This document shows positions 1 to 64,000 of a stretch of 64,000 bases of DNA, one piece after another. This DNA is from Thermoleptolyngbya sichuanensis A183 (GTDB lineage Bacteria > Cyanobacteriota > Cyanobacteriia > Elainellales > Elainellaceae). Within the stretch, counting starts at the first letter, position 1. Every line of letters starts with the position of its first letter. The notes beneath the pieces are model-generated. The model worked only from the letters and a program-made list of their open reading frames with translations. It was not told the DNA's origin and did no database searches. The stretch is taken from NCBI RefSeq assembly GCF_013177315.1, contig NZ_CP053661.1:5270001-5334000 (forward strand). Direction: 5' to 3'. The position numbers and the translations under genes were made by a program.

Positions 1-119
1 CACAGGCATCTTGGGCGATCGCTCACTTAGCTTAAAAGCTGACAGAATCGGAGTGCTGACGGCTAACCTCGACGTTTTGCAGCAGTTGTACAGCAGCGGA
101 CGCTCATGCCTCAAATCAA

Positions 120-1394
120 TCAAATCAAATAGCCAATCGCCCACTGCCAGAGCGCGTAGCCCGTGCGGCTGAGGTGAATGCCGTCGGTGGTCAGGTCGCG
201 GCGCAAAATGCCCGAAGGCTCCTCGGCAAAGAAGCGCTGGAGATCAACATAGGCGACTTGTTGCTGGCGGGCGATCGCCTCCAGGTTTTGGTTTAGCGCA
301 AAGATTCGCTCTGGCGGCAGGGCAGGCAGCCGCGTCGGCAAGATGGAATAAATCCAAATGCGGGCCTGGGGGTGCGTCTGGCGGAGGTTTTGCATAATTT
401 GGCTAAGGTTATTCAACACCTCGGCATTGGACACGCCGCGCCGCAGGTCGTTGATACCGACCATCACATGAATATCTGCTGGGCGCGTGTCTTGAAACAG
501 CGACAGCCGCCGCAGCACGCCCGCCGTGGTGTCGCCCGAAATTCCCTGATTCAGCCAGAAGCGATCGCGGCTGAGTTGCTCTACGGGAAACCACTGGCTA
601 ATGGAATCGCCCACCAGCACCGACAGTCGGTTGTTGCCCTGGCCTGCGGCCATCGCCCGCGCTTCGTAGCCCAGCAGAGTGACCCACTGTTCATAGGTTG
701 GCTGTTCGGTCGCGTTGATCCACTGCTCTGCAAAACTGTCGGCCGCAATGCGCGTGTAGGTTCGCCCCTGCCGCAGCGCCGCCCACCGCTGCTGATACTG
801 CTGGGCCCCGCTTTGGGGACGGACGCGGCTAGTCGGCACAACGTCTGTCAGGACTGGGGCTGTCAGTGTTGGGGCTGTCAGCGTTGGCGCAGGCGCAGAG
901 GATGACGCAACGGCAACCTGTACGGGCGATCGCCCTGCTGTCATGCTCCGAACGGCGCTGGCTTGGGGTGGGCGGGCTTGAGACCCATCGCTCTGGGAAG
1001 CAGCGTTCTGAGCAGTGGTTTGCAGCGTGTTGAACCTGGGCGCTGGGGTGGAAGGCTGTGCGGTAACAGGCTGTGCAGTAACAGGCTGCGCCTGGGCTGT
1101 CCGCTGGAGCCGGGGCAGGCGCGAGATTCGGAGCGATCGCCGTCTGCCCGTCCAGGCTCCCCCCGTTTCAGCAGTCCGCAGGTTTTCCGCCGAGGCCCGC
1201 TGCGAAGGCTGGCTAAATTCTGGCTGCACCACCTGATCTGTCGCAGCCTGCACGGGAACAACAGCGGCTTTTGCGTCGGGCACTCCTGCCGCATCGGCAG
1301 GCGGTGGCAGCACGGGCAGCAGGTTTGCAGTGGGCAGCGATCCCGCATTTGCTCGACTCAGTAGCCCTGCCGCCAGCAACAGCAACTCACTCAT
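120..1394 (-). CDS. SGNH/GDSL-family hydrolase with long low-complexity N-terminus
   Basis: A 424-aa protein whose C-terminal part (from about residue 255) is an SGNH/GDSL esterase or lipase domain. Block I reads LVGDSIS with the nucleophile near Ser264, block III is GIND, and block V is DGIHL with Asp404 and His407. The first 250 residues hold a hydrophobic start (LLLLAAGLL) that could be a signal or anchor, then a Pro/Thr/Ala-rich linker with short repeats (AQPVT, LTAPT). The family deacylates lipids, polysaccharides or peptidoglycan-linked acyl groups. The linker suggests an extracytoplasmic location, but the substrate cannot be read from sequence. The gene stands alone downstream of serS on the same strand, with a tandem-repeat block between them. 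Confidence 0.88.
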   Translation of the reverse strand: MSELLLLAAGLLSRANAGSLPTANLLPVLPPPADAAGVPDAKAAVVPVQAATDQVVQPEFSQPSQRASAENLRTAETGGAWTGRRRSLRISRLPRLQRTAQAQPVTAQPVTAQPSTPAPRFNTLQTTAQNAASQSDGSQARPPQASAVRSMTAGRSPVQVAVASSSAPAPTLTAPTLTAPVLTDVVPTSRVRPQSGAQQYQQRWAALRQGRTYTRIAADSFAEQWINATEQPTYEQWVTLLGYEARAMAAGQGNNRLSVLVGDSISQWFPVEQLSRDRFWLNQGISGDTTAGVLRRLSLFQDTRPADIHVMVGINDLRRGVSNAEVLNNLSQIMQNLRQTHPQARIWIYSILPTRLPALPPERIFALNQNLEAIARQQQVAYVDLQRFFAEEPSGILRRDLTTDGIHLSRTGYALWQWAIGYLI

Positions 1395-1455
1395 GGCTCA
1401 ATCATCCTGCACAGTACCTTTTTCCTACTTGCAGGCGATCGCCCGCCCATCAGGA

Positions 1456-1573
1456 GAATTTAGCCAGAGTTTAGCCACAAGTTGACTGCAAATCTGAAGA
1501 ATTTAGCCACAAGTTGACTGCAAATCTGAAGAATTTAGCCAGAGCTTAGCCACAAGTTGACTGCAAATCTGAA
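1456..1573. repeat. tandem repeat, three units of 43/32/43 bp
   Basis: Three head-to-tail copies at 1456-1498, 1499-1530 and 1531-1573 end in the same 25 bp (TTAGCCACAAGTTGACTGCA followed by AATCT). The middle copy lacks an 11-bp internal duplication (GAGTTTAGCCA-like) present in the outer two. The block sits in the spacer upstream of the GDSL-hydrolase start. It has no spacers of unrelated sequence, so it is not a CRISPR. Confidence 0.9.
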
Positions 1574-1698
1574 ACTCCAGCCTGAAAAATCTCCAGTCCT
1601 GAGTTTCCAGCACTGAGTTCCCAGCCCCGATTGCCCAGAGCCAGAGATCAGGGCTGATGTAGGACTGATATAGGGCTGATATAGGGCAGCGATTTGCG

Positions 1699-3000
<1,302 letters not shown>

Positions 3001-3064
3001 TTACTTGCTGTGGCATTTCACAGGATACAAGGATTGTGGGAGCAGCGTCACGGGGGGACAGCGT

Positions 3065-3214
3065 GTGGGGGCGATCGCCCTCACGCAAGAGCAACTCCAG
3101 CAAGTGCAGCAGCAAGCCGAAGCCGAACGCGAACGAGCTGAGTCGAAACGCGAACGGGCCGAAAAACTGGCAGAGCGCCTACGATCACTCGGCATTGACC
3201 CCAATGCTCTCTAG
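3065..3214 (+). pseudogene. C-terminal remnant of a Uma2-family (DUF820) protein
   Basis: The last 45 codons read as a Glu/Arg/Ala-rich helix (QQQAEAERERAESKRERAEK) ending in LAERLRSLGIDPNAL. This is the typical C-terminal tail of many cyanobacterial Uma2-family putative endonucleases. No Uma2 catalytic domain precedes it; the frame upstream runs into the serS promoter region. I read it as the surviving 3' end of a deleted gene. An intact but tail-less Uma2 gene lies at 7617-8177. A short expressed peptide cannot be excluded. Confidence 0.6.
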
Positions 3215-3270
3215 CCTTCAGTCTTCAGTTTTCCATCTTCAATCTTCCATCTTCCGTCTTCCATCTTCAG
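3214..3270. repeat. CTTCCAT-type simple repeat
   Basis: A pyrimidine-rich stretch made of degenerate copies of TTCCATCTTC and TTCAATC between the Uma2 remnant and the end of the nucleotidyltransferase gene. It would read as a purine-rich tract at the 3' end of the minus-strand transcript. Confidence 0.6.
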
Positions 3271-3272
3271 CA

Positions 3273-4037
3273 CTATCCCTCCGGCGGCGTAAGTTGCCGA
3301 ATCGCCCGTGCCAAGTCGTCTGGCGTGCCGACATCCAGATAGGAGCCGTCGGGAAAGGCTTCTGCTTCCACTCGCAACCCCGCATTGATTCCAGCCTGGA
3401 TTACATCGCCGATGGGAACTTCTGTTTCGGGAATGGGGCCGCTGGCGAACTCGTGCAAAAACTCGGTAAAGCGGGGCGACCAAACGGCGATCGCCCACAT
3501 ATAGGTCAAGTCTGTCTGCTGGGGTTTTTCAACAATTTGCTGCACACGCCCGATTTCATCAAACTGCACCATGCCCGCTTTGCGAAAGTTTTTGGTCGGA
3601 AATAGCCCCAGCACCACATCCGCGCCCCCTCGCGCCAGCCGCTCTAGCAGTGCGGCGTAGGCGTTTTCCGGCTGAAACAGGATGTCGGGAAACCCAATCG
3701 CCACGGTTGCCCCCTGCAAAAACGGGTAAGCCTGATCCAGCGTGTAGGGCACGCCGTAGGGCACATGCACCGTCAGATAGCCCAGACGCATCTGCACCAG
3801 TGCGCCGTCGCCATAGTAGGCGGGAATATCCCACTTGCCCGGCCGCAAGATAAAAAAGGCTTTGGCAATCCCCGCCCGCTGCATTTTCTCCAGCAGATAG
3901 TGGCTGACGACTTTGGGAACAGTGCGCCCATCGGCACTTGTGCGAAAGCCCAAAGGGTAAAGCTCTTTACTCATCGGCAGGGGCGAAAGCCGGGTCGCCT
4001 GTCCGCCAGCAGGCAGCAATCCGATGACATTGGACAT
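3273..4037 (-). CDS. sugar nucleotidyltransferase family protein
   Basis: A 254-aa protein of the nucleotidyltransferase (NTP_transferase) fold related to glucose-1-phosphate thymidylyl/uridylyltransferases. The N-terminus has the pyrophosphorylase signature LLPAGGQATRLSPLPMSKEL, where the usual G-x-G-T-R-x-x-P-x-T is modified (GGQATRLSPLP), then the conserved Lys. GFPDILFQP matches the metal-binding Asp region, and VEKPQQ and a C-terminal YLDVGTPDDL match sugar-binding parts of the family. It would activate a sugar phosphate with NTP for cell-surface polysaccharide synthesis. The exact sugar and base cannot be decided. It stands alone. Confidence 0.85.
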   Translation of the reverse strand: MSNVIGLLPAGGQATRLSPLPMSKELYPLGFRTSADGRTVPKVVSHYLLEKMQRAGIAKAFFILRPGKWDIPAYYGDGALVQMRLGYLTVHVPYGVPYTLDQAYPFLQGATVAIGFPDILFQPENAYAALLERLARGGADVVLGLFPTKNFRKAGMVQFDEIGRVQQIVEKPQQTDLTYMWAIAVWSPRFTEFLHEFASGPIPETEVPIGDVIQAGINAGLRVEAEAFPDGSYLDVGTPDDLARAIRQLTPPEG

Positions 4038-4538
4038 ACGAATTCATGGAATTCATCGAACTCATCACAGTACGGCAAGCCAGAGTAAGGCAAGTCAGAA
4101 ACAGGATGGACTGAGCGCAGAAACCTCCTGTGTAAGGATACTGAGCTTTTTCAGTGCTTTTTCCAGTCCGCAGAAATGTCATGAAATTTTTATGAGATTT
4201 TTATATTTCCTTTAAGTTTCTGGGAAAGCTAAAAGCAGCTTTTTGCCAAAACGCTTGATTTGGCACGCCTTTGACAGCCCTCGAAACCGGATGCGAAACT
4301 TGGGCGATCGCCCCTCATAGAGCGCTGAACCAGGTGTTTGATTCCGCATTTTCCGCAGCGATTTAGGAGCGAAATGGCACGATACACCGCCGATGGACAT
4401 CCAGATTCGGGTTTTGCGACTTGCAGGCCGAATTCAGTCCAGCGGTTGAACGCTGGAACCATTGGGTGATGCCATCGGGGGATGGCGAAACCTTTGTAAA
4501 TTTATGACCCTAAATGTAGTTACTTTTGTTGAGTTTCC
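4038..4538. other. gene-free spacer
   Basis: About 500 bp between divergently arranged genes. I see one HIP1 site and short AT-rich runs near 4190-4215 (TTTTTATGAGATTTTTATAT), but no convincing gene or hairpin. It presumably holds the promoters of the nucleotidyltransferase and the 68-aa protein. Confidence 0.6.
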
Positions 4539-4745
4539 ATGAAGACGCAAGCAGGGTTCTCCACAGAACATGGGATTGGGGATGTTGCCAACCGGATTGT
4601 GGCGACGGGCAAAATCACCCGTGAAGACGAGCAAATGCTGCATCAGGTGATGATGTCGGATCTGTATCTGGGCATGGAAGATCTCCGTCATATCCGCATC
4701 GTGCTGGATCGCCTGCAAATGGGCTTGCTCCGGGTCGCCGATTAA
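4539..4745 (+). CDS. small conserved cyanobacterial-type protein, function unknown
   Basis: A 68-aa soluble, mainly helical protein starting MKTQAGFSTEHGIGDVANRI and containing KITREDEQMLHQVMMSDL and HIRIVLDRLQMGLLRV. No transmembrane segment or catalytic motif is seen. Its even composition, clean ATG start and lack of frame breaks support a real gene. I recall similar short proteins in cyanobacterial genomes but assign no function. It is followed by a repeat-rich region with a terminator-like hairpin. Confidence 0.68.
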   Translation: MKTQAGFSTEHGIGDVANRIVATGKITREDEQMLHQVMMSDLYLGMEDLRHIRIVLDRLQMGLLRVAD

Positions 4746-4810
4746 AAGTCGACCAGCGAGTAGAGGATACGCACAGCAGGTGATCTACAGATGCGCTAAG
4801 AGAGATGAGC

Positions 4811-5049
4811 TAGGAGATCACACGCTTGAACTGGAGGGTCGGAGGCTCCCAGACATCGTACAGAGAGTCTTCCAGACCCAGTTTTAAAACCCTTTGATCC
4901 CCCCTAGCCCCCCTTAACAAGGGGGGAACCGAACCGAGCCACTCCGGAAGTCCCCCTTTTTAAGGAGGGGGATCGACTCAGAGCAATCAATGACCTAAAA
5001 AGCTTTAAAACAGGGCCTAGGAGATCACAAGCTTGAACTAGAGGGTCGG
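4811..5049. repeat. 32-bp direct repeats flanking a palindromic element
   Basis: TAGGAGATCACACGCTTGAA at 4811 recurs with two mismatches over 32 bp at 5018 (4811-4842 and 5018-5049). The copies bracket a palindromic repeat at 4897-4973. This could be a local duplication split by insertion, or one mobile unit with long direct ends. Confidence 0.75.
4897..4973. repeat. cyanobacterial palindromic C/G-run repeat
   Basis: The element opens with GATCCCCCCTAGCC and closes with GGGGGATC. It contains two hairpins: CCCCCCTTAACAAGGGGGG (4908-4926) and TCCCCCTTTTTAAGGAGGGGGA (4951-4972). This design is a common intergenic repeat in cyanobacteria. It may act as a transcript 3'-end structure or a non-autonomous mobile element. 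Confidence 0.85.
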
Positions 5050-5080
5050 GGGTGAGTCACAACTCCGACCCTCTTTCAAT
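5040..5080 (+). terminator. terminator-like hairpin
   Basis: GAGGGTCGG and CCGACCCTC form a 9-bp GC-rich stem around a loop of about 15 nt, followed by TTTCAAT. It could end transcription from the 68-aa gene; the poly-U tract is short. Confidence 0.55.
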
Positions 5081-5339
5081 GAGGTTCCTGTAGGTCACGA
5101 GCGCAATTCTGCAACCAGTCGTGTTTTGTAGCCTTGCTTTTGAGATGGCGATCGCCCCCTCCGTGCAATCCCAAAGCAGTGCAATCCCAAAGCAGAAATC
5201 CCTCTCAGACAGGGTAAATTCATGTTTTGCCCTGATAACGACAGGATGTTAGCTCAGATGGAGGGGTGGGCATTCTCAAGTAGCGCTCTTGAAGATTGCT
5301 TCAAACTTCGCCTCTCACCTGACCCAATCATCCAAACGT

Positions 5340-6686
5340 ATGACCAACCTGATGCATACGCTTTTCGGTTCGCAGGGCTATATTCCCCACGGGCACTGTT
5401 ATCTGTGGCAACCCTGGCTGGTGTGGTTACATGTTGCGTCGAATGCGGCGATCGCCCTAGCTTATTTCTCGATTCCCGCCTTGCTCCTTTACTTCATCGC
5501 CAAGCGCAGAGATGTTCCGTTTAACTGGATGTTTGTGTTGTTTGGAGCGTTCATCATCGCTTGCGGCATAGGACATCTGATGGATATCTGGACGATTTGG
5601 CATCCAAACTACTGGCTGTCGGGTGTGGTGAAAGCGTTCACGGCTATCATTTCGATTTATACGGCGATAGAGCTAGTGCCGCTGATTCCTCAGGCGTTGG
5701 CGCTGCCCAGTCCAGCCAAGCTAGAAGCGGCGAATCGAGAGCTAGAACGGGCGCTGCGAGAGCTTCAGAGTACCCAGTCGCGCCTCATCCAGGCGGAAAA
5801 GCTTTCTAACCTCGGACAGCTTGTGTCGGGCATTGCTCACGAAATCAACAATCCCGTTAATTTTATCTACGGCAACATCAATCACGTCAGCAGCTATACG
5901 CAGGAATTGCTCAATTTGCTGGCGCTGTATCGAGAAACGGTTCCCCAACCTGCGCCCGCTGTGGCAGAGGTCTTAGCCGAGAGCGATCTGGAGTTTATCG
6001 AGGGCGACCTGCCCAAGACCCTTTCCTCGATGCAGATTGGCGCAGACCGGATTCGCCAGATTGTGCTGTCGCTGCGGAACTTTTCTCGCGTAGACGAAGC
6101 GGAAATGAAGCCCGTGAATCTTCACGACGGCATCGACAGTACGCTGATGATCTTGCAGCATCGCCTCAAACCAAAGGGCGATCGCCCCTGCATTCAGGTG
6201 GTGCGCGAGTATGGCGATCTGCCCAAAGTGGAATGCTATGCGGGACAGCTCAATCAAGTGTTTATGAACATCTTGAGCAACGCAATCGACGCGCTAGAAG
6301 AAGTCTATGAGACTCATCAAGCCAATCAATCAAGCACGCTAGAGCGAACGCTTCAAGACAAAGCACCTGTCATCAAGATCTGCACACGCCTGATTGAACC
6401 GGACAATGCTGCGAAGCAGGTTGAAATCTGCATTGCGGACAATGGCCCCGGCATTCCCAAAGCGGTGCAAGCCCAAATTTATGAAGCGTTTTATACCACC
6501 AAGCCACTCGGCAAAGGAACCGGACTGGGGTTGGCCATTAGCCATCAAATCGTCACAGAAAAACATCGTGGGCAACTGATTTGCCAGTCCGACACAGGGC
6601 AGGGCACAACTTTCTTAATTCAGATTCCGCTAAGACAGTCATTCGTTGCCCCAGAGTCAACGCGCACCGCAGCGAGAAATCCCTAA
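5340..6686 (+). CDS. ethylene-receptor-like sensor histidine kinase
   Basis: A 448-aa membrane sensor. Residues 26-120 form three transmembrane helices matching the ethylene-binding domain of plant ETR1 and cyanobacterial Etr1 proteins: IALAYFSIP in helix 1 and CGIGHLMDIW in helix 2, with Cys75 and His79 at the places of the copper ligands Cys65 and His69. A coiled coil (125-155) leads straight into a kinase core with phospho-acceptor His167 (SGIAHEINNP), N box (FMNILSNAIDAL), DNGPGIP and GTGLGLAIS. There is no GAF/phytochrome or receiver domain. The residue at the position of ETR1 Asp25 is Asn35. I chose the ATG at 5340 because the family starts close to the PHGHCYLW segment; a TTG 51 bp upstream is in frame. 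No response regulator is adjacent; dapB follows 42 bp downstream. Ligand binding is inferred. Confidence 0.9.
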   Translation: MTNLMHTLFGSQGYIPHGHCYLWQPWLVWLHVASNAAIALAYFSIPALLLYFIAKRRDVPFNWMFVLFGAFIIACGIGHLMDIWTIWHPNYWLSGVVKAFTAIISIYTAIELVPLIPQALALPSPAKLEAANRELERALRELQSTQSRLIQAEKLSNLGQLVSGIAHEINNPVNFIYGNINHVSSYTQELLNLLALYRETVPQPAPAVAEVLAESDLEFIEGDLPKTLSSMQIGADRIRQIVLSLRNFSRVDEAEMKPVNLHDGIDSTLMILQHRLKPKGDRPCIQVVREYGDLPKVECYAGQLNQVFMNILSNAIDALEEVYETHQANQSSTLERTLQDKAPVIKICTRLIEPDNAAKQVEICIADNGPGIPKAVQAQIYEAFYTTKPLGKGTGLGLAISHQIVTEKHRGQLICQSDTGQGTTFLIQIPLRQSFVAPESTRTAARNP

Positions 6687-6728
6687 CCGCTATACAATGC
6701 CAAATGTTGAGCAGAGAACCGTTTGGCT

Positions 6729-7568
6729 ATGACGCAGGCTCCGATGACACAGGCTCCGATTCCGGTCGTGGTAAATGGCGCGACGGGCAAGATGGGGCGC
6801 GAAACCATCAAGGCGATCGCCGCTAGCAAAGACATGACCCTGGTGGGGGCGCTGGCCCGCAACCCAGACCGGATTGGGCAGGACGTGGGCGAGGTGGCAG
6901 GCTGCGGCCCGCTGGAGGTGCCAATTCTCAACGACATGCAGGGGACGCTGGCACTGGCATCGCAGGAAAAGCAGCCCGCTGTGATGGTGGATTTTACCCA
7001 TCCTGATGTGGTGTACGAAAATGCGCGGGCGGCGATCGCCTACGGGGTGCGTCCGGTAATTGGCACGACGGGGCTGAGCGTGGAGCAACTTAACGATCTG
7101 GCAGACTTTGCCGACAAAGCCAGCATCGGCTGTCTGGTGATTCCCAATTTCTCGATTGGGGTGGTGCTGATGCAGCAGGCGGCCGTGCAGGCATCGCGCT
7201 ATTTCGACCATGTGGAAATTATCGAGCTGCATCACAACCAAAAAGCCGACGCGCCCAGCGGCACAGCGATTCAAACGGCGCAGCTTTTAGCAGAATTTGG
7301 CAAAGCCTTCAATCCGCCAACTGTTGATGAAACCGAGAAACTGCCCGGCGCACGCGGCAGTCAAACCGAAGACGGCATCCGCATCCACAGCGTCCGGCTC
7401 CCCGGTTTAATTGCCCATCAAGAAGTCATCTTTGGCGCACCCGGCCAGCTTTATACCCTGCGCCACGACACGAGCGATCGCGCGTCCTATATGCCCGGTG
7501 TGCTGCTCTGTATCCGCAAGGTGCTGGAGTTGAAGTCACTGGTCTATGGGCTGGAAAAGGTGTTGTAG
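6729..7568 (+). CDS. dapB: 4-hydroxy-tetrahydrodipicolinate reductase
   Basis: A 279-aa cytoplasmic enzyme reducing HTPA with NAD(P)H in the diaminopimelate/lysine pathway, which supplies peptidoglycan. The dinucleotide site is [13 protein letters not shown], followed by [18 protein letters not shown] and the substrate-binding [18 protein letters not shown] with the catalytic His and Lys. The C-terminus is complete. I use the ATG at 6729 rather than the TTG two codons before it. It follows the histidine kinase by 42 bp on the same strand and may be co-transcribed, though the functions are unrelated. Confidence 0.96.
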
Positions 7569-7616
7569 CAAGGCAAAGGGCGATCGCATTGGGTCATATT
7601 AGCAAAATCGGCACCG

Positions 7617-8177
7617 CTACGGTTCCTCGTCAAACACGGGCGACCAGAGTTCGGCGATCGCCACCGACCATCCCGGCAGCAAATCTGGCAGCGTCAGCAC
7701 ATCTCCATTCCGCAGGATTATCGGCTCCTTGCCAGACTGAAACACCCTCACCGTCGAGTCTTCAGGGTTAATCAAAATTCCAACCTGCGTTCCCTGGGCC
7801 AAAAAATTTGCAATCTTACGTTCCAACTCTTCCACCGTATCGCTGGGTGACTTGACCTCTACCATTAGGTCAGGGGCAACCGGGGCAAAGTTGCGCGGGG
7901 CACGGCGCAGTCGCTCAGCCCTGACAAACGACACATCCGGGGCGCGGGTGTTGGAATCGGGCAGCGTAAACCCAGCGCTAGAACCCGTCACCCGACCTAG
8001 GCGATTTGGCTCTACCCAATCTGCCAGACGACGACCAAACCGAAAGGCAACTTCATCCGACTCATAGCCCGACGGACTCATGACCGTAATCTTCCCGTCT
8101 ACAAGCTCCATCCGATAGTCACTGCCCAGTTTGGCTTGTAAGGCTTCTAGGTCTTTCACCGTCAGAGACATCGGCAA
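7617..8177 (-). CDS. Uma2-family (DUF820) putative restriction endonuclease
   Basis: A 186-aa protein with the Uma2 fold, a PD-(D/E)xK-like nuclease family greatly expanded in cyanobacteria. Visible family marks are YRMELVDGKITVMSPSGYES, the core PDVSFVRAERL and DLMVEVKSPSDTVEELERKI (E-V-K of the nuclease motif), then WLINP-type GILINPEDSTVRVFQ. It lacks the charged C-terminal tail seen in the remnant at 3065-3214. Function in vivo is not established. It converges with dapB and is 33 bp from mutS2. Confidence 0.9.
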   Translation of the reverse strand: MPMSLTVKDLEALQAKLGSDYRMELVDGKITVMSPSGYESDEVAFRFGRRLADWVEPNRLGRVTGSSAGFTLPDSNTRAPDVSFVRAERLRRAPRNFAPVAPDLMVEVKSPSDTVEELERKIANFLAQGTQVGILINPEDSTVRVFQSGKEPIILRNGDVLTLPDLLPGWSVAIAELWSPVFDEEP

Positions 8178-8210
8178 CTCCTTGGCGTTCAGTGAGTTCC
8201 AGGCTCGTCT

Positions 8211-10772
8211 TCATTCTATATAGGCGACCGTCACGCCAGAGCCGCCGTCTGCCTGCTCTGCCGCCTCAAAGCGCGACACCTGGGGATGCTCTTTCAGAAA
8301 TGCATGAACCCCCTGCCGCAGCTTGCCCGTGCCGTGGCCGTGGATAATCCACAGGGGGCCCGGCTGGGCGCTGGCGATCGCCCGTTCTAGCTCAATTTCT
8401 GCATCTGCCACCCGGCTGCCCCGCAGGTCGAGGGTGTTCTTTGACGTGCGAATCGCGGGGGCTTCGGTCGGCTTTTCTTCCGCAGATTTCTCTGGCGGTC
8501 GCTTCTTTTCTGCGCTCTGGGCCTTGGCGGCCGCCCCCTGCTCCCTGGCGGGCAGTTCTGCTTTTTCCCCTTGCAGCGATTCCACATCCGCCAGAGAAAC
8601 GGTCATCTTCATCAGCCCAAAGCGGACGGTGAATTCGCCGCTGTCGTCGGGATGGGTCAGCACTTCGGCAACCTGGCCCAACCGGGGAATGCGGACGCGA
8701 TCGCCCACCTTGGGGCGAAACCCAGGCTTCGGCTTGGGCGGGGCCTGACGCGAGGGCAAGTGACGCTCGGCCAGCTCGTTCAGGGCTTCGGTGGCCTGCT
8801 GGGCGGTCTGGGCCGTTTCGGGGCCGCGCTGGAGTTGGCGAATTACCCTAGCAATTTCAGCTTTAGCCTGGGCGATCGCCGCCTGCACTGCCTCTTCCTG
8901 CTGCTGTTGCAGTTCCCGTTCGCGCTGCCGCAGCGTCTCCGCCCGCCGCAAGATCTCCTGGTGCAGCCGCTCGGTTTCCCGAATCAGTTGCTCTGCGGAT
9001 TGGGTCTTTTCCTCCTGCTGGCGGCGCTGCTGCTCCAGTCCGGCAATCACGCGGTTTACGTCGCTCTCGGAGCCTGCGCCGATCTGCGCCCGGGCCGCCT
9101 CCACGATTGCCGGGTTGAGGCCGAGCCGCTGGGCGATCGCCAGTGCATTTGAACGACCAGGAATGCCCCACAGCAGCCGATAGGTGGGAGATAGCGTCAC
9201 ATCGTCAAATTCCACCGAGGCATTCTCGAAGCGCTCGTCTTGATACTTCAGCGCCTTCAGTTCGCCGTAGTGGGTCGTGGCAACGGTTAAGGCGGCGTGA
9301 TCGGCTAAGTAGCGGAGGAGGGCGATCGCCAGCGCGCTGCCTTCTGAGGGGTCAGTCCCTGCGCCCACTTCGTCGAGGAGGACGAGGGAGGGCGTTGGGG
9401 CATGGGGGAACGGCTCGTCCTCACTCAACGGCGTTATCCCACCATCGCTCTCCGCCTCATCCTGCTGCAACGCCGCCAGAATCCGCCCAATCCGGCGAAT
9501 GTGTCCGGAAAAGGTCGAAAGGCTCTGCTGAAGCGATTGTTCGTCGCCGATGTCGGCCAAGACTTGGTGAAACCAGGGCAATTCCACGGGTTCGCGGGCA
9601 GGAACGAATAGCCCCACTTTTGCCATCAGCGCCGCCAGTCCGAGCGTTTTCAGCGTCACGGTTTTGCCGCCCGTGTTGGGGCCGGTGATGGCGACGACGC
9701 GGATCTGGGGCTGAATGACCAGATCGATCGGCACGACGGCCGGCCCCTGCTCGTGCTGATGCTGCCAGATGAGGAGCGGGTGGCGGAGTTGGCGGAGGGT
9801 AATTGGGGCAACCGCAGACGCAGAGCCGTTGGCGGAGGCCCCAGATTCCTGGCTCCCGAATTCCACAAAACGCGGGGGATTTGCGCCGAGCCAGAGGGAA
9901 TAGCGGGTGCGGGCGGTGGCCAGGTCAAGGGTGGTGGCGATCGCCAGCAGTCTTTCTAAATCTTCGTGAACGTCTGCAACCTGTTCGCTGAGGGCGCGGC
10001 GGACGGCTTCTTCTTCCACCTGCTCTTGTTTAAGAAGCTGCCGAAGCTGGTTGCCGTGGCTGACGATGGCGTTTGGCTCTACATAAAGCGTTGCGCCGCT
10101 GGTGGAGGTGTCGTGGACGATGCCGGGGATGATGTCCTTGTGGGAGGATTTGACAGGCAGCACAAAGCGATCGCCCCGCTGAGTAATCAGCGCTTCCTGC
10201 ACGGCGTTGCCGTGGCGCTGCAAAATGCCTTGCAAGATTTGATAAATGCGATCGCGCTGCTGCTTAAGCTGCTCGCGGATGCCGCCCAATTTGGCACTGG
10301 CGCGGTCCATAACCCGGCCGCGCTCGTCGATGCAGCGGTGGATGTCCTGCTCCAGTTCGGGATAGGTGCGGAGGTCTGCAACCAGGGCATTGAGCGTGGT
10401 CAGGTCGGGATATTGGTCAATCGTGCGGCGGAGGGTGCGTGCGCCAGAAAGCGTAGTGGCGATCGCCAACAAGTCGTCTCCGCTCAAGATGCCTTGCAGT
10501 GCAGCCCGCTCCAGCGCGTCGCCAATGTCCTGAATGCCCTCAAAGCTGAGCGAAACTGGCAGCGTGGTTTCAAGCTGATAGACCTCGCGGGTTTGCGCCA
10601 GCAGCGCCTCACTCTCGACCAGGGTATCGGGAATTCGCAGATCTTGCGCGACTCTCGCGCCCAACTTCGTCGCCGCAAAGGTGGCGAGATGCTGGCACAG
10701 GCGCGGCCATTCCAACAGATTGAGGGTTTCAGCTTGGATCAATTGCGGCTCAGGGCTGGAGACTATTCCCAA
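8211..10772 (-). CDS. mutS2: endonuclease MutS2 with Smr domain
   Basis: An 853-aa MutS-family ATPase lacking the mismatch-recognition domain. In bacteria it acts on branched DNA, suppresses recombination, or rescues collided ribosomes. Walker A is GPNTGGKT, Walker B is LVLLDEVGAGTDPSEG, and ATTHYGELK follows. A long coiled-coil arm (EQQRRQQEEKTQSAEQ and RERELQQQQEEAVQAAI) precedes a KOW-like stretch (KVGDRVRIPRLGQ). The C-terminal Smr nuclease domain has LDLRG and HGHGTGKL. An Ala/Glu/Lys-rich linker separates the last two. The first possible start after an in-frame stop is a TTG at 10772; a second TTG about 30 bp inside would give LIQAETL, closer to the usual N-terminus. Confidence 0.95.
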   Translation of the reverse strand: MGIVSSPEPQLIQAETLNLLEWPRLCQHLATFAATKLGARVAQDLRIPDTLVESEALLAQTREVYQLETTLPVSLSFEGIQDIGDALERAALQGILSGDDLLAIATTLSGARTLRRTIDQYPDLTTLNALVADLRTYPELEQDIHRCIDERGRVMDRASAKLGGIREQLKQQRDRIYQILQGILQRHGNAVQEALITQRGDRFVLPVKSSHKDIIPGIVHDTSTSGATLYVEPNAIVSHGNQLRQLLKQEQVEEEAVRRALSEQVADVHEDLERLLAIATTLDLATARTRYSLWLGANPPRFVEFGSQESGASANGSASAVAPITLRQLRHPLLIWQHQHEQGPAVVPIDLVIQPQIRVVAITGPNTGGKTVTLKTLGLAALMAKVGLFVPAREPVELPWFHQVLADIGDEQSLQQSLSTFSGHIRRIGRILAALQQDEAESDGGITPLSEDEPFPHAPTPSLVLLDEVGAGTDPSEGSALAIALLRYLADHAALTVATTHYGELKALKYQDERFENASVEFDDVTLSPTYRLLWGIPGRSNALAIAQRLGLNPAIVEAARAQIGAGSESDVNRVIAGLEQQRRQQEEKTQSAEQLIRETERLHQEILRRAETLRQRERELQQQQEEAVQAAIAQAKAEIARVIRQLQRGPETAQTAQQATEALNELAERHLPSRQAPPKPKPGFRPKVGDRVRIPRLGQVAEVLTHPDDSGEFTVRFGLMKMTVSLADVESLQGEKAELPAREQGAAAKAQSAEKKRPPEKSAEEKPTEAPAIRTSKNTLDLRGSRVADAEIELERAIASAQPGPLWIIHGHGTGKLRQGVHAFLKEHPQVSRFEAAEQADGGSGVTVAYIE

Positions 10773-10876
10773 TTATCAAGGATCTAGAGCGTGTCAGCAA
10801 TTTCGCCCAACGGAGCCAGGCCAATTCTCCCAACGGGCACTCCGAATGCAACAGGTAAATACCTCTAACACCGGGT

Positions 10877-12394
10877 TCAAGCACTAGGAAAGTAATGCCG
10901 CAGCACCGCTTCGTAGGCTTCATTCACCCGCTGGGCCAGTTCCTTGCTGCCCCCCGTGTCGGGGTGTGCCGTTTTCATCGCCTGTTTGTAGGCGCGTTTG
11001 AGCGATTCGGGGGTGAGCGGCGTAAACGGGCCCAGATTCAGCAGCGCTAAATAGTCAGGAATCGTGTTGCCGGGGCGCTTGGCATAGTTGGGACTGCCAT
11101 AGCTCGAACCGGCCGAGTGTTGCCCCGCCGACTGTTTTTCTCGCAACAGCCGCTCGACCACGGTATCGAGGGCGGCGATCGCCTCTGGTTCCCAGCCAAA
11201 CAAGTGAAACACATCGGGGAAGCGGGCGGCTTTTTTGCGGAGGCGCTGCAATGCGGGCAGCCAGGATTGCTGGGGGTGTGTCGCCGTTTGCCAGAGCGCG
11301 TCGTAGGCGCTGAACCCGCCCAGCTTGTAGATGTAATAGCGATCGCCCGTGCGTGCATCAACATGACAGCCAAACTGCTGCAACACGTCCGCCCCAGCAT
11401 AGCCAATGCCCTCCTCACCGTGGATCATCTGGTGCAGTTGTGCCAACACGGGATGCAGCCGCCGAGCCCAGTCCAACTCGCACAACGCTACCCAATCCGG
11501 CGTGTGGAACAGGGGCGTTTCGGCGTTGGCTTCACGGTGGCTAGCGCTGTATTGCTCATAGTCACCCACTGTGCCCCAAGTCACCTGGATGCGCTGCTGC
11601 CAGTCTGCCTCGGTCTGCGGGTCGGCCAACTCTTCGGGCAGGTCAAGCTGGGCCTGGATTTGCTCAAGCTGCGTCTGAATCTGGTCGAGCCGTTGCCCAA
11701 TGTGGCGCGTGGTGGCGGCTATCTGGCTAGCAAGCATCTGGGCAAAGCTGGCTGCCTGGGCCTCCAGCAGTTTTTGAATTTGCGAGGCAGAAAGTCCGTC
11801 GGCGGAACCGTTTGAAGCGCTGTTTGAAACACTGTTTGAAGCACTGTTTGAAGCACTGTTTGAAGCGCTGTCTACGACGCTGCCTGCCCTCTCCCGCAAG
11901 CGACTTTCTACCGCCCGCTGATGTTCGGTCAATTCCACCAAAATATCGCTGAGGGCCTGCACTTGCCGTCCCAGGTCATCGGAGGCTGCTCCCGATCGGG
12001 GGCGATCGCCCTTTCCTGCACTGGCTTGTGCGGGGTTGTCAGTCACACTGCCCAGTGGCAGCGGCAATTGCGACTCGCGGCGGCTGGCAGACGGGTTGCC
12101 ATAGAGCAGGCGATCGCCCCCCTCCGGCTTGTAAATCAGCAGGTCGGCTGCCTCGTCTAGCCTTCCGCCGCTAAAGACCAGCGTGATGCTGCCTGGCGTA
12201 TAGCCCACCTTGCCGCTGTGCCAATCGTCCAACAGTGGCACACAGTAGGACGAAACGGGAAACTCCGTCGGCTGCGTCACCACTCGCGCCCCACTTTTGG
12301 TCGCCCGCAAATAGCGCCCCGCCAGATCGGCGATCGCCCCTTCCAGATGCTCGGATTTAATCGCGGTCGTCACCCGCAGCGATTTAGGATTCAT
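10877..12394 (-). CDS. J-domain protein, cyanobacterial type
   Basis: A 505-aa protein with a C-terminal J domain (about 445-505) bearing the HPD motif (KTAHPDTGGS), so it should recruit and stimulate a DnaK-type Hsp70. The N-terminal 110 residues form an unrecognised domain. A Ser/Asn-rich linker (repeated SASN) follows, encoded by five 12-bp repeats at 11811-11870. Next come a Gln/Leu-rich coiled coil (RLDQIQTQLEQIQAQLDLP) and a helical region of about 150 residues. There is no zinc finger or DnaJ C-terminal domain, so it is an accessory J-protein. The client is unknown. Confidence 0.85.
   Translation of the reverse strand: MNPKSLRVTTAIKSEHLEGAIADLAGRYLRATKSGARVVTQPTEFPVSSYCVPLLDDWHSGKVGYTPGSITLVFSGGRLDEAADLLIYKPEGGDRLLYGNPSASRRESQLPLPLGSVTDNPAQASAGKGDRPRSGAASDDLGRQVQALSDILVELTEHQRAVESRLRERAGSVVDSASNSASNSASNSVSNSASNGSADGLSASQIQKLLEAQAASFAQMLASQIAATTRHIGQRLDQIQTQLEQIQAQLDLPEELADPQTEADWQQRIQVTWGTVGDYEQYSASHREANAETPLFHTPDWVALCELDWARRLHPVLAQLHQMIHGEEGIGYAGADVLQQFGCHVDARTGDRYYIYKLGGFSAYDALWQTATHPQQSWLPALQRLRKKAARFPDVFHLFGWEPEAIAALDTVVERLLREKQSAGQHSAGSSYGSPNYAKRPGNTIPDYLALLNLGPFTPLTPESLKRAYKQAMKTAHPDTGGSKELAQRVNEAYEAVLRHYFPSA
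11811..11870. repeat. in-frame 12-bp tandem repeat (5 units)
   Basis: Five copies of TTTGAAGCACTG (variants GCGCTG and ACACTG) lie inside the J-protein gene and encode repeated Ser-Ala-Ser-Asn on the minus strand. Unit length is a multiple of three, so copy-number change would keep the frame. Confidence 0.9.
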
Positions 12395-12468
12395 GCTTTG
12401 AATCTTAGCGAGTGTCAGGTTTTTAGGTTTTTAGGCGGCGGCTTTCGGGCTTCAGGCGGCAAATAGAC

Positions 12469-13692
12469 TCATTCTTTAGCGCCTGGATCGCGGGCCGCCG
12501 CTCCTGGTTCCACCAAATTGTAGTTAAACGTGAGGTTGACGCGGATGCGATCGCGCGTGGCGGTGACAGGAAACGGCTCAAACGGGGCGGACTGCTGCAC
12601 AGCGGCGATCGCAGCAGCATCGGCATCGGCAAAGCCAGAGGGTTCCGCAAGCTGCAAGTCGAGCAGGTTGCCTGCGCGATCTAGGGTGAGCCGAACAATC
12701 ACGCGGTAGGGGCGATCGATGGGCACTTGCTGCCAAACTTCCTGCACGTCCCGGTTGAGTTGGTTAACGTACTCGCCCCACGCAGGGTCGCGCTGGGCGG
12801 AGAGTCCGGGCGGATTGGCAAGCGGATTGGCCGTCGTGCGGTCTGGGTTGGCGATGCCGTCTAGTCCCTGACCTGGTGGAGGCGGTGCAGCCGCAGGGTT
12901 GCCAGCAACGACCACTTCCGGCAAGGGCTGGGGCGGCTGAGGCGAGACAGGCGAAAAGTCTGGCGGGGGCGGCAGTGCGGCTTCCCAGAGCGGCTGGGGT
13001 GGCGGCAATGGCGGCCGGGCCAGGGGCGCGGGAATCGGTTCTGGCGGCACAAAGGGAGCCGGACTCAGCGCGGGCAAACCGTTGGGGGGCGGAGCCGCCG
13101 GAGTCGCCGCCACTGGCGTAGCCGCAGGGCTGGGAGAGGCAACGGGCGGGGGAGGGGTGGGCGGGCGGGGAGCCGGAGCAGCGGATGGGGCAATTTCCGC
13201 AGGGATCGCTTCACGAATCGGGCTGGGAGCCGGGGCAGGCGCGGCAGGAGCGATCGCTGGGCGGCTGGCATGGGCAGCGGGTTGCAGCAGGGCTTTTTCG
13301 GACTGATCTTCCGCGGGGGCGATCGCCGCAGTTCCTTCATCCAGCGCAGTCCCCTTGCTGCCTGCCAGCGTCACCGCATCCTTCTGAAACTCCACAGCCT
13401 TGCCCGCATTGGTAGGTAAAACGTCCACCTTTTCGCCAGTCGCTTTCTGAGACACTTGGGCGCGGCGCAGCGCAGCTTCTACCGCTCCCGTTTCAGGAGC
13501 ATCCAGGTAAACAAACTCGATCGGCTGGGCAGGGCTGGGCGGCTCGACCTGTGGCGGCTCCGGCAGTTGCCACGCGACCCAGCCTGCGGTCACCGCACCC
13601 GCATGAAACGCCGCCGCCGCCGTGACGTATAAGACCAAATGCTTGCGTTGGCGCGTCATCACCCGCGACCGATAGCGCCTTAGTCGGCTCAT
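12469..13692 (-). CDS. TonB-family protein (energy transducer-like)
   Basis: A 407-aa protein with a basic N-terminus, one transmembrane helix (LVLYVTAAAAFHAGAVTAGW), a very Pro/Ala-rich periplasmic spacer (about 120-290) and a C-terminal TonB domain (YVNQLNRDVQEVWQQV, RVIVRLTLDRAGNLLDLQL, FEPFP). TonB couples the inner-membrane proton gradient to outer-membrane transporters through ExbB/ExbD; neither those nor a TonB-dependent receptor is nearby. I start at the ATG at 13692 because GAGGAGC lies just upstream; a TTG nine codons earlier is less likely. A 27-bp element shared with gcvP lies inside at 13193-13219. Confidence 0.85.
   Translation of the reverse strand: MSRLRRYRSRVMTRQRKHLVLYVTAAAAFHAGAVTAGWVAWQLPEPPQVEPPSPAQPIEFVYLDAPETGAVEAALRRAQVSQKATGEKVDVLPTNAGKAVEFQKDAVTLAGSKGTALDEGTAAIAPAEDQSEKALLQPAAHASRPAIAPAAPAPAPSPIREAIPAEIAPSAAPAPRPPTPPPPVASPSPAATPVAATPAAPPPNGLPALSPAPFVPPEPIPAPLARPPLPPPQPLWEAALPPPPDFSPVSPQPPQPLPEVVVAGNPAAAPPPPGQGLDGIANPDRTTANPLANPPGLSAQRDPAWGEYVNQLNRDVQEVWQQVPIDRPYRVIVRLTLDRAGNLLDLQLAEPSGFADADAAAIAAVQQSAPFEPFPVTATRDRIRVNLTFNYNLVEPGAAARDPGAKE
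13193..13219 (+). repeat. 27-bp interspersed element, copy in tonB-like gene
   Basis: ATTTCCGCAGGGATCGCTTC plus A-CGAATCG. The same 27 bp with one mismatch occurs at 22680-22706 inside gcvP. Here it is antisense to the host gene and encodes Ile-Arg-Glu-Ala-Ile-Pro-Ala-Glu-Ile in the spacer region. Confidence 0.8.
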
Positions 13693-13967
13693 GCTGCTCC
13701 TCACCCCGCCCAGGCGCAAGCCCTGTAAATCTGCGAGTTACTGTAATCAAACCACAGGATGCGGCCGATCTGACGGCTTTTTTCCGCAGAAATACCCAAT
13801 TTTTCTAGATCACGCAGCACGATCGAGAACGGGGAATCGCTGTTCAGACCGTTACCGCCCCAATTTCCGATTGCATCCTGGCTGGCAGGGGGCTTCAGGA
13901 ATGCTGGCCTTTTGCCGTAAAATAGGAGCTTGAAATCATTTGCACCCGCTGTGTTTGAGATTTTGCT

Positions 13968-14057
13968 ATGGATATTTTGACGTTGGGATGGGTTTCTTTG
14001 CTGGTTCTATTCACGTTTTCAATCTCGCTGGTGGTTTGGGGGCGCAACGGTTTCTAA
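13968..14057 (+). CDS. petN: cytochrome b6-f complex subunit 8 (PetN)
   Basis: A 29-aa single-span membrane protein starting [12 protein letters not shown] and ending VVWGRNGF, which matches PetN in length and at both ends. PetN is an essential small subunit of the thylakoid cytochrome b6f complex, which carries electrons from plastoquinol to plastocyanin or cytochrome c6. The only odd positions are minor changes in the middle of the helix (LFTFSISL). It is too short for usual gene-length cutoffs. The ATG is 11 bp after a GTG and has no strong ribosome site; the gene is followed 51 bp later by another small membrane protein. Confidence 0.95.
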
Positions 14058-14108
14058 CTGGTCTAACCGGATTGACCAGGACTTCCGTCCAGATTCACAA
14101 TTTTTGCA

Positions 14109-14285
14109 ATTTTTGCAATGACCCTTGATACGCTTGATCTGTCTGCCCTGAGTTTGTCCCCGCTAAATGTGTTGGCGGTGCTAGCGGCGCTGCTGCTGGT
14201 CGGCGTGACGGGCGGGGTGATTTATTTGACGGCTGTGGAATGGCGCGATCGCCGTCGCCAAGACCGCGAAAAGCGAAGCCGATAG
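14109..14285 (+). CDS. small single-span membrane protein, unknown
   Basis: A 58-aa frame from ATG with an acidic/Leu N-terminus (MTLDTLDLSALSLSPLNVL), one hydrophobic helix (LAVLAALLLVGVTGGVIYL) and a strongly basic tail (EWRDRRRQDREKRSR). The positive-inside pattern puts the tail in the cytoplasm. It lies just after petN and before a good terminator, so the two are probably one transcript. The layout and clean frame support a real gene; I do not recognise the family. Confidence 0.65.
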   Translation: MFAMTLDTLDLSALSLSPLNVLAVLAALLLVGVTGGVIYLTAVEWRDRRRQDREKRSR

Positions 14286-14312
14286 CCAGACTCAGCAATT
14301 CCTCACCTTCCG

Positions 14313-14356
14313 AAAAGAGCCAGTTGACCTGCATCAGTCTGGCTCTTTTGCATTTT
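14313..14356 (+). terminator. Rho-independent terminator after petN unit
   Basis: AAAAGAGCCAG at 14313-14323 pairs perfectly with CTGGCTCTTTT at 14339-14349, followed by GCATTTTTG. It ends the petN/58-aa unit. Confidence 0.85.
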
Positions 14357-14640
14357 TGTCCGCCGCATTGGAGGGATTTTAGATTTTGGATTTTAGAGTT
14401 TGGATTGGCAATTTTGGAGGGTATGGGGCGTGTGGCTCAAGAATTGACCCCAACCCAAAACCTCCCCCTGCTCCGCAACAACGCACACCACAAGGTTCAA
14501 TCAGATTCGCTATCTTCAGAGATTGAGCATAGCCATCCAGGCGCGTCCTTTCCGCCGCTTTCTTTCCATAGAGCTATCGAGCAATGGCTTGCTCAGGCGA
14601 AAAGCCCTATCTAGAACTCTCAATCCCTTTCAAACTTTGT

Positions 14641-16575
14641 ATGACGACAACCCGCGAAACGCTGACTTCTCCTAACCCTCAGGCAGGGGCATTGCATCCC
14701 TTAGAACCGCTGACCGCTGCTGAAATTAACCAGGCGGTTTCCCTGCTTCGGCAGCAAAAAAACGTGGGCGACGGTTTTCGGTTTCCCTCGGTGACGCTAC
14801 ATGAACCGCCCAAGGCGTTGGTGCAGGCCTATCAACCGGGCGATCGCTTTGAGCGAGAAGTCGCCGTTATCTTGCTGGACAATGCCACGGGGCAAACCTA
14901 CGAGGCCATCGTTTCCCTCACCCAGGGGCATGTCACCTCCTGGAGGCAGGTGCCGGGAGTGCAGCCTAACATCATGGCCGACGAACTGGTGGAGTGCGAA
15001 GCGGTGGTCAAGGCCCATCCCGACTTTCACGCAGCGCTGGCAAAGCGGGGCATCACTGACTTGGATCTGGTGATGGTCGATCCGTGGGCACCGGGCAACT
15101 TTGGCTTTGAACACGAAAAGGGCATCCGCTTTTCACGCTGCATCTGCTATCTCCGCGCCACACCCGACAGCAATGCCTACGCCCGCCCCATCGATGGGCT
15201 AATTCCCGTGGTGGATTTGAACAAGATGGCGCTAATCCGCATCGAGGATCTGGGCGTGGTGTCTGTGCCGCCAGAGCCGGGGGAATACGAAGCCCGCTTC
15301 ATGCCAGAGTTTCGCAAAGATATTAAGCCGCTGCACATTACTCAGCCCGAAGGGCCCAGCTTTCAGGTCAACGGGCACCACATCCGCTGGCAAAAATGGG
15401 ACTTTCGCATTGGCTTTACCCCCCGCGAGGGGCTGGTGCTGTATTGCGTCAGCTACGAAGATCAGGGGCGGCTGCGGCCGATTCTCCATCGCGCTTCGAT
15501 GGCAGAAATGGTTGTGCCCTATGGCGACCCGCGCCCGCAGCACTATCGCAAAAACGCCTTTGACGTGGGCGAACATGGCGTGGGACTGCTGGCCAATTCC
15601 CTCAAGCTGGGCTGCGACTGTGTGGGCGAGATTTACTATTTTGACGGCGTGCTGACCAATAGCCGGGGCGAGGTGTCGGTGATTGAAAACGCCATCTGCT
15701 TGCACGAAGAAGACTTTGGAATGCTCTGGAAGCATACCGACTGGCGGAGGGAGAGCGTGGAAGTGCGGCGATCGCGCCGTCTGGCCATTTCCTTCATCGC
15801 CACGGTAGACAACTACGAATACGCCTTTTTCTGGTACTTCTATCAGGACGGCAGCATTCAGTTTGAGGTCAAGCTAACGGGCATTCTGCTTTGCGCGGCG
15901 CTGGCGAATACCCCGAAATATGGCACGCTGGTTGCCCCAGAGCTAAACGCTACCAACCATCAGCACTTTTTCTGTATGCGGCTGGACTTTGACCTGGATG
16001 GCACAGCCAACTCTGTTTACGAAGTCAACACCGAAGCCGAGCCGATGGGCCCCGAAAATCCAATGGGCAATGCGTTCTATGCTGTCTCAACGCTGCTGGC
16101 AACCGAGCAGCAGGCCCAACGCCTGATCGACCCCTTCACTGCCCGCTACTGGAAAGTGGTGAACCCCAACGTCACAAACCGCCTGGGGCAACCCGTCGGC
16201 TTTAAGCTTGCGCCCGGAGAAAACGTGCTGCCCTTTGCCCATCCTGACTCGCCTATCATGAAGCGGGCTGGCTTTATGGGCAAGCACCTGTGGGTCACGC
16301 CCTACGACCCGGCCGAGCGCTATCCCGCTGGCGACTATCCCAACCAGCACCCCGGCAGCCAGGGCTTGCCCCAATGGACGCAGGCCAATCGCTCGATCGA
16401 AAATACCGACGTGGTGGTTTGGTATAACTTTGGACACCACCACATTCCCCGCCCTGAAGATTGGCCCGTCATGCCCACGGCCTACTCTGGCTTTATGCTA
16501 AAGCCCGTCGGCTTTTTTGATTGCAACCCAGCGCTGGACGTGCCGCCCTCTGAGCCCAAGCACGCTTGTCATTAA
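14641..16575 (+). CDS. copper-containing primary-amine oxidase
   Basis: A 644-aa copper/topaquinone amine oxidase that oxidises primary amines to aldehyde, ammonia and peroxide. The cofactor precursor Tyr is near residue 392 in VDNYEYAFFW (N-Y-E consensus). The copper ligands are the His-x-His in NHQHFFCMRLDFDLDG and the His in NFGHHHIPRPEDWPVMP. LVELEAVVKAHP-like N-terminal domains and GLxxNSLKLGCDC are typical. There is no signal peptide, so it is probably cytoplasmic. I start at the ATG at 14641 (MTTTRETL); an in-frame ATG 57 bp upstream is possible. It could release nitrogen from amines, but no amine transporter adjoins it. Confidence 0.93.
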   Translation: MTTTRETLTSPNPQAGALHPLEPLTAAEINQAVSLLRQQKNVGDGFRFPSVTLHEPPKALVQAYQPGDRFEREVAVILLDNATGQTYEAIVSLTQGHVTSWRQVPGVQPNIMADELVECEAVVKAHPDFHAALAKRGITDLDLVMVDPWAPGNFGFEHEKGIRFSRCICYLRATPDSNAYARPIDGLIPVVDLNKMALIRIEDLGVVSVPPEPGEYEARFMPEFRKDIKPLHITQPEGPSFQVNGHHIRWQKWDFRIGFTPREGLVLYCVSYEDQGRLRPILHRASMAEMVVPYGDPRPQHYRKNAFDVGEHGVGLLANSLKLGCDCVGEIYYFDGVLTNSRGEVSVIENAICLHEEDFGMLWKHTDWRRESVEVRRSRRLAISFIATVDNYEYAFFWYFYQDGSIQFEVKLTGILLCAALANTPKYGTLVAPELNATNHQHFFCMRLDFDLDGTANSVYEVNTEAEPMGPENPMGNAFYAVSTLLATEQQAQRLIDPFTARYWKVVNPNVTNRLGQPVGFKLAPGENVLPFAHPDSPIMKRAGFMGKHLWVTPYDPAERYPAGDYPNQHPGSQGLPQWTQANRSIENTDVVVWYNFGHHHIPRPEDWPVMPTAYSGFMLKPVGFFDCNPALDVPPSEPKHACH

Positions 16576-16584
16576 AACGGGCCG

Positions 16585-16702
16585 GGACTTACGCACTTGC
16601 AATACGAACTTGCAATACGCACTTGCAATAACCTCTCTGGGTTCTAGACGATTTCTCCTGGGCTGCGTCCGCGAGAAATCGTCTCGCGAGAAATCGTCTA
16701 AG
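16585..16702. mobile_element. MITE-like element, copy 1 (right end lost)
   Basis: Begins GGGACTTACGCACTTGCAATA, has two extra copies of ACTTGCAATACG, then the conserved core (TTCTAGACGATTTCTC, CGCGAGAAATCGTCT). The right inverted end seen in the copies at 33205 and 51183 is missing. It lies just after the amine oxidase gene. Confidence 0.75.
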
Positions 16703-17200
16703 GGGCTAACGCCATAAAACGGGTGAGAAATCATTCAACTCTTGGAGAATATTGCGAAGGAATCATTACCATTTTTCTTTTGCTATTTTCCTTTAAGGAA
16801 ACTCTCTTTGAAACAAGACAAAAAGCGCCTAAAATTCTCTCTAAGACGTTCATCTAATCCCCTTCAAAGCTCCGTTACAGCATTTTCTTGCGATGTGAGG
16901 CCTGTGCTAACTCAGACAGGCGAGGACTTTTGCCCCATCTCATGCCTCACTAGCTTCAAAAACGCTGTAGTCAAATCGGTGTTAACTTGTAAGTCTTTTG
17001 ATAATGCTGTGTTAAGGCTTGAAAACTATCGCCAAGTTTCTATTGTCAAAGCCTAAAAAAAATTGAAGGCCGCTGATAGAAACTAATCACTACATCGTCC
17101 TGCTGGTAAGAGCTTGAGCCTGATTTTGCGTGAACTGTAGTCTGGAGTATAGTTACTTGACAACACCCGATATCCCAAGCTTGGGTATCCGAGGAAAATC
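16703..17200. other. AT-rich gene-free spacer
   Basis: About 500 bp with no convincing gene. A possible -10 (TATAGT near 17150) and the palindrome-like ATCCCAAGCTTGGGTAT (17171-17187) precede the receiver-like gene and may belong to its promoter. Confidence 0.5.
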
Positions 17201-17602
17201 ATGCAACTGCAACTCAACCAGAGCTATGTCTTGGTGTTGGATAAGCCGTCCGACGAACTCCGCAGACTGGAATCTCAGCTTGCTCGGTTGCACTGTCCCG
17301 TTGTGGTGACGAACTCAGCCGTGCAGATGATGCTACGGGTCAGCCAATCGCCGCCGTCTCTGGTGATTTTGGTGGGGGGCGATCGCCGCTGGTCTGAAGT
17401 GTTGGTGAAACAACTCCGCAACAACGCCAACGCCCGCCACACCACCATCGTCACGCTGACCGATCACCACGCACCCAGTTGGCTACATCAAGAAGAAAAT
17501 CCGGGCTTTGATGGGTTTCTGGTTAAACCGCTGACGGCCGATGTGCTGATGTCGCTAGTCCAGTCGGCCTGGGCGCGGCAAAGCGTCGGCTCTGCAAGCT
17601 AG
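17201..17602 (+). CDS. degenerate response-regulator receiver protein
   Basis: A 133-aa stand-alone protein with the length and end of a CheY-like receiver: a V-L-V-L-D start strand, LVILVGGD where strand 3 should carry the phospho-accepting Asp, a TLTDHHAPS strand 4 region, and GFLVKPLTADVL with the conserved Lys-Pro. The Asp at the end of strand 3 is replaced by Gly, and the N-terminal acidic pair is reduced to one Asp. It therefore should not be phosphorylated in the normal way and may act as a binding adaptor. No kinase is adjacent. A 15-bp tandem repeat follows the stop. Confidence 0.72.
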   Translation: MQLQLNQSYVLVLDKPSDELRRLESQLARLHCPVVVTNSAVQMMLRVSQSPPSLVILVGGDRRWSEVLVKQLRNNANARHTTIVTLTDHHAPSWLHQEENPGFDGFLVKPLTADVLMSLVQSAWARQSVGSAS

Positions 17603-17607
17603 CTTCA

Positions 17608-17712
17608 GGCATGTCTAATCCAGACTGTTTTAACCCAGGCTTGTCTAATCCAGGCTTGTCTGATCCAAACTTGTCTAATCCAGGCTTGTCTAATCCAAAC
17701 CTGGCTGAATGG
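17608..17712. repeat. 15-bp tandem repeat (about 7 units)
   Basis: Seven degenerate copies of GGCTTGTCTAATCCA fill the gap between the receiver-like gene and the converging dedA gene. Read on the plus strand they give repeated Leu-Ser-Asn-Pro-Gly, but no gene structure supports translation. Confidence 0.88.
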
Positions 17713-17719
17713 ATTGGGC

Positions 17720-18346
17720 TTAGCCTTCAAGCTCCTGGTTGGCGCGGTGTTCTAGCCAGATGGGGAGGGCGATCGCCGCACAGAACAGCAGCAGCGCCAC
17801 CACCGCAAACTGCCCCACTATGGTTACCAATTGCTCCAGGGGAATCAGCTTCCCCACAAAGAAAGCCAGCGTCACCATCACCGAAGCCCAGGACAGCGCC
17901 CCGATCAGGTTGCACAGCAAAAACTGGGGATAGGGCATTTGTGCAATGCCTGCTAGGGGCCCGGCAAAAATTCGCAGCAGCGCCAGAAATCGCCCAAAGA
18001 TCACGGCTCTAGCGGCATTCTCGCTAAACTGCGTGCGGACTGCTAGCAGCCTGGATTCCTCAATGCGAAACACGCGACCCGCCCGCACCAGCAGCGGCCA
18101 GCCCCCAAAATATCCAATCCAGTAGCCAAAATTGTCGCCTAGCACAGCCCCGGCCGTTGCGCTGGCCAAGACCAGCCAGTAATTTAGCTCATCGCTGCCT
18201 GCCAAAAACCCGCCCACCAGCGTAATTGTCTCCCCTGGCAGCGGCACACCTGTATTTTCGAGCATGATGCCCAAAAACACGACCCAATAGCCATACTCAT
18301 GTGCAAGATTTTCCAGGGCCTCTAGCGATAACAGCTCAAGCGACAT
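17720..18346 (-). CDS. DedA/VTT-family membrane protein
   Basis: A 208-aa integral membrane protein. DedA-family marks are ENTGVPLPGETITLVGGFLAG near the N-terminus and FGRFLALLRIFAGPLAGIAQMPYPQFL in the middle; four to five hydrophobic segments are seen. The family includes lipid scramblases or flippases that recycle undecaprenyl phosphate or phosphatidylethanolamine. The ATG at 18346 is preferred over a GTG five codons upstream. It converges with the receiver-like gene. Confidence 0.92.
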   Translation of the reverse strand: MSLELLSLEALENLAHEYGYWVVFLGIMLENTGVPLPGETITLVGGFLAGSDELNYWLVLASATAGAVLGDNFGYWIGYFGGWPLLVRAGRVFRIEESRLLAVRTQFSENAARAVIFGRFLALLRIFAGPLAGIAQMPYPQFLLCNLIGALSWASVMVTLAFFVGKLIPLEQLVTIVGQFAVVALLLFCAAIALPIWLEHRANQELEG

Positions 18347-18651
18347 GAGGGAAGCCTTCACAAAGATTTACGAACACCCTTTTGATCTTTACTTAAGCCG
18401 GAGAGGGTGTCAATGATTAAGAAAATTCCCCCGTTTCCCAGTGCGATAGGAATTCGGGGGGATATCCGGAGGATTTAGTTCAGCTTCAGGCGAGATCCCG
18501 ACCAGACACGGTTCGCTAATACTGCTAGCTATCCCGCTAGATCTCAACTAGATCTCAACCTTAAGATCTCAACCTAAACATCACACTGCGTCATGGTTTC
18601 TAGCCTTAGTCGCTGCAACGCTACAAATCAAGCGGTGCCCGATGCAGCAGT

Positions 18652-19164
18652 CTAGAACCGATAAGCTGCACCAACTTGCAGGCTGACAGCAGCGTCATTG
18701 CTGTTTCGATATGCATCAAAGCCTACCTTCGCGTCACCGTAGAGGACGATGTTGCGACGAATCGCGGCTTCCACGCCCACCGTGGCCACCGGAGCGCTGC
18801 GATCGCCCAGCGGGGTAGACCGGCCCTCATCCGTCACGAAAGAGTAGCCGCCGCCGACGTAGAGGTTAGCGCCAGGAGCAATGCCGATGTCATACGTCAC
18901 CAGGGGCATGAGCGCCACAGAATCACTGATCAGCGCTGCACCACGCACCGAGATAGGCGCTACAGGCACGTCAAAGCGTCCTTGAACGTTTGCCCCGAAG
19001 GAGGTGTCGCCAGCGGCATCTTCGGTCACGCCCGCAGCAATACCCGCGCCGATGTAGTTGCCAGCCATTTGGGCCGAAGCAGGGCTGGCAGAGAGCAGCA
19101 TGGGAACCGCAGCAACAGCCGACAGAGCAGAAACGGTAGCAATCGATTTCAGAGAGAGTTTCAT
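18652..19164 (-). CDS. outer-membrane beta-barrel protein with signal peptide
   Basis: A 170-aa protein with a clear Sec signal (MKLSLKSIATVSALSAVAAV, cut after ASPASA) and a mature part of alternating strands rich in Gly, Val, Tyr and Asp, ending in Phe (GAAYRF) as barrel proteins do for BAM recognition. It contains about eight candidate strands, so it may be a small OmpX/OmpA-like barrel. The function is unknown. In-frame ATGs upstream (19176 and earlier) exist, but the signal peptide fits best from 19164. Confidence 0.8.
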   Translation of the reverse strand: MKLSLKSIATVSALSAVAAVPMLLSASPASAQMAGNYIGAGIAAGVTEDAAGDTSFGANVQGRFDVPVAPISVRGAALISDSVALMPLVTYDIGIAPGANLYVGGGYSFVTDEGRSTPLGDRSAPVATVGVEAAIRRNIVLYGDAKVGFDAYRNSNDAAVSLQVGAAYRF

Positions 19165-20121
19165 AGGTTTTTCCATCCCAAAAACGTACAAGAGAGCGCA
19201 ACAATCCGGCATAAATGCAAACTGCACTTATGGTGAATTCAGACCAGGTAATCGAATCAGAGTCGCTTCATGCTCGACCATAGAACGTGAGATGAAAGAT
19301 TTCTCAAAAAGGCGCTTTTGTACCTCTTTCAATCTCAGTCTGATGGCATCAAGAGCAGGTGAATTGCAGGTTCTGGTTTAAAGAATTCGTCTGTGTCTTA
19401 AAAGTTCCTTAGACTTAGAAAGAATCCTTTAGCGTCTGAACTATCTTAGTTATAAAACCAGAAAATGAGCGATCGCCCCATCTATGTTTCGCTAATTAAA
19501 CTGTCACAAGTCTGAGCGCGATCGCCAAACGAAAATTAGCTTCCAAGCCTTGCGACCATCAGTTAGGTGCATCTATTCAAAGATATAAACAACTAAAACT
19601 GACAGCTTAAAAGTCTTACCAAAAGACGAATAAACTTACATTTTGTTCCCGAAATGAAAGGCCGCAATCGTCTACGAATCATCCATCTAACGCAAGAGAA
19701 TAGAAGGATGGAAATCTTATGAAACGTATAAGTAAAAGGTACGCCAGTTGGTTTAGAGGACGCAGGCATTCCTCCGAAATTCAAGACTGTCCTTTTCTTA
19801 TTCCCTACTCCTTTCTATTTTATCTATTGGCGCAATCGGGAGGATTGATCTGACTTGTGTTTTGCAGTCCACCTGATGTCTAAGAATTGCCTGCAAGATT
19901 CTGCCAGATTCATAACCAGATTTATAAGAATTAGCGCTGTCGGAACGCTACTCGGAACGCTACATTGGCAGCGGTGGGCTGCAATCCTTGCTCAACACGA
20001 TAAAAGGGGCGATCGCTCTCTGACTTGTGGAGAAGCGACGAGACCTAACATTCTGCTAACATCCTGAAACAACTGGTACCCTGAGTCCAACCCTCTCTCT
20101 ATCCTCTTACCCCTGATTAGC
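19165..20121. other. long gene-free spacer
   Basis: About 950 bp, more AT-rich than its neighbours, with two HIP1 sites. Short frames here lack recognisable protein features. It should contain the promoters of the barrel protein and the PotD-like lipoprotein. I see no clear hairpin or RNA gene. Confidence 0.55.
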
Positions 20122-21291
20122 ATGAAGCGGCGATCGCTCCTCATTGGCTCCAGCAGTGTAGCGCTTGCGGCCCTAGTGGGCGGATGCCGCCGCCGCGACA
20201 ACGGGCTGCGGGTGTTGTTTCTCGAAGACTCGGTGCCGCCGCAGGTCTTGAAGGCATTCCGCAGCGCCCTCAGCCAGCCCCTACCGCTGAGCTTTGTGCC
20301 GCGCCCCCAGCTTGCCAGCATTGTTGAGCAGTTGGAAACCTGGCAAACGGCGGAGTCGCCGCAGACGGCCGACCTGGTGACGCTGGGTGATGCGTGGCTG
20401 ACGGAGGCCATTCAGCAAAAGCTGATTCAGCCGCTGGAGGTGTCGTCCATTCCTGGCTGGGAGCGAGTGCCCAAGCCCTGGCAGGATTTGGTAACCCGCG
20501 ATCGCCAGGGTGCGCTGAGCGCTGCGGGTCTGGTGTGGGGTGCGCCCTACCGCTGGGGCAGCGTGGCGATCGCCTTTCGCAGGGACAAGCTAGACCCCCT
20601 GGGCTGGCAACCGCGAGACTGGGCAGACCTATGGCGGCCAGAGCTAGCCGGAATGCTGTCGCTGCCCGATAGCCCCCGCACGGTGCTGGGGCTGGTGCTA
20701 AAGAAACTGGGTCGATCGGTCAATGAAGCAAACCTAGCGGCTGTTCCGAATTTGCAGAATGAACTGGCTGCCCTCGATGACCAGACCAAGTTCTACAGTT
20801 CTACCGATTATTTGCAGCCGCTGCTGATCGACGACACCTGGGCCGCCGTGGGCTGGACGACCGACATTCTGCCCGTGATGCAGGGCGACCCGCGCATTGG
20901 GGCGGTGATTCCCGCGTCGGGCACGATGCTGTTTAGCGATTTGTGGGTGCGTCCGGCGCGATCGCCCTCCACAGAGTCCGATCCGGGGGCGATCGCCGAA
21001 TCTGCACTGGCCCAGTGGATCGACTTTTGCTGGCAGCCAGAAACCGCAACCCGCCTGTCGCTGCAAACGGCCGCTGCATCGCCCATTTTTGCGCTAGATG
21101 CGTCGGACTTGCCTGCGGACTTGCGAAACCGTGAGCTACGGCTGCCTGCCGAGTCCATTTTGCAGAAAAGCGAATTTCTCTTGCCGCTGTCGCCCGCTAG
21201 CGCTGCCCAATTTCGGCAGGCGTGGTCGGCGTTGCCGCGGCAGGCGTGGGCCGACCCGTCAGCCCAGCAATCCCGTCGGAGCGCAGCATGA
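20122..21291 (+). CDS. PotD-like extracellular solute-binding lipoprotein
   Basis: A 389-aa periplasmic binding protein with a lipoprotein signal (MKRRSLLIGSSSVALAALVGGC, lipobox VGGC with Cys22). The body resembles spermidine/putrescine or iron-type class binding proteins: LGDAWLTEAIQQ, GAPYRWGSVAIAFRRDKL, WADLWRPELAGMLSLPDSPRTVLG and VIPASGTMLFSDLWV. No permease or ATPase of an ABC importer is next to it. Its 3' end overlaps the 3' end of the opposing gene by 95 bp. The substrate is uncertain. Confidence 0.85.
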   Translation: MKRRSLLIGSSSVALAALVGGCRRRDNGLRVLFLEDSVPPQVLKAFRSALSQPLPLSFVPRPQLASIVEQLETWQTAESPQTADLVTLGDAWLTEAIQQKLIQPLEVSSIPGWERVPKPWQDLVTRDRQGALSAAGLVWGAPYRWGSVAIAFRRDKLDPLGWQPRDWADLWRPELAGMLSLPDSPRTVLGLVLKKLGRSVNEANLAAVPNLQNELAALDDQTKFYSSTDYLQPLLIDDTWAAVGWTTDILPVMQGDPRIGAVIPASGTMLFSDLWVRPARSPSTESDPGAIAESALAQWIDFCWQPETATRLSLQTAAASPIFALDASDLPADLRNRELRLPAESILQKSEFLLPLSPASAAQFRQAWSALPRQAWADPSAQQSRRSAA

Positions 21292-21898
21292 TGTCGCAGT
21301 CTCGCCGTCCCTCTGCCTGGCCCAATGCCACACCCGAAAAATCGCACAGATAAGCCGCCAGCAGGTTACCCTGGCGGTCAAAGACGCGGGTGCTGTAGCC
21401 ATAGGTGCTGGCAGACGCGCCAAATTGGTTTACAAACGTGTAGCGCTCCATATAGTTATAGATGCTCCACACTTGCGGGTTAACGACTAGCTCCACTCGC
21501 TGGGGCGAGTCTTCGCGGGCAGGATAGACCAACCAAGTTTCCAAAAGCTGTTCTCCAAACTGGTCACGCACCCACCACAGGCTAGGCAGCGTCAGTCCTT
21601 CTTGGGAAATGGTGTTTGCGGTAATCATTTCCGGATCGGGCAAAATCGCGCCCGGTTGCGCTAGCGATAAATCCGGGGGTTCGCTCAGCAGCAGACGGGT
21701 CATGTCGTCGGAGGCGGCCGCTGCTGTGCGGGTTGCTGCGGGCGCGTCGGACTGGGGAACTGCATGGACGGCGATCGCCCCACCCATCAACCCTGCAACC
21801 AGACCCACGCTCAACCCTGCTTTTGCACCAACACCCATCCAGTGCGATTCGCGAAGCCATGCCTGGGGGAATTGCCCGCTTGCCCGTCTATTTGCCAT
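21197..21898 (-). CDS. conserved hypothetical secreted or anchored protein
   Basis: A 233-aa protein with one hydrophobic N-terminal segment (AGLSVGLVAGLMGGAIAVHAV), then a soluble domain with SLWWVRDQFGEQLLETWLVYP, VELVVNPQVWSIYNYMERY and YGYSTRVFDRQGNLLAAYLC. I do not recognise the family, though such proteins occur in cyanobacteria. A GTG two codons upstream is an alternative start; GTGAACATGGCAA is duplicated at this point. The C-terminal 31 codons overlap the convergent lipoprotein gene. Confidence 0.75.
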   Translation of the reverse strand: MANRRASGQFPQAWLRESHWMGVGAKAGLSVGLVAGLMGGAIAVHAVPQSDAPAATRTAAAASDDMTRLLLSEPPDLSLAQPGAILPDPEMITANTISQEGLTLPSLWWVRDQFGEQLLETWLVYPAREDSPQRVELVVNPQVWSIYNYMERYTFVNQFGASASTYGYSTRVFDRQGNLLAAYLCDFSGVALGQAEGRRDCDIMLRSDGIAGLTGRPTPAAATPTTPAEIGQR

Positions 21899-22546
21899 GT
21901 TCACTTGCCATGTTCACAGTTTGCTCCAAGTGCCTCATAACCTAGTGCTGACGGGCCCTTATGTCTGCTGCTTTGGTGCGACATCGACCAATGCGACATC
22001 AGCCAGTACGATATCAGCCTATGTGATATCAGCCGACTAGAAAGAGCCAGCCAGAGTTCGGCTTTCCTGACTTGAGGTTGTGAGTTCTTCCTATGAATTC
22101 TTCCTATGTTCACCCAAACCGATTTAATCGGCAAGTCCAGGAAAAATACATCATCCGATCGGATGACCCAGAGCCAGAGGCCGGATGAACCAGGCCGCGA
22201 CCCGACGGAGCGATGGGCGATTTTCTTAACATCCCTTAAGATTACTAGAATACGTCTTAGAGAAATGGGAACTCAGGAGTAGCAGCGTCATAAGTAGCAG
22301 CGTCATAACCCCAGTGCCTCGTCTGTTTGGGCGGCTGTCTTCAGGTGACTGTCTTTAGGCGACTGTCTCTAGGCGGCTGTCTCTAGGCAACTGTCTTCGG
22401 GCGACTATCTATCGACTGTCTATCCATGAGGCGGCGCTTCTGAATCCTCCTGAACGAATCGGTAAGGTCTGTCGGTCTGTTTATCTAGTCTGTTTTCCCA
22501 AGCTCTCTTCGATTTTTATCCTCAAACTCACCCTCTGCTGCTGTCT
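21899..22546. other. gcvP upstream spacer with repeats
   Basis: About 650 bp. It contains short direct repeats (GTAGCAGCGTCATAA twice near 22279-22308) and the 14-bp tandem array at 22330-22424. I looked for a glycine riboswitch and did not find its conserved core. Confidence 0.6.
22330..22424. repeat. 14-bp tandem repeat (about 7 units)
   Basis: Seven degenerate copies of GGCGACTGTCTCTA, the last two shortened, lie 120 bp upstream of gcvP, probably in its leader or promoter region. Confidence 0.88.
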
Positions 22547-25500
22547 ATGTCGCCTGAAACTTTGACCAATTCTCAAGTGTCGATGGATAACGCTGGCTCA
22601 ATTTCCAACGGCGAGGTCGCCGGAACTCTGTCCACAGGGATTGAGAACAGAGCAGAGGCAGATGGCGGGCAATCGGGCGATTTCCGCAGGGATCGCTTCG
22701 CGAATCGTGCGGGGAACGCAGAGGTCGATGGGTTTACGGCTGCGGATGACTTTGTGCAGCGGCATATTGGGCCGTCGGACACAGAGGTGCAATCCATGCT
22801 GGCGACGCTGGGCTTGGGGTCTTTGGAAGAACTAATCGATCGGGCCGTACCCACAGCTATCCGGCTCCAGCAGCCGCTGAACCTGGGCGCAGGGCAGAGC
22901 GAGTACGAGTTGCTAAAGGAACTGAGGGCGATCGCCGCTCAAAATCAGCTTTTCCGCTCCTTCATCGGCATGGGCTATGCCAACACCATCACGCCGCCAG
23001 TCATTCAGCGCAATATTCTGGAAAACCCCGGCTGGTATACGCAATACACGCCCTACCAGCCCGAAATTGCCCAGGGTCGCCTGGAGGCGCTGCTGAACTT
23101 TCAGACAATGGTGATCGACCTGACGGGGCTGGAAATTGCCAATGCCTCGCTGCTGGATGAGGGCACGGCCGCTGCCGAGGCGATGACCCTCAGCTATGGG
23201 CAGCACAAGGGCAAGAGCAAGACATTTTGGGTGTCGCAAGCCTGCCATCCCCAGACGATTGAAGTGGTGCAGACCCGCGCCCGGCCGCTGGGCATCGACG
23301 TTTTGGTGGGCGACCACCGCACGTTCGATTTCTCCACACCCGTCTTTGGCGTGCTGCTGCAATATCCGGCGACGGACGGCGCGATTTACGACTACACAGC
23401 GTTTATTGAGCGGGCCCACGCAGAAGGGGCGATCGCCACTGTGGCCGCCGACCTGCTCAGCCTGACGCTGCTGAAACCGCCGGGAGAATTTGGCGCAGAT
23501 ATCGCCGTCGGCAGCACCCAGCGCTTTGGTGTGCCCCTCGGCTATGGCGGCCCCCACGCGGCCTACTTCGCCACCAAAGAAGCCTTCAAGCGGCAGATTC
23601 CGGGTCGTCTCGTCGGCGTATCCAAAGACGCGACGGGCCAGCCCGCCCTGCGTCTCGCCCTGCAAACCCGCGAGCAGCATATCCGCCGCGACAAAGCCAC
23701 CAGCAACATCTGCACTGCCCAAGTGCTGCTGGCCATCATTGCCAGCATGTACGCCGTCTACCACGGCCCCGACGGACTGAAGCGTATCGCCACGCGCATT
23801 CACCAGTTCACCGCTGCGTTAGCAGAAGGTCTGAAAGCACAGGGCTATGAACTGGGCAGCGAACCCTTTTTCGACACGCTGCGGGTGACGGTGCCGGATG
23901 CTGGAGTGATTCTGGAAAGGGCGATCGCCCACCGGATTAACCTCCGCCGCATCGACCCCACCACCCTCGGCATCAGCCTCGACGAAACCACCACCCCCGC
24001 CGACCTCCAGGATCTCCTCCAAGTCTTCGCCCCCAGTTCCCCAACACCTTCCCTGCCGAATCCCCCTCACGTCAGCGCTGCGGAGCAAAACCCTCAGATC
24101 CCCAGCCCCCTCTCCCGCACCAGCCCTTACCTCACCCATCCCGTTTTCCACCGCTACCACTCCGAAACCGAACTCCTCCGTTATATGTATCGCCTCCAGC
24201 TCAAGGACTTGTCCCTAGCCACGGCGATGATTCCCCTCGGCTCCTGCACCATGAAGCTGAACGCCACCTCCGAAATGCTGCCCGTCACCTGGGCGGAGTT
24301 TGGCCAGCTTCATCCCTTTGTGCCGCTGGATCAGGCCCAGGGCTATCAAGTCCTGTTCCAGCAGCTTGAGGACATGCTCAAGGAAATTACGGGTTTTGCG
24401 GGCATCTCACTCCAGCCCAACGCTGGGTCCCAAGGCGAATATGCAGGGCTGCTAGTCATTCGCCAATATCACCTCAGCCGGGGAGATGCACATCGCACGG
24501 TCTGCCTGATTCCCGAATCGGCCCACGGCACCAACCCCGCCAGCGCCGTCATGTCTGGCATGAAGGTGGTGCCCGTCGCCTGCGACAGCGAAGGCAACAT
24601 CGACGTGGCGGATTTGCGAACCAAGGCAGAGAAGCACCAGGCCGATCTGGCAGCGCTGATGGTGACGTATCCCTCTACCCACGGGGTCTTTGAGGCGGCG
24701 ATTCGGGAAATCTGCGACATTGTTCATGCCTACGGCGGCCAGGTCTACATGGACGGAGCCAACATGAACGCCCAGGTGGGATTGTGCCGTCCAGCCGACT
24801 TTGGCGCAGACGTATGCCATTTGAACCTGCACAAGACCTTCTGCATTCCCCACGGCGGCGGCGGCCCCGGCATGGGCCCGATTGGCGTAGCGGCGCATCT
24901 GGTTCCTTTCTTGCCCAGCCATCCCGTCGTGCCGATGGGTGGCTCCAGCAGCGTCGGTTCGGTTTCCGCCGCACCCTGGGGCAGCAGCAGCATCCTGCCC
25001 ATTTCCTGGGTCTATATCCGCCTGATGGGCACGGCTGGCTTGACTCGCGCCACCCAGGTCGCCATCCTCAGCGCCAACTACATCGCCAAGCGGCTGGAGG
25101 GACATTACTCCGTGCTGTATAAGGGCGAAAACGGGCTGGTGGCCCACGAGTGCATCCTTGACCTGCGCCAGTTCAAGAAGACGGCTGGCGTGGAGGTGGA
25201 AGACGTTGCCAAGCGGCTGATCGACTACGGGTTTCACCCGCCCACCATGTCCTGGCCCGTGGGGGGGACGATCATGGTAGAGCCGACCGAGAGCGAGTCG
25301 CTGGCGGAACTGGATCGCTTCTGCGATGCGATGATCGCTATCCGCGAAGAAATCCGCGAGATTGAAGACGGCAAGGTTCCCCAAGACAATAACCTGCTGA
25401 AAAACGCGCCCCACCCCGCTGCCATCTTGCTCAGCGACGAATGGAACCGCCCCTACTCGCGGGAGCGGGCTGCCTACCCCACCGCCTGGACACGGGAGAA

Positions 25501-25588
25501 CAAGTTCTGGCCCGCAGTAGGACGGATTGACAACGCCTATGGCGATCGCAACTTAGTCTGCTCCTGCCTGCCGATGGACGCTTATTAG
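22547..25588 (+). CDS. gcvP: glycine dehydrogenase (aminomethyl-transferring), P-protein
   Basis: A 1013-aa PLP enzyme, the decarboxylating P-protein of the glycine cleavage system, needed for photorespiratory glycine turnover and one-carbon supply. The conserved domain starts near residue 65 ([14 protein letters not shown]); [20 protein letters not shown] and the C-terminal half follow. The PLP Lys is in [19 protein letters not shown]. Two parts are unusual: an N-terminal extension of about 60 low-complexity residues, which includes a copy of a 27-bp element, and a Pro/Ser-rich linker of about 35 residues between the two halves ([14 protein letters not shown]). A later ATG (MDNAGS) could be the start. 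gcvT and gcvH are not in the window. Confidence 0.96.
22680..22706 (+). repeat. 27-bp interspersed element, copy in gcvP
   Basis: Same 27 bp as 13193-13219 with one mismatch (G for A at position 21). Here it is in the sense direction of gcvP and encodes part of the N-terminal extension (Phe-Arg-Arg-Asp-Arg-Phe-Ala-Asn). Confidence 0.8.
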
Positions 25589-25634
25589 GCTTATTAGATC
25601 CATCGCGCCATCGAATGGGGGAATTTTAGATTGG

Positions 25635-25690
25635 GGATTTTGGATTTTGGATTGAGGAGATACCCTGCTAAAATCCAAAACCCAAAATCC
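25635..25690 (+). terminator. long AT-rich inverted repeat after gcvP
   Basis: GGATTTTGGATTTTGGATT and AATCCAAAACCCAAAATCC form a 19-bp stem with one mismatch around a loop of about 17 nt. The position suggests 3'-end formation for gcvP and the converging 98-aa gene. The motif is also a common cyanobacterial spacer repeat. Confidence 0.6.
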
Positions 25691-25703
25691 TCCTTACCTG
25701 TTC

Positions 25704-26000
25704 TTACTCGTTTGCGCCAGAATTGCTCCGTACTTCACGGTGGAGGTAGCGCAGCACTTCGCCGGGGCGACCGTCGAGGACGATGCCGTGGGGTGGAAGG
25801 TCGAGGGCACGAGTCCACTCGAAGCGTTCGGCGTAGCGGAGCAGGTGCAGACGGTCAATCGCCATCTGGGCATCTTCGGGCAGGCCGATGATGCAGTGGC
25901 GCAGACGGCGACGGTGGGGCAGTTCGCAGGTGAGCGGGGGCAGCGAAAACTGGGTCGCCTCCGAGAATGGGGACGACCAGGTGTATTGAATTGTCAGCAT
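25704..26000 (-). CDS. conserved hypothetical small protein with structured leader
   Basis: A 98-aa soluble protein (MLTIQYTWSSPFSEATQFSL, CIIGLPEDAQMAIDRLHLLRYAERFEWTRAL, VLRYLHREV). No catalytic motif or membrane segment is seen, and I cannot assign a function. It has a strong ribosome site (GGAGG, 9 nt before ATG) that lies inside a hairpin at 26003-26037, so translation is likely controlled by RNA structure. It converges with gcvP. Confidence 0.68.
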   Translation of the reverse strand: MLTIQYTWSSPFSEATQFSLPPLTCELPHRRRLRHCIIGLPEDAQMAIDRLHLLRYAERFEWTRALDLPPHGIVLDGRPGEVLRYLHREVRSNSGANE

Positions 26001-26002
26001 TT

Positions 26003-26037
26003 GGGGTTTCCTCCAGGAAACGAGGTAGGGAAACCCC
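26003..26037 (-). promoter_or_regulatory. alternative hairpins over the ribosome binding site
   Basis: On the minus strand GGGGTTTCC and GGAAACCCC form a perfect 9-bp stem ending 2 nt before the ATG at 26000. A second perfect hairpin, GTTTCC-TGGA-GGAAAC, uses the same 3' arm. The Shine-Dalgarno GGAGG is in the loop and 3' arm of both. This is a candidate RNA thermometer or translational switch. Confidence 0.65.
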
Positions 26038-26472
26038 GAAAAGATGGCCGCCCAAACGACGCAAAGCAGGTTTCAAGGCGGCCATACAATAGGCAAAGCC
26101 CTGAGACAGCCCCTACTGTCCTGGGGTCAGGCGTTGGTAGGTGCGTCAACATCTACCAATGCCGTAAACGACGAACCGGCCAAATTTTCGGGGAGTGAAG
26201 CAAGCTGCGGAAGTTGGAAAAATCACAGCTTGATGGGCGATTGTAGTGGATACCCCTGATCGGCGCAAGCAGAAATTTGCTACGGAGTGTAAAGGAATCT
26301 GGCATCTGCTTTTTGGCTCGAAATCGCTCGATGTGTGGCTCTGGATGGGATGCTTTCTCTAGATGGGACGCTTTTCTGAAGGTTTGTATTCTAGATTCGC
26401 AGCGAAACTCAACATTGCATTACAGTTTGCAATCTGTTTTTCTAGGAGAGTGCTTTAATGAATCTGTGAATT
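26038..26472. other. gene-free spacer
   Basis: About 430 bp between divergent small genes with no recognisable feature other than the hairpin at its left edge and the 20-bp repeats at its right edge. Confidence 0.5.
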
Positions 26473-26512
26473 GCTGTGAATTGAACTGTTGTGCTGTGAA
26501 TTGAACTGTTGC
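26473..26512. repeat. 20-bp tandem duplication
   Basis: GCTGTGAATTGAACTGTTGT at 26473-26492 is repeated at 26493-26512 with one mismatch, and a partial copy precedes it. It lies 10 bp before the start of the next gene, where it would set the leader length. Confidence 0.9.
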
Positions 26513-26522
26513 TTTGCTGTGC

Positions 26523-26846
26523 ATGTTGGCTGTCCTAACGCATTCCGCTGAACTCACCGTGGACTCTAATCTTTCGTCGATTTCCTCCAGCGTAGATACC
26601 AGCGACAATTTGCCCCGCGAGGTGCGGGTTGCTCAGCTTCGCAATACTGTCGAAACGCTGCAAATGGCCGATGCGATCGCCAGCAGTGGATATCTGATTA
26701 CCAGCGCCGAACTGGCCGACCTGATGGATGTCAACGCCAGCGCTGTTACCGGGCGGGGCGATCACTGGGTCTGGCGCAACTGGGTCGTCTCTCGCGTGCG
26801 CCGCGAAGGGAACCAGATTCTCTGGCAGCTAGAGCGAGTCGATTAG
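26523..26846 (+). CDS. small cyanobacterial protein with helix-turn-helix-like region
   Basis: A 107-aa protein. The C-terminal part (ADAIASSGYLITSAELADLM and VWRNWVVSRVRREGNQILWQLERV) looks like a winged-helix fold: helix, turn, helix, then a basic hairpin. The N-terminal 45 residues are Ser-rich and probably disordered. It could bind DNA or RNA, but this is only a pattern match. The start is the ATG at 26523; a TTG three codons earlier is possible. Confidence 0.68.
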   Translation: MLAVLTHSAELTVDSNLSSISSSVDTSDNLPREVRVAQLRNTVETLQMADAIASSGYLITSAELADLMDVNASAVTGRGDHWVWRNWVVSRVRREGNQILWQLERVD

Positions 26847-26974
26847 CCGCTGAGCGTTTGGGTTTGCGTAGGGACTTCCAGCCCCTCTTGCTCCCCGCCT
26901 CCCGACCTGGGAGCAGGGGTTGGGGGATGGCGGCAGATTGAACGTTAGACATCGCGCCGTGACACGACACGCCA

Positions 26975-27736
26975 TTACACGGCCAGGAATTGCTGGATCA
27001 CGTCGTTGCTCAGTTCGCTAGTCGGGCCAGAGGCGACGATGCCGCCCTTTTGCATGGCGTAGTAGCGGTCGGCCTGACGCACAAAATGCAAATGCTGCTC
27101 CACTAAAAGAACCGAAATCCCTGTGGAGGCAACGATCTGGCGCACGGCGTTTTCGATATCCAGGATGATAGAGGGCTGAATGCCTTCGGTGGGTTCGTCC
27201 AGCACCAGGAGTTTGGGCTTACCCATGAGGGCGCGGGCGATCGCCAACTGTTGCTGCTGCCCGCCTGACAGGTCGCCGCCCATCCGATCCAGCATGGTCT
27301 TTAGCACAGGAAACAGATCGTAGATATAGTCGGGAACCTGGTTGGTACTGCGCCCAGCTTTTTCTGCCCTTGCTTCGCGCCCCAGCAGCAGGTTTTCCTG
27401 CACCGTCAACCGGGGAATCACCTCGCGCCCCTGCGGAACGTAGCCAATGCCCAGTCGCGCCCGCTGGTCAGGAGTCCGTTCTAAGAGCGATCGCCCATCG
27501 AATGTGATATTCCCACTGCGCGGCTTTAGCAGGCCCATGATGGTCTTCAGCAGGGTCGTCTTGCCCACGCCGTTGCGCCCAATCAAGCACACCATCTGTC
27601 CCCGTGGCACGGTGAGATCCACATTCCGCAAGATGTGGCTCTCGCCATAATACACATTCAGCCCCGATACGCGGAGCATAGCGTCATCGGAAACGGCAGG
27701 CGCTTCGTAGGCGACAGCAGAGTTGGTTTGGCTCAT
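26975..27736 (-). CDS. urtE: urea ABC transporter ATP-binding protein UrtE
   Basis: A 253-aa ABC ATPase, the last gene of the urtABCDE unit. Walker A is GRNGVGKTTLLK, the signature is LSGGQQQQLAIARAL, and Walker B is LLVLDEPTEGIQPSI. VNVYYGESHILRNVDL-type residues and the LivF-like ending match UrtE. It powers high-affinity urea import from the inner face of the plasma membrane. The start at 27736 adds about 19 residues before the usual MLRVSGLNVYYGE; the ATG at 27679 may be the true start. It lies 109 bp after urtD. Confidence 0.94.
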   Translation of the reverse strand: MSQTNSAVAYEAPAVSDDAMLRVSGLNVYYGESHILRNVDLTVPRGQMVCLIGRNGVGKTTLLKTIMGLLKPRSGNITFDGRSLLERTPDQRARLGIGYVPQGREVIPRLTVQENLLLGREARAEKAGRSTNQVPDYIYDLFPVLKTMLDRMGGDLSGGQQQQLAIARALMGKPKLLVLDEPTEGIQPSIILDIENAVRQIVASTGISVLLVEQHLHFVRQADRYYAMQKGGIVASGPTSELSNDVIQQFLAV

Positions 27737-27845
27737 GATGGCAGAGGGAAAGGGATAAGGGAGTATTGGCGCGATGGCGGATTGGTGTGGTGGAACAGGG
27801 CAGATTCCGAGCCGCATTTCTGACTTCGGAGGCCTGATTCCTGCC

Positions 27846-28655
27846 CTACACGCCTTCGACGACTTCTAGCAGTTCTTCGGTGTCTTGCAGGCTGATGGGG
27901 CCATCGGCATGGATTTCTTGACCCAGATAAACTTCGATCACGCGGGGGTCAGACTGCACTTCGTCGATGGTGCCTTCACAGAGGACGGAACCCTGGTGCA
28001 GCACGGTGACTGTGCCTCTGGCAATTTGGCGAACGAATTCCATGTCATGTTCGATTACGATGATCGAATGGCTCTCGGCCAAGGACAGCAGCAGTTCACC
28101 CGTGCGTTCCGTTTCTTCGTCCGTCAGCCCGGCCACGGGTTCGTCTACTAGCAGCAAATCGGGGGATTGAGCCACCAACATGCCAATTTCTAGCCACTGC
28201 TTTTCGCCGTGCGACAGCAGATTCGCTTTCATATCCGCTTTGTGTGACAGGCCAATGGTTTCCAGCAGTTCCGCGACCGTTCGCCGCTCAACGTTTAGCG
28301 TCTTGCGAAACAGGGTGTGAATGACGGACTTTTGGCGGTTGGCGGCTAGCTCTAGGTTTTCGCGGGTGGACAGGTTCAGGTACACTCGTGGCGTTTGAAA
28401 CTTCCGCCCCACGCCCATTTGCGCGATTTCATGCTCAGCGTAGGGACGCAGATTCCGACCTTTGAAGCGCACCTGTCCTTCGGTGGGCTTGGTTTTTCCC
28501 GTAATGATGTCGAGAAAGGTCGTCTTGCCTGCACCGTTAGGGCCGATGATGACGCGCAGTTCGCCCTTGTCGAGGCTGAAGTTAAGATGATTGAGTGCCT
28601 TAAAGCCGTCGAAGCTAACGGTAAGGTCGTCAATCTCCAAGATTTTTTCGTTCAT
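27846..28655 (-). CDS. urtD: urea ABC transporter ATP-binding protein UrtD
   Basis: A 269-aa LivG-type ABC ATPase. Walker A is GPNGAGKTTFLDIITG, the signature is LSHGEKQWLEIGM (the LSHGEKQWLEI form is characteristic of UrtD), and Walker B is LLLVDEPVAGL. It pairs with UrtE to energise urea uptake. The ATG at 28655 overlaps the end of urtC by 26 bp, which suggests translational coupling. Confidence 0.95.
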   Translation of the reverse strand: MNEKILEIDDLTVSFDGFKALNHLNFSLDKGELRVIIGPNGAGKTTFLDIITGKTKPTEGQVRFKGRNLRPYAEHEIAQMGVGRKFQTPRVYLNLSTRENLELAANRQKSVIHTLFRKTLNVERRTVAELLETIGLSHKADMKANLLSHGEKQWLEIGMLVAQSPDLLLVDEPVAGLTDEETERTGELLLSLAESHSIIVIEHDMEFVRQIARGTVTVLHQGSVLCEGTIDEVQSDPRVIEVYLGQEIHADGPISLQDTEELLEVVEGV

Positions 28656-29796
28656 ATTCAACCTCTGGGTCTTCCTCTAGGCTTGGGTAGGTAGATAGGC
28701 GAGTTTGCCCGGTGAGCTGCTTGTAAAGGTTCACGCCGCTGGTGCGGAGCCAGCCGATAATGCCGCTGGGCAACAGCAGCACCACCAGCAAAAACAAACC
28801 GCCCTGGAAAAATAGCCAAAAATCGGGAAACTTTTCGCTCAGCAGGCTTTTGGCTAGGTTCACAACCACTGCGCCCAAAATTGCGCCCACCAGCGTTGCG
28901 CGGCCGCCGACTGCGACCCAAATCACCATTTCAATCGAGAAGGCAATGTTCATCGTGTTTGGCGACACAATGCCCGATTGCAGCGTGAACAGAGCACCCG
29001 CGATTCCGGCCAGCGCACCAGACACAGCAAACACCAGGATCTTGAACCCCGTTGGGTTATAGCCCGTAAATCGAACGCGACTTTCATCGTCACGGATGGC
29101 CACCAGAAGGCGACCAAACCGGCCGCTGGTCAGCCATCGACACAGGGCGTAGGCCGCCACAACGAACAGGATGGTGATGATGTAGAGAATGTACTGCGTC
29201 CGGTTGTCCTTCACAGGCAATCCAAAAACCGACCGAAAATCGGTCAAGCCGTTGGTTCCGTTGAACAGCTTTTGCTGACCGTTGAAGAAGTTGAAAAAGA
29301 TAATCGTGGCGGCTTGCGTCAGGATGGAAAAATACACGCCGCGAATCCGGTTTCGGAAGATGACGTAGCCCAGCAGTCCGGCAATGATGGCGGGAATGAC
29401 GGCGATCGCCATCATGGAAAAAGGCGCAGAGTAAAACGGTCGCCAGAACCAGGGCAACTCGCTGACTCCGTAAAGCGACATGAAATCTGGAAGCCCGCTT
29501 CCTGGCGGCTGGGGCAGCTTTAGGTGCATGGCCAGGGCATAGCCGCCCAGCGTGAAGAAAATGCCGTGACCCAAGCTGAGCAGCCCGGTGAAGCCCCAGA
29601 TTAGGTCAATACCGAGGGCAACAATCGCCAGCGCCAAGAATCGACCCATCAGGTTAAGGCGAAAGGCAGAAATCATCCACGGCAGCGCGAAGATGAGGAA
29701 CAGGGCGATCGCCGCGACGATGGCAATTTCTATCAAGAGCGATCGCCGCTTTGCCAGGTTTACGGTGCGATTGGGAACAAAAGTGTCAACGGCCAT
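28630..29796 (-). CDS. urtC: urea ABC transporter permease UrtC
   Basis: A 388-aa LivM-type permease with eight to ten hydrophobic helices. Family marks are ALGIDLIWGFTGLLSLGHG, FRNRIRGVYFSILTQAATII and AVSGALAGIAGALFTLQSGIVSP. It forms the membrane channel with UrtB. The N-terminus is complete, and a HIP1 site lies just inside the coding start. A 46-bp direct repeat separates it from urtB. Confidence 0.95.
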   Translation of the reverse strand: MAVDTFVPNRTVNLAKRRSLLIEIAIVAAIALFLIFALPWMISAFRLNLMGRFLALAIVALGIDLIWGFTGLLSLGHGIFFTLGGYALAMHLKLPQPPGSGLPDFMSLYGVSELPWFWRPFYSAPFSMMAIAVIPAIIAGLLGYVIFRNRIRGVYFSILTQAATIIFFNFFNGQQKLFNGTNGLTDFRSVFGLPVKDNRTQYILYIITILFVVAAYALCRWLTSGRFGRLLVAIRDDESRVRFTGYNPTGFKILVFAVSGALAGIAGALFTLQSGIVSPNTMNIAFSIEMVIWVAVGGRATLVGAILGAVVVNLAKSLLSEKFPDFWLFFQGGLFLLVVLLLPSGIIGWLRTSGVNLYKQLTGQTRLSTYPSLEEDPEVEYERKNLGD

Positions 29797-29800
29797 GAGG

Positions 29801-29889
29801 ATTGCTCAGGTAACGGCAACAAGAATCGGTGCAGAGGCAGACAAACATTGCTCAGGTAACGGCAACGAGAATTGGTGCAGAGCCAGACC
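29801..29889. repeat. 46-bp tandem duplication in urtB-urtC gap
   Basis: ATTGCTCAGGTAACGGCAAC and the 23 bp after it (29801-29843) are repeated at 29847-29889 with three or four mismatches. The duplication fills most of the 104-bp gap inside the operon. Confidence 0.9.
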
Positions 29890-29900
29890 AGATTGCATGG

Positions 29901-31058
29901 CTAGGCATCCACCGTGCGTCCTTTCTGCGGGAACATCCCTGCCGGACGAAACTGGAGAAACAGGACGATTAGCGCAAACACCATTACCTTTGCCATGCTG
30001 GTGGTGGCGAAAAAGGTGAAAAAGTCCTTGATAAACGGGATATTGGTCAAGTTTGCCAGCATCCCCGTGCCAATAATGTAGTCCGTAATGCCAATTGCCA
30101 TCGCGCCGACAATCGTGCCAATCAGCTTGCCTACGCCGCCCACAACCACCACCATGAACGTATTCACGATGTAGTTTTGCCCCGTGTTGGGGCCAACAGA
30201 ACCCAGCAGGCTGAGGGCGCACCCAGCGATACCCGCCAGCCCCGACCCCAAGGCAAACGTGAGCGCGTCCACAGTGCGGGTGGGAATGCCCAGACAGGCG
30301 CTCATGTTGCGGTTTTGGGTGACAGCGCGAATCCGCAGCCCCCAAGCCGTGCGGTTCAGAAACCAGTAGACCCCCAGCACACACAGCACCGTCAGCACCA
30401 TGATGAATAGGCGTGTGTAGGGAAGCTGGTAGTTGCCCAGGGGAATACCACCGCGCAGCCAAGCGGGTGCGGTCACGTCTTTGTTTTGTGCGCCAAACCA
30501 GGGTTGTGTCACGGCTAGCCCGTAGGTTCTGGCAAGGAGGTTGCTCGCGACAAGGGCGATCGCCCCCGACAGCGCCAGCAGCAGAGCCGTTGCCCAGCCC
30601 TGAATCCGCTCAAAATCAGGACGACGCTTGGCAATCCACTGTCCGCCAAAATACAAAACACAAAACAGAATTAGACCAAACACCAGTACCCAGTTCACAC
30701 TGCGGACGAACTGCTGCAAAATCAGGCTCACGCCCCAAGTTGCCAGGAGCGTTTCTAGCGGTCGCCCGTAGAGATAGCGAATCACGCCCCGCTCCAGCAG
30801 CAGCCCCACCAGCGCCGCGACAATAAACGCCGCTATCAGCGCAAAAAAGATATAAGCCTCAAACAGCGGCCCACCGATTGCCCTGAACGCATTCTGCACC
30901 ACGAAGGTCGTATAAGCGCCAAGCATCATCAGCTCGCCGTGGGCCATGTTGATCACGCCCATCAAGCCAAACACGATTGCCAGCCCCAGCGCCGCCAGCA
31001 GCAGGATCGAGCCAATGCTGACTCCGTTAAAAATACCGTCCAAAATACTCGCAACCAC
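29901..31058 (-). CDS. urtB: urea ABC transporter permease UrtB
   Basis: A 385-aa LivH-type permease with LFGLMGVINMAHGELMMLGAY near the N-terminus, AVTQNRNMSACLGIPTRTVDALTFALGSGLAGIAGCALS in the middle (given here in parts: RNMSACLGIPT and LGSGLAGIAG), and FVVVVGGVGKLIGTIVG. About nine helices are visible. It is the partner of UrtC in the urea channel. It lies 124 bp after urtA, with a palindromic core in the gap. Confidence 0.95.
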   Translation of the reverse strand: MVASILDGIFNGVSIGSILLLAALGLAIVFGLMGVINMAHGELMMLGAYTTFVVQNAFRAIGGPLFEAYIFFALIAAFIVAALVGLLLERGVIRYLYGRPLETLLATWGVSLILQQFVRSVNWVLVFGLILFCVLYFGGQWIAKRRPDFERIQGWATALLLALSGAIALVASNLLARTYGLAVTQPWFGAQNKDVTAPAWLRGGIPLGNYQLPYTRLFIMVLTVLCVLGVYWFLNRTAWGLRIRAVTQNRNMSACLGIPTRTVDALTFALGSGLAGIAGCALSLLGSVGPNTGQNYIVNTFMVVVVGGVGKLIGTIVGAMAIGITDYIIGTGMLANLTNIPFIKDFFTFFATTSMAKVMVFALIVLFLQFRPAGMFPQKGRTVDA

Positions 31059-31133
31059 AGGCCCTCTCCCAATGAGTCAGCAATAGGCAACCCGTTACCT
31101 ATAGCTCAGCTATAGCCGAGCTAGGTAAAGAAA

Positions 31134-31161
31134 CTCTCGCGGGCCACGCCCGCGAGAAATC
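31134..31161. repeat. palindromic core related to the MITE-like element
   Basis: CTCGCGGGC and GCCCGCGAG surround a short centre, followed by AAATCT. This matches the centre of the roughly 90-bp element at 33205 and 51183, without its terminal repeats. It lies between urtA and urtB and could attenuate transcription between the abundant binding protein and the permeases. Confidence 0.7.
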
Positions 31162-31182
31162 TAAGAAACCAGTGACCTATCT

Positions 31183-32511
31183 CTAGATCTGGAACTTGCC
31201 CGGATCGCTGACATCGGTTCTCGTCCAATCGCAGGCAAAGCCCTTGGTTTCTGCAACGTATTGGTTCCAAGGCACCGGATCGACCGGGGCGGGCGTGGAA
31301 TAGACAATTTCAAACAGGCCGTCATCCCGCACTTCACCAATCCGAACCGTCTTGGAAATGTGGTGATTGGGGAACATCTTCACCGGGCCGTGGGGCGCGG
31401 CAAATTCTTGACCGTAGGCAGCAGAGCGCACTGCTTCTAGGTCAGTCGGTGTGCCCTCTGCGCCAGCTTTTTCAACTGCCTGCTTCCAGATGTTGACAGA
31501 GATGTAGCCCGCTTCCATCGGGTCGTTGGTCACACGATTGTCGCCATACTTGGCTTTGAAGGCATCCACAAACTTCTTGTTTTCGGGCGAATCGACCGTC
31601 ATAAAGTAGTTCCAGGCAGCAGCATGGCCAAGCAAGTATTCCTTGCCGATGGCCTGCACTTCTTCTTCTGCGATACTCACCGACATGGTGGGATACTTGT
31701 CCGGTGTGAGGCCTGCGCCTTGCAGTTGCTTGAAGAAGGCCACGTTGCTGTCGCCGTTCAGCGTGTTGTAGATGACACCGCCGTTGGGCAGAGCCGAACG
31801 AATCTTGGCGATAATCGGCGCAACTTCAGTGTTGCCCAGGGGTAGGTAGTCTTCGCCAACCACCGTGCCGCCCTTGGCAGCCACTTGGGCTTTGATAATC
31901 GTGTTGGCGGTACGGGGGAACACGTAGTCCGAGCCGACCAGATAGAATTCCTTGCCCTTGTTTTCCAGCAGCCAGTCCACCGACGGCTCGATTTGCTGGT
32001 TAGGCGCAGCACCCGTATAGAAAATGTTCTTGGAGCATTCCTGCCCTTCATACTGCACCGGGTAGAACAGCATGTGGTTCTTTTCTTCAAACACGGGCAG
32101 CACCGCTTTGCGGCTAGCAGAAGTCCAGCAGCCAAAGATAACGACGACCTGATCTTGATCAATCAGCTTGCGGGCTTTTTCGGCAAAGGTGGGCCAATCC
32201 GACGCGCCGTCTTCAACGATAGGGATAATCTGCTTACCCAGCACGCCGCCTGATGCGTTAATTTCATCGATGGCAAGCAGCGTAGAATCGACCACCGACT
32301 TCTCAGAGATGGCCATCGTGCCGCTGAGCGAGTGGAGGACACCCACCTTGATGCCATCCCCTGAAGCAGGAGTCGTTGGCGAAGATGCATCCGCAGCAGG
32401 GGAACTTGCCGTAGTGGTAGTAGAGGGAGCACAGGCCTTGAGCAACATGCTAGCTCCGAGTGCGGCGGAGCCATAGACCATAAATTTCCGACGACCAAAT
32501 AGCCTTGTCAT
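31183..32511 (-). CDS. urtA: urea ABC transporter substrate-binding protein UrtA
   Basis: A 442-aa periplasmic urea-binding lipoprotein. The N-terminus has a twin-Arg segment ([18 protein letters not shown]) and a lipobox ending LLKAC, so it may use Tat export followed by lipidation. The body has [48 protein letters not shown] and YNTLNGDSN, all typical of UrtA. AGGAG lies 8-12 nt before the ATG. It is the first gene of urtABCDE and has an NtcA-type promoter upstream. Confidence 0.96.
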
Positions 32512-32569
32512 GCAACACGTCTCCTCATCGCGAGGGGGCGAAATGAACGATTAATCATACTAGGGTGTG

Positions 32570-32611
32570 ATGTTAGGTCTGTAGACCCTTGTCATTTGTG
32601 CTTTAGGCTAC
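32570..32611 (-). promoter_or_regulatory. NtcA-activated promoter of urtA
   Basis: On the minus strand GTAGCCTAAAGCAC (GTA-N8-CAC, one mismatch from GTA-N8-TAC) is followed after exactly 22 nt by TAACAT, which fits the TA-N3-T -10 box. The order and spacing match class II NtcA promoters, which are activated under nitrogen limitation. The start of urtA is 59 bp after the -10 box. Confidence 0.75.
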
Positions 32612-32777
32612 AAAACTAAAGTTCTTAAGTTTTTATAAATCTGCTTTCAGACCTTATTTCTGCACTTTGGCGGAGTCATCCCTGTCGTTTGGCTGAGTTG
32701 GCGTTTGGCTGAGTTGGCGCGGCGAGCTTTGCCTCTCTAGACCTCTTTAGACCGCTTTAGTCTAGTTCTAGCCAGCT

Positions 32778-33128
32778 TTATGCGTCTTTTTCGACCGCTT
32801 CTTTTCTAAGGTTGGAAATGTCCCAGGCGCGATCGCCCTCGGCTCGTCGATCTTCTGCGTCTGCCTGCAAAATGCGCTCCAGGTCTTGGGCCAACTGGCG
32901 CGATCGCGCAATCAGAGCGGTGTCATCGTCTTCCATCGCAGCTACATCACGCAGCACCTCTTCATCGTGCTGTTTGAAAATTTTCGCGGTCCGATGCGCC
33001 CGATAGGAGCGCACGCCCATCAGTTTGAGCGCTTCTACACCCAGATCTAGTGCGGAGCTAAAGGTTTCCCGCTGGATCACGTCTACGCTGTTGCGGATGA
33101 GTTCGTAGGCATGGCGGCGATCGCCCAA
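32778..33128 (-). pseudogene. C-terminal fragment of a Kef-type K+/H+ antiporter
   Basis: The 116-aa frame reads GDRRHAYELIRNSVDVIQRETFSSALDLGVEALKLMG and SYRAHRTAKIFKQHDEEVL (split here). This resembles the end of the RCK/TrkA-N domain and tail of KefB/KefC-family (CPA2) antiporters. The transporter domain of about 380 residues and most of the nucleotide-binding domain are absent; an in-frame TGA lies three codons before the first homologous residue. I read it as a 5'-deleted pseudogene. A MITE-like element lies 77 bp from the break. Confidence 0.7.
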
Positions 33129-33204
33129 ACAAGATCAAGGATACGGTTTGGGTTGCCCATGCGCTTGATTGAGGAACGCTATCGATTCTAGGGCATTCTT
33201 AATT

Positions 33205-33293
33205 AGGACTTACGCAGTTGGACAATTTCTCGCGGGCGTAGCCCGCGAGAAATTGTCCAGACCCCAGAAAGCTTATTGCAAGTGCGTAAGTCT
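33205..33293. mobile_element. MITE-like element, copy 2
   Basis: An 89-bp element in inverted orientation relative to the copy at 51183. It starts AGGACTTACGCA and ends TGCGTAAGTCT, with a long internal palindrome (GGACAATTTCTCGCGGGC and its complement). Overall order and sequence match the 51183 copy closely. Confidence 0.88.
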
Positions 33294-33364
33294 CATCAAT
33301 CCCAAAGATAATCTTAAGAAGAAACGGCTTCGTTTGATGCAGCATTGCGGCAGCCGAATTAGCA

Positions 33365-33928
33365 CTACGGCGCAACGTCCCGCTGTTTCACCACTCGCCC
33401 AGGGCTGACAAAAGAAATGCCCTGAGAAGACGAAGTGCTGATCATGACCGCTTCAATCACGGGTTCTGAAACAGCCGTTTCTGCTACCCAGTCCACCAAA
33501 AAGTTTGCGCCCGCGCCGCCGCTCACATCGTTTGCTGCCACAAAAAAGCTGACCGAAGCCAGCGGCCCCAGTTTCGATGGCTCCGTAATATCCTGACGAA
33601 TCATCTCACCCTCAGAGTCGAAGTAGCGCACGGCAGTAATGATAATGGCGTGTTCTGCATCGGTATTGCGAATGCTCAGCGTGGCCGACAGGTTGACCGC
33701 ATTGCGCGGGTTGTTATGATGATAGATGTGCGAATAGACCGGAACATAAACCGTCTGTCCGTCGATGATTTTCTCAGGATTTAGAAAGACGGGTTGAAGC
33801 GTTGCCTCTTGCTGAACGATCGTCGCTGGCAGTTGCTCTGGCGGCTGGGTGGAACAGGTCATCCCTGTCATCGCCAGAAGGATTCCGCAGATCGCTGATA
33901 GGAATTTCGCTGGTTTACCGGAGCGCAT
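33365..33928 (-). CDS. DUF3124-domain secreted protein
   Basis: A 187-aa protein with an N-terminal signal (ILLAMTGMTC) that may be a lipoprotein signal, though GMTC is not an ideal lipobox. The mature part matches DUF3124: GQTVYVPVYSHIYHHNNPRNAVNLSATLSIRNTD (in parts YVPVYSHIY and LSIRNTD), YFDSEGEMIR and VEAVMIST. The function of the domain is unknown. It lies 150 bp after ureG on the same strand and could be read from the same transcript. Confidence 0.85.
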   Translation of the reverse strand: MRSGKPAKFLSAICGILLAMTGMTCSTQPPEQLPATIVQQEATLQPVFLNPEKIIDGQTVYVPVYSHIYHHNNPRNAVNLSATLSIRNTDAEHAIIITAVRYFDSEGEMIRQDITEPSKLGPLASVSFFVAANDVSGGAGANFLVDWVAETAVSEPVIEAVMISTSSSQGISFVSPGRVVKQRDVAP

Positions 33929-34078
33929 CTTTTTGCGAGTTTTTGAGATCTGCTTTGAGACTTGTCACCACGTTCTTGCTTGCGTTCGAGATACAGTGCC
34001 TTCTGCTTGTTGCTATTATTGCGGAATTCTGGTTCAAATTCCGTTCTTGGGGAGCGATCGCCCTCATCCTCATTCCGT

Positions 34079-34696
34079 TCAAGCCGACGGTTGCAAAGAC
34101 GGTTTGCCCATGTGCAGCTCAATAAACTGCACAATAGTTTCTAGCTCCTGATTGATCTTCAGATTTGTAAAGACAAACGGCTTGTTGCCGCGCATCTTGC
34201 GGGCATCGCGCTCCATCACGCCCAAGTCTGCCCCCACCAGCGGAGCTAGGTCGATTTTGTTAATCACCAGCAGGTCAGATTTCGTAATGCCCGGGCCGCC
34301 CTTTCGGGGAATCTTGTCCCCAGCGGCCACATCGATCACGTAGATCGTCAAATCCACCAGTTCCGGGCTGAAGGTAGACGCGAGGTTGTCGCCGCCGCTT
34401 TCCACAAAGATTAAATCAGGCTGAAACTGCCGCTCTAGCTGTTCGATCGCCACCAAGTTAATCGAGGCATCTTCGCGAATCGCCGTGTGGGGACAGCCGC
34501 CCGTTTCCACGCCCACGATGCGATCGCCCGTCAGCGCCTCACTCCGCACCAAAAACTGCGCGTCTTCCTTCGTATAGATATCATTCGTCACCACCGCTAG
34601 GCTATACGTCTCCCGCATCGCCTTACACAAGCGATCAACCAAAGCCGTCTTTCCAGAACCCACAGGGCCAGCAATACCAACACGAAAAGTATTCAT
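34079..34696 (-). CDS. ureG: urease accessory GTPase UreG
   Basis: A 205-aa SIMIBI-class GTPase that drives nickel insertion into apo-urease with UreD, UreF and UreE. The P-loop is [40 protein letters not shown], the metal-binding CPH, and [16 protein letters not shown] are all present. The true start is the ATG at 34696 ([10 protein letters not shown]). The frame stays open upstream only because a repeat array reads as Lys/Arg/Asn/Glu. It lies 1.4 kb from urtA on the same strand; the other ure genes are outside the window. Confidence 0.97.
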
Positions 34697-34715
34697 CAGA
34701 GTCTCTTTTATCGCT

Positions 34716-34806
34716 CTTCGTTCTTCTTTTTTCGTTCTTCTTTTTTCGTTCTTCGTTCTTCTTTTTTCGTTCTTCGTTCTTCTTTTTTCGTTCTTCGCTC
34801 TTCGCT
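34716..34806. repeat. 14/21-bp tandem repeat in ureG leader
   Basis: About five units built from TTCGTTC and TTCTTTTTT (plus strand) fill most of the 124 bp between ureG and the upstream gene. On the minus strand it is a purine tract reading in frame with ureG, so it could hide the true start in automated calls. Confidence 0.9.
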
Positions 34807-34820
34807 CCCACCCAAATCTA

Positions 34821-36131
34821 TCATCGTCGCATTTCTGGTTTCTGATCTTTGTAATCCATCGCACGACTCATCAACAATTCTCGATGGCGAATCGTGCTGA
34901 GGACCACATCCCAGGGAAAGGTAAAAGACTGAAACGAAGCCTGGGAGATGCGGTCGGTGTCAAGGTCGGTCACGACTTTGTGAAACATTTCAAATAGAGC
35001 CTGGCGCAGAGATTCCAGTTCCTCCGGGGTGCTTGCCTGTTCTACTTTTTCGAGCAGCGCCAGCACCTTGAGGTTGTACATATCAGCACGATTTTTCTGG
35101 CGTTCATCCAGCCAGCGGCGAAATTGCCACAGACTAGACGCAGCTAGCACCGCAAAGGACAGCAGAAAGCCCATGACCTCGGCATATTCCACCAAAAAGG
35201 CGGGTTCGTCCTGGTTGTAATAATCGCGAGCGCCAGGATGCAGCGACAGACCCAGATTTTCGCGGGCATCGGGCAGGCGCATGAGCGCAGCACGGGGATA
35301 CTGGCTGACCAGTTCGTTGCGAAATTCAAACAGGGTTTGGGTAATCACTTTGGCGATCGCTGGTTCCAGATCCCGCCGCGTTACCAAAATCGCTCGCAGC
35401 CCCACAGCGGGAATATCTTCGTCAGGAATCGGCAGCGCCCCGTCGTAGGTGCCTTTGGGAATTTCGCTGGCTTCCAGCACGGGCAGCGTCAGCCGCATGG
35501 ATTCCGCCTGGTCGATCGGCACGAGCTGCGCCTGGGTGCGCTGGAGCAGACCCCGCACCGAAGGGCTACCCAATGCAATCACACGAAACAGCGCGTCGAT
35601 CTCGCCCGCTTGCAGCTTTTCGTAAGATTCGGCGGTAGTCATGGGCAGCGGGCGAAAGTCGCTGTCCATAAGGTTGTAGTGGGTCTGGAAGTGCTTGAAG
35701 ATGGGGTAGGAGCCGCTGCCCTGGGGCGGAACAGCGACCCGCTTGCCGCGCAGGTCGGTGAACTGGCGAATGTTGGCGCTGGGCGCGGCAATTAGGTGGC
35801 AGATTTCGGGAAACAGGTAGGCGATCGCCTGCACAGACGGGTCTAGCGACGTGTCGCCTTGGATAATGCCTAAATCCGCTTCGCTCTCAGCCAGCAGTTT
35901 CGCATTTTGCAGGGAGCCGTCGGTTTCCAGCACGCGAATCTGAATCTTGGGTTCGTGGGCAGCGACCACGCTCGACAGCGCCGTAGCAAAGGCGTAGTAT
36001 TCTCCGTCTGCGTTGCCCGTGGCAATGGTGAGCGAATAGACCCGCTGCCGCTCGATCGTCCACTGGGCCGCAAAGGCGATCGCTCCCAACACGCTCAGCA
36101 CCACAATTGGAATTGCAAACTTACTCTGCAT
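34821..36131 (-). CDS. membrane-anchored TAXI-family solute-binding protein
   Basis: A 436-aa protein with an N-terminal transmembrane helix ([18 protein letters not shown]), a TAXI-family TRAP-type binding domain ([50 protein letters not shown]), then a second helix near 345-365 ([19 protein letters not shown]) and a charged cytoplasmic tail of about 75 residues. Free TAXI proteins lack the second helix and tail, and no DctQ/DctM permease is nearby. This suggests a sensor or co-receptor, not a transporter subunit. The ATG at 36131 gives a proper anchor. It is divergent from a GGDEF gene. Confidence 0.85.
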
Positions 36132-36343
36132 AGGCTCTGACCGAATGAGATAATACTCGATCCAATAGGGCAACGACCCGACGAACACCAGATGACAGAA
36201 GTGGCCACCTACAGTTCTAAATGCGTTGAATCGAAAGCTGCTTGCATTCTTGACCGCCTTTGCTGACCGAACTGAACTCGGTGGACTAGCTTTAGAGACT
36301 TGCCTTAAAGACTTGACAATGACTCCAGAAAACATCTCAACCC

Positions 36344-37234
36344 ATGAGAATTGAGCAGGGCAATTGGATTGAGCAGATCGCGCATCAACCAATCTGGGTT
36401 CAGGTTGCAGTTTACACGCTGACCGTGCTGACGATTGGTCGGCTAGATCATCTCCTGGGTTCAGATATCGTGCTGTCCCTGTTCTACCTAATTCCCATCG
36501 CCTGGGCAGCTTGGTGTTCGCCGCAACCCGTTGCTCTCTATACCACGTTACTTAGTTTTCTGGTAATCTTCCTTGTAGCCGAGTATTCCAGTGGATTTGT
36601 CTACACTGAAACAATTAGTTCCCTCTGGCGGAGCGTCACGGAACTCGGGTTTTTTCTTGTCACCAGCACGCTGATCACGAAACTTCGCAAAACACAGGAT
36701 CGGCTCCGCTGGCTGTCTAGCATGGACGAGCTAACCCATGCAATCAATGTTCGCGTGTTTACCGAGAAGCTGGCGCAGAAAATCGAGCGATCGCGCCGCT
36801 ATGCTCGCCCGTTCGCCATTGCCTATCTCGATCTGGATAACTTCAAGCAGGTCAACGATCAGGGGGGGCATCTGGAGGGCGATCGCATTCTAAAGCTCGT
36901 GTCTCAGGTGGTTCGAGACAGCATCCGCAAGACCGACCTGCTTGCCAGACTCGGCGGGGACGAATTTGCCCTGCTGCTTCCTGAAACCGATCTCAGCGCT
37001 GCCAAGACTGCCATTTCCCGAATTCAGACACAGCTTGCAATCACCATGCAGGCAGAGCAAAGCCCTATCACCGTTAGTATTGGCGTTGTAGTTTGTACCC
37101 AGCCGCCCTCTTCCCAGACCATGCTGATTCACTATGCTGACCAGCTTATGTATCAGGTTAAGCACAGGGGCAAAAACGCCGCCCAGTTTGCGATGTATCC
37201 CGACGCGAACGCCCCACGGCATAATAGCGAGTAA
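36344..37234 (+). CDS. membrane diguanylate cyclase (GGDEF)
   Basis: A 296-aa protein with three or four transmembrane helices in the first 115 residues and a C-terminal GGDEF domain making c-di-GMP from two GTP. The active site GGDEF is at residues 204-208, with NDQGGHLEGD before it. The inhibitory site RxxD (Arg195-Lys-Thr-Asp198) sits five residues upstream, so product inhibition is expected. There is no EAL domain. The membrane part is not a known sensor domain. The gene is divergent from the TAXI protein with 212 bp between them. Confidence 0.92.
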   Translation: MRIEQGNWIEQIAHQPIWVQVAVYTLTVLTIGRLDHLLGSDIVLSLFYLIPIAWAAWCSPQPVALYTTLLSFLVIFLVAEYSSGFVYTETISSLWRSVTELGFFLVTSTLITKLRKTQDRLRWLSSMDELTHAINVRVFTEKLAQKIERSRRYARPFAIAYLDLDNFKQVNDQGGHLEGDRILKLVSQVVRDSIRKTDLLARLGGDEFALLLPETDLSAAKTAISRIQTQLAITMQAEQSPITVSIGVVVCTQPPSSQTMLIHYADQLMYQVKHRGKNAAQFAMYPDANAPRHNSE

Positions 37235-37306
37235 TGCTTGCAATTTCTTGAGGCGGCTGTCCTAAAACGACTTTTCTGAGTGACTTTTCTGAATGAGTGC
37301 GCCAAT

Positions 37307-37813
37307 ATGAGTGCGATCGCCCCTTCTGCCAGTGCCTTTGCCAGCCGCCCCGCCGCTCCCCACCCCAGCGACCACTTCGCAATTACGTTTGCGCCCCTGT
37401 CGCTGCCAGAGATTTATGACCTGGCCGATGACCCGGCCAATGGCGCAGTGGTGGTCATGAGCGGCATGGTGCGTCAGGAAACCGACGGTAAGCCCGTCAT
37501 CGCGCTGGAATACCAGGCCTATGAGCCGATGGCGCTGAAGGTGTTTCAGCAAATCGCCGCCGAAATTCGCGCCACCTGGCCCGATGTGAGTCATGTCATC
37601 ATCCATCACCGCACAGGCAAGCTGGTCGTTGGCGAAATCAGCGTGCTGGTTGCCGTGGGCTGTCCCCATCGTGCCGAAGCCTTCGCCGCCTGCCAGTACG
37701 CCATCGACACGCTGAAACACAACGCCCCCATCTGGAAAAAGGAACACTGGGCAGACGGCTCCACCAGTTGGGTCAGCATTGGCGCGTGCGAACAGTCGCC
37801 CACAGGCTGTTAG
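37307..37813 (+). CDS. moaE: molybdopterin synthase catalytic subunit
   Basis: A 168-aa protein that, with MoaD, adds the two sulfurs to precursor Z to make molybdopterin, the cofactor of nitrate reductase. Family residues are GAVVVMSGMVRQE, LEYQAYEPMA, HHRTGKLVVGEISVLVAV, CPHRAEAFAACQYAID and PIWKKEHWADGS with the catalytic Lys. The ATG at 37307 follows a duplicated GACTTTTCTGA. moaD is not adjacent. Confidence 0.95.
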   Translation: MSAIAPSASAFASRPAAPHPSDHFAITFAPLSLPEIYDLADDPANGAVVVMSGMVRQETDGKPVIALEYQAYEPMALKVFQQIAAEIRATWPDVSHVIIHHRTGKLVVGEISVLVAVGCPHRAEAFAACQYAIDTLKHNAPIWKKEHWADGSTSWVSIGACEQSPTGC

Positions 37814-37973
37814 GAAAAAGCCCAGATGTCGTGTCTAGGGTCACCTTAAGGAAGGTTAATCATCCAATTACGAGACGTTAATAACGAGATTAAACTCGCT
37901 TAATCTCGCCGTGGGATCGTTTGTGAGGCATTCATTTATCATCGAGCGCCTCCAAATCGCTTCAACAAAACCT

Positions 37974-40490
37974 ATGGCTTTTCAACTGCAAATTCTGCAC
38001 GCTTCCGACATGGAAAGCGGTCTCCCGGCTTTCACCGATGCGGTTAATTTCTCTACAGTGATTAACGCGCTGAAGGATGACTACACCAACACCATAATCT
38101 TGTCTTCGGGTGATAACTACATTCCTGGCCCCTTCTTCTCTTCTGGGAGCGATCGCGCTCTCCGAAAAACCACCTCATCCCCTGCTCCCGGCGATGACTA
38201 TACGTTCCGCGAGGGAGTCGGGCGCGTCGATATTGAAATCCTCAACCAGATGGGATTTCAGGCTTCTGCCTTGGGCAACCACGAATTTGACCTGGGTGAA
38301 TCGACCGTTGTATCTCTAATTCGGCGCGATCGCGAATATCGGGGCACGGTTTTTCCCTACCTCAGCAGCAACCTGAACTTCACCGATCCCAATCCGGGAG
38401 ACGATGGCACTCCCAGCCAAGACTTTGTGCTAGAAGATTTGGTCGTTGCGGATGGACAGCCCGCAGCCCCCAACAGCATTGCAAAAAGCACCGTGTTGAC
38501 AGTCAACGGCGAACGGATTGGGGTTGTCGGCGCAACGACTCCGACATTAGGGGTCATCTCCTCACCCGGCCCAAATGTTGAAATTCTGCCGCAGCCCTTT
38601 GGCGCAAACCCCAGTGCGGCTGAGCTAGATGCCCTCGCCGTAGAAATTCAAAAATCGGTCGATGGGTTGACTGCTGCTGGCATTAACAAGATTGTGATTG
38701 TGGCGCACATGCAGCAGTTGTTCATCGAGCGGGAACTGGCCAGACGGCTGCGCGATGTAGACGTGATTATTGCGGGGGGTTCCCACACCCTGCTGGCAGA
38801 CAGCACCGACCGACTGCGCCCTGGCGATACGGCAGGCGGCATTTACCCCTTGGTGGAGGACTCTCCAACTGGGCCTGTGCTGGTGGTCAACACCGACAGC
38901 AACTGGAAGTATGTCGGGCGGCTGGTGGTGGAATTTGACAACGACGGCAAAATTGACCTGTCAAAGCTCGATCCCAATGTCAATGGGGCCTATGCCACAG
39001 ATACAGCCAGCGTGGCTGCGCTGACGGCCGTCAACCCCGGTGAACCCGATCCAGAAGTGGTGGATTTGCTTGGCAAGCTACGAACCATCATCAACACCAA
39101 AGACAGCAATATTTTTGGGAAGACTACAGTATTTCTCAACGGCACGCGCAATTCGGTGCGGACGGAGGAGACGAACCTGGGCAACCTGACGGCGGATGCC
39201 AACTTGTTCGTAGCAAGGCAGGTGGATTCCTCTGTGGTGATCTCGCTGAAGAATGGCGGCGGCATCCGCGACAACATCGGCGCAGTGTCCCCCACTCCGG
39301 GCGCAACCGACCCCAGCGATATCGTGACTCTCCCTCCACCAGCTAACCCGGAGGCAAATAAACAAGAAGGGGATTTGTCGCAACTGGACATCGAAAATTC
39401 GCTGCGCTTTAACAATGGCTTGAGCCTGATTACCGTCACAGCGGCACAGTTGAAGGAAGTGCTAGAGCATGGTGTTTCGGGCGTTGGGCCGGGACGAACC
39501 CCTGGCGCGTTTCCTCAAATTGGCGGCATCTCCTTTAGCTTCGATGCCAGCAAGACGGCCCAGCGACTCGCGAGCGATGGCACCGTGACCACGGCCGGAG
39601 AGCGCATCCAGTCGGCGGCGCTGACGGATGCCAATGGCAACTTTACGCAAATCATTGTTCGGAACGGTCAGCTTGTGGGCGATCCGAACCGCACCTTCCG
39701 ATTGGTGACGCTCAGCTTTTTGCTGGGAACGAGTTCGCTAGATTCCAGCGGGGATGGCTATCCGTTCTTCCGGTTTGTGCGAGAAAACCCAACCCTGGCG
39801 AATCGGGTGGATTTATTAGGCGAGACGAGTATTGACCTGAACCGGAATGGCGTGATCGACGGACCAGTGAGCCTGCCGGATGGGGTGGCGACGTTTACAG
39901 ATGCAGGTAGTGAGCAAGATGCGTTTGCAGAGTTTCTGGCTCAGAGCGGCACGTTTACCAAGGCAGACACGCCCGCAGAGCGCGATCGCCGCATTCAGAA
40001 CCTCGGCGTTCGAGGCGACAACGTGTTTGGGGTTCAGCTTGTGGGCACCAACGGCCGCAACCGTCTTGTCGGCAGATTTGCCAACGACCTGCTGCAAGGG
40101 CTGGGTGGAGCCGACGTGCTAAACGGGCGGCAGGGCGACGATTTGTTGGAGGGTGGACGTGGGGGCGATCGCCTCAACGGTGGCCCTGGCAAAGATGTGC
40201 TGGTTGGCGGGCTAGGCCGCGATACCTGCATTGGCGGAGCGGGCGCAGATACCTTTGTGCTGACGCGCGGCGCTGGGTTCGACACAATCGTGGACTACAA
40301 AGACGGCGTAGACAAGATCGGTCTGTCGGGCAATTTGCGCTTCGGCAATCTGCGCTTTACCGATACCACTCGCGGTGTTCAGATCCGGGCTGGTAATGAC
40401 CTGCTGGCGGAGTTGCTAGGCGTGCGAGCCAGTGCGCTCAACCGCACCGACTTTGTGACCACGTTTGCGACCGCAGAGACGTTCGCTTGA
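37974..40490 (+). CDS. secreted 5'-nucleotidase-type phosphatase with RTX tail
   Basis: An 838-aa bifunctional UshA/5'-nucleotidase-family protein. The N-terminal metallophosphatase domain has LQILHASDMESG, SSGDNYIPGP, LGNHEFDLG, VAHMQQ and GGSHTLL, which supply the two metal sites. The substrate domain includes ETNLGNLTADA and LKNGGGIRDNIG. From about residue 680 a tail of RTX-type nonapeptides (GGADVLNG, GDDLLEGG, GGDRLNGG, GKDVLVGG, GADTFVL) binds calcium and marks type I secretion. No signal peptide is present, which fits that route. It frees phosphate and nucleosides from nucleotides outside the cell. The ATG at 37974 is chosen over an upstream GTG. Confidence 0.92.
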   Translation: MAFQLQILHASDMESGLPAFTDAVNFSTVINALKDDYTNTIILSSGDNYIPGPFFSSGSDRALRKTTSSPAPGDDYTFREGVGRVDIEILNQMGFQASALGNHEFDLGESTVVSLIRRDREYRGTVFPYLSSNLNFTDPNPGDDGTPSQDFVLEDLVVADGQPAAPNSIAKSTVLTVNGERIGVVGATTPTLGVISSPGPNVEILPQPFGANPSAAELDALAVEIQKSVDGLTAAGINKIVIVAHMQQLFIERELARRLRDVDVIIAGGSHTLLADSTDRLRPGDTAGGIYPLVEDSPTGPVLVVNTDSNWKYVGRLVVEFDNDGKIDLSKLDPNVNGAYATDTASVAALTAVNPGEPDPEVVDLLGKLRTIINTKDSNIFGKTTVFLNGTRNSVRTEETNLGNLTADANLFVARQVDSSVVISLKNGGGIRDNIGAVSPTPGATDPSDIVTLPPPANPEANKQEGDLSQLDIENSLRFNNGLSLITVTAAQLKEVLEHGVSGVGPGRTPGAFPQIGGISFSFDASKTAQRLASDGTVTTAGERIQSAALTDANGNFTQIIVRNGQLVGDPNRTFRLVTLSFLLGTSSLDSSGDGYPFFRFVRENPTLANRVDLLGETSIDLNRNGVIDGPVSLPDGVATFTDAGSEQDAFAEFLAQSGTFTKADTPAERDRRIQNLGVRGDNVFGVQLVGTNGRNRLVGRFANDLLQGLGGADVLNGRQGDDLLEGGRGGDRLNGGPGKDVLVGGLGRDTCIGGAGADTFVLTRGAGFDTIVDYKDGVDKIGLSGNLRFGNLRFTDTTRGVQIRAGNDLLAELLGVRASALNRTDFVTTFATAETFA

Positions 40491-40525
40491 TGCGGGTCTG
40501 AAGCCAGCCTATAAAAGCGCATAAG

Positions 40526-40556
40526 AGGCACGGCGCGATGCGCCGTGCCTTTTGCA
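40526..40556. terminator. bidirectional terminator between convergent genes
   Basis: AGGCACGGCGC (40526-40536) and GCGCCGTGCCT (40540-40550) form an 11-bp GC stem followed by TTTGCATTT. It serves the nucleotidase gene and could also act on the converging protease gene. Confidence 0.88.
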
Positions 40557-40573
40557 TTTGCGAGGTGCTGCGT

Positions 40574-41914
40574 TTAGTTGCTCATGCGGGGGGCGCGGGG
40601 GGCACTGGCCCGCTGAGCGGGAATCGGACGGGCAGGCTGGGCTGCAATCGTAGACCGGAGAACGGCGATCGCCCGCACATACTGGGGATCGCTCTGGCTG
40701 CCAACCGAGGTGGGGTTTGCGGCAAGCTGCTGGCGCTGGCTATCGGTCAGGTTGACCTGCACATTGGGCGTGATCCCGCGCTGGCTGATGTCCGTGCCGT
40801 TGGGGGTGTAGTAATGGGCGATCGTCACCGCCAGACCAGACCCATCCGACAGCGAATGCACCGACTGCACCAGCGCTTTGCCAAAGGTCTTGGTGCCGAC
40901 GATCGTGGCCCGCCGATTGTCCATCAGCGCCCCCGTCAGGATTTCGCTGGAACTGGCAGAACTGCCGTCCACCAACACGACCAGCGGCAAGTCCGTCAGC
41001 GCCGTGCGATTGGCCCGAATCCGCTCGTTCGCCCCGTACCGATCCACCGTGCGGACAATCAGTCCATTGCCCAACCACTGACGCGAGATGTCGATACTGG
41101 CCTGCAGCAACCCTCCTGGATTGCCCCGCAGATCCAGCACAAAGCCCTGCACCTGCTGGCTCAGCAAGTCCTCAATCGCCCGATGCATTTGTTCTGCCGA
41201 GTGGGCGCTGAATTCAGTCAGGCGGATATACCCTACGCGAGTGCCCTGCTCTTGTTTCAAGGTGTAGTGGACATTGGGAAGCTCAATGCGGGCCCGCGTT
41301 AGCGTCAGGTCGGTCGCCTCTTCCGACTGTCGTTGCAGCCGCAAAACGATGCGCGTGCCGACCTCACCCCGAATGCGATTCGAGGCTTCTTCCAGCGTCA
41401 TCCCCTCGGTCGAAACGCCATCAATCGACAAAATGCGATCGCCCACCTGTATGCCCGCTCGCGCCGCCGGAGAGTTGGGGATTGGCTCTACCACAGTAAT
41501 CGCGCCCGTTTGCTCGTCTGCCTGAAGCCGAATGCCCACACCTGACAGTTCTCCAGAGGTCTGACTCGTTAGCACTTCAAACTGGCGCGGGTCCATGAAA
41601 CGGGTATAGGGATCTCGTAGTCGCTGGAGGGCGCGGCGCAATGCATTGTAAGCCTCTTCCCGCGAACTGTAGGAGGCGCTGAGCAGTTCGTGGCGCACTG
41701 CCAGCCAGTCCACCTGGTTAAACGTGCTGTCTACATACTCCCGATTCACGATTTGCCACGCCTCATCAAGCAGGGCCTTGGGGCTGTCCTGAAGCGTAGC
41801 GTTCACAGCCGAACTGAACACGGGGGTCAGCAGCGAAACCGTAGCGGCTGCGGCAACAGTTCCACCAAAAAGAGCGGCATTGAGCAAACGAGAGCGGTTG
41901 AAAAAGCGGCGCAT
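40574..41914 (-). CDS. ctp: S41-family C-terminal processing protease
   Basis: A 446-aa periplasmic/lumenal serine protease of the CtpA/CtpB/CtpC group. It has an N-terminal signal (LLNAALFGGTVAAAATVSLL), a PDZ domain (about 110-200: GVGIRLQADEQTGAITVVEP, IQVGDRILSIDGVST) and a catalytic core with VLDLRGNPGG, the nucleophile Ser in VDGSSASSSEI and the general-base Lys in TKTFGKALVQ. CtpA matures the D1 protein of photosystem II; which paralogue this is cannot be decided here. The C-terminus ends in a Pro/Arg/Ala tail. Confidence 0.92.
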   Translation of the reverse strand: MRRFFNRSRLLNAALFGGTVAAAATVSLLTPVFSSAVNATLQDSPKALLDEAWQIVNREYVDSTFNQVDWLAVRHELLSASYSSREEAYNALRRALQRLRDPYTRFMDPRQFEVLTSQTSGELSGVGIRLQADEQTGAITVVEPIPNSPAARAGIQVGDRILSIDGVSTEGMTLEEASNRIRGEVGTRIVLRLQRQSEEATDLTLTRARIELPNVHYTLKQEQGTRVGYIRLTEFSAHSAEQMHRAIEDLLSQQVQGFVLDLRGNPGGLLQASIDISRQWLGNGLIVRTVDRYGANERIRANRTALTDLPLVVLVDGSSASSSEILTGALMDNRRATIVGTKTFGKALVQSVHSLSDGSGLAVTIAHYYTPNGTDISQRGITPNVQVNLTDSQRQQLAANPTSVGSQSDPQYVRAIAVLRSTIAAQPARPIPAQRASAPRAPRMSN

Positions 41915-43456
41915 GGGCAGTAACCGGGATAGAGGGGGACAGGAAAGCGTAGGGATTCAATACGCGGCCACACGCTGGATTCGCCAGCACGGCAGGATGC
42001 GTGTGCTAATTCAGTTTTGAAGCCTGGTTTAGTTTGGAGTCTGGCTTAGCTTGGGACTGGCTTAGACAGGACAGATGCTTAAACCACAGATGCTTAAACC
42101 TCCGGAACAAACGGTTGGGCACCTCGATTAATTGCCTTATTGAGAACTTTAGGAGCCTGAAACCCTTGTTTTCTCGTAGCCATTCTCAAGAGGATCTGAA
42201 TCTTTCGAGGTGCCCTGTTGAATACCTGGGTAAAACAAGGGCGAAACAGGAATGGTGAAACAGAAAACGCTGCTCCCTCCATAACTTCTTGGGCAAACCC
42301 TATAGACGGGTTCATCGAGACTGCGGTTGCAGGCGACGGCAGCCAGCCCCGAACCGCATTGCCTCATACCACTGCATACATCCAGTTGCTCCCAGTCCAG
42401 AGTCCTGTCGAGGATAGTGGCTGTAGACGATTTAAGCCATTTCTTCATCTATCTAAAGGTAGCTCGTTTGGAAAATTTTGGGAGTAACAAAAATCACTAG
42501 ATAGCTTCAGTAAATCAGGCACCGAGCCAAGCTATCCCTGAGTCAGTGCCAACGATATGCACAAAACACAGCCCATGCGGTTTTGAATACAACTTTTAGA
42601 CACAACCCGCCACGCACACAACCTTGTACGCAGTAGATTATGTCAGATGCGCCCTCACCTGAAGAAATTTCCAAATCAACATGGGCGATCGCCCTTAGAG
42701 CCGTCGGTTGCAAAGAACACAACAACCCTAAGATCGCGCCAGTCCTGCAACCACCCTACCTCAGAGAAACCTGCCTCAGAACAGTACAGTTTTCATTAAT
42801 ACTCCTGCACAAAACGGGTAGAAGCACCGAATACTGAGCATATTTAGAAGACTCAGACCCACCTAGCCGAATGCATTTACCAGACGCAATGGAAAAAATA
42901 TATCCGCACCAAATATTCCGCACCAAATATACTGGGTTTCCGCTACTTTAACCCTAGTTCCCCCCGATCTTCCAGCATCCTTTGAGGAAATTTAACGAAG
43001 CCTGAGCGCGTGCAGACGGGCGATCGCCCCTAAAATTCCATGCCAACCTGTAAATTTGCCCTAATGCGCTGTATCGCTCGCAATTCTGAGTCGTCTATAG
43101 CAAGGTTTCAGCCAGTCTTCATCAAGTCGTACGGCTGTCGAATAAAAACGGGAGAAATTTTAATAGCGTGTCGAACAATACAGGGAAGAATGGGGCAGTA
43201 TGTGATCTATGACGATTAGGTTCTGACAGGTGATCTGGACAGACTATCCGAGAGATTAACTGAATGCAACTGTGACTGAATGCAGTGGATGATGCGAAGT
43301 CAGGTAGCTCATTCGGAATTGGGTGAGGAATCGAGTCTGACACCATCGCAGCCCCATTCTTGACAAAACCTTCAGAAACACCTCCACTCCGCCAGTCTGT
43401 GTCAAAATGTAAGCGGTTTTGCCCGATTTGAAAAAAAGCTTGAAGTAGGCTTCATC
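41915..43456. other. 1.5-kb gene-free region before ndhF
   Basis: No frame here has a recognisable domain. Visible features are short repeats (CTGGCTTAG and CAGATGCTTAAACC near 42045-42100; CCGCACCAAATATTCCGCACCAAATAT near 42907-42933) and three HIP1 sites. It could hold the ndhF promoter and unrecognised RNA. Confidence 0.5.
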
Positions 43457-45529
43457 ATGGAATCCCTCTACGCATATGCCTGGCTTATCCCAGTGTTGCC
43501 CCTGGCAGGGGCGATGATTTTGGGGCTAGGTCTAATTTCTTCCAGCGGTTTCGCCAAGCAGTTTCGCAAGCCCAGTTCGGTGTTCATTGTCTCGCTGACG
43601 GGCACTGCAATGGTTCTCTCCTTTGCCCTGCTGTGGAGCCAGATTCAAGGACACCCGACCTACGAACGCTCGATTGAGTGGGCATCGGCGGGCGATTTTC
43701 ACCTATCGATGGGCTATATCGTTGATCACCTGACGGCGCTGATGCTGGTGATTGTGACGACGGTGGCCTTTTTGGTGATGATCTACACCGATGGCTATAT
43801 GGCTCATGATCCAGGCTATGTCCGGTTCTATGCCTACCTCAGCCTGTTTAGCTCGTCGATGCTGGGGCTGGTGATTAGCCCAAACTTGGTGCAGATTTAC
43901 ATCTTCTGGGAGCTGGTGGGGATGTGTTCCTACCTGCTGATCGGCTTCTGGTATGACCGTAAAGCGGCTGCCGATGCCTGCCAGAAGGCGTTTGTGACGA
44001 ACCGGGTGGGCGACTTTGGGCTGCTGCTGGGGATACTGGGCTTATACTGGGCGACAGGCAGCTTTGAGTTTGAGGTGATTGGCGATCGCCTCCAGGATCT
44101 CGTCCAGTCGGGTGCGCTCAGCGGGGCGATCGCAGCGCTGTTTGCGGTGCTGGTGTTCCTTGGCCCAGTGGCAAAGTCGGCCCAGTTTCCGCTGCACGTT
44201 TGGCTGCCGGACGCGATGGAAGGCCCCACCCCCATTTCGGCACTGATCCACGCAGCAACGATGGTGGCGGCGGGTGTCTTCCTGATTGCTCGCATGTTCC
44301 CCGTGTTTGAGCATATCCCCACCGCCATGAACGTGATTGCCTATACGGGCGCAGTCACGGCATTTTTAGGAGCCAGCATCGCCATCACGCAAAACGATAT
44401 CAAGAAGGGTCTGGCTTATTCCACGATGTCCCAGCTTGGCTATATGGTCATGGGCATGGGCGTGGGAGCCTACACAGCCGGACTCTTTCACCTGATGACC
44501 CATGCCTACTTCAAAGCAATGCTGTTCCTCGGCTCTGGTTCTGTGATCCACGGCATGGAGGGGGTGGTAGGACACGACCCCGTGCTGGCGCAGGATATGC
44601 GACTGATGGGCGGTCTGCGGAAGTATATGCCGATTACCGCCACGACCTTCTTGATTGGCACGCTGGCGATCGCCGGAATTCCCCCGTTGGCTGGCTTCTG
44701 GTCAAAGGACGAAATTCTAGGAGCCACCTTCCGGGCAAACCCGGCGCTGTGGGCCGTTGGATTTCTGACGGCGGGGATCACAGCGTTCTACATGTTCCGC
44801 ATGTACTTCAGCACCTTTGAGGGCGAGTTTCGCGGTACTAGCACGGAGATCAAGCGCAAGCTAAAAAACGAGCAGCTTCAAAAGCTGGGTCTGGCTTTTG
44901 GCCCCGGTGCAATGAACCCGCTGGAGCTAACGGCGGAGACTCATGCCGAAGATCACGAGGCTCACGACGACCACGGACACCACGCCAGCGAGCCGCACGA
45001 GTCGCCAATTACGATGACGCTGCCGCTGATGGTGCTGGCCATTCCGTCGATGCTGATCGGGCTGGTAGGCACGCCGTTCAAGAATTACTTCGAGGAATTC
45101 ATCCATGCCCCTGGTGAGGTGATCCACGAAGCCGAGGCAGTGGACTGGGGCGAATTTCTGACGATGGGCGGTAGCTCAGTGGCGATCGCCCTCGGCGGCA
45201 TTGCCCTAGCGACAGCCATGTACCTGCTCAAGAAAATCGACCCATCGGCGATCGCCGACAAGATCCAGCCGCTCTATCAGCTTTCACTCAATAAGTGGTA
45301 CATCGACGACATCTACAACGCTGTGTTCGTGCAGGGCAGCCGTCGTCTGGCCCGGCAGGTGCTAGAAGTAGACGTGCGGATTGTGGATGGGCTGGTAAAC
45401 CTGACGGGCTTTGTCACGCTGGTCACGGGCGAAGCGCTGAAATATCTGGAAAGCGGCAGGGTGCAGTTCTACGCGCTGATCGTCTTTGGCGCGGTGCTGG
45501 GGCTAGTGCTGGTTTCCGGGATTACCTGA
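43457..45529 (+). CDS. ndhF: NAD(P)H-quinone oxidoreductase subunit 5 (NdhF1)
   Basis: A 690-aa antiporter-like membrane subunit of thylakoid NDH-1, which takes part in respiration and cyclic electron flow. It has about 16 helices. Typical parts are SMGYIVDHLTALMLVIVTTVAFLVMIYT (in pieces), FWELVGMCSYLLIGFW, HVWLPDAMEGPTPISALIHAATMVAAGVF (in pieces) and SQLGYMVMGMGVGAY. A His/Asp-rich loop (DHEAHDDHGHHASEPHE) lies near residue 500. It precedes ndhD by 240 bp; the pair matches the ndhF1-ndhD1 arrangement of respiratory NDH-1. Confidence 0.96.
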   Translation: MESLYAYAWLIPVLPLAGAMILGLGLISSSGFAKQFRKPSSVFIVSLTGTAMVLSFALLWSQIQGHPTYERSIEWASAGDFHLSMGYIVDHLTALMLVIVTTVAFLVMIYTDGYMAHDPGYVRFYAYLSLFSSSMLGLVISPNLVQIYIFWELVGMCSYLLIGFWYDRKAAADACQKAFVTNRVGDFGLLLGILGLYWATGSFEFEVIGDRLQDLVQSGALSGAIAALFAVLVFLGPVAKSAQFPLHVWLPDAMEGPTPISALIHAATMVAAGVFLIARMFPVFEHIPTAMNVIAYTGAVTAFLGASIAITQNDIKKGLAYSTMSQLGYMVMGMGVGAYTAGLFHLMTHAYFKAMLFLGSGSVIHGMEGVVGHDPVLAQDMRLMGGLRKYMPITATTFLIGTLAIAGIPPLAGFWSKDEILGATFRANPALWAVGFLTAGITAFYMFRMYFSTFEGEFRGTSTEIKRKLKNEQLQKLGLAFGPGAMNPLELTAETHAEDHEAHDDHGHHASEPHESPITMTLPLMVLAIPSMLIGLVGTPFKNYFEEFIHAPGEVIHEAEAVDWGEFLTMGGSSVAIALGGIALATAMYLLKKIDPSAIADKIQPLYQLSLNKWYIDDIYNAVFVQGSRRLARQVLEVDVRIVDGLVNLTGFVTLVTGEALKYLESGRVQFYALIVFGAVLGLVLVSGIT

Positions 45530-45541
45530 AGTTGACACAGG

Positions 45542-45563
45542 GCGGAGGGCGATCGCTCTCCGC
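45542..45563 (+). terminator. HIP1-containing hairpin after ndhF
   Basis: GCGGAG and CTCCGC enclose GGCGATCGCT (itself a HIP1 palindrome), followed by TTCTGCC and a later TTTTT. It may partly stop ndhF transcription before ndhD. Confidence 0.5.
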
Positions 45564-45768
45564 TTCTGCCTTATCCCTTTTTGGGAAATCTGCCGCCTGA
45601 GTGAGCCGCCCAAGTTACTTGAGTGAATCGTCCAATCTTCGATCATTAATCGCAGTTGGGTTGCAAGCGAGATTGCAAGTTAAAAGCTAATCCTTTCAGA
45701 TTCTTTCAGATTTTTCCAGGAAACTTACTCAGAAACCTGCTCCGAACGTTTGAAATCTAAATTTCTAC

Positions 45769-47361
45769 ATGAATACTGCTGAATTTCCCTGGCTAACAAC
45801 CATCATCCTATTGCCTGTCCTCGCATCACTAGCGATCCCGGTTCTTCCCGATAAAGACGGAAAAACCGTCCGCTGGTACGCCCTCATCATCGGACTGATC
45901 GACTTTGCGCTGACGGTCTACGCCTTCTATACCCAATACGACTTCAGCCGTTCTGAGTTGCAACTGGTCGAGAGCTATTCCTGGGTGTCTTCGCTAGACC
46001 TGCGCTGGTCAGTGGGGGCAGACGGACTCTCGATGCCGCTAATTCTACTGACCAGCTTTATCACCACGCTGGCGATTCTGGCATCCTGGCCCGTAACGCT
46101 GAAGCCGCGCCTGTTTTACTTTCTGATGCTGGCGATGTACGGCGGACAGATTGCGGTGTTTGCCGTGCAGGATATGCTGCTGTTCTTCCTGGTGTGGGAA
46201 CTGGAGCTAATCCCGGTGTACTTGCTGCTGTCTATTTGGGGCGGCAAGAAGCGGCTCTACGCAGCCACTAAGTTCATTCTGTATACGGCGGGTGGGTCGC
46301 TGTTCATCCTGGTGGCGGCGCTGGCGATGGCATTCTATGGCGATACGGTCACCTTTGACATGCGATCGCTCATGGATAAGGACTTCCCGCTGAAGTTCCA
46401 GCTTTTGGTCTACGCAGGCTTCCTGATCGCCTACGCCGTCAAGCTGCCGATTTTTCCGCTCCATACCTGGCTGCCCGATGCCCACGGCGAGGCGACGGCT
46501 CCGGTTCACATGCTGCTGGCGGGCATTCTGCTAAAAATGGGCGGCTACGCGCTGCTGCGGATGAATGTGCAGATGCTGCCGGATGCCCATGTCCGTTTTG
46601 CGCCGATTCTGGTAATTTTGGGCGTGGTTAATATTATCTACGCCGCGCTGACCTCCTTTGCCCAGCGAAACCTGAAGCGAAAAATTGCCTACTCCTCGAT
46701 TTCCCACATGGGCTTCGTGCTAATTGGCTTAGCCTCCTTCACCAACCTGGGCCTGAGCGGAGCCATGCTGCAAATGGTGTCCCACGGGCTGATTGGAGCC
46801 AGCCTGTTCTTCCTAGTAGGCGCAACCTATGACCGGACACACACCCTCATCCTGGACGAGATGGGCGGCGTAGGCAAAAAAATGCCCAAGATCTTCGCCA
46901 TGTTTACAGCCTGCTCGATGGCCTCGCTGGCCCTGCCGGGAATGAGCGGATTCGTCGCAGAACTGATGGTATTTGTGGGCTTTGCCACCAGCGATGCCTA
47001 TGACCAGACGTTCAAAATTATCGTGATTACGCTAATGGCGGTGGGCGTGATCCTGACACCGATCTATCTGCTGTCCATGCTTCGGGAGATTTTCTATGGC
47101 CCAGAAAACCAGGAACTCGTAGAGCATGAGGTGCTGGTGGATGCCGAACCTCGCGAAGTGTTTATCATTGCGTCGCTGCTGATCCCGATTATTGGCATCG
47201 GGTTCTATCCCAAGCTGATTACGCAGATGTATGATTCTACGACTGAGCAGGTGACAGCCCAGCTTCAGGAATCCTTTGCGATCGCCGCTGCGGAGAAAGA
47301 AACCGCGACGCTTTCAAAGCAGGCGTTGCTCAAGGCTCCTGAGATTTCGTCCAATCTCTAG
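45769..47361 (+). CDS. ndhD: NAD(P)H-quinone oxidoreductase subunit 4 (NdhD1)
   Basis: A 530-aa proton-pumping subunit of NDH-1. Diagnostic segments are [62 protein letters not shown] and [16 protein letters not shown]. It has about 14 helices and the conserved Glu and Lys of the proton channel. It is co-directional with ndhF and ends at a strong terminator. The start is the [13 protein letters not shown]. Confidence 0.96.
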
Positions 47362-47392
47362 CCTGATCTGTCACGCCGATAGCCGTTAACAG

Positions 47393-47432
47393 GAAAGCCC
47401 GGAGTCTTTCAACTCTGGGCTTTTTGGCTTTT
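47393..47432 (+). terminator. Rho-independent terminator after ndhD
   Basis: AAAGCCCGGAGT and ACTCTGGGCTTT form a stem with one G-T pair, followed by TTGGCTTTT. It closes the ndhF-ndhD unit. Confidence 0.88.
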
Positions 47433-47514
47433 ATGAGAGCTAAATCAGGAGAGCTATAGCAGAAGCCGTCAAAACCGGCAGATCAGTCCGCCCTGAACCA
47501 AATCGAAGAAGAAG

Positions 47515-47976
47515 CTAAATCGGAAGGAGCGATCGCTGACAGGTTGGGCAAACGGCGTGAATAATAAGCTGACAGTCGAGCAGGTGATAGCCTTCTTTCT
47601 GAGCCGTGCGGCTGCCCGTTTTCAGGATTGAGTCGTTCTTGAACTCAATCGTCTTGTTGCAGCGGACGCAGATCAGGTGATGGTGATGATAAGGCGCGGG
47701 CTGGTTGATTTCGTAGTGCTTATGACCCTCGGCCAGCTCTAGCTCCCGCAGAATGCCCATGCGGGCCATCAGCTTGAGCGTGCGATAAATCGTCGAGAGG
47801 CTAATATGATGCCCCTCCTCGTTCAACAGGTTATACAAGTCCTCAGCGCTGAGATGATTGCCCTTGGGCAAGTTCTGAAAGATCGTCAGGATCGTCTCGC
47901 GCTGAGGGGTCAAACGCCAGCCCCGCTCGTTAAGTTCAGCCTTTAGTGAGGTCGCAGTGTAGGCAGTCATAGGCAC
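47515..47976 (-). CDS. fur: Fur-family iron regulator (FurA-like)
   Basis: A 153-aa metalloregulator that represses iron-uptake genes when bound to Fe2+. The DNA-binding winged helix has GWRLTPQRETIL and ISLSTIYRTLKLMARMGILREL. The metal and dimer region has HHHHLICVRCNKTIEF, and the C-terminus has a second CxxC (CPTC). Sequence and length match cyanobacterial FurA more than Zur or PerR. Palindromic Fur-box-like sites lie directly upstream, consistent with autoregulation. Confidence 0.93.
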   Translation of the reverse strand: MPMTAYTATSLKAELNERGWRLTPQRETILTIFQNLPKGNHLSAEDLYNLLNEEGHHISLSTIYRTLKLMARMGILRELELAEGHKHYEINQPAPYHHHHLICVRCNKTIEFKNDSILKTGSRTAQKEGYHLLDCQLIIHAVCPTCQRSLLPI

Positions 47977-47980
47977 CTTT

Positions 47981-48062
47981 TCAATAAGGTTGCTTTATTG
48001 AGAAGGATACACAATAAATCGAGTATTTGCAAGAAAACCTGCTTATTGAGAATAATACCCAC
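47981..48062. promoter_or_regulatory. Fur-box-like sites upstream of fur
   Basis: TCAATAA and TTATTGA form a perfect inverted repeat with a 7-nt gap near 47982-48002, and CTTATTGAGAATAATACC at about 48042-48059 resembles the cyanobacterial iron box. Both lie within 85 bp of the fur start. Confidence 0.65.
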
Positions 48063-48143
48063 TTAGGCTTCACAAATCTTTTAGATTTCTATAACGGGAA
48101 CGCCTTAAAGCAGGAGAATGGGCGGGATTTTCGTCAAAACTAC

Positions 48144-48875
48144 TCAGAACCGGGATTCTTCTGCAGCCCAGCGCCAGTTATAGCGATTCCACTCATAAAT
48201 ACCCTGAATTTCGTATTCCATGCCGTTGTCAAATCGGACGCAGCAGCTTGCCTGTCGGGTTTCGGAAGCCTCTGACGTGCCTGTGGTTTCTGGTTCACTG
48301 CTGGCAGATTCGCTATTGGCGGATTCTCGCGGGGCTGGTTCATTAACGGAGATAACGGTACAGGGAAACCACTCGCGGCTGCATGGGCCGTCGTCTTGCA
48401 CCCATTCCCAGAGGCTATTCGCCACCTCGATGCGATCGCCCGCCTTCAGCCGCAGCGCTGCCTCTGCATAGGCCGCCAGATGCATAGGACGCACCTGTTC
48501 TAACCAATTCAGCCCAAACTGATCGCGGACAAACTGCACCGGGCCAGAATCATTTCCTCGCAGCCAGTCATTGAGCAACTGCGCCTTCCACGATCGCCCG
48601 CTCGCTTGAGCCTCCTGCACATAGTCCAAAAACGCCCGCCGCTGATCTATCGTGAGCGCCTCCAGCGGATTGTTCAGGCTATCCTCTGGCTTGTCCCTTG
48701 GCTTGTCTCTATCAGAGACAGCAGAGTAGGACGTAGACCATGCATCTCCGTTGTCTAACTGTTGCGCCACAAGCTGCAACAACAGGCTCTGCTGTTCCAA
48801 ACTCAGAGGATAGCCTTCGGCATCACAGGCATCGAAAGCGACCCTCAAAGCAGCTTCAATCTCGGCAGGGGTCAT
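48144..48875 (-). CDS. conserved hypothetical protein, cyanobacterial
   Basis: A 243-aa soluble protein. The N-terminal 50 residues are helical (MTPAEIEAALRVAFDACDAE). The middle has ALTIDQRRAFLDYVQEAQAS and RSWKAQLLNDWLRGNDSGPVQFVR (in parts). The C-terminal part has LKAGDRIEVANSLWEWVQDDGPCSREWFPCTV (in parts) and GMEYEIQGIYEWNRYNWRW, separated by a Ser/Glu-rich loop. I do not recognise the family and assign no function. It is divergent from the next gene and converges on the fur upstream region. Confidence 0.78.
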   Translation of the reverse strand: MTPAEIEAALRVAFDACDAEGYPLSLEQQSLLLQLVAQQLDNGDAWSTSYSAVSDRDKPRDKPEDSLNNPLEALTIDQRRAFLDYVQEAQASGRSWKAQLLNDWLRGNDSGPVQFVRDQFGLNWLEQVRPMHLAAYAEAALRLKAGDRIEVANSLWEWVQDDGPCSREWFPCTVISVNEPAPRESANSESASSEPETTGTSEASETRQASCCVRFDNGMEYEIQGIYEWNRYNWRWAAEESRF

Positions 48876-49031
48876 GCGCGGTTCACTCTGCTTCGCAACC
48901 GTTAACTCTGCAAGTTAACTTTGCATTATGCCACTACATCTGTAGAGTCATCTGCGAAGTCATCTAGAAAAATAGGCTGGCTAACCCCCTGTGCCCCCAG
49001 ATTCAGGTACGCTGAGGGTAGCAATTTTTCC

Positions 49032-49541
49032 ATGCCTACTCCCCAGATTTCGACCTGGATTCTGCTACTGTCTACGCTACTCCCTGCAATGATGAACTGG
49101 TTTAACTTCCGCCTCCAGCGCGTTTTCGTAATTTTCCTGGCCGTCTGTATGGCGATCGCCCCTTGGTTCTACGCGCCCACAGCCCTAGCGCTCGTGCAGA
49201 TTCGGTTATTTGACCTGTCCTATCAAGTCTGCCCAGAAGAACTGGGCGAAGGCGCTGTCACCCCTGGCGGCACGAGTATGCCCGCGAGTTGCTACATCAT
49301 TACGGGCAAAGCCGAAAATCCAACCAACAAGGACATCTACAACGCCGACATTTTCGGTCGTATTTACGATGCCAACGATAATCCGGTGATGCAAAACCGG
49401 ACTCGACTGGGATCAATCGACGAAGTTCCGCCCGGTGTTAGCGATTTTGAACTCCGCATCAGCGTGTCCGAAAACCAGCCCACGCCGCTAAAGCTGGAGC
49501 AGTTCAAGGCAGCAGGATTTGCAGGGACTGTCCGCCGATAG
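49032..49541 (+). CDS. secreted hypothetical protein
   Basis: A 169-aa protein with a signal-like segment (FVIFLAVCMAIAPWFYAPTALA) and a mature beta-rich domain: RLFDLSYQVCPEELG, CYIITGKAENPTNKDIYNADIFGRIYDAND (in parts) and SDFELRISVSENQPTPLKLEQFKAAGF (in parts). It contains two Cys residues that may form a disulphide. I see no catalytic motif. The start may be the ATG at 49032 or the one at 49092, which begins directly before the signal (MNWFNFRLQ). Confidence 0.75.
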   Translation: MPTPQISTWILLLSTLLPAMMNWFNFRLQRVFVIFLAVCMAIAPWFYAPTALALVQIRLFDLSYQVCPEELGEGAVTPGGTSMPASCYIITGKAENPTNKDIYNADIFGRIYDANDNPVMQNRTRLGSIDEVPPGVSDFELRISVSENQPTPLKLEQFKAAGFAGTVRR

Positions 49542-49566
49542 CCGCTTGGGTCACCGTTTAGAAGGC

Positions 49567-49845
49567 TTAGAAGGCGGCATAGGCGGCGCTTTCCAGAAAG
49601 CGTCCCAAAAATTGCAGGAGAAAAATTGCCAAGATCGGCGAAAAATCAAAGCCCCCCAGTGGCGGAATCACGCGACGAAAGATGTCGAGGTAGGGGTCGG
49701 TGATTTGGCTGAGGGCGGCGAAGGGCTGGCTATACCAGTTGACGCTGGGAAACCAGGTAAGCAGGATGCGGATGATCAGGATTGTCGTGTAGATCGAGAT
49801 GAAGGTGGAGAGGGACTGGGCAACCAGCATAGTAGAACCACTCAT
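49567..49845 (-). CDS. YggT-family membrane protein
   Basis: A 92-aa protein with two hydrophobic segments (STFISIYTTILIIRILLTWF and FDFSPILAIFLLQFLGRFL) around the family signature FAALSQITDPYLDIFRRVIPPLGG. YggT/YlmG/Ycf19 proteins affect cell or chloroplast division and nucleoid or thylakoid organisation, with unclear mechanism. The ATG at 49845 is preferred to a GTG 42 bp upstream. Confidence 0.9.
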   Translation of the reverse strand: MSGSTMLVAQSLSTFISIYTTILIIRILLTWFPSVNWYSQPFAALSQITDPYLDIFRRVIPPLGGFDFSPILAIFLLQFLGRFLESAAYAAF

Positions 49846-50036
49846 GGGCGTTTGGATGAATAATGGCGAACTAAACTCATTTAACACTCAGTTTAACCTA
49901 CACGACCTGGAAGCCAGCGGGCGCTTAACGACTTCCAGGATTTCTACAGGATGAGGCTAGTTTGAATGAGGCTTTGAGGGGGCTTTTCAGAGATGGGCCT
50001 TTCAGAGATGGGCTTTTCACAAGCTTTCCAAGGGGG

Positions 50037-50342
50037 CTAGTAAGGGCGATCGCCCCGCACCCGTTCCATCCCTTCGACTCGGTTGCCGCCGTTCACCCCG
50101 CCCAACTGCTGGCGCACATCATCGATCGCGTCGTTGAGTTGGGCAATTTTGTCCTCTAGCCCCCGACGAGAATCCTCGCTGTTTTGCTCAGACAGGGGCA
50201 AGTGACGGTCTCCCTTTTTGCTCTCTAGCGAGTCTTGCCGCGAGAGGCGGGGCGCAACCAGCACGCCCAGCACGCCGCCTACTACGCCGCCCACAATTGC
50301 GCCGACCCAAAACCCGCCAAAGAAGTTATCTTGCTGACTCAT
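50037..50342 (-). CDS. small membrane protein with glycine-zipper helix
   Basis: A 101-aa protein starting MSQQDNFFGGFW. The single helix GAIVGGVVGGVLGVLVAP has glycine spacing typical of YtxH-like or glycine-zipper proteins. A charged tail with a short coiled coil (LEDKIAQLNDAIDDVRQQLGG) follows. The function is unknown. It starts 8 codons inside a longer open frame because the upstream part has no ribosome site. Confidence 0.75.
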   Translation of the reverse strand: MSQQDNFFGGFWVGAIVGGVVGGVLGVLVAPRLSRQDSLESKKGDRHLPLSEQNSEDSRRGLEDKIAQLNDAIDDVRQQLGGVNGGNRVEGMERVRGDRPY

Positions 50343-50494
50343 ACCCTTTCTCTCCGCGATCGCCACGAGCGGTTATTTCAGATACCCTTTAGTCTACCGT
50401 TAAGTCGATTCGTGGGCGTGTGATCGCTCTGTGGGTTTCTCAAGTCCCCATCTCACGCGCCCCTTTTTCAGCACTGTTTTTTCAGTGCCCGTCC

Positions 50495-51145
50495 TCAAGT
50501 GCCAAACGTGCGATCGCCCGCATCGCCCAGCCCCGGCACAATGTAGCCCCGATCGTTCAGCCCTTCGTCAATGGCCGCCGTGAAGATTGACAGCGCCGGG
50601 AAGTCTGCCCCCAGCAGTTGCAGGGCTTGGGGAGCCGCCACCACCGCCACAATCCGAATCAGCGCTGGGTCAACTCCCCGCTCCACCAGCAGCTTCAGCA
50701 GCGAATGACTAGAGCCACCCGTGGCCAGCATCGGGTCTGTCACCAGCACCCGCGTCCCCGGCGGCATCTGTTCTGGTAGCTTGTTCAGGTAGCAACTGGC
50801 TTCCAGGGTCTCTTCATTTCGCACCAGCCCCACATGATAAATCGAGGCCAGCGGCAGCAACGCCTGCGCTCCATCCAGCAGCGCCAGACCCGCCCGCAAA
50901 ATTGGCACCACCACAATCGGCACTTCTGGGTCAATAAAAGTAGCAGGGCAGGGAGCCAGAGGCGTTTGCACTTCGCTTTCAGTGGTGGGCAGCCAGTCGC
51001 GGGTGGCTTCGTAGGTTAGCCAGCGCCCCAACTCGGTCATGGCGCTGCGAAACAGAACCGTAGGCGTAGATTCGTCGCGGGCAACCGAGAGCCAGTGCTT
51101 GATGAGCGGATGGGAGGGGACGTAAACGCGGAGGGTCAGGGACAT
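50495..51145 (-). CDS. upp: uracil phosphoribosyltransferase
   Basis: A 216-aa enzyme that salvages uracil with PRPP to form UMP. The PRPP loop is VLVTDPMLATGGSSHSLLKLL, preceded by VPILRAGLALLDG and followed by IDEGLNDRGYIVPGLGDAGDRTFGT (in parts DEGLND and GYIVPGLGDAGDR). The end GDAGDR-F-GT is diagnostic for Upp. It stands alone. A MITE-like element lies 38 bp upstream of the start. Confidence 0.96.
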   Translation of the reverse strand: MSLTLRVYVPSHPLIKHWLSVARDESTPTVLFRSAMTELGRWLTYEATRDWLPTTESEVQTPLAPCPATFIDPEVPIVVVPILRAGLALLDGAQALLPLASIYHVGLVRNEETLEASCYLNKLPEQMPPGTRVLVTDPMLATGGSSHSLLKLLVERGVDPALIRIVAVVAAPQALQLLGADFPALSIFTAAIDEGLNDRGYIVPGLGDAGDRTFGT

Positions 51146-51182
51146 GGGGGGTTGGGGGTTAGAGTTGTATCGATTTTGGATC

Positions 51183-51272
51183 AGGACTTACGCACTTGCG
51201 ATAGGCGCTTTGGGTTCTGGACGATTTCTCGCGGGCTGCGCCCGCGAGAAATCGTCCAACTGCGTAAGTCCT
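51183..51272. mobile_element. MITE-like element, copy 3 (complete)
   Basis: A 90-bp element with perfect 12-bp terminal inverted repeats AGGACTTACGCA and TGCGTAAGTCCT. Inside is a near-perfect palindrome of about 39 bp (GGACGATTTCTCGCGGGC, CGCCCGCGAGAAATCGTCC). It has no coding capacity. It is the reference copy for the family in this window. Confidence 0.92.
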
Positions 51273-51821
51273 ATGGATTTTGGATTGGCGGTTTTAGATT
51301 GGCAATCCTGGCGATCTGAGGCTTGGTCTGGCTTCTAGTCTTGACTTTCAGGTATTTACGGAAGAGGGGGTTTACGGAAGAAGGGGCGATCGCAGCGTCT
51401 TGGTGTAGATTTTAGATTTGGCTCATCGGTCAGGTGCAATGCTAGCAGCAGGGTACAGGCGGTTTACAGTTAAAAGAGCAGCTAAAAGAACAGCAGAAAG
51501 AGCGTGATCGATGGTTCAAAAAGCTCCGAAACGGAGTATTCCTGATCGGCTTGCTTGATTTCATCGGCCGGAGCAAAAGGGATGCAAGTCTGCAATCTGG
51601 ATTATCATATCAACGTTTTTTCACAGAAATTGCGCCACAGAATTGCTTTGGACGACTGCTTGGGTGTGAGATCCATGCTCCGAGGCGAAGCGGCGAATAA
51701 AGCAGCGGGTAAAGCGGCGAATAGAATTGCTGGAAGCCTGTAGACGCTCGACGGGCAATCCAAAATCGCAGCAAATCCAAAATCGCAAATCCAAAATCGA
51801 GAATCGACATGGGAGGTGGCC
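51273..51821. other. gene-free spacer with short repeats
   Basis: About 550 bp. It contains AATCCAAAATCGCA-type repeats near 51758-51810 and two HIP1 or HIP1-like sites. No gene is recognised before the Trp-rich protein. Confidence 0.5.
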
Positions 51822-52061
51822 ATGCCCAAAAAGCAAAAGTTTCCCCATTTAGTAGGGTCTAAGTGGACTTCGCTGCAAACCACTTGGGGTTGGCGACATT
51901 TTCAGGTGGTCAACCGCAAGAATGAAGGCGAGTGGGTATTCGCTGAAATGGTGGCATCGTGTGATCTCAGCGTGCGGTTTTGGATTAATGCAAAACAGCT
52001 CAAGGAGCGATCGCTCTGGCAGGCAGGCTGGCGATCGCTCCAAGAACAGTCCATTGAGTGA
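51822..52061 (+). CDS. TIGR02450-type Trp-rich protein
   Basis: A 79-aa protein starting MPKKQKFPHLVGSKWTSL with TTWGWRHFQVVNR, SVRFWINAKQLKERSLWQAGW. The family is defined by these conserved Trp positions and occurs in cyanobacteria and some proteobacteria; its role is unknown. GGAGG lies 7 nt before the ATG. It converges with ftsZ. Confidence 0.9.
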   Translation: MPKKQKFPHLVGSKWTSLQTTWGWRHFQVVNRKNEGEWVFAEMVASCDLSVRFWINAKQLKERSLWQAGWRSLQEQSIE

Positions 52062-52100
52062 ACCCAAAAATGAGTGAACCCAAAAATGAACCCCAAAAAT

Positions 52101-53309
52101 CTAGCGGGTCGGCGGACGGCGACGTTGTAGGAATTCGGGAATATCCAGCCCCGGCCGCAGGCGCGGATCAGCGGAAGGCGCAGTGGGCATCGTGCCGATG
52201 GGTGGAGCAGTGACCGTGCGCTTGAGCGGAGCCACCCGGCTAGACTGCAATGCCGCCACTTCCCCTGGCGCAAAGCCCGTCGCGATGACCGTAATCTGAA
52301 CTTCTCCCTGGAGGCGATCGTCAATCACCGCGCCAAAGATGATGTTGGCATTGGGATCAACCGCTTCGTAGATGATTTCGGCCGCCGCATTCACCTCATG
52401 CAGCGTCAGGTCAGAGCCGCCGCGAATATTGAACACTACGCCGCGTGCGCCATCGATGGAGGACTCCAGCAGCGGTGACGAAATGGCAGCCGTAGCCGCC
52501 TCCCGCGCCCGCGACTTGCCCGTGCCGATGCCGATGCCCATTAGGGCAGACCCCGCATCGGCCATCACCGCCCGCACGTCTGCAAAGTCCACATTCACTA
52601 AACCGGGAATGGTGATGATGTCGGAAATGCCCTGAACGCCCTGGCGCAGGATGTCGTCTGCTACACGAAAGGCATCTTGTACAGGCGTTTCGGCTGAGAT
52701 AACGGTTAAAAGCTTGTCATTGGGGATGACGATGAGCGTGTCTACCCGGCTTTGCAACGCCCCGATGCCCTCTTCTGCCTGGGAGGTGCGGCGCTTGCCC
52801 TCAAAGGTAAAGGGGCGAGTCACTACGCCGACCGTCAGAGCGCCGACTTCCTTCGCGACTTCCGCCACGATGGGAGCCGCGCCCGTGCCCGTGCCGCCGC
52901 CCATGCCTGCGGTGATAAATACGAGGTCAGCGCCTTCCAGCGCGGTGGCGATTTCATCCCGCGATTCTTCGGCAGCCTTTTCACCCACTGGCGGGTGCCC
53001 GCCTGCCCCCAGCCCACGGGTCAGCTTCTTGCCAACCTGGAGGCGGTTCGGCGTGGCGGCATTGGTCAACGCCTGAGCATCGGTATTGACCGACCAAAAC
53101 TCGACTCCAGAGACTTGGCTGGCAATCATGCGGTTAATCGCGTTGCAGCCGCCTCCCCCTACGCCAATGACCTTAATCCGGGCCAGGCTGCTCGGCACGA
53201 TGTCGCTATATCCAGAGTCGTCTGAGAGGGACGGTTTCGTGTCGTGGCTCTGGCTTAGATGAAGCCCAGAGTTCGCGCCTGCATTGGCAAAAGGGTTCGC
53301 ATTATTCAT
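52101..53309 (-). CDS. ftsZ: cell division GTPase FtsZ
   Basis: A 402-aa tubulin-like GTPase that forms the Z ring at midcell. The nucleotide-binding parts are [18 protein letters not shown], the tubulin signature [14 protein letters not shown] and the T7 loop [11 protein letters not shown]. An N-terminal extension of about 45 residues (typical of cyanobacteria) and the C-terminal tail [12 protein letters not shown], which binds partners, are present. The start is ATG ([11 protein letters not shown]). It lies downstream of ftsQ with a 600-bp gap. Short direct repeats (TGAACCCAAAAATGA) follow its stop. Confidence 0.97.
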
Positions 53310-53907
53310 TGGTCAAAAAAGTGGCTTAATTCGTTAACCAGGCAGGAAAGCCCAGGCATTATATTTACATCAATACTACACGCGCAGTCCGCATCCACAT
53401 CTCCAAATTCCACCTTTGATGGCAATTCTCTAACGTTCGCTAACGCAAAGAGGCTACGGAGCAGCGGAAATGCCTGATGCAGCCTCAGGCTCGGCGGATT
53501 TGGACATTTAGTTTGAACGGTCAACTTGAACGGTTCATTGGAACGGTTCACTGAAACGGTCGACTGGAACTATCAACTTGGACACGATCCAATTGACCGG
53601 GACTGGGAGTGGGGCTATGAGCAGTGGCTCTGGTCATTCGAGAGCGATCGCAGAACACCCCGATTATTCATGATGGAAACCCAAACCAGCCGAACGCTCA
53701 AAACCAGTGGAAATCAGAGCCAATCGCTATCGGCGTTCTATTAGCGTGATCCGTTAGCGTGATCCAAGAGATTTCTAGACGATTTCTCAGGAGGGAATGT
53801 GAGGCCTAATTCTAACTAAATATAGTGCAACTTGATTGGAAAACAAACGAAAGTTCTGGGTGAGAGCGTTGAGCCGATTTGAACCGACTGGGGCAGGGGC
53901 GCTGACT
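53310..53907. other. ftsQ-ftsZ spacer
   Basis: About 600 bp, unusually long for this gene pair. It contains repeats of GAACGGTTCA near 53515-53560, a possible degenerate core of the MITE-like element (TTCTAGACGATTTCTCAGGAGGG near 53773), and an open plus-strand frame of 72 codons that I do not accept as a gene. The ftsZ promoter should be here. Confidence 0.5.
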
Positions 53908-54927
53908 CTACCAGGCGGCGGGTGGGGCGATCGCCGGATCGGAAATTGCGTCAGGACTGGTCGGATCGGTCAAGCTCCCTGTCTCAGCGTTTGACCCAGC
54001 CCCAGTCTCTTGATCCCAGCCAGCCTCATCGTCGGGATTGGATGATGACGGACTAGGGAGGCGCATGTCTCGCGTTTGGATGAGGGGATTGTCGGGATTT
54101 TGCAGATCAATATAGACGACCTGGCTGAGATCGAGCTTGGTGGGCAGTTGTCGAAGCTGGTCGAGGGCGCGGAGTTGGGCCGGAAAGCGAGAACTGTAGC
54201 CGCCCAGGTGAACCGATCCCAGTTCGGTGGTGAGGATGAGGTTGGATGGGTTGCTCCAGTTGATTTCCTGAATGGCGATCGACCCTGGGGTCTGCTGCTG
54301 GTGCTGGCTCAGATCCCGGTAGAAGCTGGCCCATTCCAACTGCTGTTCAGCGCGAAAGCCGATGACCCGCAACGTAGGCAGCGTTAGCCCTGCCTCTAGC
54401 GCAGTGTATTCATCCATCGGCACGAGGAAACCTGTGGCATCCAGCAGCCCAGTAGTGGGCGAGGGGCTGGGTGCGTTCGCGGTGGAATCATGGGGGATCG
54501 CAGTCTCGTTTCCGGCGATAGGGGGAGCCAAGATGGCGATCGCCACGGGGTCACGCTCCTGCACAGCAAGCGTCAGGCTGGGCGGAAACAGGTGGCGCGT
54601 CACCGATGCCTGAGCAATAATGCCCTGGGACTCTAGCTGGCGGGCGATCGCCTCGGAGCTAAGCTGCCACAGCGCTTTGGGATAGTCAATCTCCAGCATC
54701 GACTTCACCGTATCATCCGACAGCAGCCGATTCCCTTCCACCTCTACCTGCTGGGGTGACGCGATAACCCAGGCAGGATGCCTCAGCAGCCACACCGCGC
54801 CGCCCGCCATGCCCACCACCATCGACAGCCGCCAGATTCCCTGCAACGCCCGCCAGCGCCGCTGTTGCCGCAGCCGCCTGCGCCGATTGGCTAGCTCTGT
54901 CCGTGAGACTGAAACAATATCCGCCAT
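53908..54927 (-). CDS. ftsQ: cell division protein FtsQ
   Basis: A 339-aa bitopic divisome protein. It has a basic cytoplasmic N-terminus (TELANRRRRLRQQRRWRAL), one helix (MVVGMAGGAVWLL), then a POTRA domain (VEVEGNRLLSDDTVKSML) and FtsQ beta domain. A Ser/Thr/Pro-rich tail ends in AIAPPAAW. It links early and late divisome proteins in the periplasm. The true start is the ATG at 54927; a longer frame upstream reads through a palindromic repeat. Confidence 0.9.
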   Translation of the reverse strand: MADIVSVSRTELANRRRRLRQQRRWRALQGIWRLSMVVGMAGGAVWLLRHPAWVIASPQQVEVEGNRLLSDDTVKSMLEIDYPKALWQLSSEAIARQLESQGIIAQASVTRHLFPPSLTLAVQERDPVAIAILAPPIAGNETAIPHDSTANAPSPSPTTGLLDATGFLVPMDEYTALEAGLTLPTLRVIGFRAEQQLEWASFYRDLSQHQQQTPGSIAIQEINWSNPSNLILTTELGSVHLGGYSSRFPAQLRALDQLRQLPTKLDLSQVVYIDLQNPDNPLIQTRDMRLPSPSSSNPDDEAGWDQETGAGSNAETGSLTDPTSPDAISDPAIAPPAAW

Positions 54928-55055
54928 GAATCTTGGTCGTGAACCCCTGCCACTTAATTCACTTAAACTTAATTCACTGAACTTGAGGCCTGCCGATGAA
55001 GACCGATTCCAGGCAAAGCCCCGCTGCTTGGGCGCATCCCAGTTATGCAAGTTTG

Positions 55056-55148
55056 CCCTCATCCCCCAACCCCTTCTCCCAAAGCGGGAGAAGGGGAGCC
55101 GGATTGGCAGTCCCTCTCCCGCTTTGGGAGAGGGATTTAGGGTGAGGG
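55056..55148. repeat. 93-bp palindromic repeat upstream of ftsQ
   Basis: Begins CCCTCATCCCCCAACCCCTT and ends TTTAGGGTGAGGG, with CTCCCAAAGCGGGAG and CTCCCGCTTTGGGAG as inner arms. This is a common cyanobacterial intergenic repeat. It lies about 130 bp upstream of the ftsQ start, in its likely leader. Confidence 0.88.
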
Positions 55149-55327
55149 TTACAAAAGTGGGATACACCCCGCTGCTTTCCCTGGTATATCCTGTTTTTGC
55201 AAAATTGCCACAGGATCTCAAGACGAGATTAAGGCTTTATGGAGACTATTCTGAGCAGCACATTCGTCTCAGCGCATTTGCCTAAGAGAATGGGTCAGCG
55301 CCAGCCAGGGTAGGCGAATGCGCTGGA

Positions 55328-55747
55328 TTATTGCTCCAGCAGGGTTTGCTGATGGCGCTGGAGGAACCGTCCCCATTCCACGGCCAGGGACAAATCGGTA
55401 AAGGGAATGGCGACTTTGCTGTTGGGCAATTCCAGGGCGATCGCCAGGTTTCGTCCCGTTTCGGGGGGCGCATCCAGCGGCAGGGTCTTGTCATCAACTT
55501 GTAGGGCGATCGCCCTCACGTCGCTCAGCTTCACCGTTTGCAGCGCCACGGGGCCCCGGCGCGTCGGCTTGCCCCACACCAGTTCATCGCCCCGCTGCCC
55601 CAGGGCCGCCAGAATGTCATACTTTGCTCGCTCAAACTGAGCCGCCCACTGGCGGTAGGCTTCCAGTTTTTGATACTCATTCCAGCCAGCCCACGCCAGC
55701 CAGCAAAACACCGCCAGCAGCGGCAGCCACAGCAATCCTCTTGTCAT
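55328..55747 (-). CDS. small membrane-anchored hypothetical protein
   Basis: A 139-aa protein with one N-terminal helix (GLLWLPLLAVFCWLAWAGW) and a soluble domain (KLEAYRQWAAQFERAKYDIL, VKLSDVRAIALQVDDKTLPL, FTDLSLAVEWGRFLQRHQQTLL). I do not recognise the family. The ATG at 55747 is right after a 15-bp repeat array that reads as Trp-Gly-Asp-Val-Phe units upstream; those units are spacer, not protein. Confidence 0.75.
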   Translation of the reverse strand: MTRGLLWLPLLAVFCWLAWAGWNEYQKLEAYRQWAAQFERAKYDILAALGQRGDELVWGKPTRRGPVALQTVKLSDVRAIALQVDDKTLPLDAPPETGRNLAIALELPNSKVAIPFTDLSLAVEWGRFLQRHQQTLLEQ

Positions 55748-55768
55748 GGGTTGGTTTGAGAAAATGCC

Positions 55769-55843
55769 GAAAACGTCGCCCCAGAAAACGTCGCTCCAGA
55801 AAACGTCGCCCCAGAAAACATAGCCCCAGAAAACATAGCCCCA
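55769..55843. repeat. 15-bp tandem repeat (5 units)
   Basis: Five copies of GAAAACGTCGCCCCA (last two GAAAACATAGCCCCA) begin 22 bp upstream of the small membrane protein. Units are exactly 15 bp with few differences, so the expansion looks recent. Confidence 0.93.
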
Positions 55844-55874
55844 GACTAAATCGTGGGGCGATCGCCCTTGGACG

Positions 55875-56435
55875 CTATCGGGGCAAATCGGGACAGATAA
55901 ACTCGTCCTCCAGCGCACTCAGCGTCACCTCCTGCGTGTCTCCACTGCGAACCAGGGTTTGCCGCAGCCTCAAGGTCGTGTCCGTCAGTTCCAAGATTTC
56001 GGCAGTTAGGGCGACCTGTCCATTCTCGCTCACCCGCAGCACATTCGGCGCGTCTTTATCAATCGTCCAGCCCGACAGGGCATAGGTTTCGACACAGGAG
56101 GTCTGCAAAAAGGTGCCGTTTGCCAGAAATACATAGATGCTGCCTAGTGCAGGTTCTGACGGGGCTTGCGTCATCCGCCACACCCGACTAAACAAAACTG
56201 TCAGATCCTGCCCTGATGCGGCAGCGGTCGTCAGGCTAGAGTCCGATGAAGCGGCAGGTTGCCCCTCCGCAGCGGCCACTTCGGGCGCACGGGCTGTATT
56301 CGTTGGATCAGCCCCACCTGAGCAACTTGCCAACCCTACCAACAGCGCGGCAGATGCAATTCCCCCCAAAGGAATCTGTCGCAAAATCCTTTTCAGTCCG
56401 TTCATTTTTAATCCGTTCATTTTTAATCCGTTCAT
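55875..56435 (-). CDS. lipoprotein, META-like, with repeated start
   Basis: A 186-aa frame with a lipoprotein signal (GGIASAALLVGLASC) and a domain reading FSRVWRMTQAPSEPALGSIYVFLANGTFLQTSC and WTIDKDAPNVLRVSENGQVALTAEI (in parts), which resembles META/heat-shock HslJ-type lipoproteins only loosely. The first three units are Met-Asn-Gly-Leu-Lys, from a 15-bp triplication, so ATGs at 56435, 56420 and 56405 are all possible starts. Function is unknown. Confidence 0.78.
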   Translation of the reverse strand: MNGLKMNGLKMNGLKRILRQIPLGGIASAALLVGLASCSGGADPTNTARAPEVAAAEGQPAASSDSSLTTAAASGQDLTVLFSRVWRMTQAPSEPALGSIYVFLANGTFLQTSCVETYALSGWTIDKDAPNVLRVSENGQVALTAEILELTDTTLRLRQTLVRSGDTQEVTLSALEDEFICPDLPR

Positions 56436-56787
56436 TCGATTCTCCCCAAAATTTTTTCAGGCTTTCCCTAGACGGTTTTCCATCGAGAAAAGTTCATAAA
56501 GTTCATATAGTCTACCGAACCGTTGCGCTGGGATCGCACCCTAAAATCGTTGCAGTCTTTCGGGGAGTGCTGTAATCTACAGAAAGTACATCTGAAAACC
56601 GGACTTTCATCCGTCTTTCATTCGTTATTGGGTGTTGAGTTGAGGAGTGTTGAGTTGAGCATTGAGTTACGTTCACCGAAGCACCGTTTAGGGTGATATT
56701 CTGACGAGTTATGGGGCGATCGCCCAGCGTCCTTAACCTACCACCCGGCTGCACTCCGCTTCACCAGTTCTTGGGGATTTCTGAACA
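56436..56787. other. gene-free spacer with simple repeats
   Basis: About 350 bp between divergent genes. GTTGAGTTGAGGAGTGTTGAG and a partial copy lie near 56633-56668. It should contain the cysA-type gene promoter. Confidence 0.5.
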
Positions 56788-57804
56788 ATGGGGATTGTTG
56801 TTGAAAACGTATCAAAGCGCTTTGGCAGCTTTTGCGCGGTCGATCAGGTCAGCTTGGAGATCAAGACGGGATCGCTGGTGGCGCTGCTGGGGCCGTCGGG
56901 GTCTGGGAAGTCCACGCTGCTGCGGCTGATTTCAGGATTGGAAATGCCCGATACGGGGCGCATCTTGCTAACGGGCAAAGATGCTACCTATGCCAGCGTG
57001 CAGGACCGCAACATTGGCTTTGTGTTTCAGCACTACGCTCTGTTCAAGCACATGACGGTGCGGAAGAATATTGCCTTTGGGCTAGAACTCCAAAAAGTCC
57101 CCAAAGACAAGGTGAAAAAGCGGGTTGAGGAACTGCTGGATCTGGTGCAGTTAAACGGGCTGGGCGATCGCTACCCATCTCAGCTTTCAGGCGGACAGCG
57201 GCAGCGCGTCGCCCTGGCCCGGGCCCTAGCGGTGGAACCCAAGGTGCTATTACTTGATGAGCCTTTTGGGGCACTGGATGCCAAGGTGCGGAAAGACCTG
57301 CGGGCTTGGCTGCGGCGGCTCCACGACGAGGTTCACGTCACTACGGTCTTCGTCACGCACGACCAGGAAGAGGCGATGGAAGTCTCTGATGAAATCGTGG
57401 TCATGAATCAGGGACGGGTAGAGCAGATGGGCACGCCTGCGGAAATCTACGACCATCCCGCCAGCGCCTTTGTAATGAGCTTTATCGGCCCGGTGAACGT
57501 GCTGCCCAGCACCTCCCACATTTTTCAGGGCAACGGCTTCGATTCACCCCATCCAGAAGTGTTTCTGCGACCGCAGGACGTGATGGTGGAGGTGCAGCCC
57601 AATGGCACGACGGTTCCCGCCCGCGTTAGCCGGATCATTCATCTGGGCTGGGAGATTCAGGCAGAACTGACGCTGGACGACGGGCAAGTGCTGACGGCCC
57701 ACCTAACGCGCGATCGCTTCGATGAGCTACAGCTTCAGCCCAACCAGCGCGTCTACGTCAAACCCAAGGATGCCAAGGCATTTCCCTTGTATTACTCGAT
57801 TTAG
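56788..57804 (+). CDS. cysA: sulfate/thiosulfate-type ABC transporter ATPase (CysA-like)
   Basis: A 338-aa ATPase of the CysA/PotA group. Walker A is [14 protein letters not shown], the signature is [15 protein letters not shown], and Walker B is [11 protein letters not shown]. Then [19 protein letters not shown] and a C-terminal TOBE domain ([14 protein letters not shown]). The N-terminal [24 protein letters not shown] and [12 protein letters not shown] are typical of CysA. The permeases CysT/CysW and binding protein are not adjacent, so the substrate is inferred. Confidence 0.88.
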
Positions 57805-57868
57805 CCTGGGGTCTAAACCTTTACGTTCACGGGAGATCGGCGGAACGTTCGCCCTGAACCCAGGGGTA

Positions 57869-58288
57869 CTAAAGCTGAAACTGAAACCCGGCCTCCGTTA
57901 GCACAGGCGGCAAGGTCAGCGGCTGGTCGGAGCGAAGACCAGAAAAACCCTGGGTGAACTGGGCAGCATTCTGCCAGACTGCCGGACTCGTTTTGGGAGG
58001 ACTGGCCAAACTTACACGATCTGAGAACAGCGTAGGGCGCTGACTCAGGTATAGCGGAAACGATAAGGAAACATCGCCATGCGGGTTGGTCGGCATCGAT
58101 GATGTAGCCGATGACAGAGCCTCGGTTGTGCGATCGCCCGTCATGCCTATCACCATCGCATCTGCCCAACCCGCCACCACCTGCGAAACGGAGCAGGGCT
58201 GGGGATGAGCATTGACCGCCGTGATCGTATACCCTGCCACCGAAAACAGCAGGAAAGCCTTCGCCAAAGCCAAATCCGCCTCAGTCAT
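57869..58288 (-). CDS. hypothetical protein, low confidence
   Basis: A 139-aa frame with an N-terminal helix (ALAKAFLLFSVAGYTITAV) and a Ser/Pro/Leu-rich remainder (FPLYLSQRPTLFSDR, LPPVLTEAGFQFQL). No family is recognised. A competing frame of 118 codons overlaps it; the one given has a better start and more even composition. It converges with the CysA-like gene. Confidence 0.42.
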   Translation of the reverse strand: MTEADLALAKAFLLFSVAGYTITAVNAHPQPCSVSQVVAGWADAMVIGMTGDRTTEALSSATSSMPTNPHGDVSLSFPLYLSQRPTLFSDRVSLASPPKTSPAVWQNAAQFTQGFSGLRSDQPLTLPPVLTEAGFQFQL

Positions 58289-58648
58289 ACCTTCAGACTC
58301 CTGTTAAACCCCGTCTAAATTTTGGTCTAAAACTCTGTGAATCTACGGAGTATCCTCAGCAAAGCATAAGTGCCAGAAATCCGCAATATTACTGAGACAG
58401 GGTTTATTTTTGCTTGATGAAACGAGGCAAAGACGGGCAAAACCAGATCGTTGGCAGAGCGTGGATCGAAGGGGCGATCGCCCTGCCCTCAAATCCACCC
58501 TCCAAATTCACCCTCAAATTCATCCTCAAACTCTGACTGCTGCGCCAAGAAGGCAGGTGGTGTATTACAGTTTTAATGCGATCGGCTTTAATGCGATTGG
58601 CGGCTCGCTAAGCGGGCTTGCTGAAAGAGTAGAGAGATTTAGGACGCA
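58289..58648. other. gene-free spacer
   Basis: About 360 bp with a HIP1 site, a TCAAATTCATCC-type repeat near 58490-58530 and a TTTAATGCGATCGG duplication near 58572-58600. It should hold the promoter of the oligopeptide-type binding protein. Confidence 0.5.
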
Positions 58649-60343
58649 ATGGGACGCATGATGAAGGGATTGGTAAAACGGGGTCGCGGGCAATGGACAA
58701 TGCCAGAGCGGGGCAGGATGCGAATCGCCCAATTTGCCGCACTATTTTGTCTGTGCGTGGCGCTCATTGTCGGCTGCGGTGGCTCGCAGACGGGCAACGC
58801 ACCCGCTCCCGACGCAACAGGGACGACGGGTTCTACGTCCGGTGGCCGCATCGCAATGGGCACAACGCAAAAGATCGAAACCCTCGATCCCGCCGATGCC
58901 TACACGATTTTCGGCGGCATTTTGCTGTATAACCTGGGCGATCGCCTCTACACCTACGAACCAGGCACCACCGACATCGTGCCCCAGCTTGCTACCGAAA
59001 TGCCCACCGTCAGCGAAGACGGGCTAACCTACGTAATCCCCCTGCGCCAAGGCGTAAAGCTGCACGACGGCACCGACTTCAACGCCGAAGTGATGAAATT
59101 TTCCATCGATCGCTTCATGCAAAATGGCGGCGGCCCGTCTTTCCTGTTGTCCGATCAAGTCGAGTCTGTCACTGCCAGCGGCGACTACGAACTCACCATC
59201 AAGCTCAAGTCGCCTTTTGCCGCCTTTCCCGCCCTGCTCACATTCTGGGGTGTCACGCCCGTCTCCCCCAGCAGCTATGAAATTGGAGAAGGCAAATTCA
59301 AGCCCGATAGCTTCATCGGCAGCGGCCCCTACAAAGTGGCCTCGCTCACGCCCGACTCCATCAAGCTGGACGTAAACCCCGATTACTGGGGCGAAAAGCC
59401 CGCCAACGACGGCATCGACATCCAGATCTACGCCAGCCCTGCTAACCTCTACAACACCTTCCGCACCAAAGGGCTGGATGTCGCCTATCAAACGCTTGAT
59501 CCTGAACAAATTACCAGCCTCAAGCGGGAAACCAGCAGCGGCGGCTGGGAAGTGATCGAAGCGGGCACGACCGTCGTTAACTACATGACGCTGAATCAGA
59601 AGGTGGAGCCGACCAATAATCTGAACGTGCGGAAGGCGATCGCCGCCATGATCGACCGTAACCTGATCAACGAGCGCGTCTTTCAAGGTCAGGCCGCCCC
59701 GCTCTACACCATCATTCCCCCTGCCTTTGAAGATTCTGTCCCCGTATTCAAAGAGGCCTACGGCGACGGCAACTTCGACAAAGCCCGCGAGTTCCTCACC
59801 GCCGCTGGCTATTCCGAGGCAAATCCGCTGAACTTCGAGGTCTGGTATCCCTCTGCCTCTACCATCCGCGCCAACGTTGCCAACACCATGAAGCAGTCCA
59901 TCGAGCGCGGTCTGCCAGGCCTCGTCACCGTCACCGTCAACAGCGCCGAACGCGCTACCTTATCCCAGGGCGTGGACAACGGGCTATACCAAACAGTGCT
60001 GCTGAACTGGTATCCCGACTTCTTTGATCCCGACAACTTTGTACATCCGTTCCTAAGTTGCGACCAGGGTTCTCCCGAAACCCTCTGCCAGCGAGGGGCT
60101 AGCCAGGGCAATGGATCTTTCTACTACAGCCCCAAGGCCAACGAACTTGTGACCAAGCAACGGGCTGAGCAAGACCCTGCTGCCCGCGCCAAGATGTTCA
60201 AAGACCTGCAAACCCTGCTGGTCGAAGATGTGCCCTACATTCCCCTGTGGCAGAACAAGGACTACATCTTCGTGCAAAATACAGTCAAAGGCGCGGCCAT
60301 TCAGCCCACCCAGCAGTTCTTCTTCTGGCAAATGAGTAAGTAA
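58649..60343 (+). CDS. oligopeptide-type ABC transporter substrate-binding lipoprotein
   Basis: A 564-aa family-5 extracellular binding protein (OppA/DppA/NikA type). It has a lipobox at LIVGC near residue 43. Family parts are IETLDPADAYTIFGG, GLTYVIPLRQGVKLHDGTDF (in parts), GSGPYKV, LDVNPDYWG and NLNVRKAIAAMIDRN. C-terminal parts include YPDFFDPDNFVHPF and VPYIPLWQNKDYIF. The ATG at 58649 has AGGA at the right distance; later ATGs in frame would shorten the signal n-region. Permease and ATPase genes are not adjacent. Confidence 0.92.
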   Translation: MGRMMKGLVKRGRGQWTMPERGRMRIAQFAALFCLCVALIVGCGGSQTGNAPAPDATGTTGSTSGGRIAMGTTQKIETLDPADAYTIFGGILLYNLGDRLYTYEPGTTDIVPQLATEMPTVSEDGLTYVIPLRQGVKLHDGTDFNAEVMKFSIDRFMQNGGGPSFLLSDQVESVTASGDYELTIKLKSPFAAFPALLTFWGVTPVSPSSYEIGEGKFKPDSFIGSGPYKVASLTPDSIKLDVNPDYWGEKPANDGIDIQIYASPANLYNTFRTKGLDVAYQTLDPEQITSLKRETSSGGWEVIEAGTTVVNYMTLNQKVEPTNNLNVRKAIAAMIDRNLINERVFQGQAAPLYTIIPPAFEDSVPVFKEAYGDGNFDKAREFLTAAGYSEANPLNFEVWYPSASTIRANVANTMKQSIERGLPGLVTVTVNSAERATLSQGVDNGLYQTVLLNWYPDFFDPDNFVHPFLSCDQGSPETLCQRGASQGNGSFYYSPKANELVTKQRAEQDPAARAKMFKDLQTLLVEDVPYIPLWQNKDYIFVQNTVKGAAIQPTQQFFFWQMSK

Positions 60344-60364
60344 GCGCTGAGCATAAAAACACCC

Positions 60365-60407
60365 CCCACCTCAACAGAGTCTCAACAAAGTCAAGGTGAG
60401 GGGGCGT
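60365..60407. terminator. inverted repeat between convergent genes
   Basis: CCCCCCACCTCA and AAGGTGAGGGGGC can form a stem of about 11 bp in the gap between the binding protein and phoX 3' ends. No good poly-U tract follows on either side. Confidence 0.5.
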
Positions 60408-60438
60408 TCTGATCACTCAAGCCAACTCAGAACCTAAC

Positions 60439-62655
60439 CTATACGAGCGGTGCGTCACTGATGCGACGGATTGCAATCACACTGGGCTTGGGCGGATCGT
60501 TGGGCTGTTTTCCCGGCCAATTGGAACCGATGGGCACTTCGCGAGTTTGCTCAAACTCCTTACCATCGGTGGTTCGCATTGCAAACCTGCGAGTCTCAGA
60601 CTTCATTTGCTTACGAACCCCTCCAATTTCTCCAGGGTGCTGAACCGACAGGAAGAAGCTCTTCATATCCGAGGTTACGAAGGGCCCGGTCATTTCACAC
60701 TCCACTGGACCGTAAGCAAACATATAGGCTTCCCCAACGTTTGCTCCCGACATGGGGAAGTACCAAACCGAGTTGTTGCCGTATAGACCCCGCAGGTCAG
60801 ACTGGCTCACTTTGGAACCATCGGACTTGATGCGGCTGGCAACCTCTTTGTTGTGTTTGTCGGTGGACATGTCCGTGACCATCCACAGATTGCCCTTCGC
60901 ATCGAACTCCAGGTTGTCGGGGTTGGCGAAGCCAAATCCACCGTCAGCGGGTTCTCCACCCAGGGCCATCACATCCCACTTGAACGTCATCGAAGCAGTG
61001 TTGTTGCCGTCTTCCATTAGCTTAACGATCCAGCCGTACTCCCACTGAGATTCCCCAGCGGGTGCCTTGAAGACAAACTTGTTGGGGCTGCCATCGCTAC
61101 CGCTGGGTGAACCAGAGGTGAAGGCGATAAACAACGTGCCGTCGGCGGCCAAATCTGTATCTTCGGGACGAGCGGTGCAGGTGGCTCCAGCAGCATTGGC
61201 AGCATAGTGTGCGTCAATCAGGATTGCACCCTGCTTTTCCTCGGCATTTCCAACGTATAAGTCGCCCAGCGTTTTAAACCGGGACTTGTAAGCGGCGATC
61301 GCCCCATCATCGGTCACCTTGCTAAATCCACCATCAGGACGATTCGGCAGGTTAATCATGCCACCCACATGGACGCTGGGCAGTTCGGGATCAACGGGCG
61401 TATCTGCCTTCAGCGCAATCCAGCGGCCAGTGCCATCGGGGTTAAACTTAGCGGCATAGAGCATCCCGTTTTCCATCAGGCGCGAGTTGGACTTGCTCTT
61501 GGGATCACGCACGGTGCCGTCACTTACAAACTTGTAGAGATGTCCACCCCGGCGATCGCAGCCCGAGTAAACCGCCAGCTTTTGTCCTGCAACAGCCCGG
61601 ATGCCAAAGCCCTCATGGCGATAGCGACCCAACCAAGTGTGCTTGGTGCCATAGTCGTTGGGGTTAGACGGGTCTACTTCAACTGCCCAACCATATTTGT
61701 TGCCGGCTAGTCCAAACACATTGCCTGTGCCGTCTACGCCCTCGCTATTGACAATGAAAGCCTTCTTGCCAGGGTCAAAAGAAGTGCCATCCGCGAAGAC
61801 GGCCTCAGGCACGAAGTCCTGAATGTTTTCTTCGCCGCTAAATACCGTACCCCAGGGAGTGGTTCCACCGGAGCAGTTGTTAAACGTGCCGATCACCTTG
61901 TCGCCCAGAGTATCCACATAGCCCTGTCCGCTGCGCTTCCGGAAAATGGCTACAGCGGGGCCAGTCGTCTTCAGGTAGCGACCATCTTTTAGACCAGACA
62001 CGCCCGTGATGCGGCGATCATTGCGAGAGTTGGTGCGAACCCACTTGCCACTAGCATCTCGCCGTACCGAAAGAACCGACATGCCCAGGTCAATCATGGC
62101 CTCTTCGCAGTACTGAGCAATAGTTGCCTTTAGGGGTTCGCCATCTGGCAGCGCGAAGGCGTTAATGCCAGCATCCCCGGCGGATGCCAGAGCCGCTTGA
62201 ATTTCTGCAACGGGCAGAGGCTTGCCAATAACCTGCTGGAAGGTTTCGTTCCAGGGCACAGAGCTAATGTACTCGTGGTTGACTACCAAAAAGCCTTCGC
62301 CCGGTGCCGTCTCGATCAGCGAAATGTAGTCGTTGTTGTAACCAAAGCGAGAATCGCCTACGCGATCGCCCCAGGCAGCTACCACGTCATAGGTATAGCC
62401 AGGAGGCAGCACCACGTCATCTTTCACAGCGAAGGTGCTGTATTGGGAGATCTGGTTCGTCAGCGAAACGCCGTCCGTTTCGACAGGCATAGGCCCCTTG
62501 ACCGGGGTAAAGGGGAGCGTTGCAGTCTGCGCTGAGGCGGGCGTACCTTCCAGCGCGGGAGACAGCTTTTGCCCATTTTGCACCAAGGGTTGCAGCGCCA
62601 GAGAGCCAGCACTTGCACCCATAAACATCAGAAAGTGTCTGCGTTTGAGACTCAT
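60439..62655 (-). CDS. phoX: PhoX-family (DUF839) alkaline phosphatase
   Basis: A 738-aa secreted phosphatase with a Tat-type signal (LKRRHFLMFMGASAGSLALQ). DUF839/PhoX parts are GYTYDVVAAWGDRV, YNNDYISLIETAPGEGFLVVNHEY (in parts), FNNCSGGTTPWGTVFSGEEN (catalytic Cys-Ser-Gly-Gly-Thr-Thr-Pro-Trp-Gly-Thr region), EVDPSNPNDYGTKHTWLGRYRHEG (in parts), DRRGGHLYKFV and FDAKGNLWMVTDMS. PhoX is a Ca/Fe enzyme freeing phosphate from organic esters. A Pho-box-like site lies 515 bp upstream. It converges with the binding protein gene. Confidence 0.94.
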   Translation of the reverse strand: MSLKRRHFLMFMGASAGSLALQPLVQNGQKLSPALEGTPASAQTATLPFTPVKGPMPVETDGVSLTNQISQYSTFAVKDDVVLPPGYTYDVVAAWGDRVGDSRFGYNNDYISLIETAPGEGFLVVNHEYISSVPWNETFQQVIGKPLPVAEIQAALASAGDAGINAFALPDGEPLKATIAQYCEEAMIDLGMSVLSVRRDASGKWVRTNSRNDRRITGVSGLKDGRYLKTTGPAVAIFRKRSGQGYVDTLGDKVIGTFNNCSGGTTPWGTVFSGEENIQDFVPEAVFADGTSFDPGKKAFIVNSEGVDGTGNVFGLAGNKYGWAVEVDPSNPNDYGTKHTWLGRYRHEGFGIRAVAGQKLAVYSGCDRRGGHLYKFVSDGTVRDPKSKSNSRLMENGMLYAAKFNPDGTGRWIALKADTPVDPELPSVHVGGMINLPNRPDGGFSKVTDDGAIAAYKSRFKTLGDLYVGNAEEKQGAILIDAHYAANAAGATCTARPEDTDLAADGTLFIAFTSGSPSGSDGSPNKFVFKAPAGESQWEYGWIVKLMEDGNNTASMTFKWDVMALGGEPADGGFGFANPDNLEFDAKGNLWMVTDMSTDKHNKEVASRIKSDGSKVSQSDLRGLYGNNSVWYFPMSGANVGEAYMFAYGPVECEMTGPFVTSDMKSFFLSVQHPGEIGGVRKQMKSETRRFAMRTTDGKEFEQTREVPIGSNWPGKQPNDPPKPSVIAIRRISDAPLV

Positions 62656-63522
62656 ATTTCAGTAGTGTTCTCTCAAAAAGTGCGTTGGATCGTCAGAGTT
62701 GTTTGTATGCTCAGCCTCGCCTGCTCCATCGCGCCCCTTCTAAGACAAGTTAGAACCGTCAAACTAGAGCCATCGAGTCAAGTCCAGCTAGTCAGAAATC
62801 AATCAGAAATTCAGTATGAGCTTGGGACACAAGCGAACCAGACTAGGGCGCGTTGGATGAGGAGAAACTGAGGAAATAACTGACATAGCTTAAAAATCTA
62901 CAGAGTTTGGATTAAGAGTCTGTAATGCCTTCGTTAAGGCTTTGGATCAAATGCCTTTGAAAAATCTAGAGATTTAGCCCGGTGCTGGCTTGCCCTAGGC
63001 GGGTTAGGGTTTGGTTAAGAGCTTTGCCAGGATGCATAGAGGGCGATCGCCCTTAGCCTGAACTGTACCAAGAAGGGCGATCGCCCCCTCCCAGGGTTGA
63101 TCCCACGCCTCGCAAATTCATTAAGAAGTATGTACTCTGTTTGAAATTCTTTACACTTGAGCCGCAAGGCTTAACATTCACTTAACGCAGCGTGAAGTGC
63201 TGAGAATAGCAGGTTTCAGAATTACAAATCGATAACATCTATTTAATGTATTGGAATAAAATATTCAGAAAGTTTACTGAGATGGGCGATCGCCATTTCA
63301 TTCGATGTAGTTTCTTATACGATGGTAAATAGAGCAGCCTTAGATGCTCTATCGGGAATCCTAATCCCGAACCATCTCAAACCCGCCCAGACCTGCCTGA
63401 GTGCTACCGTTGGGAAGTTGGGGTTTTCCACTTCCCCCTGCGACCTCACACCCAAACCCTGTTGCTGGCAGGCAATGGCAGGTTTTGAGTCGCACTCCTT
63501 TGGTTTGAGAGGATACGCAAGC
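62656..63522. other. spacer between phoX and ubiB-like gene
   Basis: About 870 bp between divergent genes. It contains a Pho-box-like site at 63170-63186, two extended HIP1 palindromes near 63040 and 63075, and AT-rich stretches at 63220-63270. No gene is recognised; a minus-strand frame of 160 codons at 63361-63843 is the antisense shadow of the ubiB-like gene. Confidence 0.55.
63170..63186 (+). promoter_or_regulatory. Pho-box-like sequence
   Basis: CTTAACATTCACTTAAC fits two CTTAACAT-type half-sites 11 bp apart, as in cyanobacterial SphR/PhoB boxes. CTTTACAC 21 bp upstream may be a third weak half-site. It lies between phoX and the ubiB-like gene. Confidence 0.5.
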
Positions 63523-64000
63523 GTGAGTCAGCTTTCTCGTCAGCCTTCTCTGGGTCAGATGCGGCGCTACGACCCAGAGGCGATCGCTCAACATTACCGC
63601 ACTCGCCCCTGGCAGTCCCTTTGGCGTGCTGTTTCCATCGTCTGGATGTTTGCCGGGTTTCTTCTGGGTCTGCAAATAGACCAGTGGCGTGGACAGGCTG
63701 GGGATCATCAACCCCGGCGTGCCGCCCAGCTTCGCCACATTTTGACCCGCCTCGGCCCCACCTTTATCAAAGTTGGACAGGCCCTCTCGACTCGCCCTGA
63801 CCTGATCCGCAAAGACTTCCTGGATGAACTGGTCAAGCTGCAAGACAAGCTGCCGCCGTTTTCCAACGACATCGCCTTTAGCATCATTGAGTCTGAGCTA
63901 GAGCGCCCGGTTTCCGAGCTGTATCAAGAGATCTCGTCAGAACCTGTCGCCGCCGCCAGCCTCGGTCAGGTTTACAAGGCCAAACTTTATACAGGCGAAA
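63523..64000 (+). CDS. ABC1/AarF/UbiB-family kinase-like protein, 5' part
   Basis: The first 159 codons run open to the window edge, so the 3' end is outside. The sequence YDPEAIAQHYRTRPW, RRAAQLRHILTRLGPTFIKVGQALSTRPDL (in parts), LVKLQDKLPPFSNDIAF and VAAASLGQVYKAKLY matches the UbiB KxGQ motif and the Ala-rich nucleotide loop. UbiB proteins act in quinone synthesis and lipid handling. I start at the GTG with GAGAGGA upstream; an in-frame ATG at 63475 would add 16 residues. Confidence 0.9.
   Translation, partial: MSQLSRQPSLGQMRRYDPEAIAQHYRTRPWQSLWRAVSIVWMFAGFLLGLQIDQWRGQAGDHQPRRAAQLRHILTRLGPTFIKVGQALSTRPDLIRKDFLDELVKLQDKLPPFSNDIAFSIIESELERPVSELYQEISSEPVAAASLGQVYKAKLYTGE

Follow-up and report, generated by a model that had tools for sequence, protein, structure and literature searches.

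Architecture of the receptor kinase

The gene under study lies at 5340-6686 on the forward strand of the window, the 64,000-nucleotide stretch of Thermoleptolyngbya sichuanensis A183 DNA that was analysed. Its translated ORF, which ends with the stop codon at 6684-6686, and its Pfam matches identify the product as a 448-aa ethylene-receptor-like sensor histidine kinase. The ethylene-binding domain spans residues 13-122 (5376-5705), of which residues 27-122 match the Pfam ETR1_N profile (PF25487) over profile positions 2-97 of 97 with an E value of 4.3e-43, and the score of 146 bits, above the curated cut-off of 27 across the whole domain, places the protein in this family. Three helices (residues 25-55, 61-87, and 91-112) are predicted for the domain in a low-confidence structural model. 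The same Pfam search locates HisKA from residue 158 and HATPase_c at residues 303-432 (6246-6635). The kinase motifs are intact, with the phospho-acceptor His167 (5838-5840) in an AHEINNP motif within the dimerisation/phosphoacceptor helices (residues 156-253, 5805-6098, from Pfam, motif, and model) and with N and G boxes in the catalytic domain; by these motifs and matches the protein is a histidine kinase.

Plant-type ethylene receptors carry a GAF domain between sensor and kinase, and a linker of about 40 residues is found here instead. No GAF or PAS domain was detected in the 448-aa protein by Pfam at E<=0.001, and nothing stands between sensor and kinase apart from this short linker (mapped to residues 123-155, 5706-5804), which bears out the original prediction that the sensor is joined directly to the kinase core. 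An AlphaFold model built from 8 sequences (pLDDT 63, pTM 0.44), whose membrane part is of low confidence, predicts a linker helix (residues 125-151), long helices over residues 156-253, and a mixed fold resembling an ATPase, in line with a direct connection of this kind. A sequence search found no solved structure of the membrane domain.

Two bacterial receptors illustrate both the likeness and the differences. SynEtr1 (slr1212) of Synechocystis likewise combines a cyanobacterial ethylene-binding domain with a histidine kinase in one protein, but a phytochrome-like light-sensing part separates the two (PMC6508509), and SynEtr1 is listed among the receptors having all seven binding residues (PMC11819568). 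AzoEtr1 of Azospirillum brasilense, a bacterial receptor kinase for which ethylene binding has been shown, shares the residue numbering of the 448-aa protein (D35, C75, H79, and K98 in AzoEtr1), but has Asp at position 35, contains a PAS domain, and is encoded next to a response regulator gene (PMC11819568).

The ligand pocket

A BLASTP comparison of the ETR1 N-terminus with the 448-aa protein gave 41% identity over 94 residues (E=2e-22) and placed Asn35, encoded by an AAT codon at 5442-5444, on ETR1 Asp25, an assignment with which the AzoEtr1 numbering agrees. The numbering of the ETR1 query reproduces the published D25, Y32, I35, P36, I62, C65, H69, and K91. The original prediction had described Asn at this position, retention of both copper ligands, and an interval of 29 residues from Pro46 to Cys75, all of which are found; it had also described an alignment free of gaps, which is true of helices 1 and 2 but not of the loop between helices 2 and 3, where ETR1 is three residues longer. 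The residues retained are Tyr42, Ile45, Pro46, Ile72, Cys75, His79, and Lys98, and these include the equivalents of the copper ligands ETR1 Cys65 (Cys75, 5562-5564) and His69 (His79, 5574-5576), and of ETR1 Lys91 (Lys98, 5631-5633), the proposed polar partner of Asp25 (PMC11819568). ETR1 depends on seven residues for binding, and six of these therefore have their counterparts here, the exception being Asp25; the signalling Lys is retained as well.

Asp25 is one of those seven residues, and ETR1 mutated at this position reportedly no longer binds ethylene (PMC11819568), so that the effect of Asn in the present sequence background is not certain. Loss of ethylene binding, which would leave a ligand-blind or constitutive kinase, or a reporter of copper loading or membrane state, would be in keeping with that report, and we regard it as unlikely, though deserving of serious attention. 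Against it, every binding residue other than Asp25 is retained, both copper ligands included, and no part of the protein is better conserved than the sensor. Furthermore, the review PMC13012798, which describes work by Azhar et al. 2023 and Aman et al. 2025, reports that ETR1 carrying the specific change of Asp25 to Asn is functional, with an ethylene affinity about 100-fold lower. Because of that report, the presence of six of the seven residues weakens the claim to membership among ethylene receptors but leaves room for function. The D25N mutant has in common with the 448-aa protein its three-helix domain, the Cys and His copper ligands, the Lys, and the Asn itself; unlike the 448-aa protein, ETR1 has GAF and receiver domains, and its Asn was introduced by mutagenesis, whereas the Asn considered here is natural.

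Distribution of the Asn variant

The original prediction had raised the question of how often Asn occurs at this position, and it proves to be a minority state. Among 183 distinct cyanobacterial ethylene-binding domains, a sample made up of 60 relatives and 80 named genome loci and skewed towards relatives of the query, position 35 is Asp in 172, Asn in 10, and Ser in 1. Azhar et al. 2023 (PNAS) reportedly note in their abstract that Asn variants exist. The Asp is described as highly conserved in plants and bacteria, with natural variants in existence, in PMC13012798. When 390 genomes from across the class were searched with a DNA pattern for HGHCYLW followed at the right spacing by Asn or Asp, 14 genomes yielded the Asn pattern, at 16 sites in total, and 178 genomes yielded the Asp pattern. 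None of the 15 fully read Asn domains from this search has lost either copper ligand, and the other Asn variants retain the same six binding residues, with the exceptions of a change from Ile to Val (L132/L240) and of the degenerate L133.

In domain trees from which position 35 was excluded, at least 7 changes are needed to account for Asn (180 domains), or at least 10 (186 domains, including extra loci chosen for Asn); these counts are rough, because the trees rest on few columns and contain many weak branch points. The variant is found in different architectures, including GAF-less kinases, a PAS-rich 1313-aa kinase, and forms of 593 to 1079 aa, and its scatter over the domain tree indicates that it is recurrent. 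In G040, a complete single-contig genome, the sole ETR1_N protein is Asn-type, which argues that Asn-type receptors are not merely dead paralogues, and which also speaks against a loss of binding.

A near-identical natural pair of the two types, L125 (Asp) and L245 (Asn), has domains that are 93% identical outside positions 35 and 82. Such similarity would be compatible with neutral drift, in which Asn and Asp are interchangeable at this position and affinity is unchanged, perhaps through rescue by another acid such as Asp82 (5583-5585), located one turn past His79. Asp82 is indeed present in 15 of 16 Asn-type domains, as against 58 of 172 Asp-type domains. However, this co-change came to light when every column was scanned, and it falls short of significance when independent pairs are compared, and the retention of Asp35 in 172 of the 183 domains shows that the position is constrained, for which reasons we give neutral drift only a very slim chance. 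No co-change of Asn35 with Lys98 was found (Fisher p=0.13, and no support on independent pairs).

Relatives lacking a GAF domain

The GAF-less layout is common to the 448-aa protein and its close cyanobacterial relatives. Asn is found in L037 (Kaiparowitsia implicata), L035 (Cyanobacteria bacterium RU_5_0), and L039, and Asp in L036, L157 (Lyngbya sp. HA4199-MV5), L158 (Stenomitos rutilans), L038, and L043. The relatives resemble the 448-aa protein in architecture, each with a linker of some 40 residues, and show 57-65% whole-protein identity for the seven that were aligned, and five of them differ from it by having Asp at position 35. Because these Asp-bearing relatives have the same layout, the absence of a GAF domain is not tied to Asn. 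On the best tree the Asn state in this clade takes two changes, and a single Asn clade receives an AU p value of 0.10; Asn may thus have arisen once or twice here. The nearest relative, L037, keeps the Asn but by a different codon, AAC rather than AAT.

In each pair compared the sensor is better conserved than the kinase, as with L037, where identity is 79% for the sensor and 60% for the kinase. The ethylene-binding domain has a dN of 0.14 against that of L037, with dS near-saturated. Conservation above that of the kinase, combined with the low dN, points to selection on the sensor, as would be expected of a sensor that works.

Genomic context

The host genome (5.5 Mb, single contig) encodes four ethylene-binding domains, two with Asp and two with Asn. 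Alongside the 448-aa GAF-less kinase, the second Asn-type receptor is L132, a 1313-aa kinase with many PAS domains (G000:C1:4394500-4399500), while the Asp-type receptors are a 1003-aa GAF kinase with a receiver and a 725-aa PAS kinase. These two Asp-type receptors could carry ethylene sensing for the host, which favours the view that the 448-aa protein has lost binding.

No adjacent response regulator was found by Pfam among the larger genes scanned between positions 120 and 21291 of the window, and no RNA families or tRNAs were found near the gene. Across relatives there is no conserved gene neighbourhood, apart from L035/L039 and L157/L158. In L035 (4252-4836) and L039 (5656-6201), a small gene without a Pfam match lies just upstream of the receptor. 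A copper amine oxidase gene is located about 8 kb downstream of the receptor in the window (14584-16575), with no evidence to tie it to the receptor.

The neighbourhood also bears on whether Asn changes the choice of ligand, such that the copper site senses some other small molecule (another alkene, an alkyne, or CO). Repeated switching from Asp to Asn beside the copper site would fit altered selectivity as well as altered affinity, but the receptor is not associated with any neighbouring biosynthetic or metabolic gene, and no sequence feature indicates another ligand, making this a decidedly improbable explanation.

A probable low-affinity ethylene receptor

The best reading, and one that we hold to be probable rather than secure, is that the 448-aa protein is a functional low-affinity ethylene receptor of minimal type. 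By analogy with family members, the protein would form a dimer in the membrane, with Cys75 and His79 of both subunits contributing to the coordination of Cu(I), and the copper would be where ethylene binds, as in ETR1, SynEtr1, and AzoEtr1. Judging from ETR1 D25N, Asn35 could still hydrogen-bond to its neighbours but would lack the negative charge of Asp, a loss that would weaken ethylene binding and alter the bridge between Asp and Lys98 that leads to signalling output. The receptor would then respond only at higher ethylene, an expectation about affinity carried over from the plant receptor. The signal would pass from helix 3 through the coiled linker directly to the kinase, with no second (light, redox, or other) input domain on the way, and ligand binding would change autophosphorylation at His167 and, in turn, phosphotransfer to an unlinked response regulator. 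Beside the two Asp-type receptors and the other Asn-type receptor of the host, the protein would broaden the range of ethylene levels that the cell can detect.

The original prediction that the protein senses ethylene with altered affinity is narrowed by this reading to ethylene at lower affinity, as the domain, the residues kept, and the published D25N receptor suggest, but the novelty it implied is unsupported. Both a natural Asn at this position and a GAF-less, simple output are already known in kind, because natural variants are described in PMC13012798 and bacterial receptors have been described with output parts 'from simple to complex' (PMC7700396), and the simple output is shared with Asp-bearing relatives. 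What is added here is that Asn is scattered across cyanobacteria, that Asp and Asn receptors coexist in one genome, that G040 has an Asn-type protein as the only one of its kind, and that L125/L245 form a near-identical natural pair.

A broader proposal, which we put forward tentatively and as a possibility that may well not hold, is that repeated Asp/Asn switching at one residue of helix 1 lets cyanobacteria adjust the span of ethylene levels to which their receptor sets respond, with a cell carrying high- and low-affinity copies and the 448-aa protein serving as a low-affinity, single-input member. If natural Asn-type receptors do bind ethylene more weakly, the single-residue dial revealed by mutagenesis in Arabidopsis is one that bacteria use too. 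The repeated switches, one of them recent (L125 with Asp versus L245 with Asn), and the G040 receptor make such a dial directly testable.

Degenerate and divergent domains

Other pocket residues also vary among the ethylene-binding domains of longer kinases. In L133 (G033), L141 (G018), L121 (G006), L143 (G002), and L150 (G009), degenerate domains on long kinases have each lost one copper ligand, through a change of His to Arg or of Cys to Tyr, Ser, Asn, or Trp, and these domains probably no longer bind copper. In L080, L081, L085, and similar domains on longer kinases, the equivalent of ETR1 Lys91 is Arg or Gln (sometimes His), and the Asp is mostly kept.
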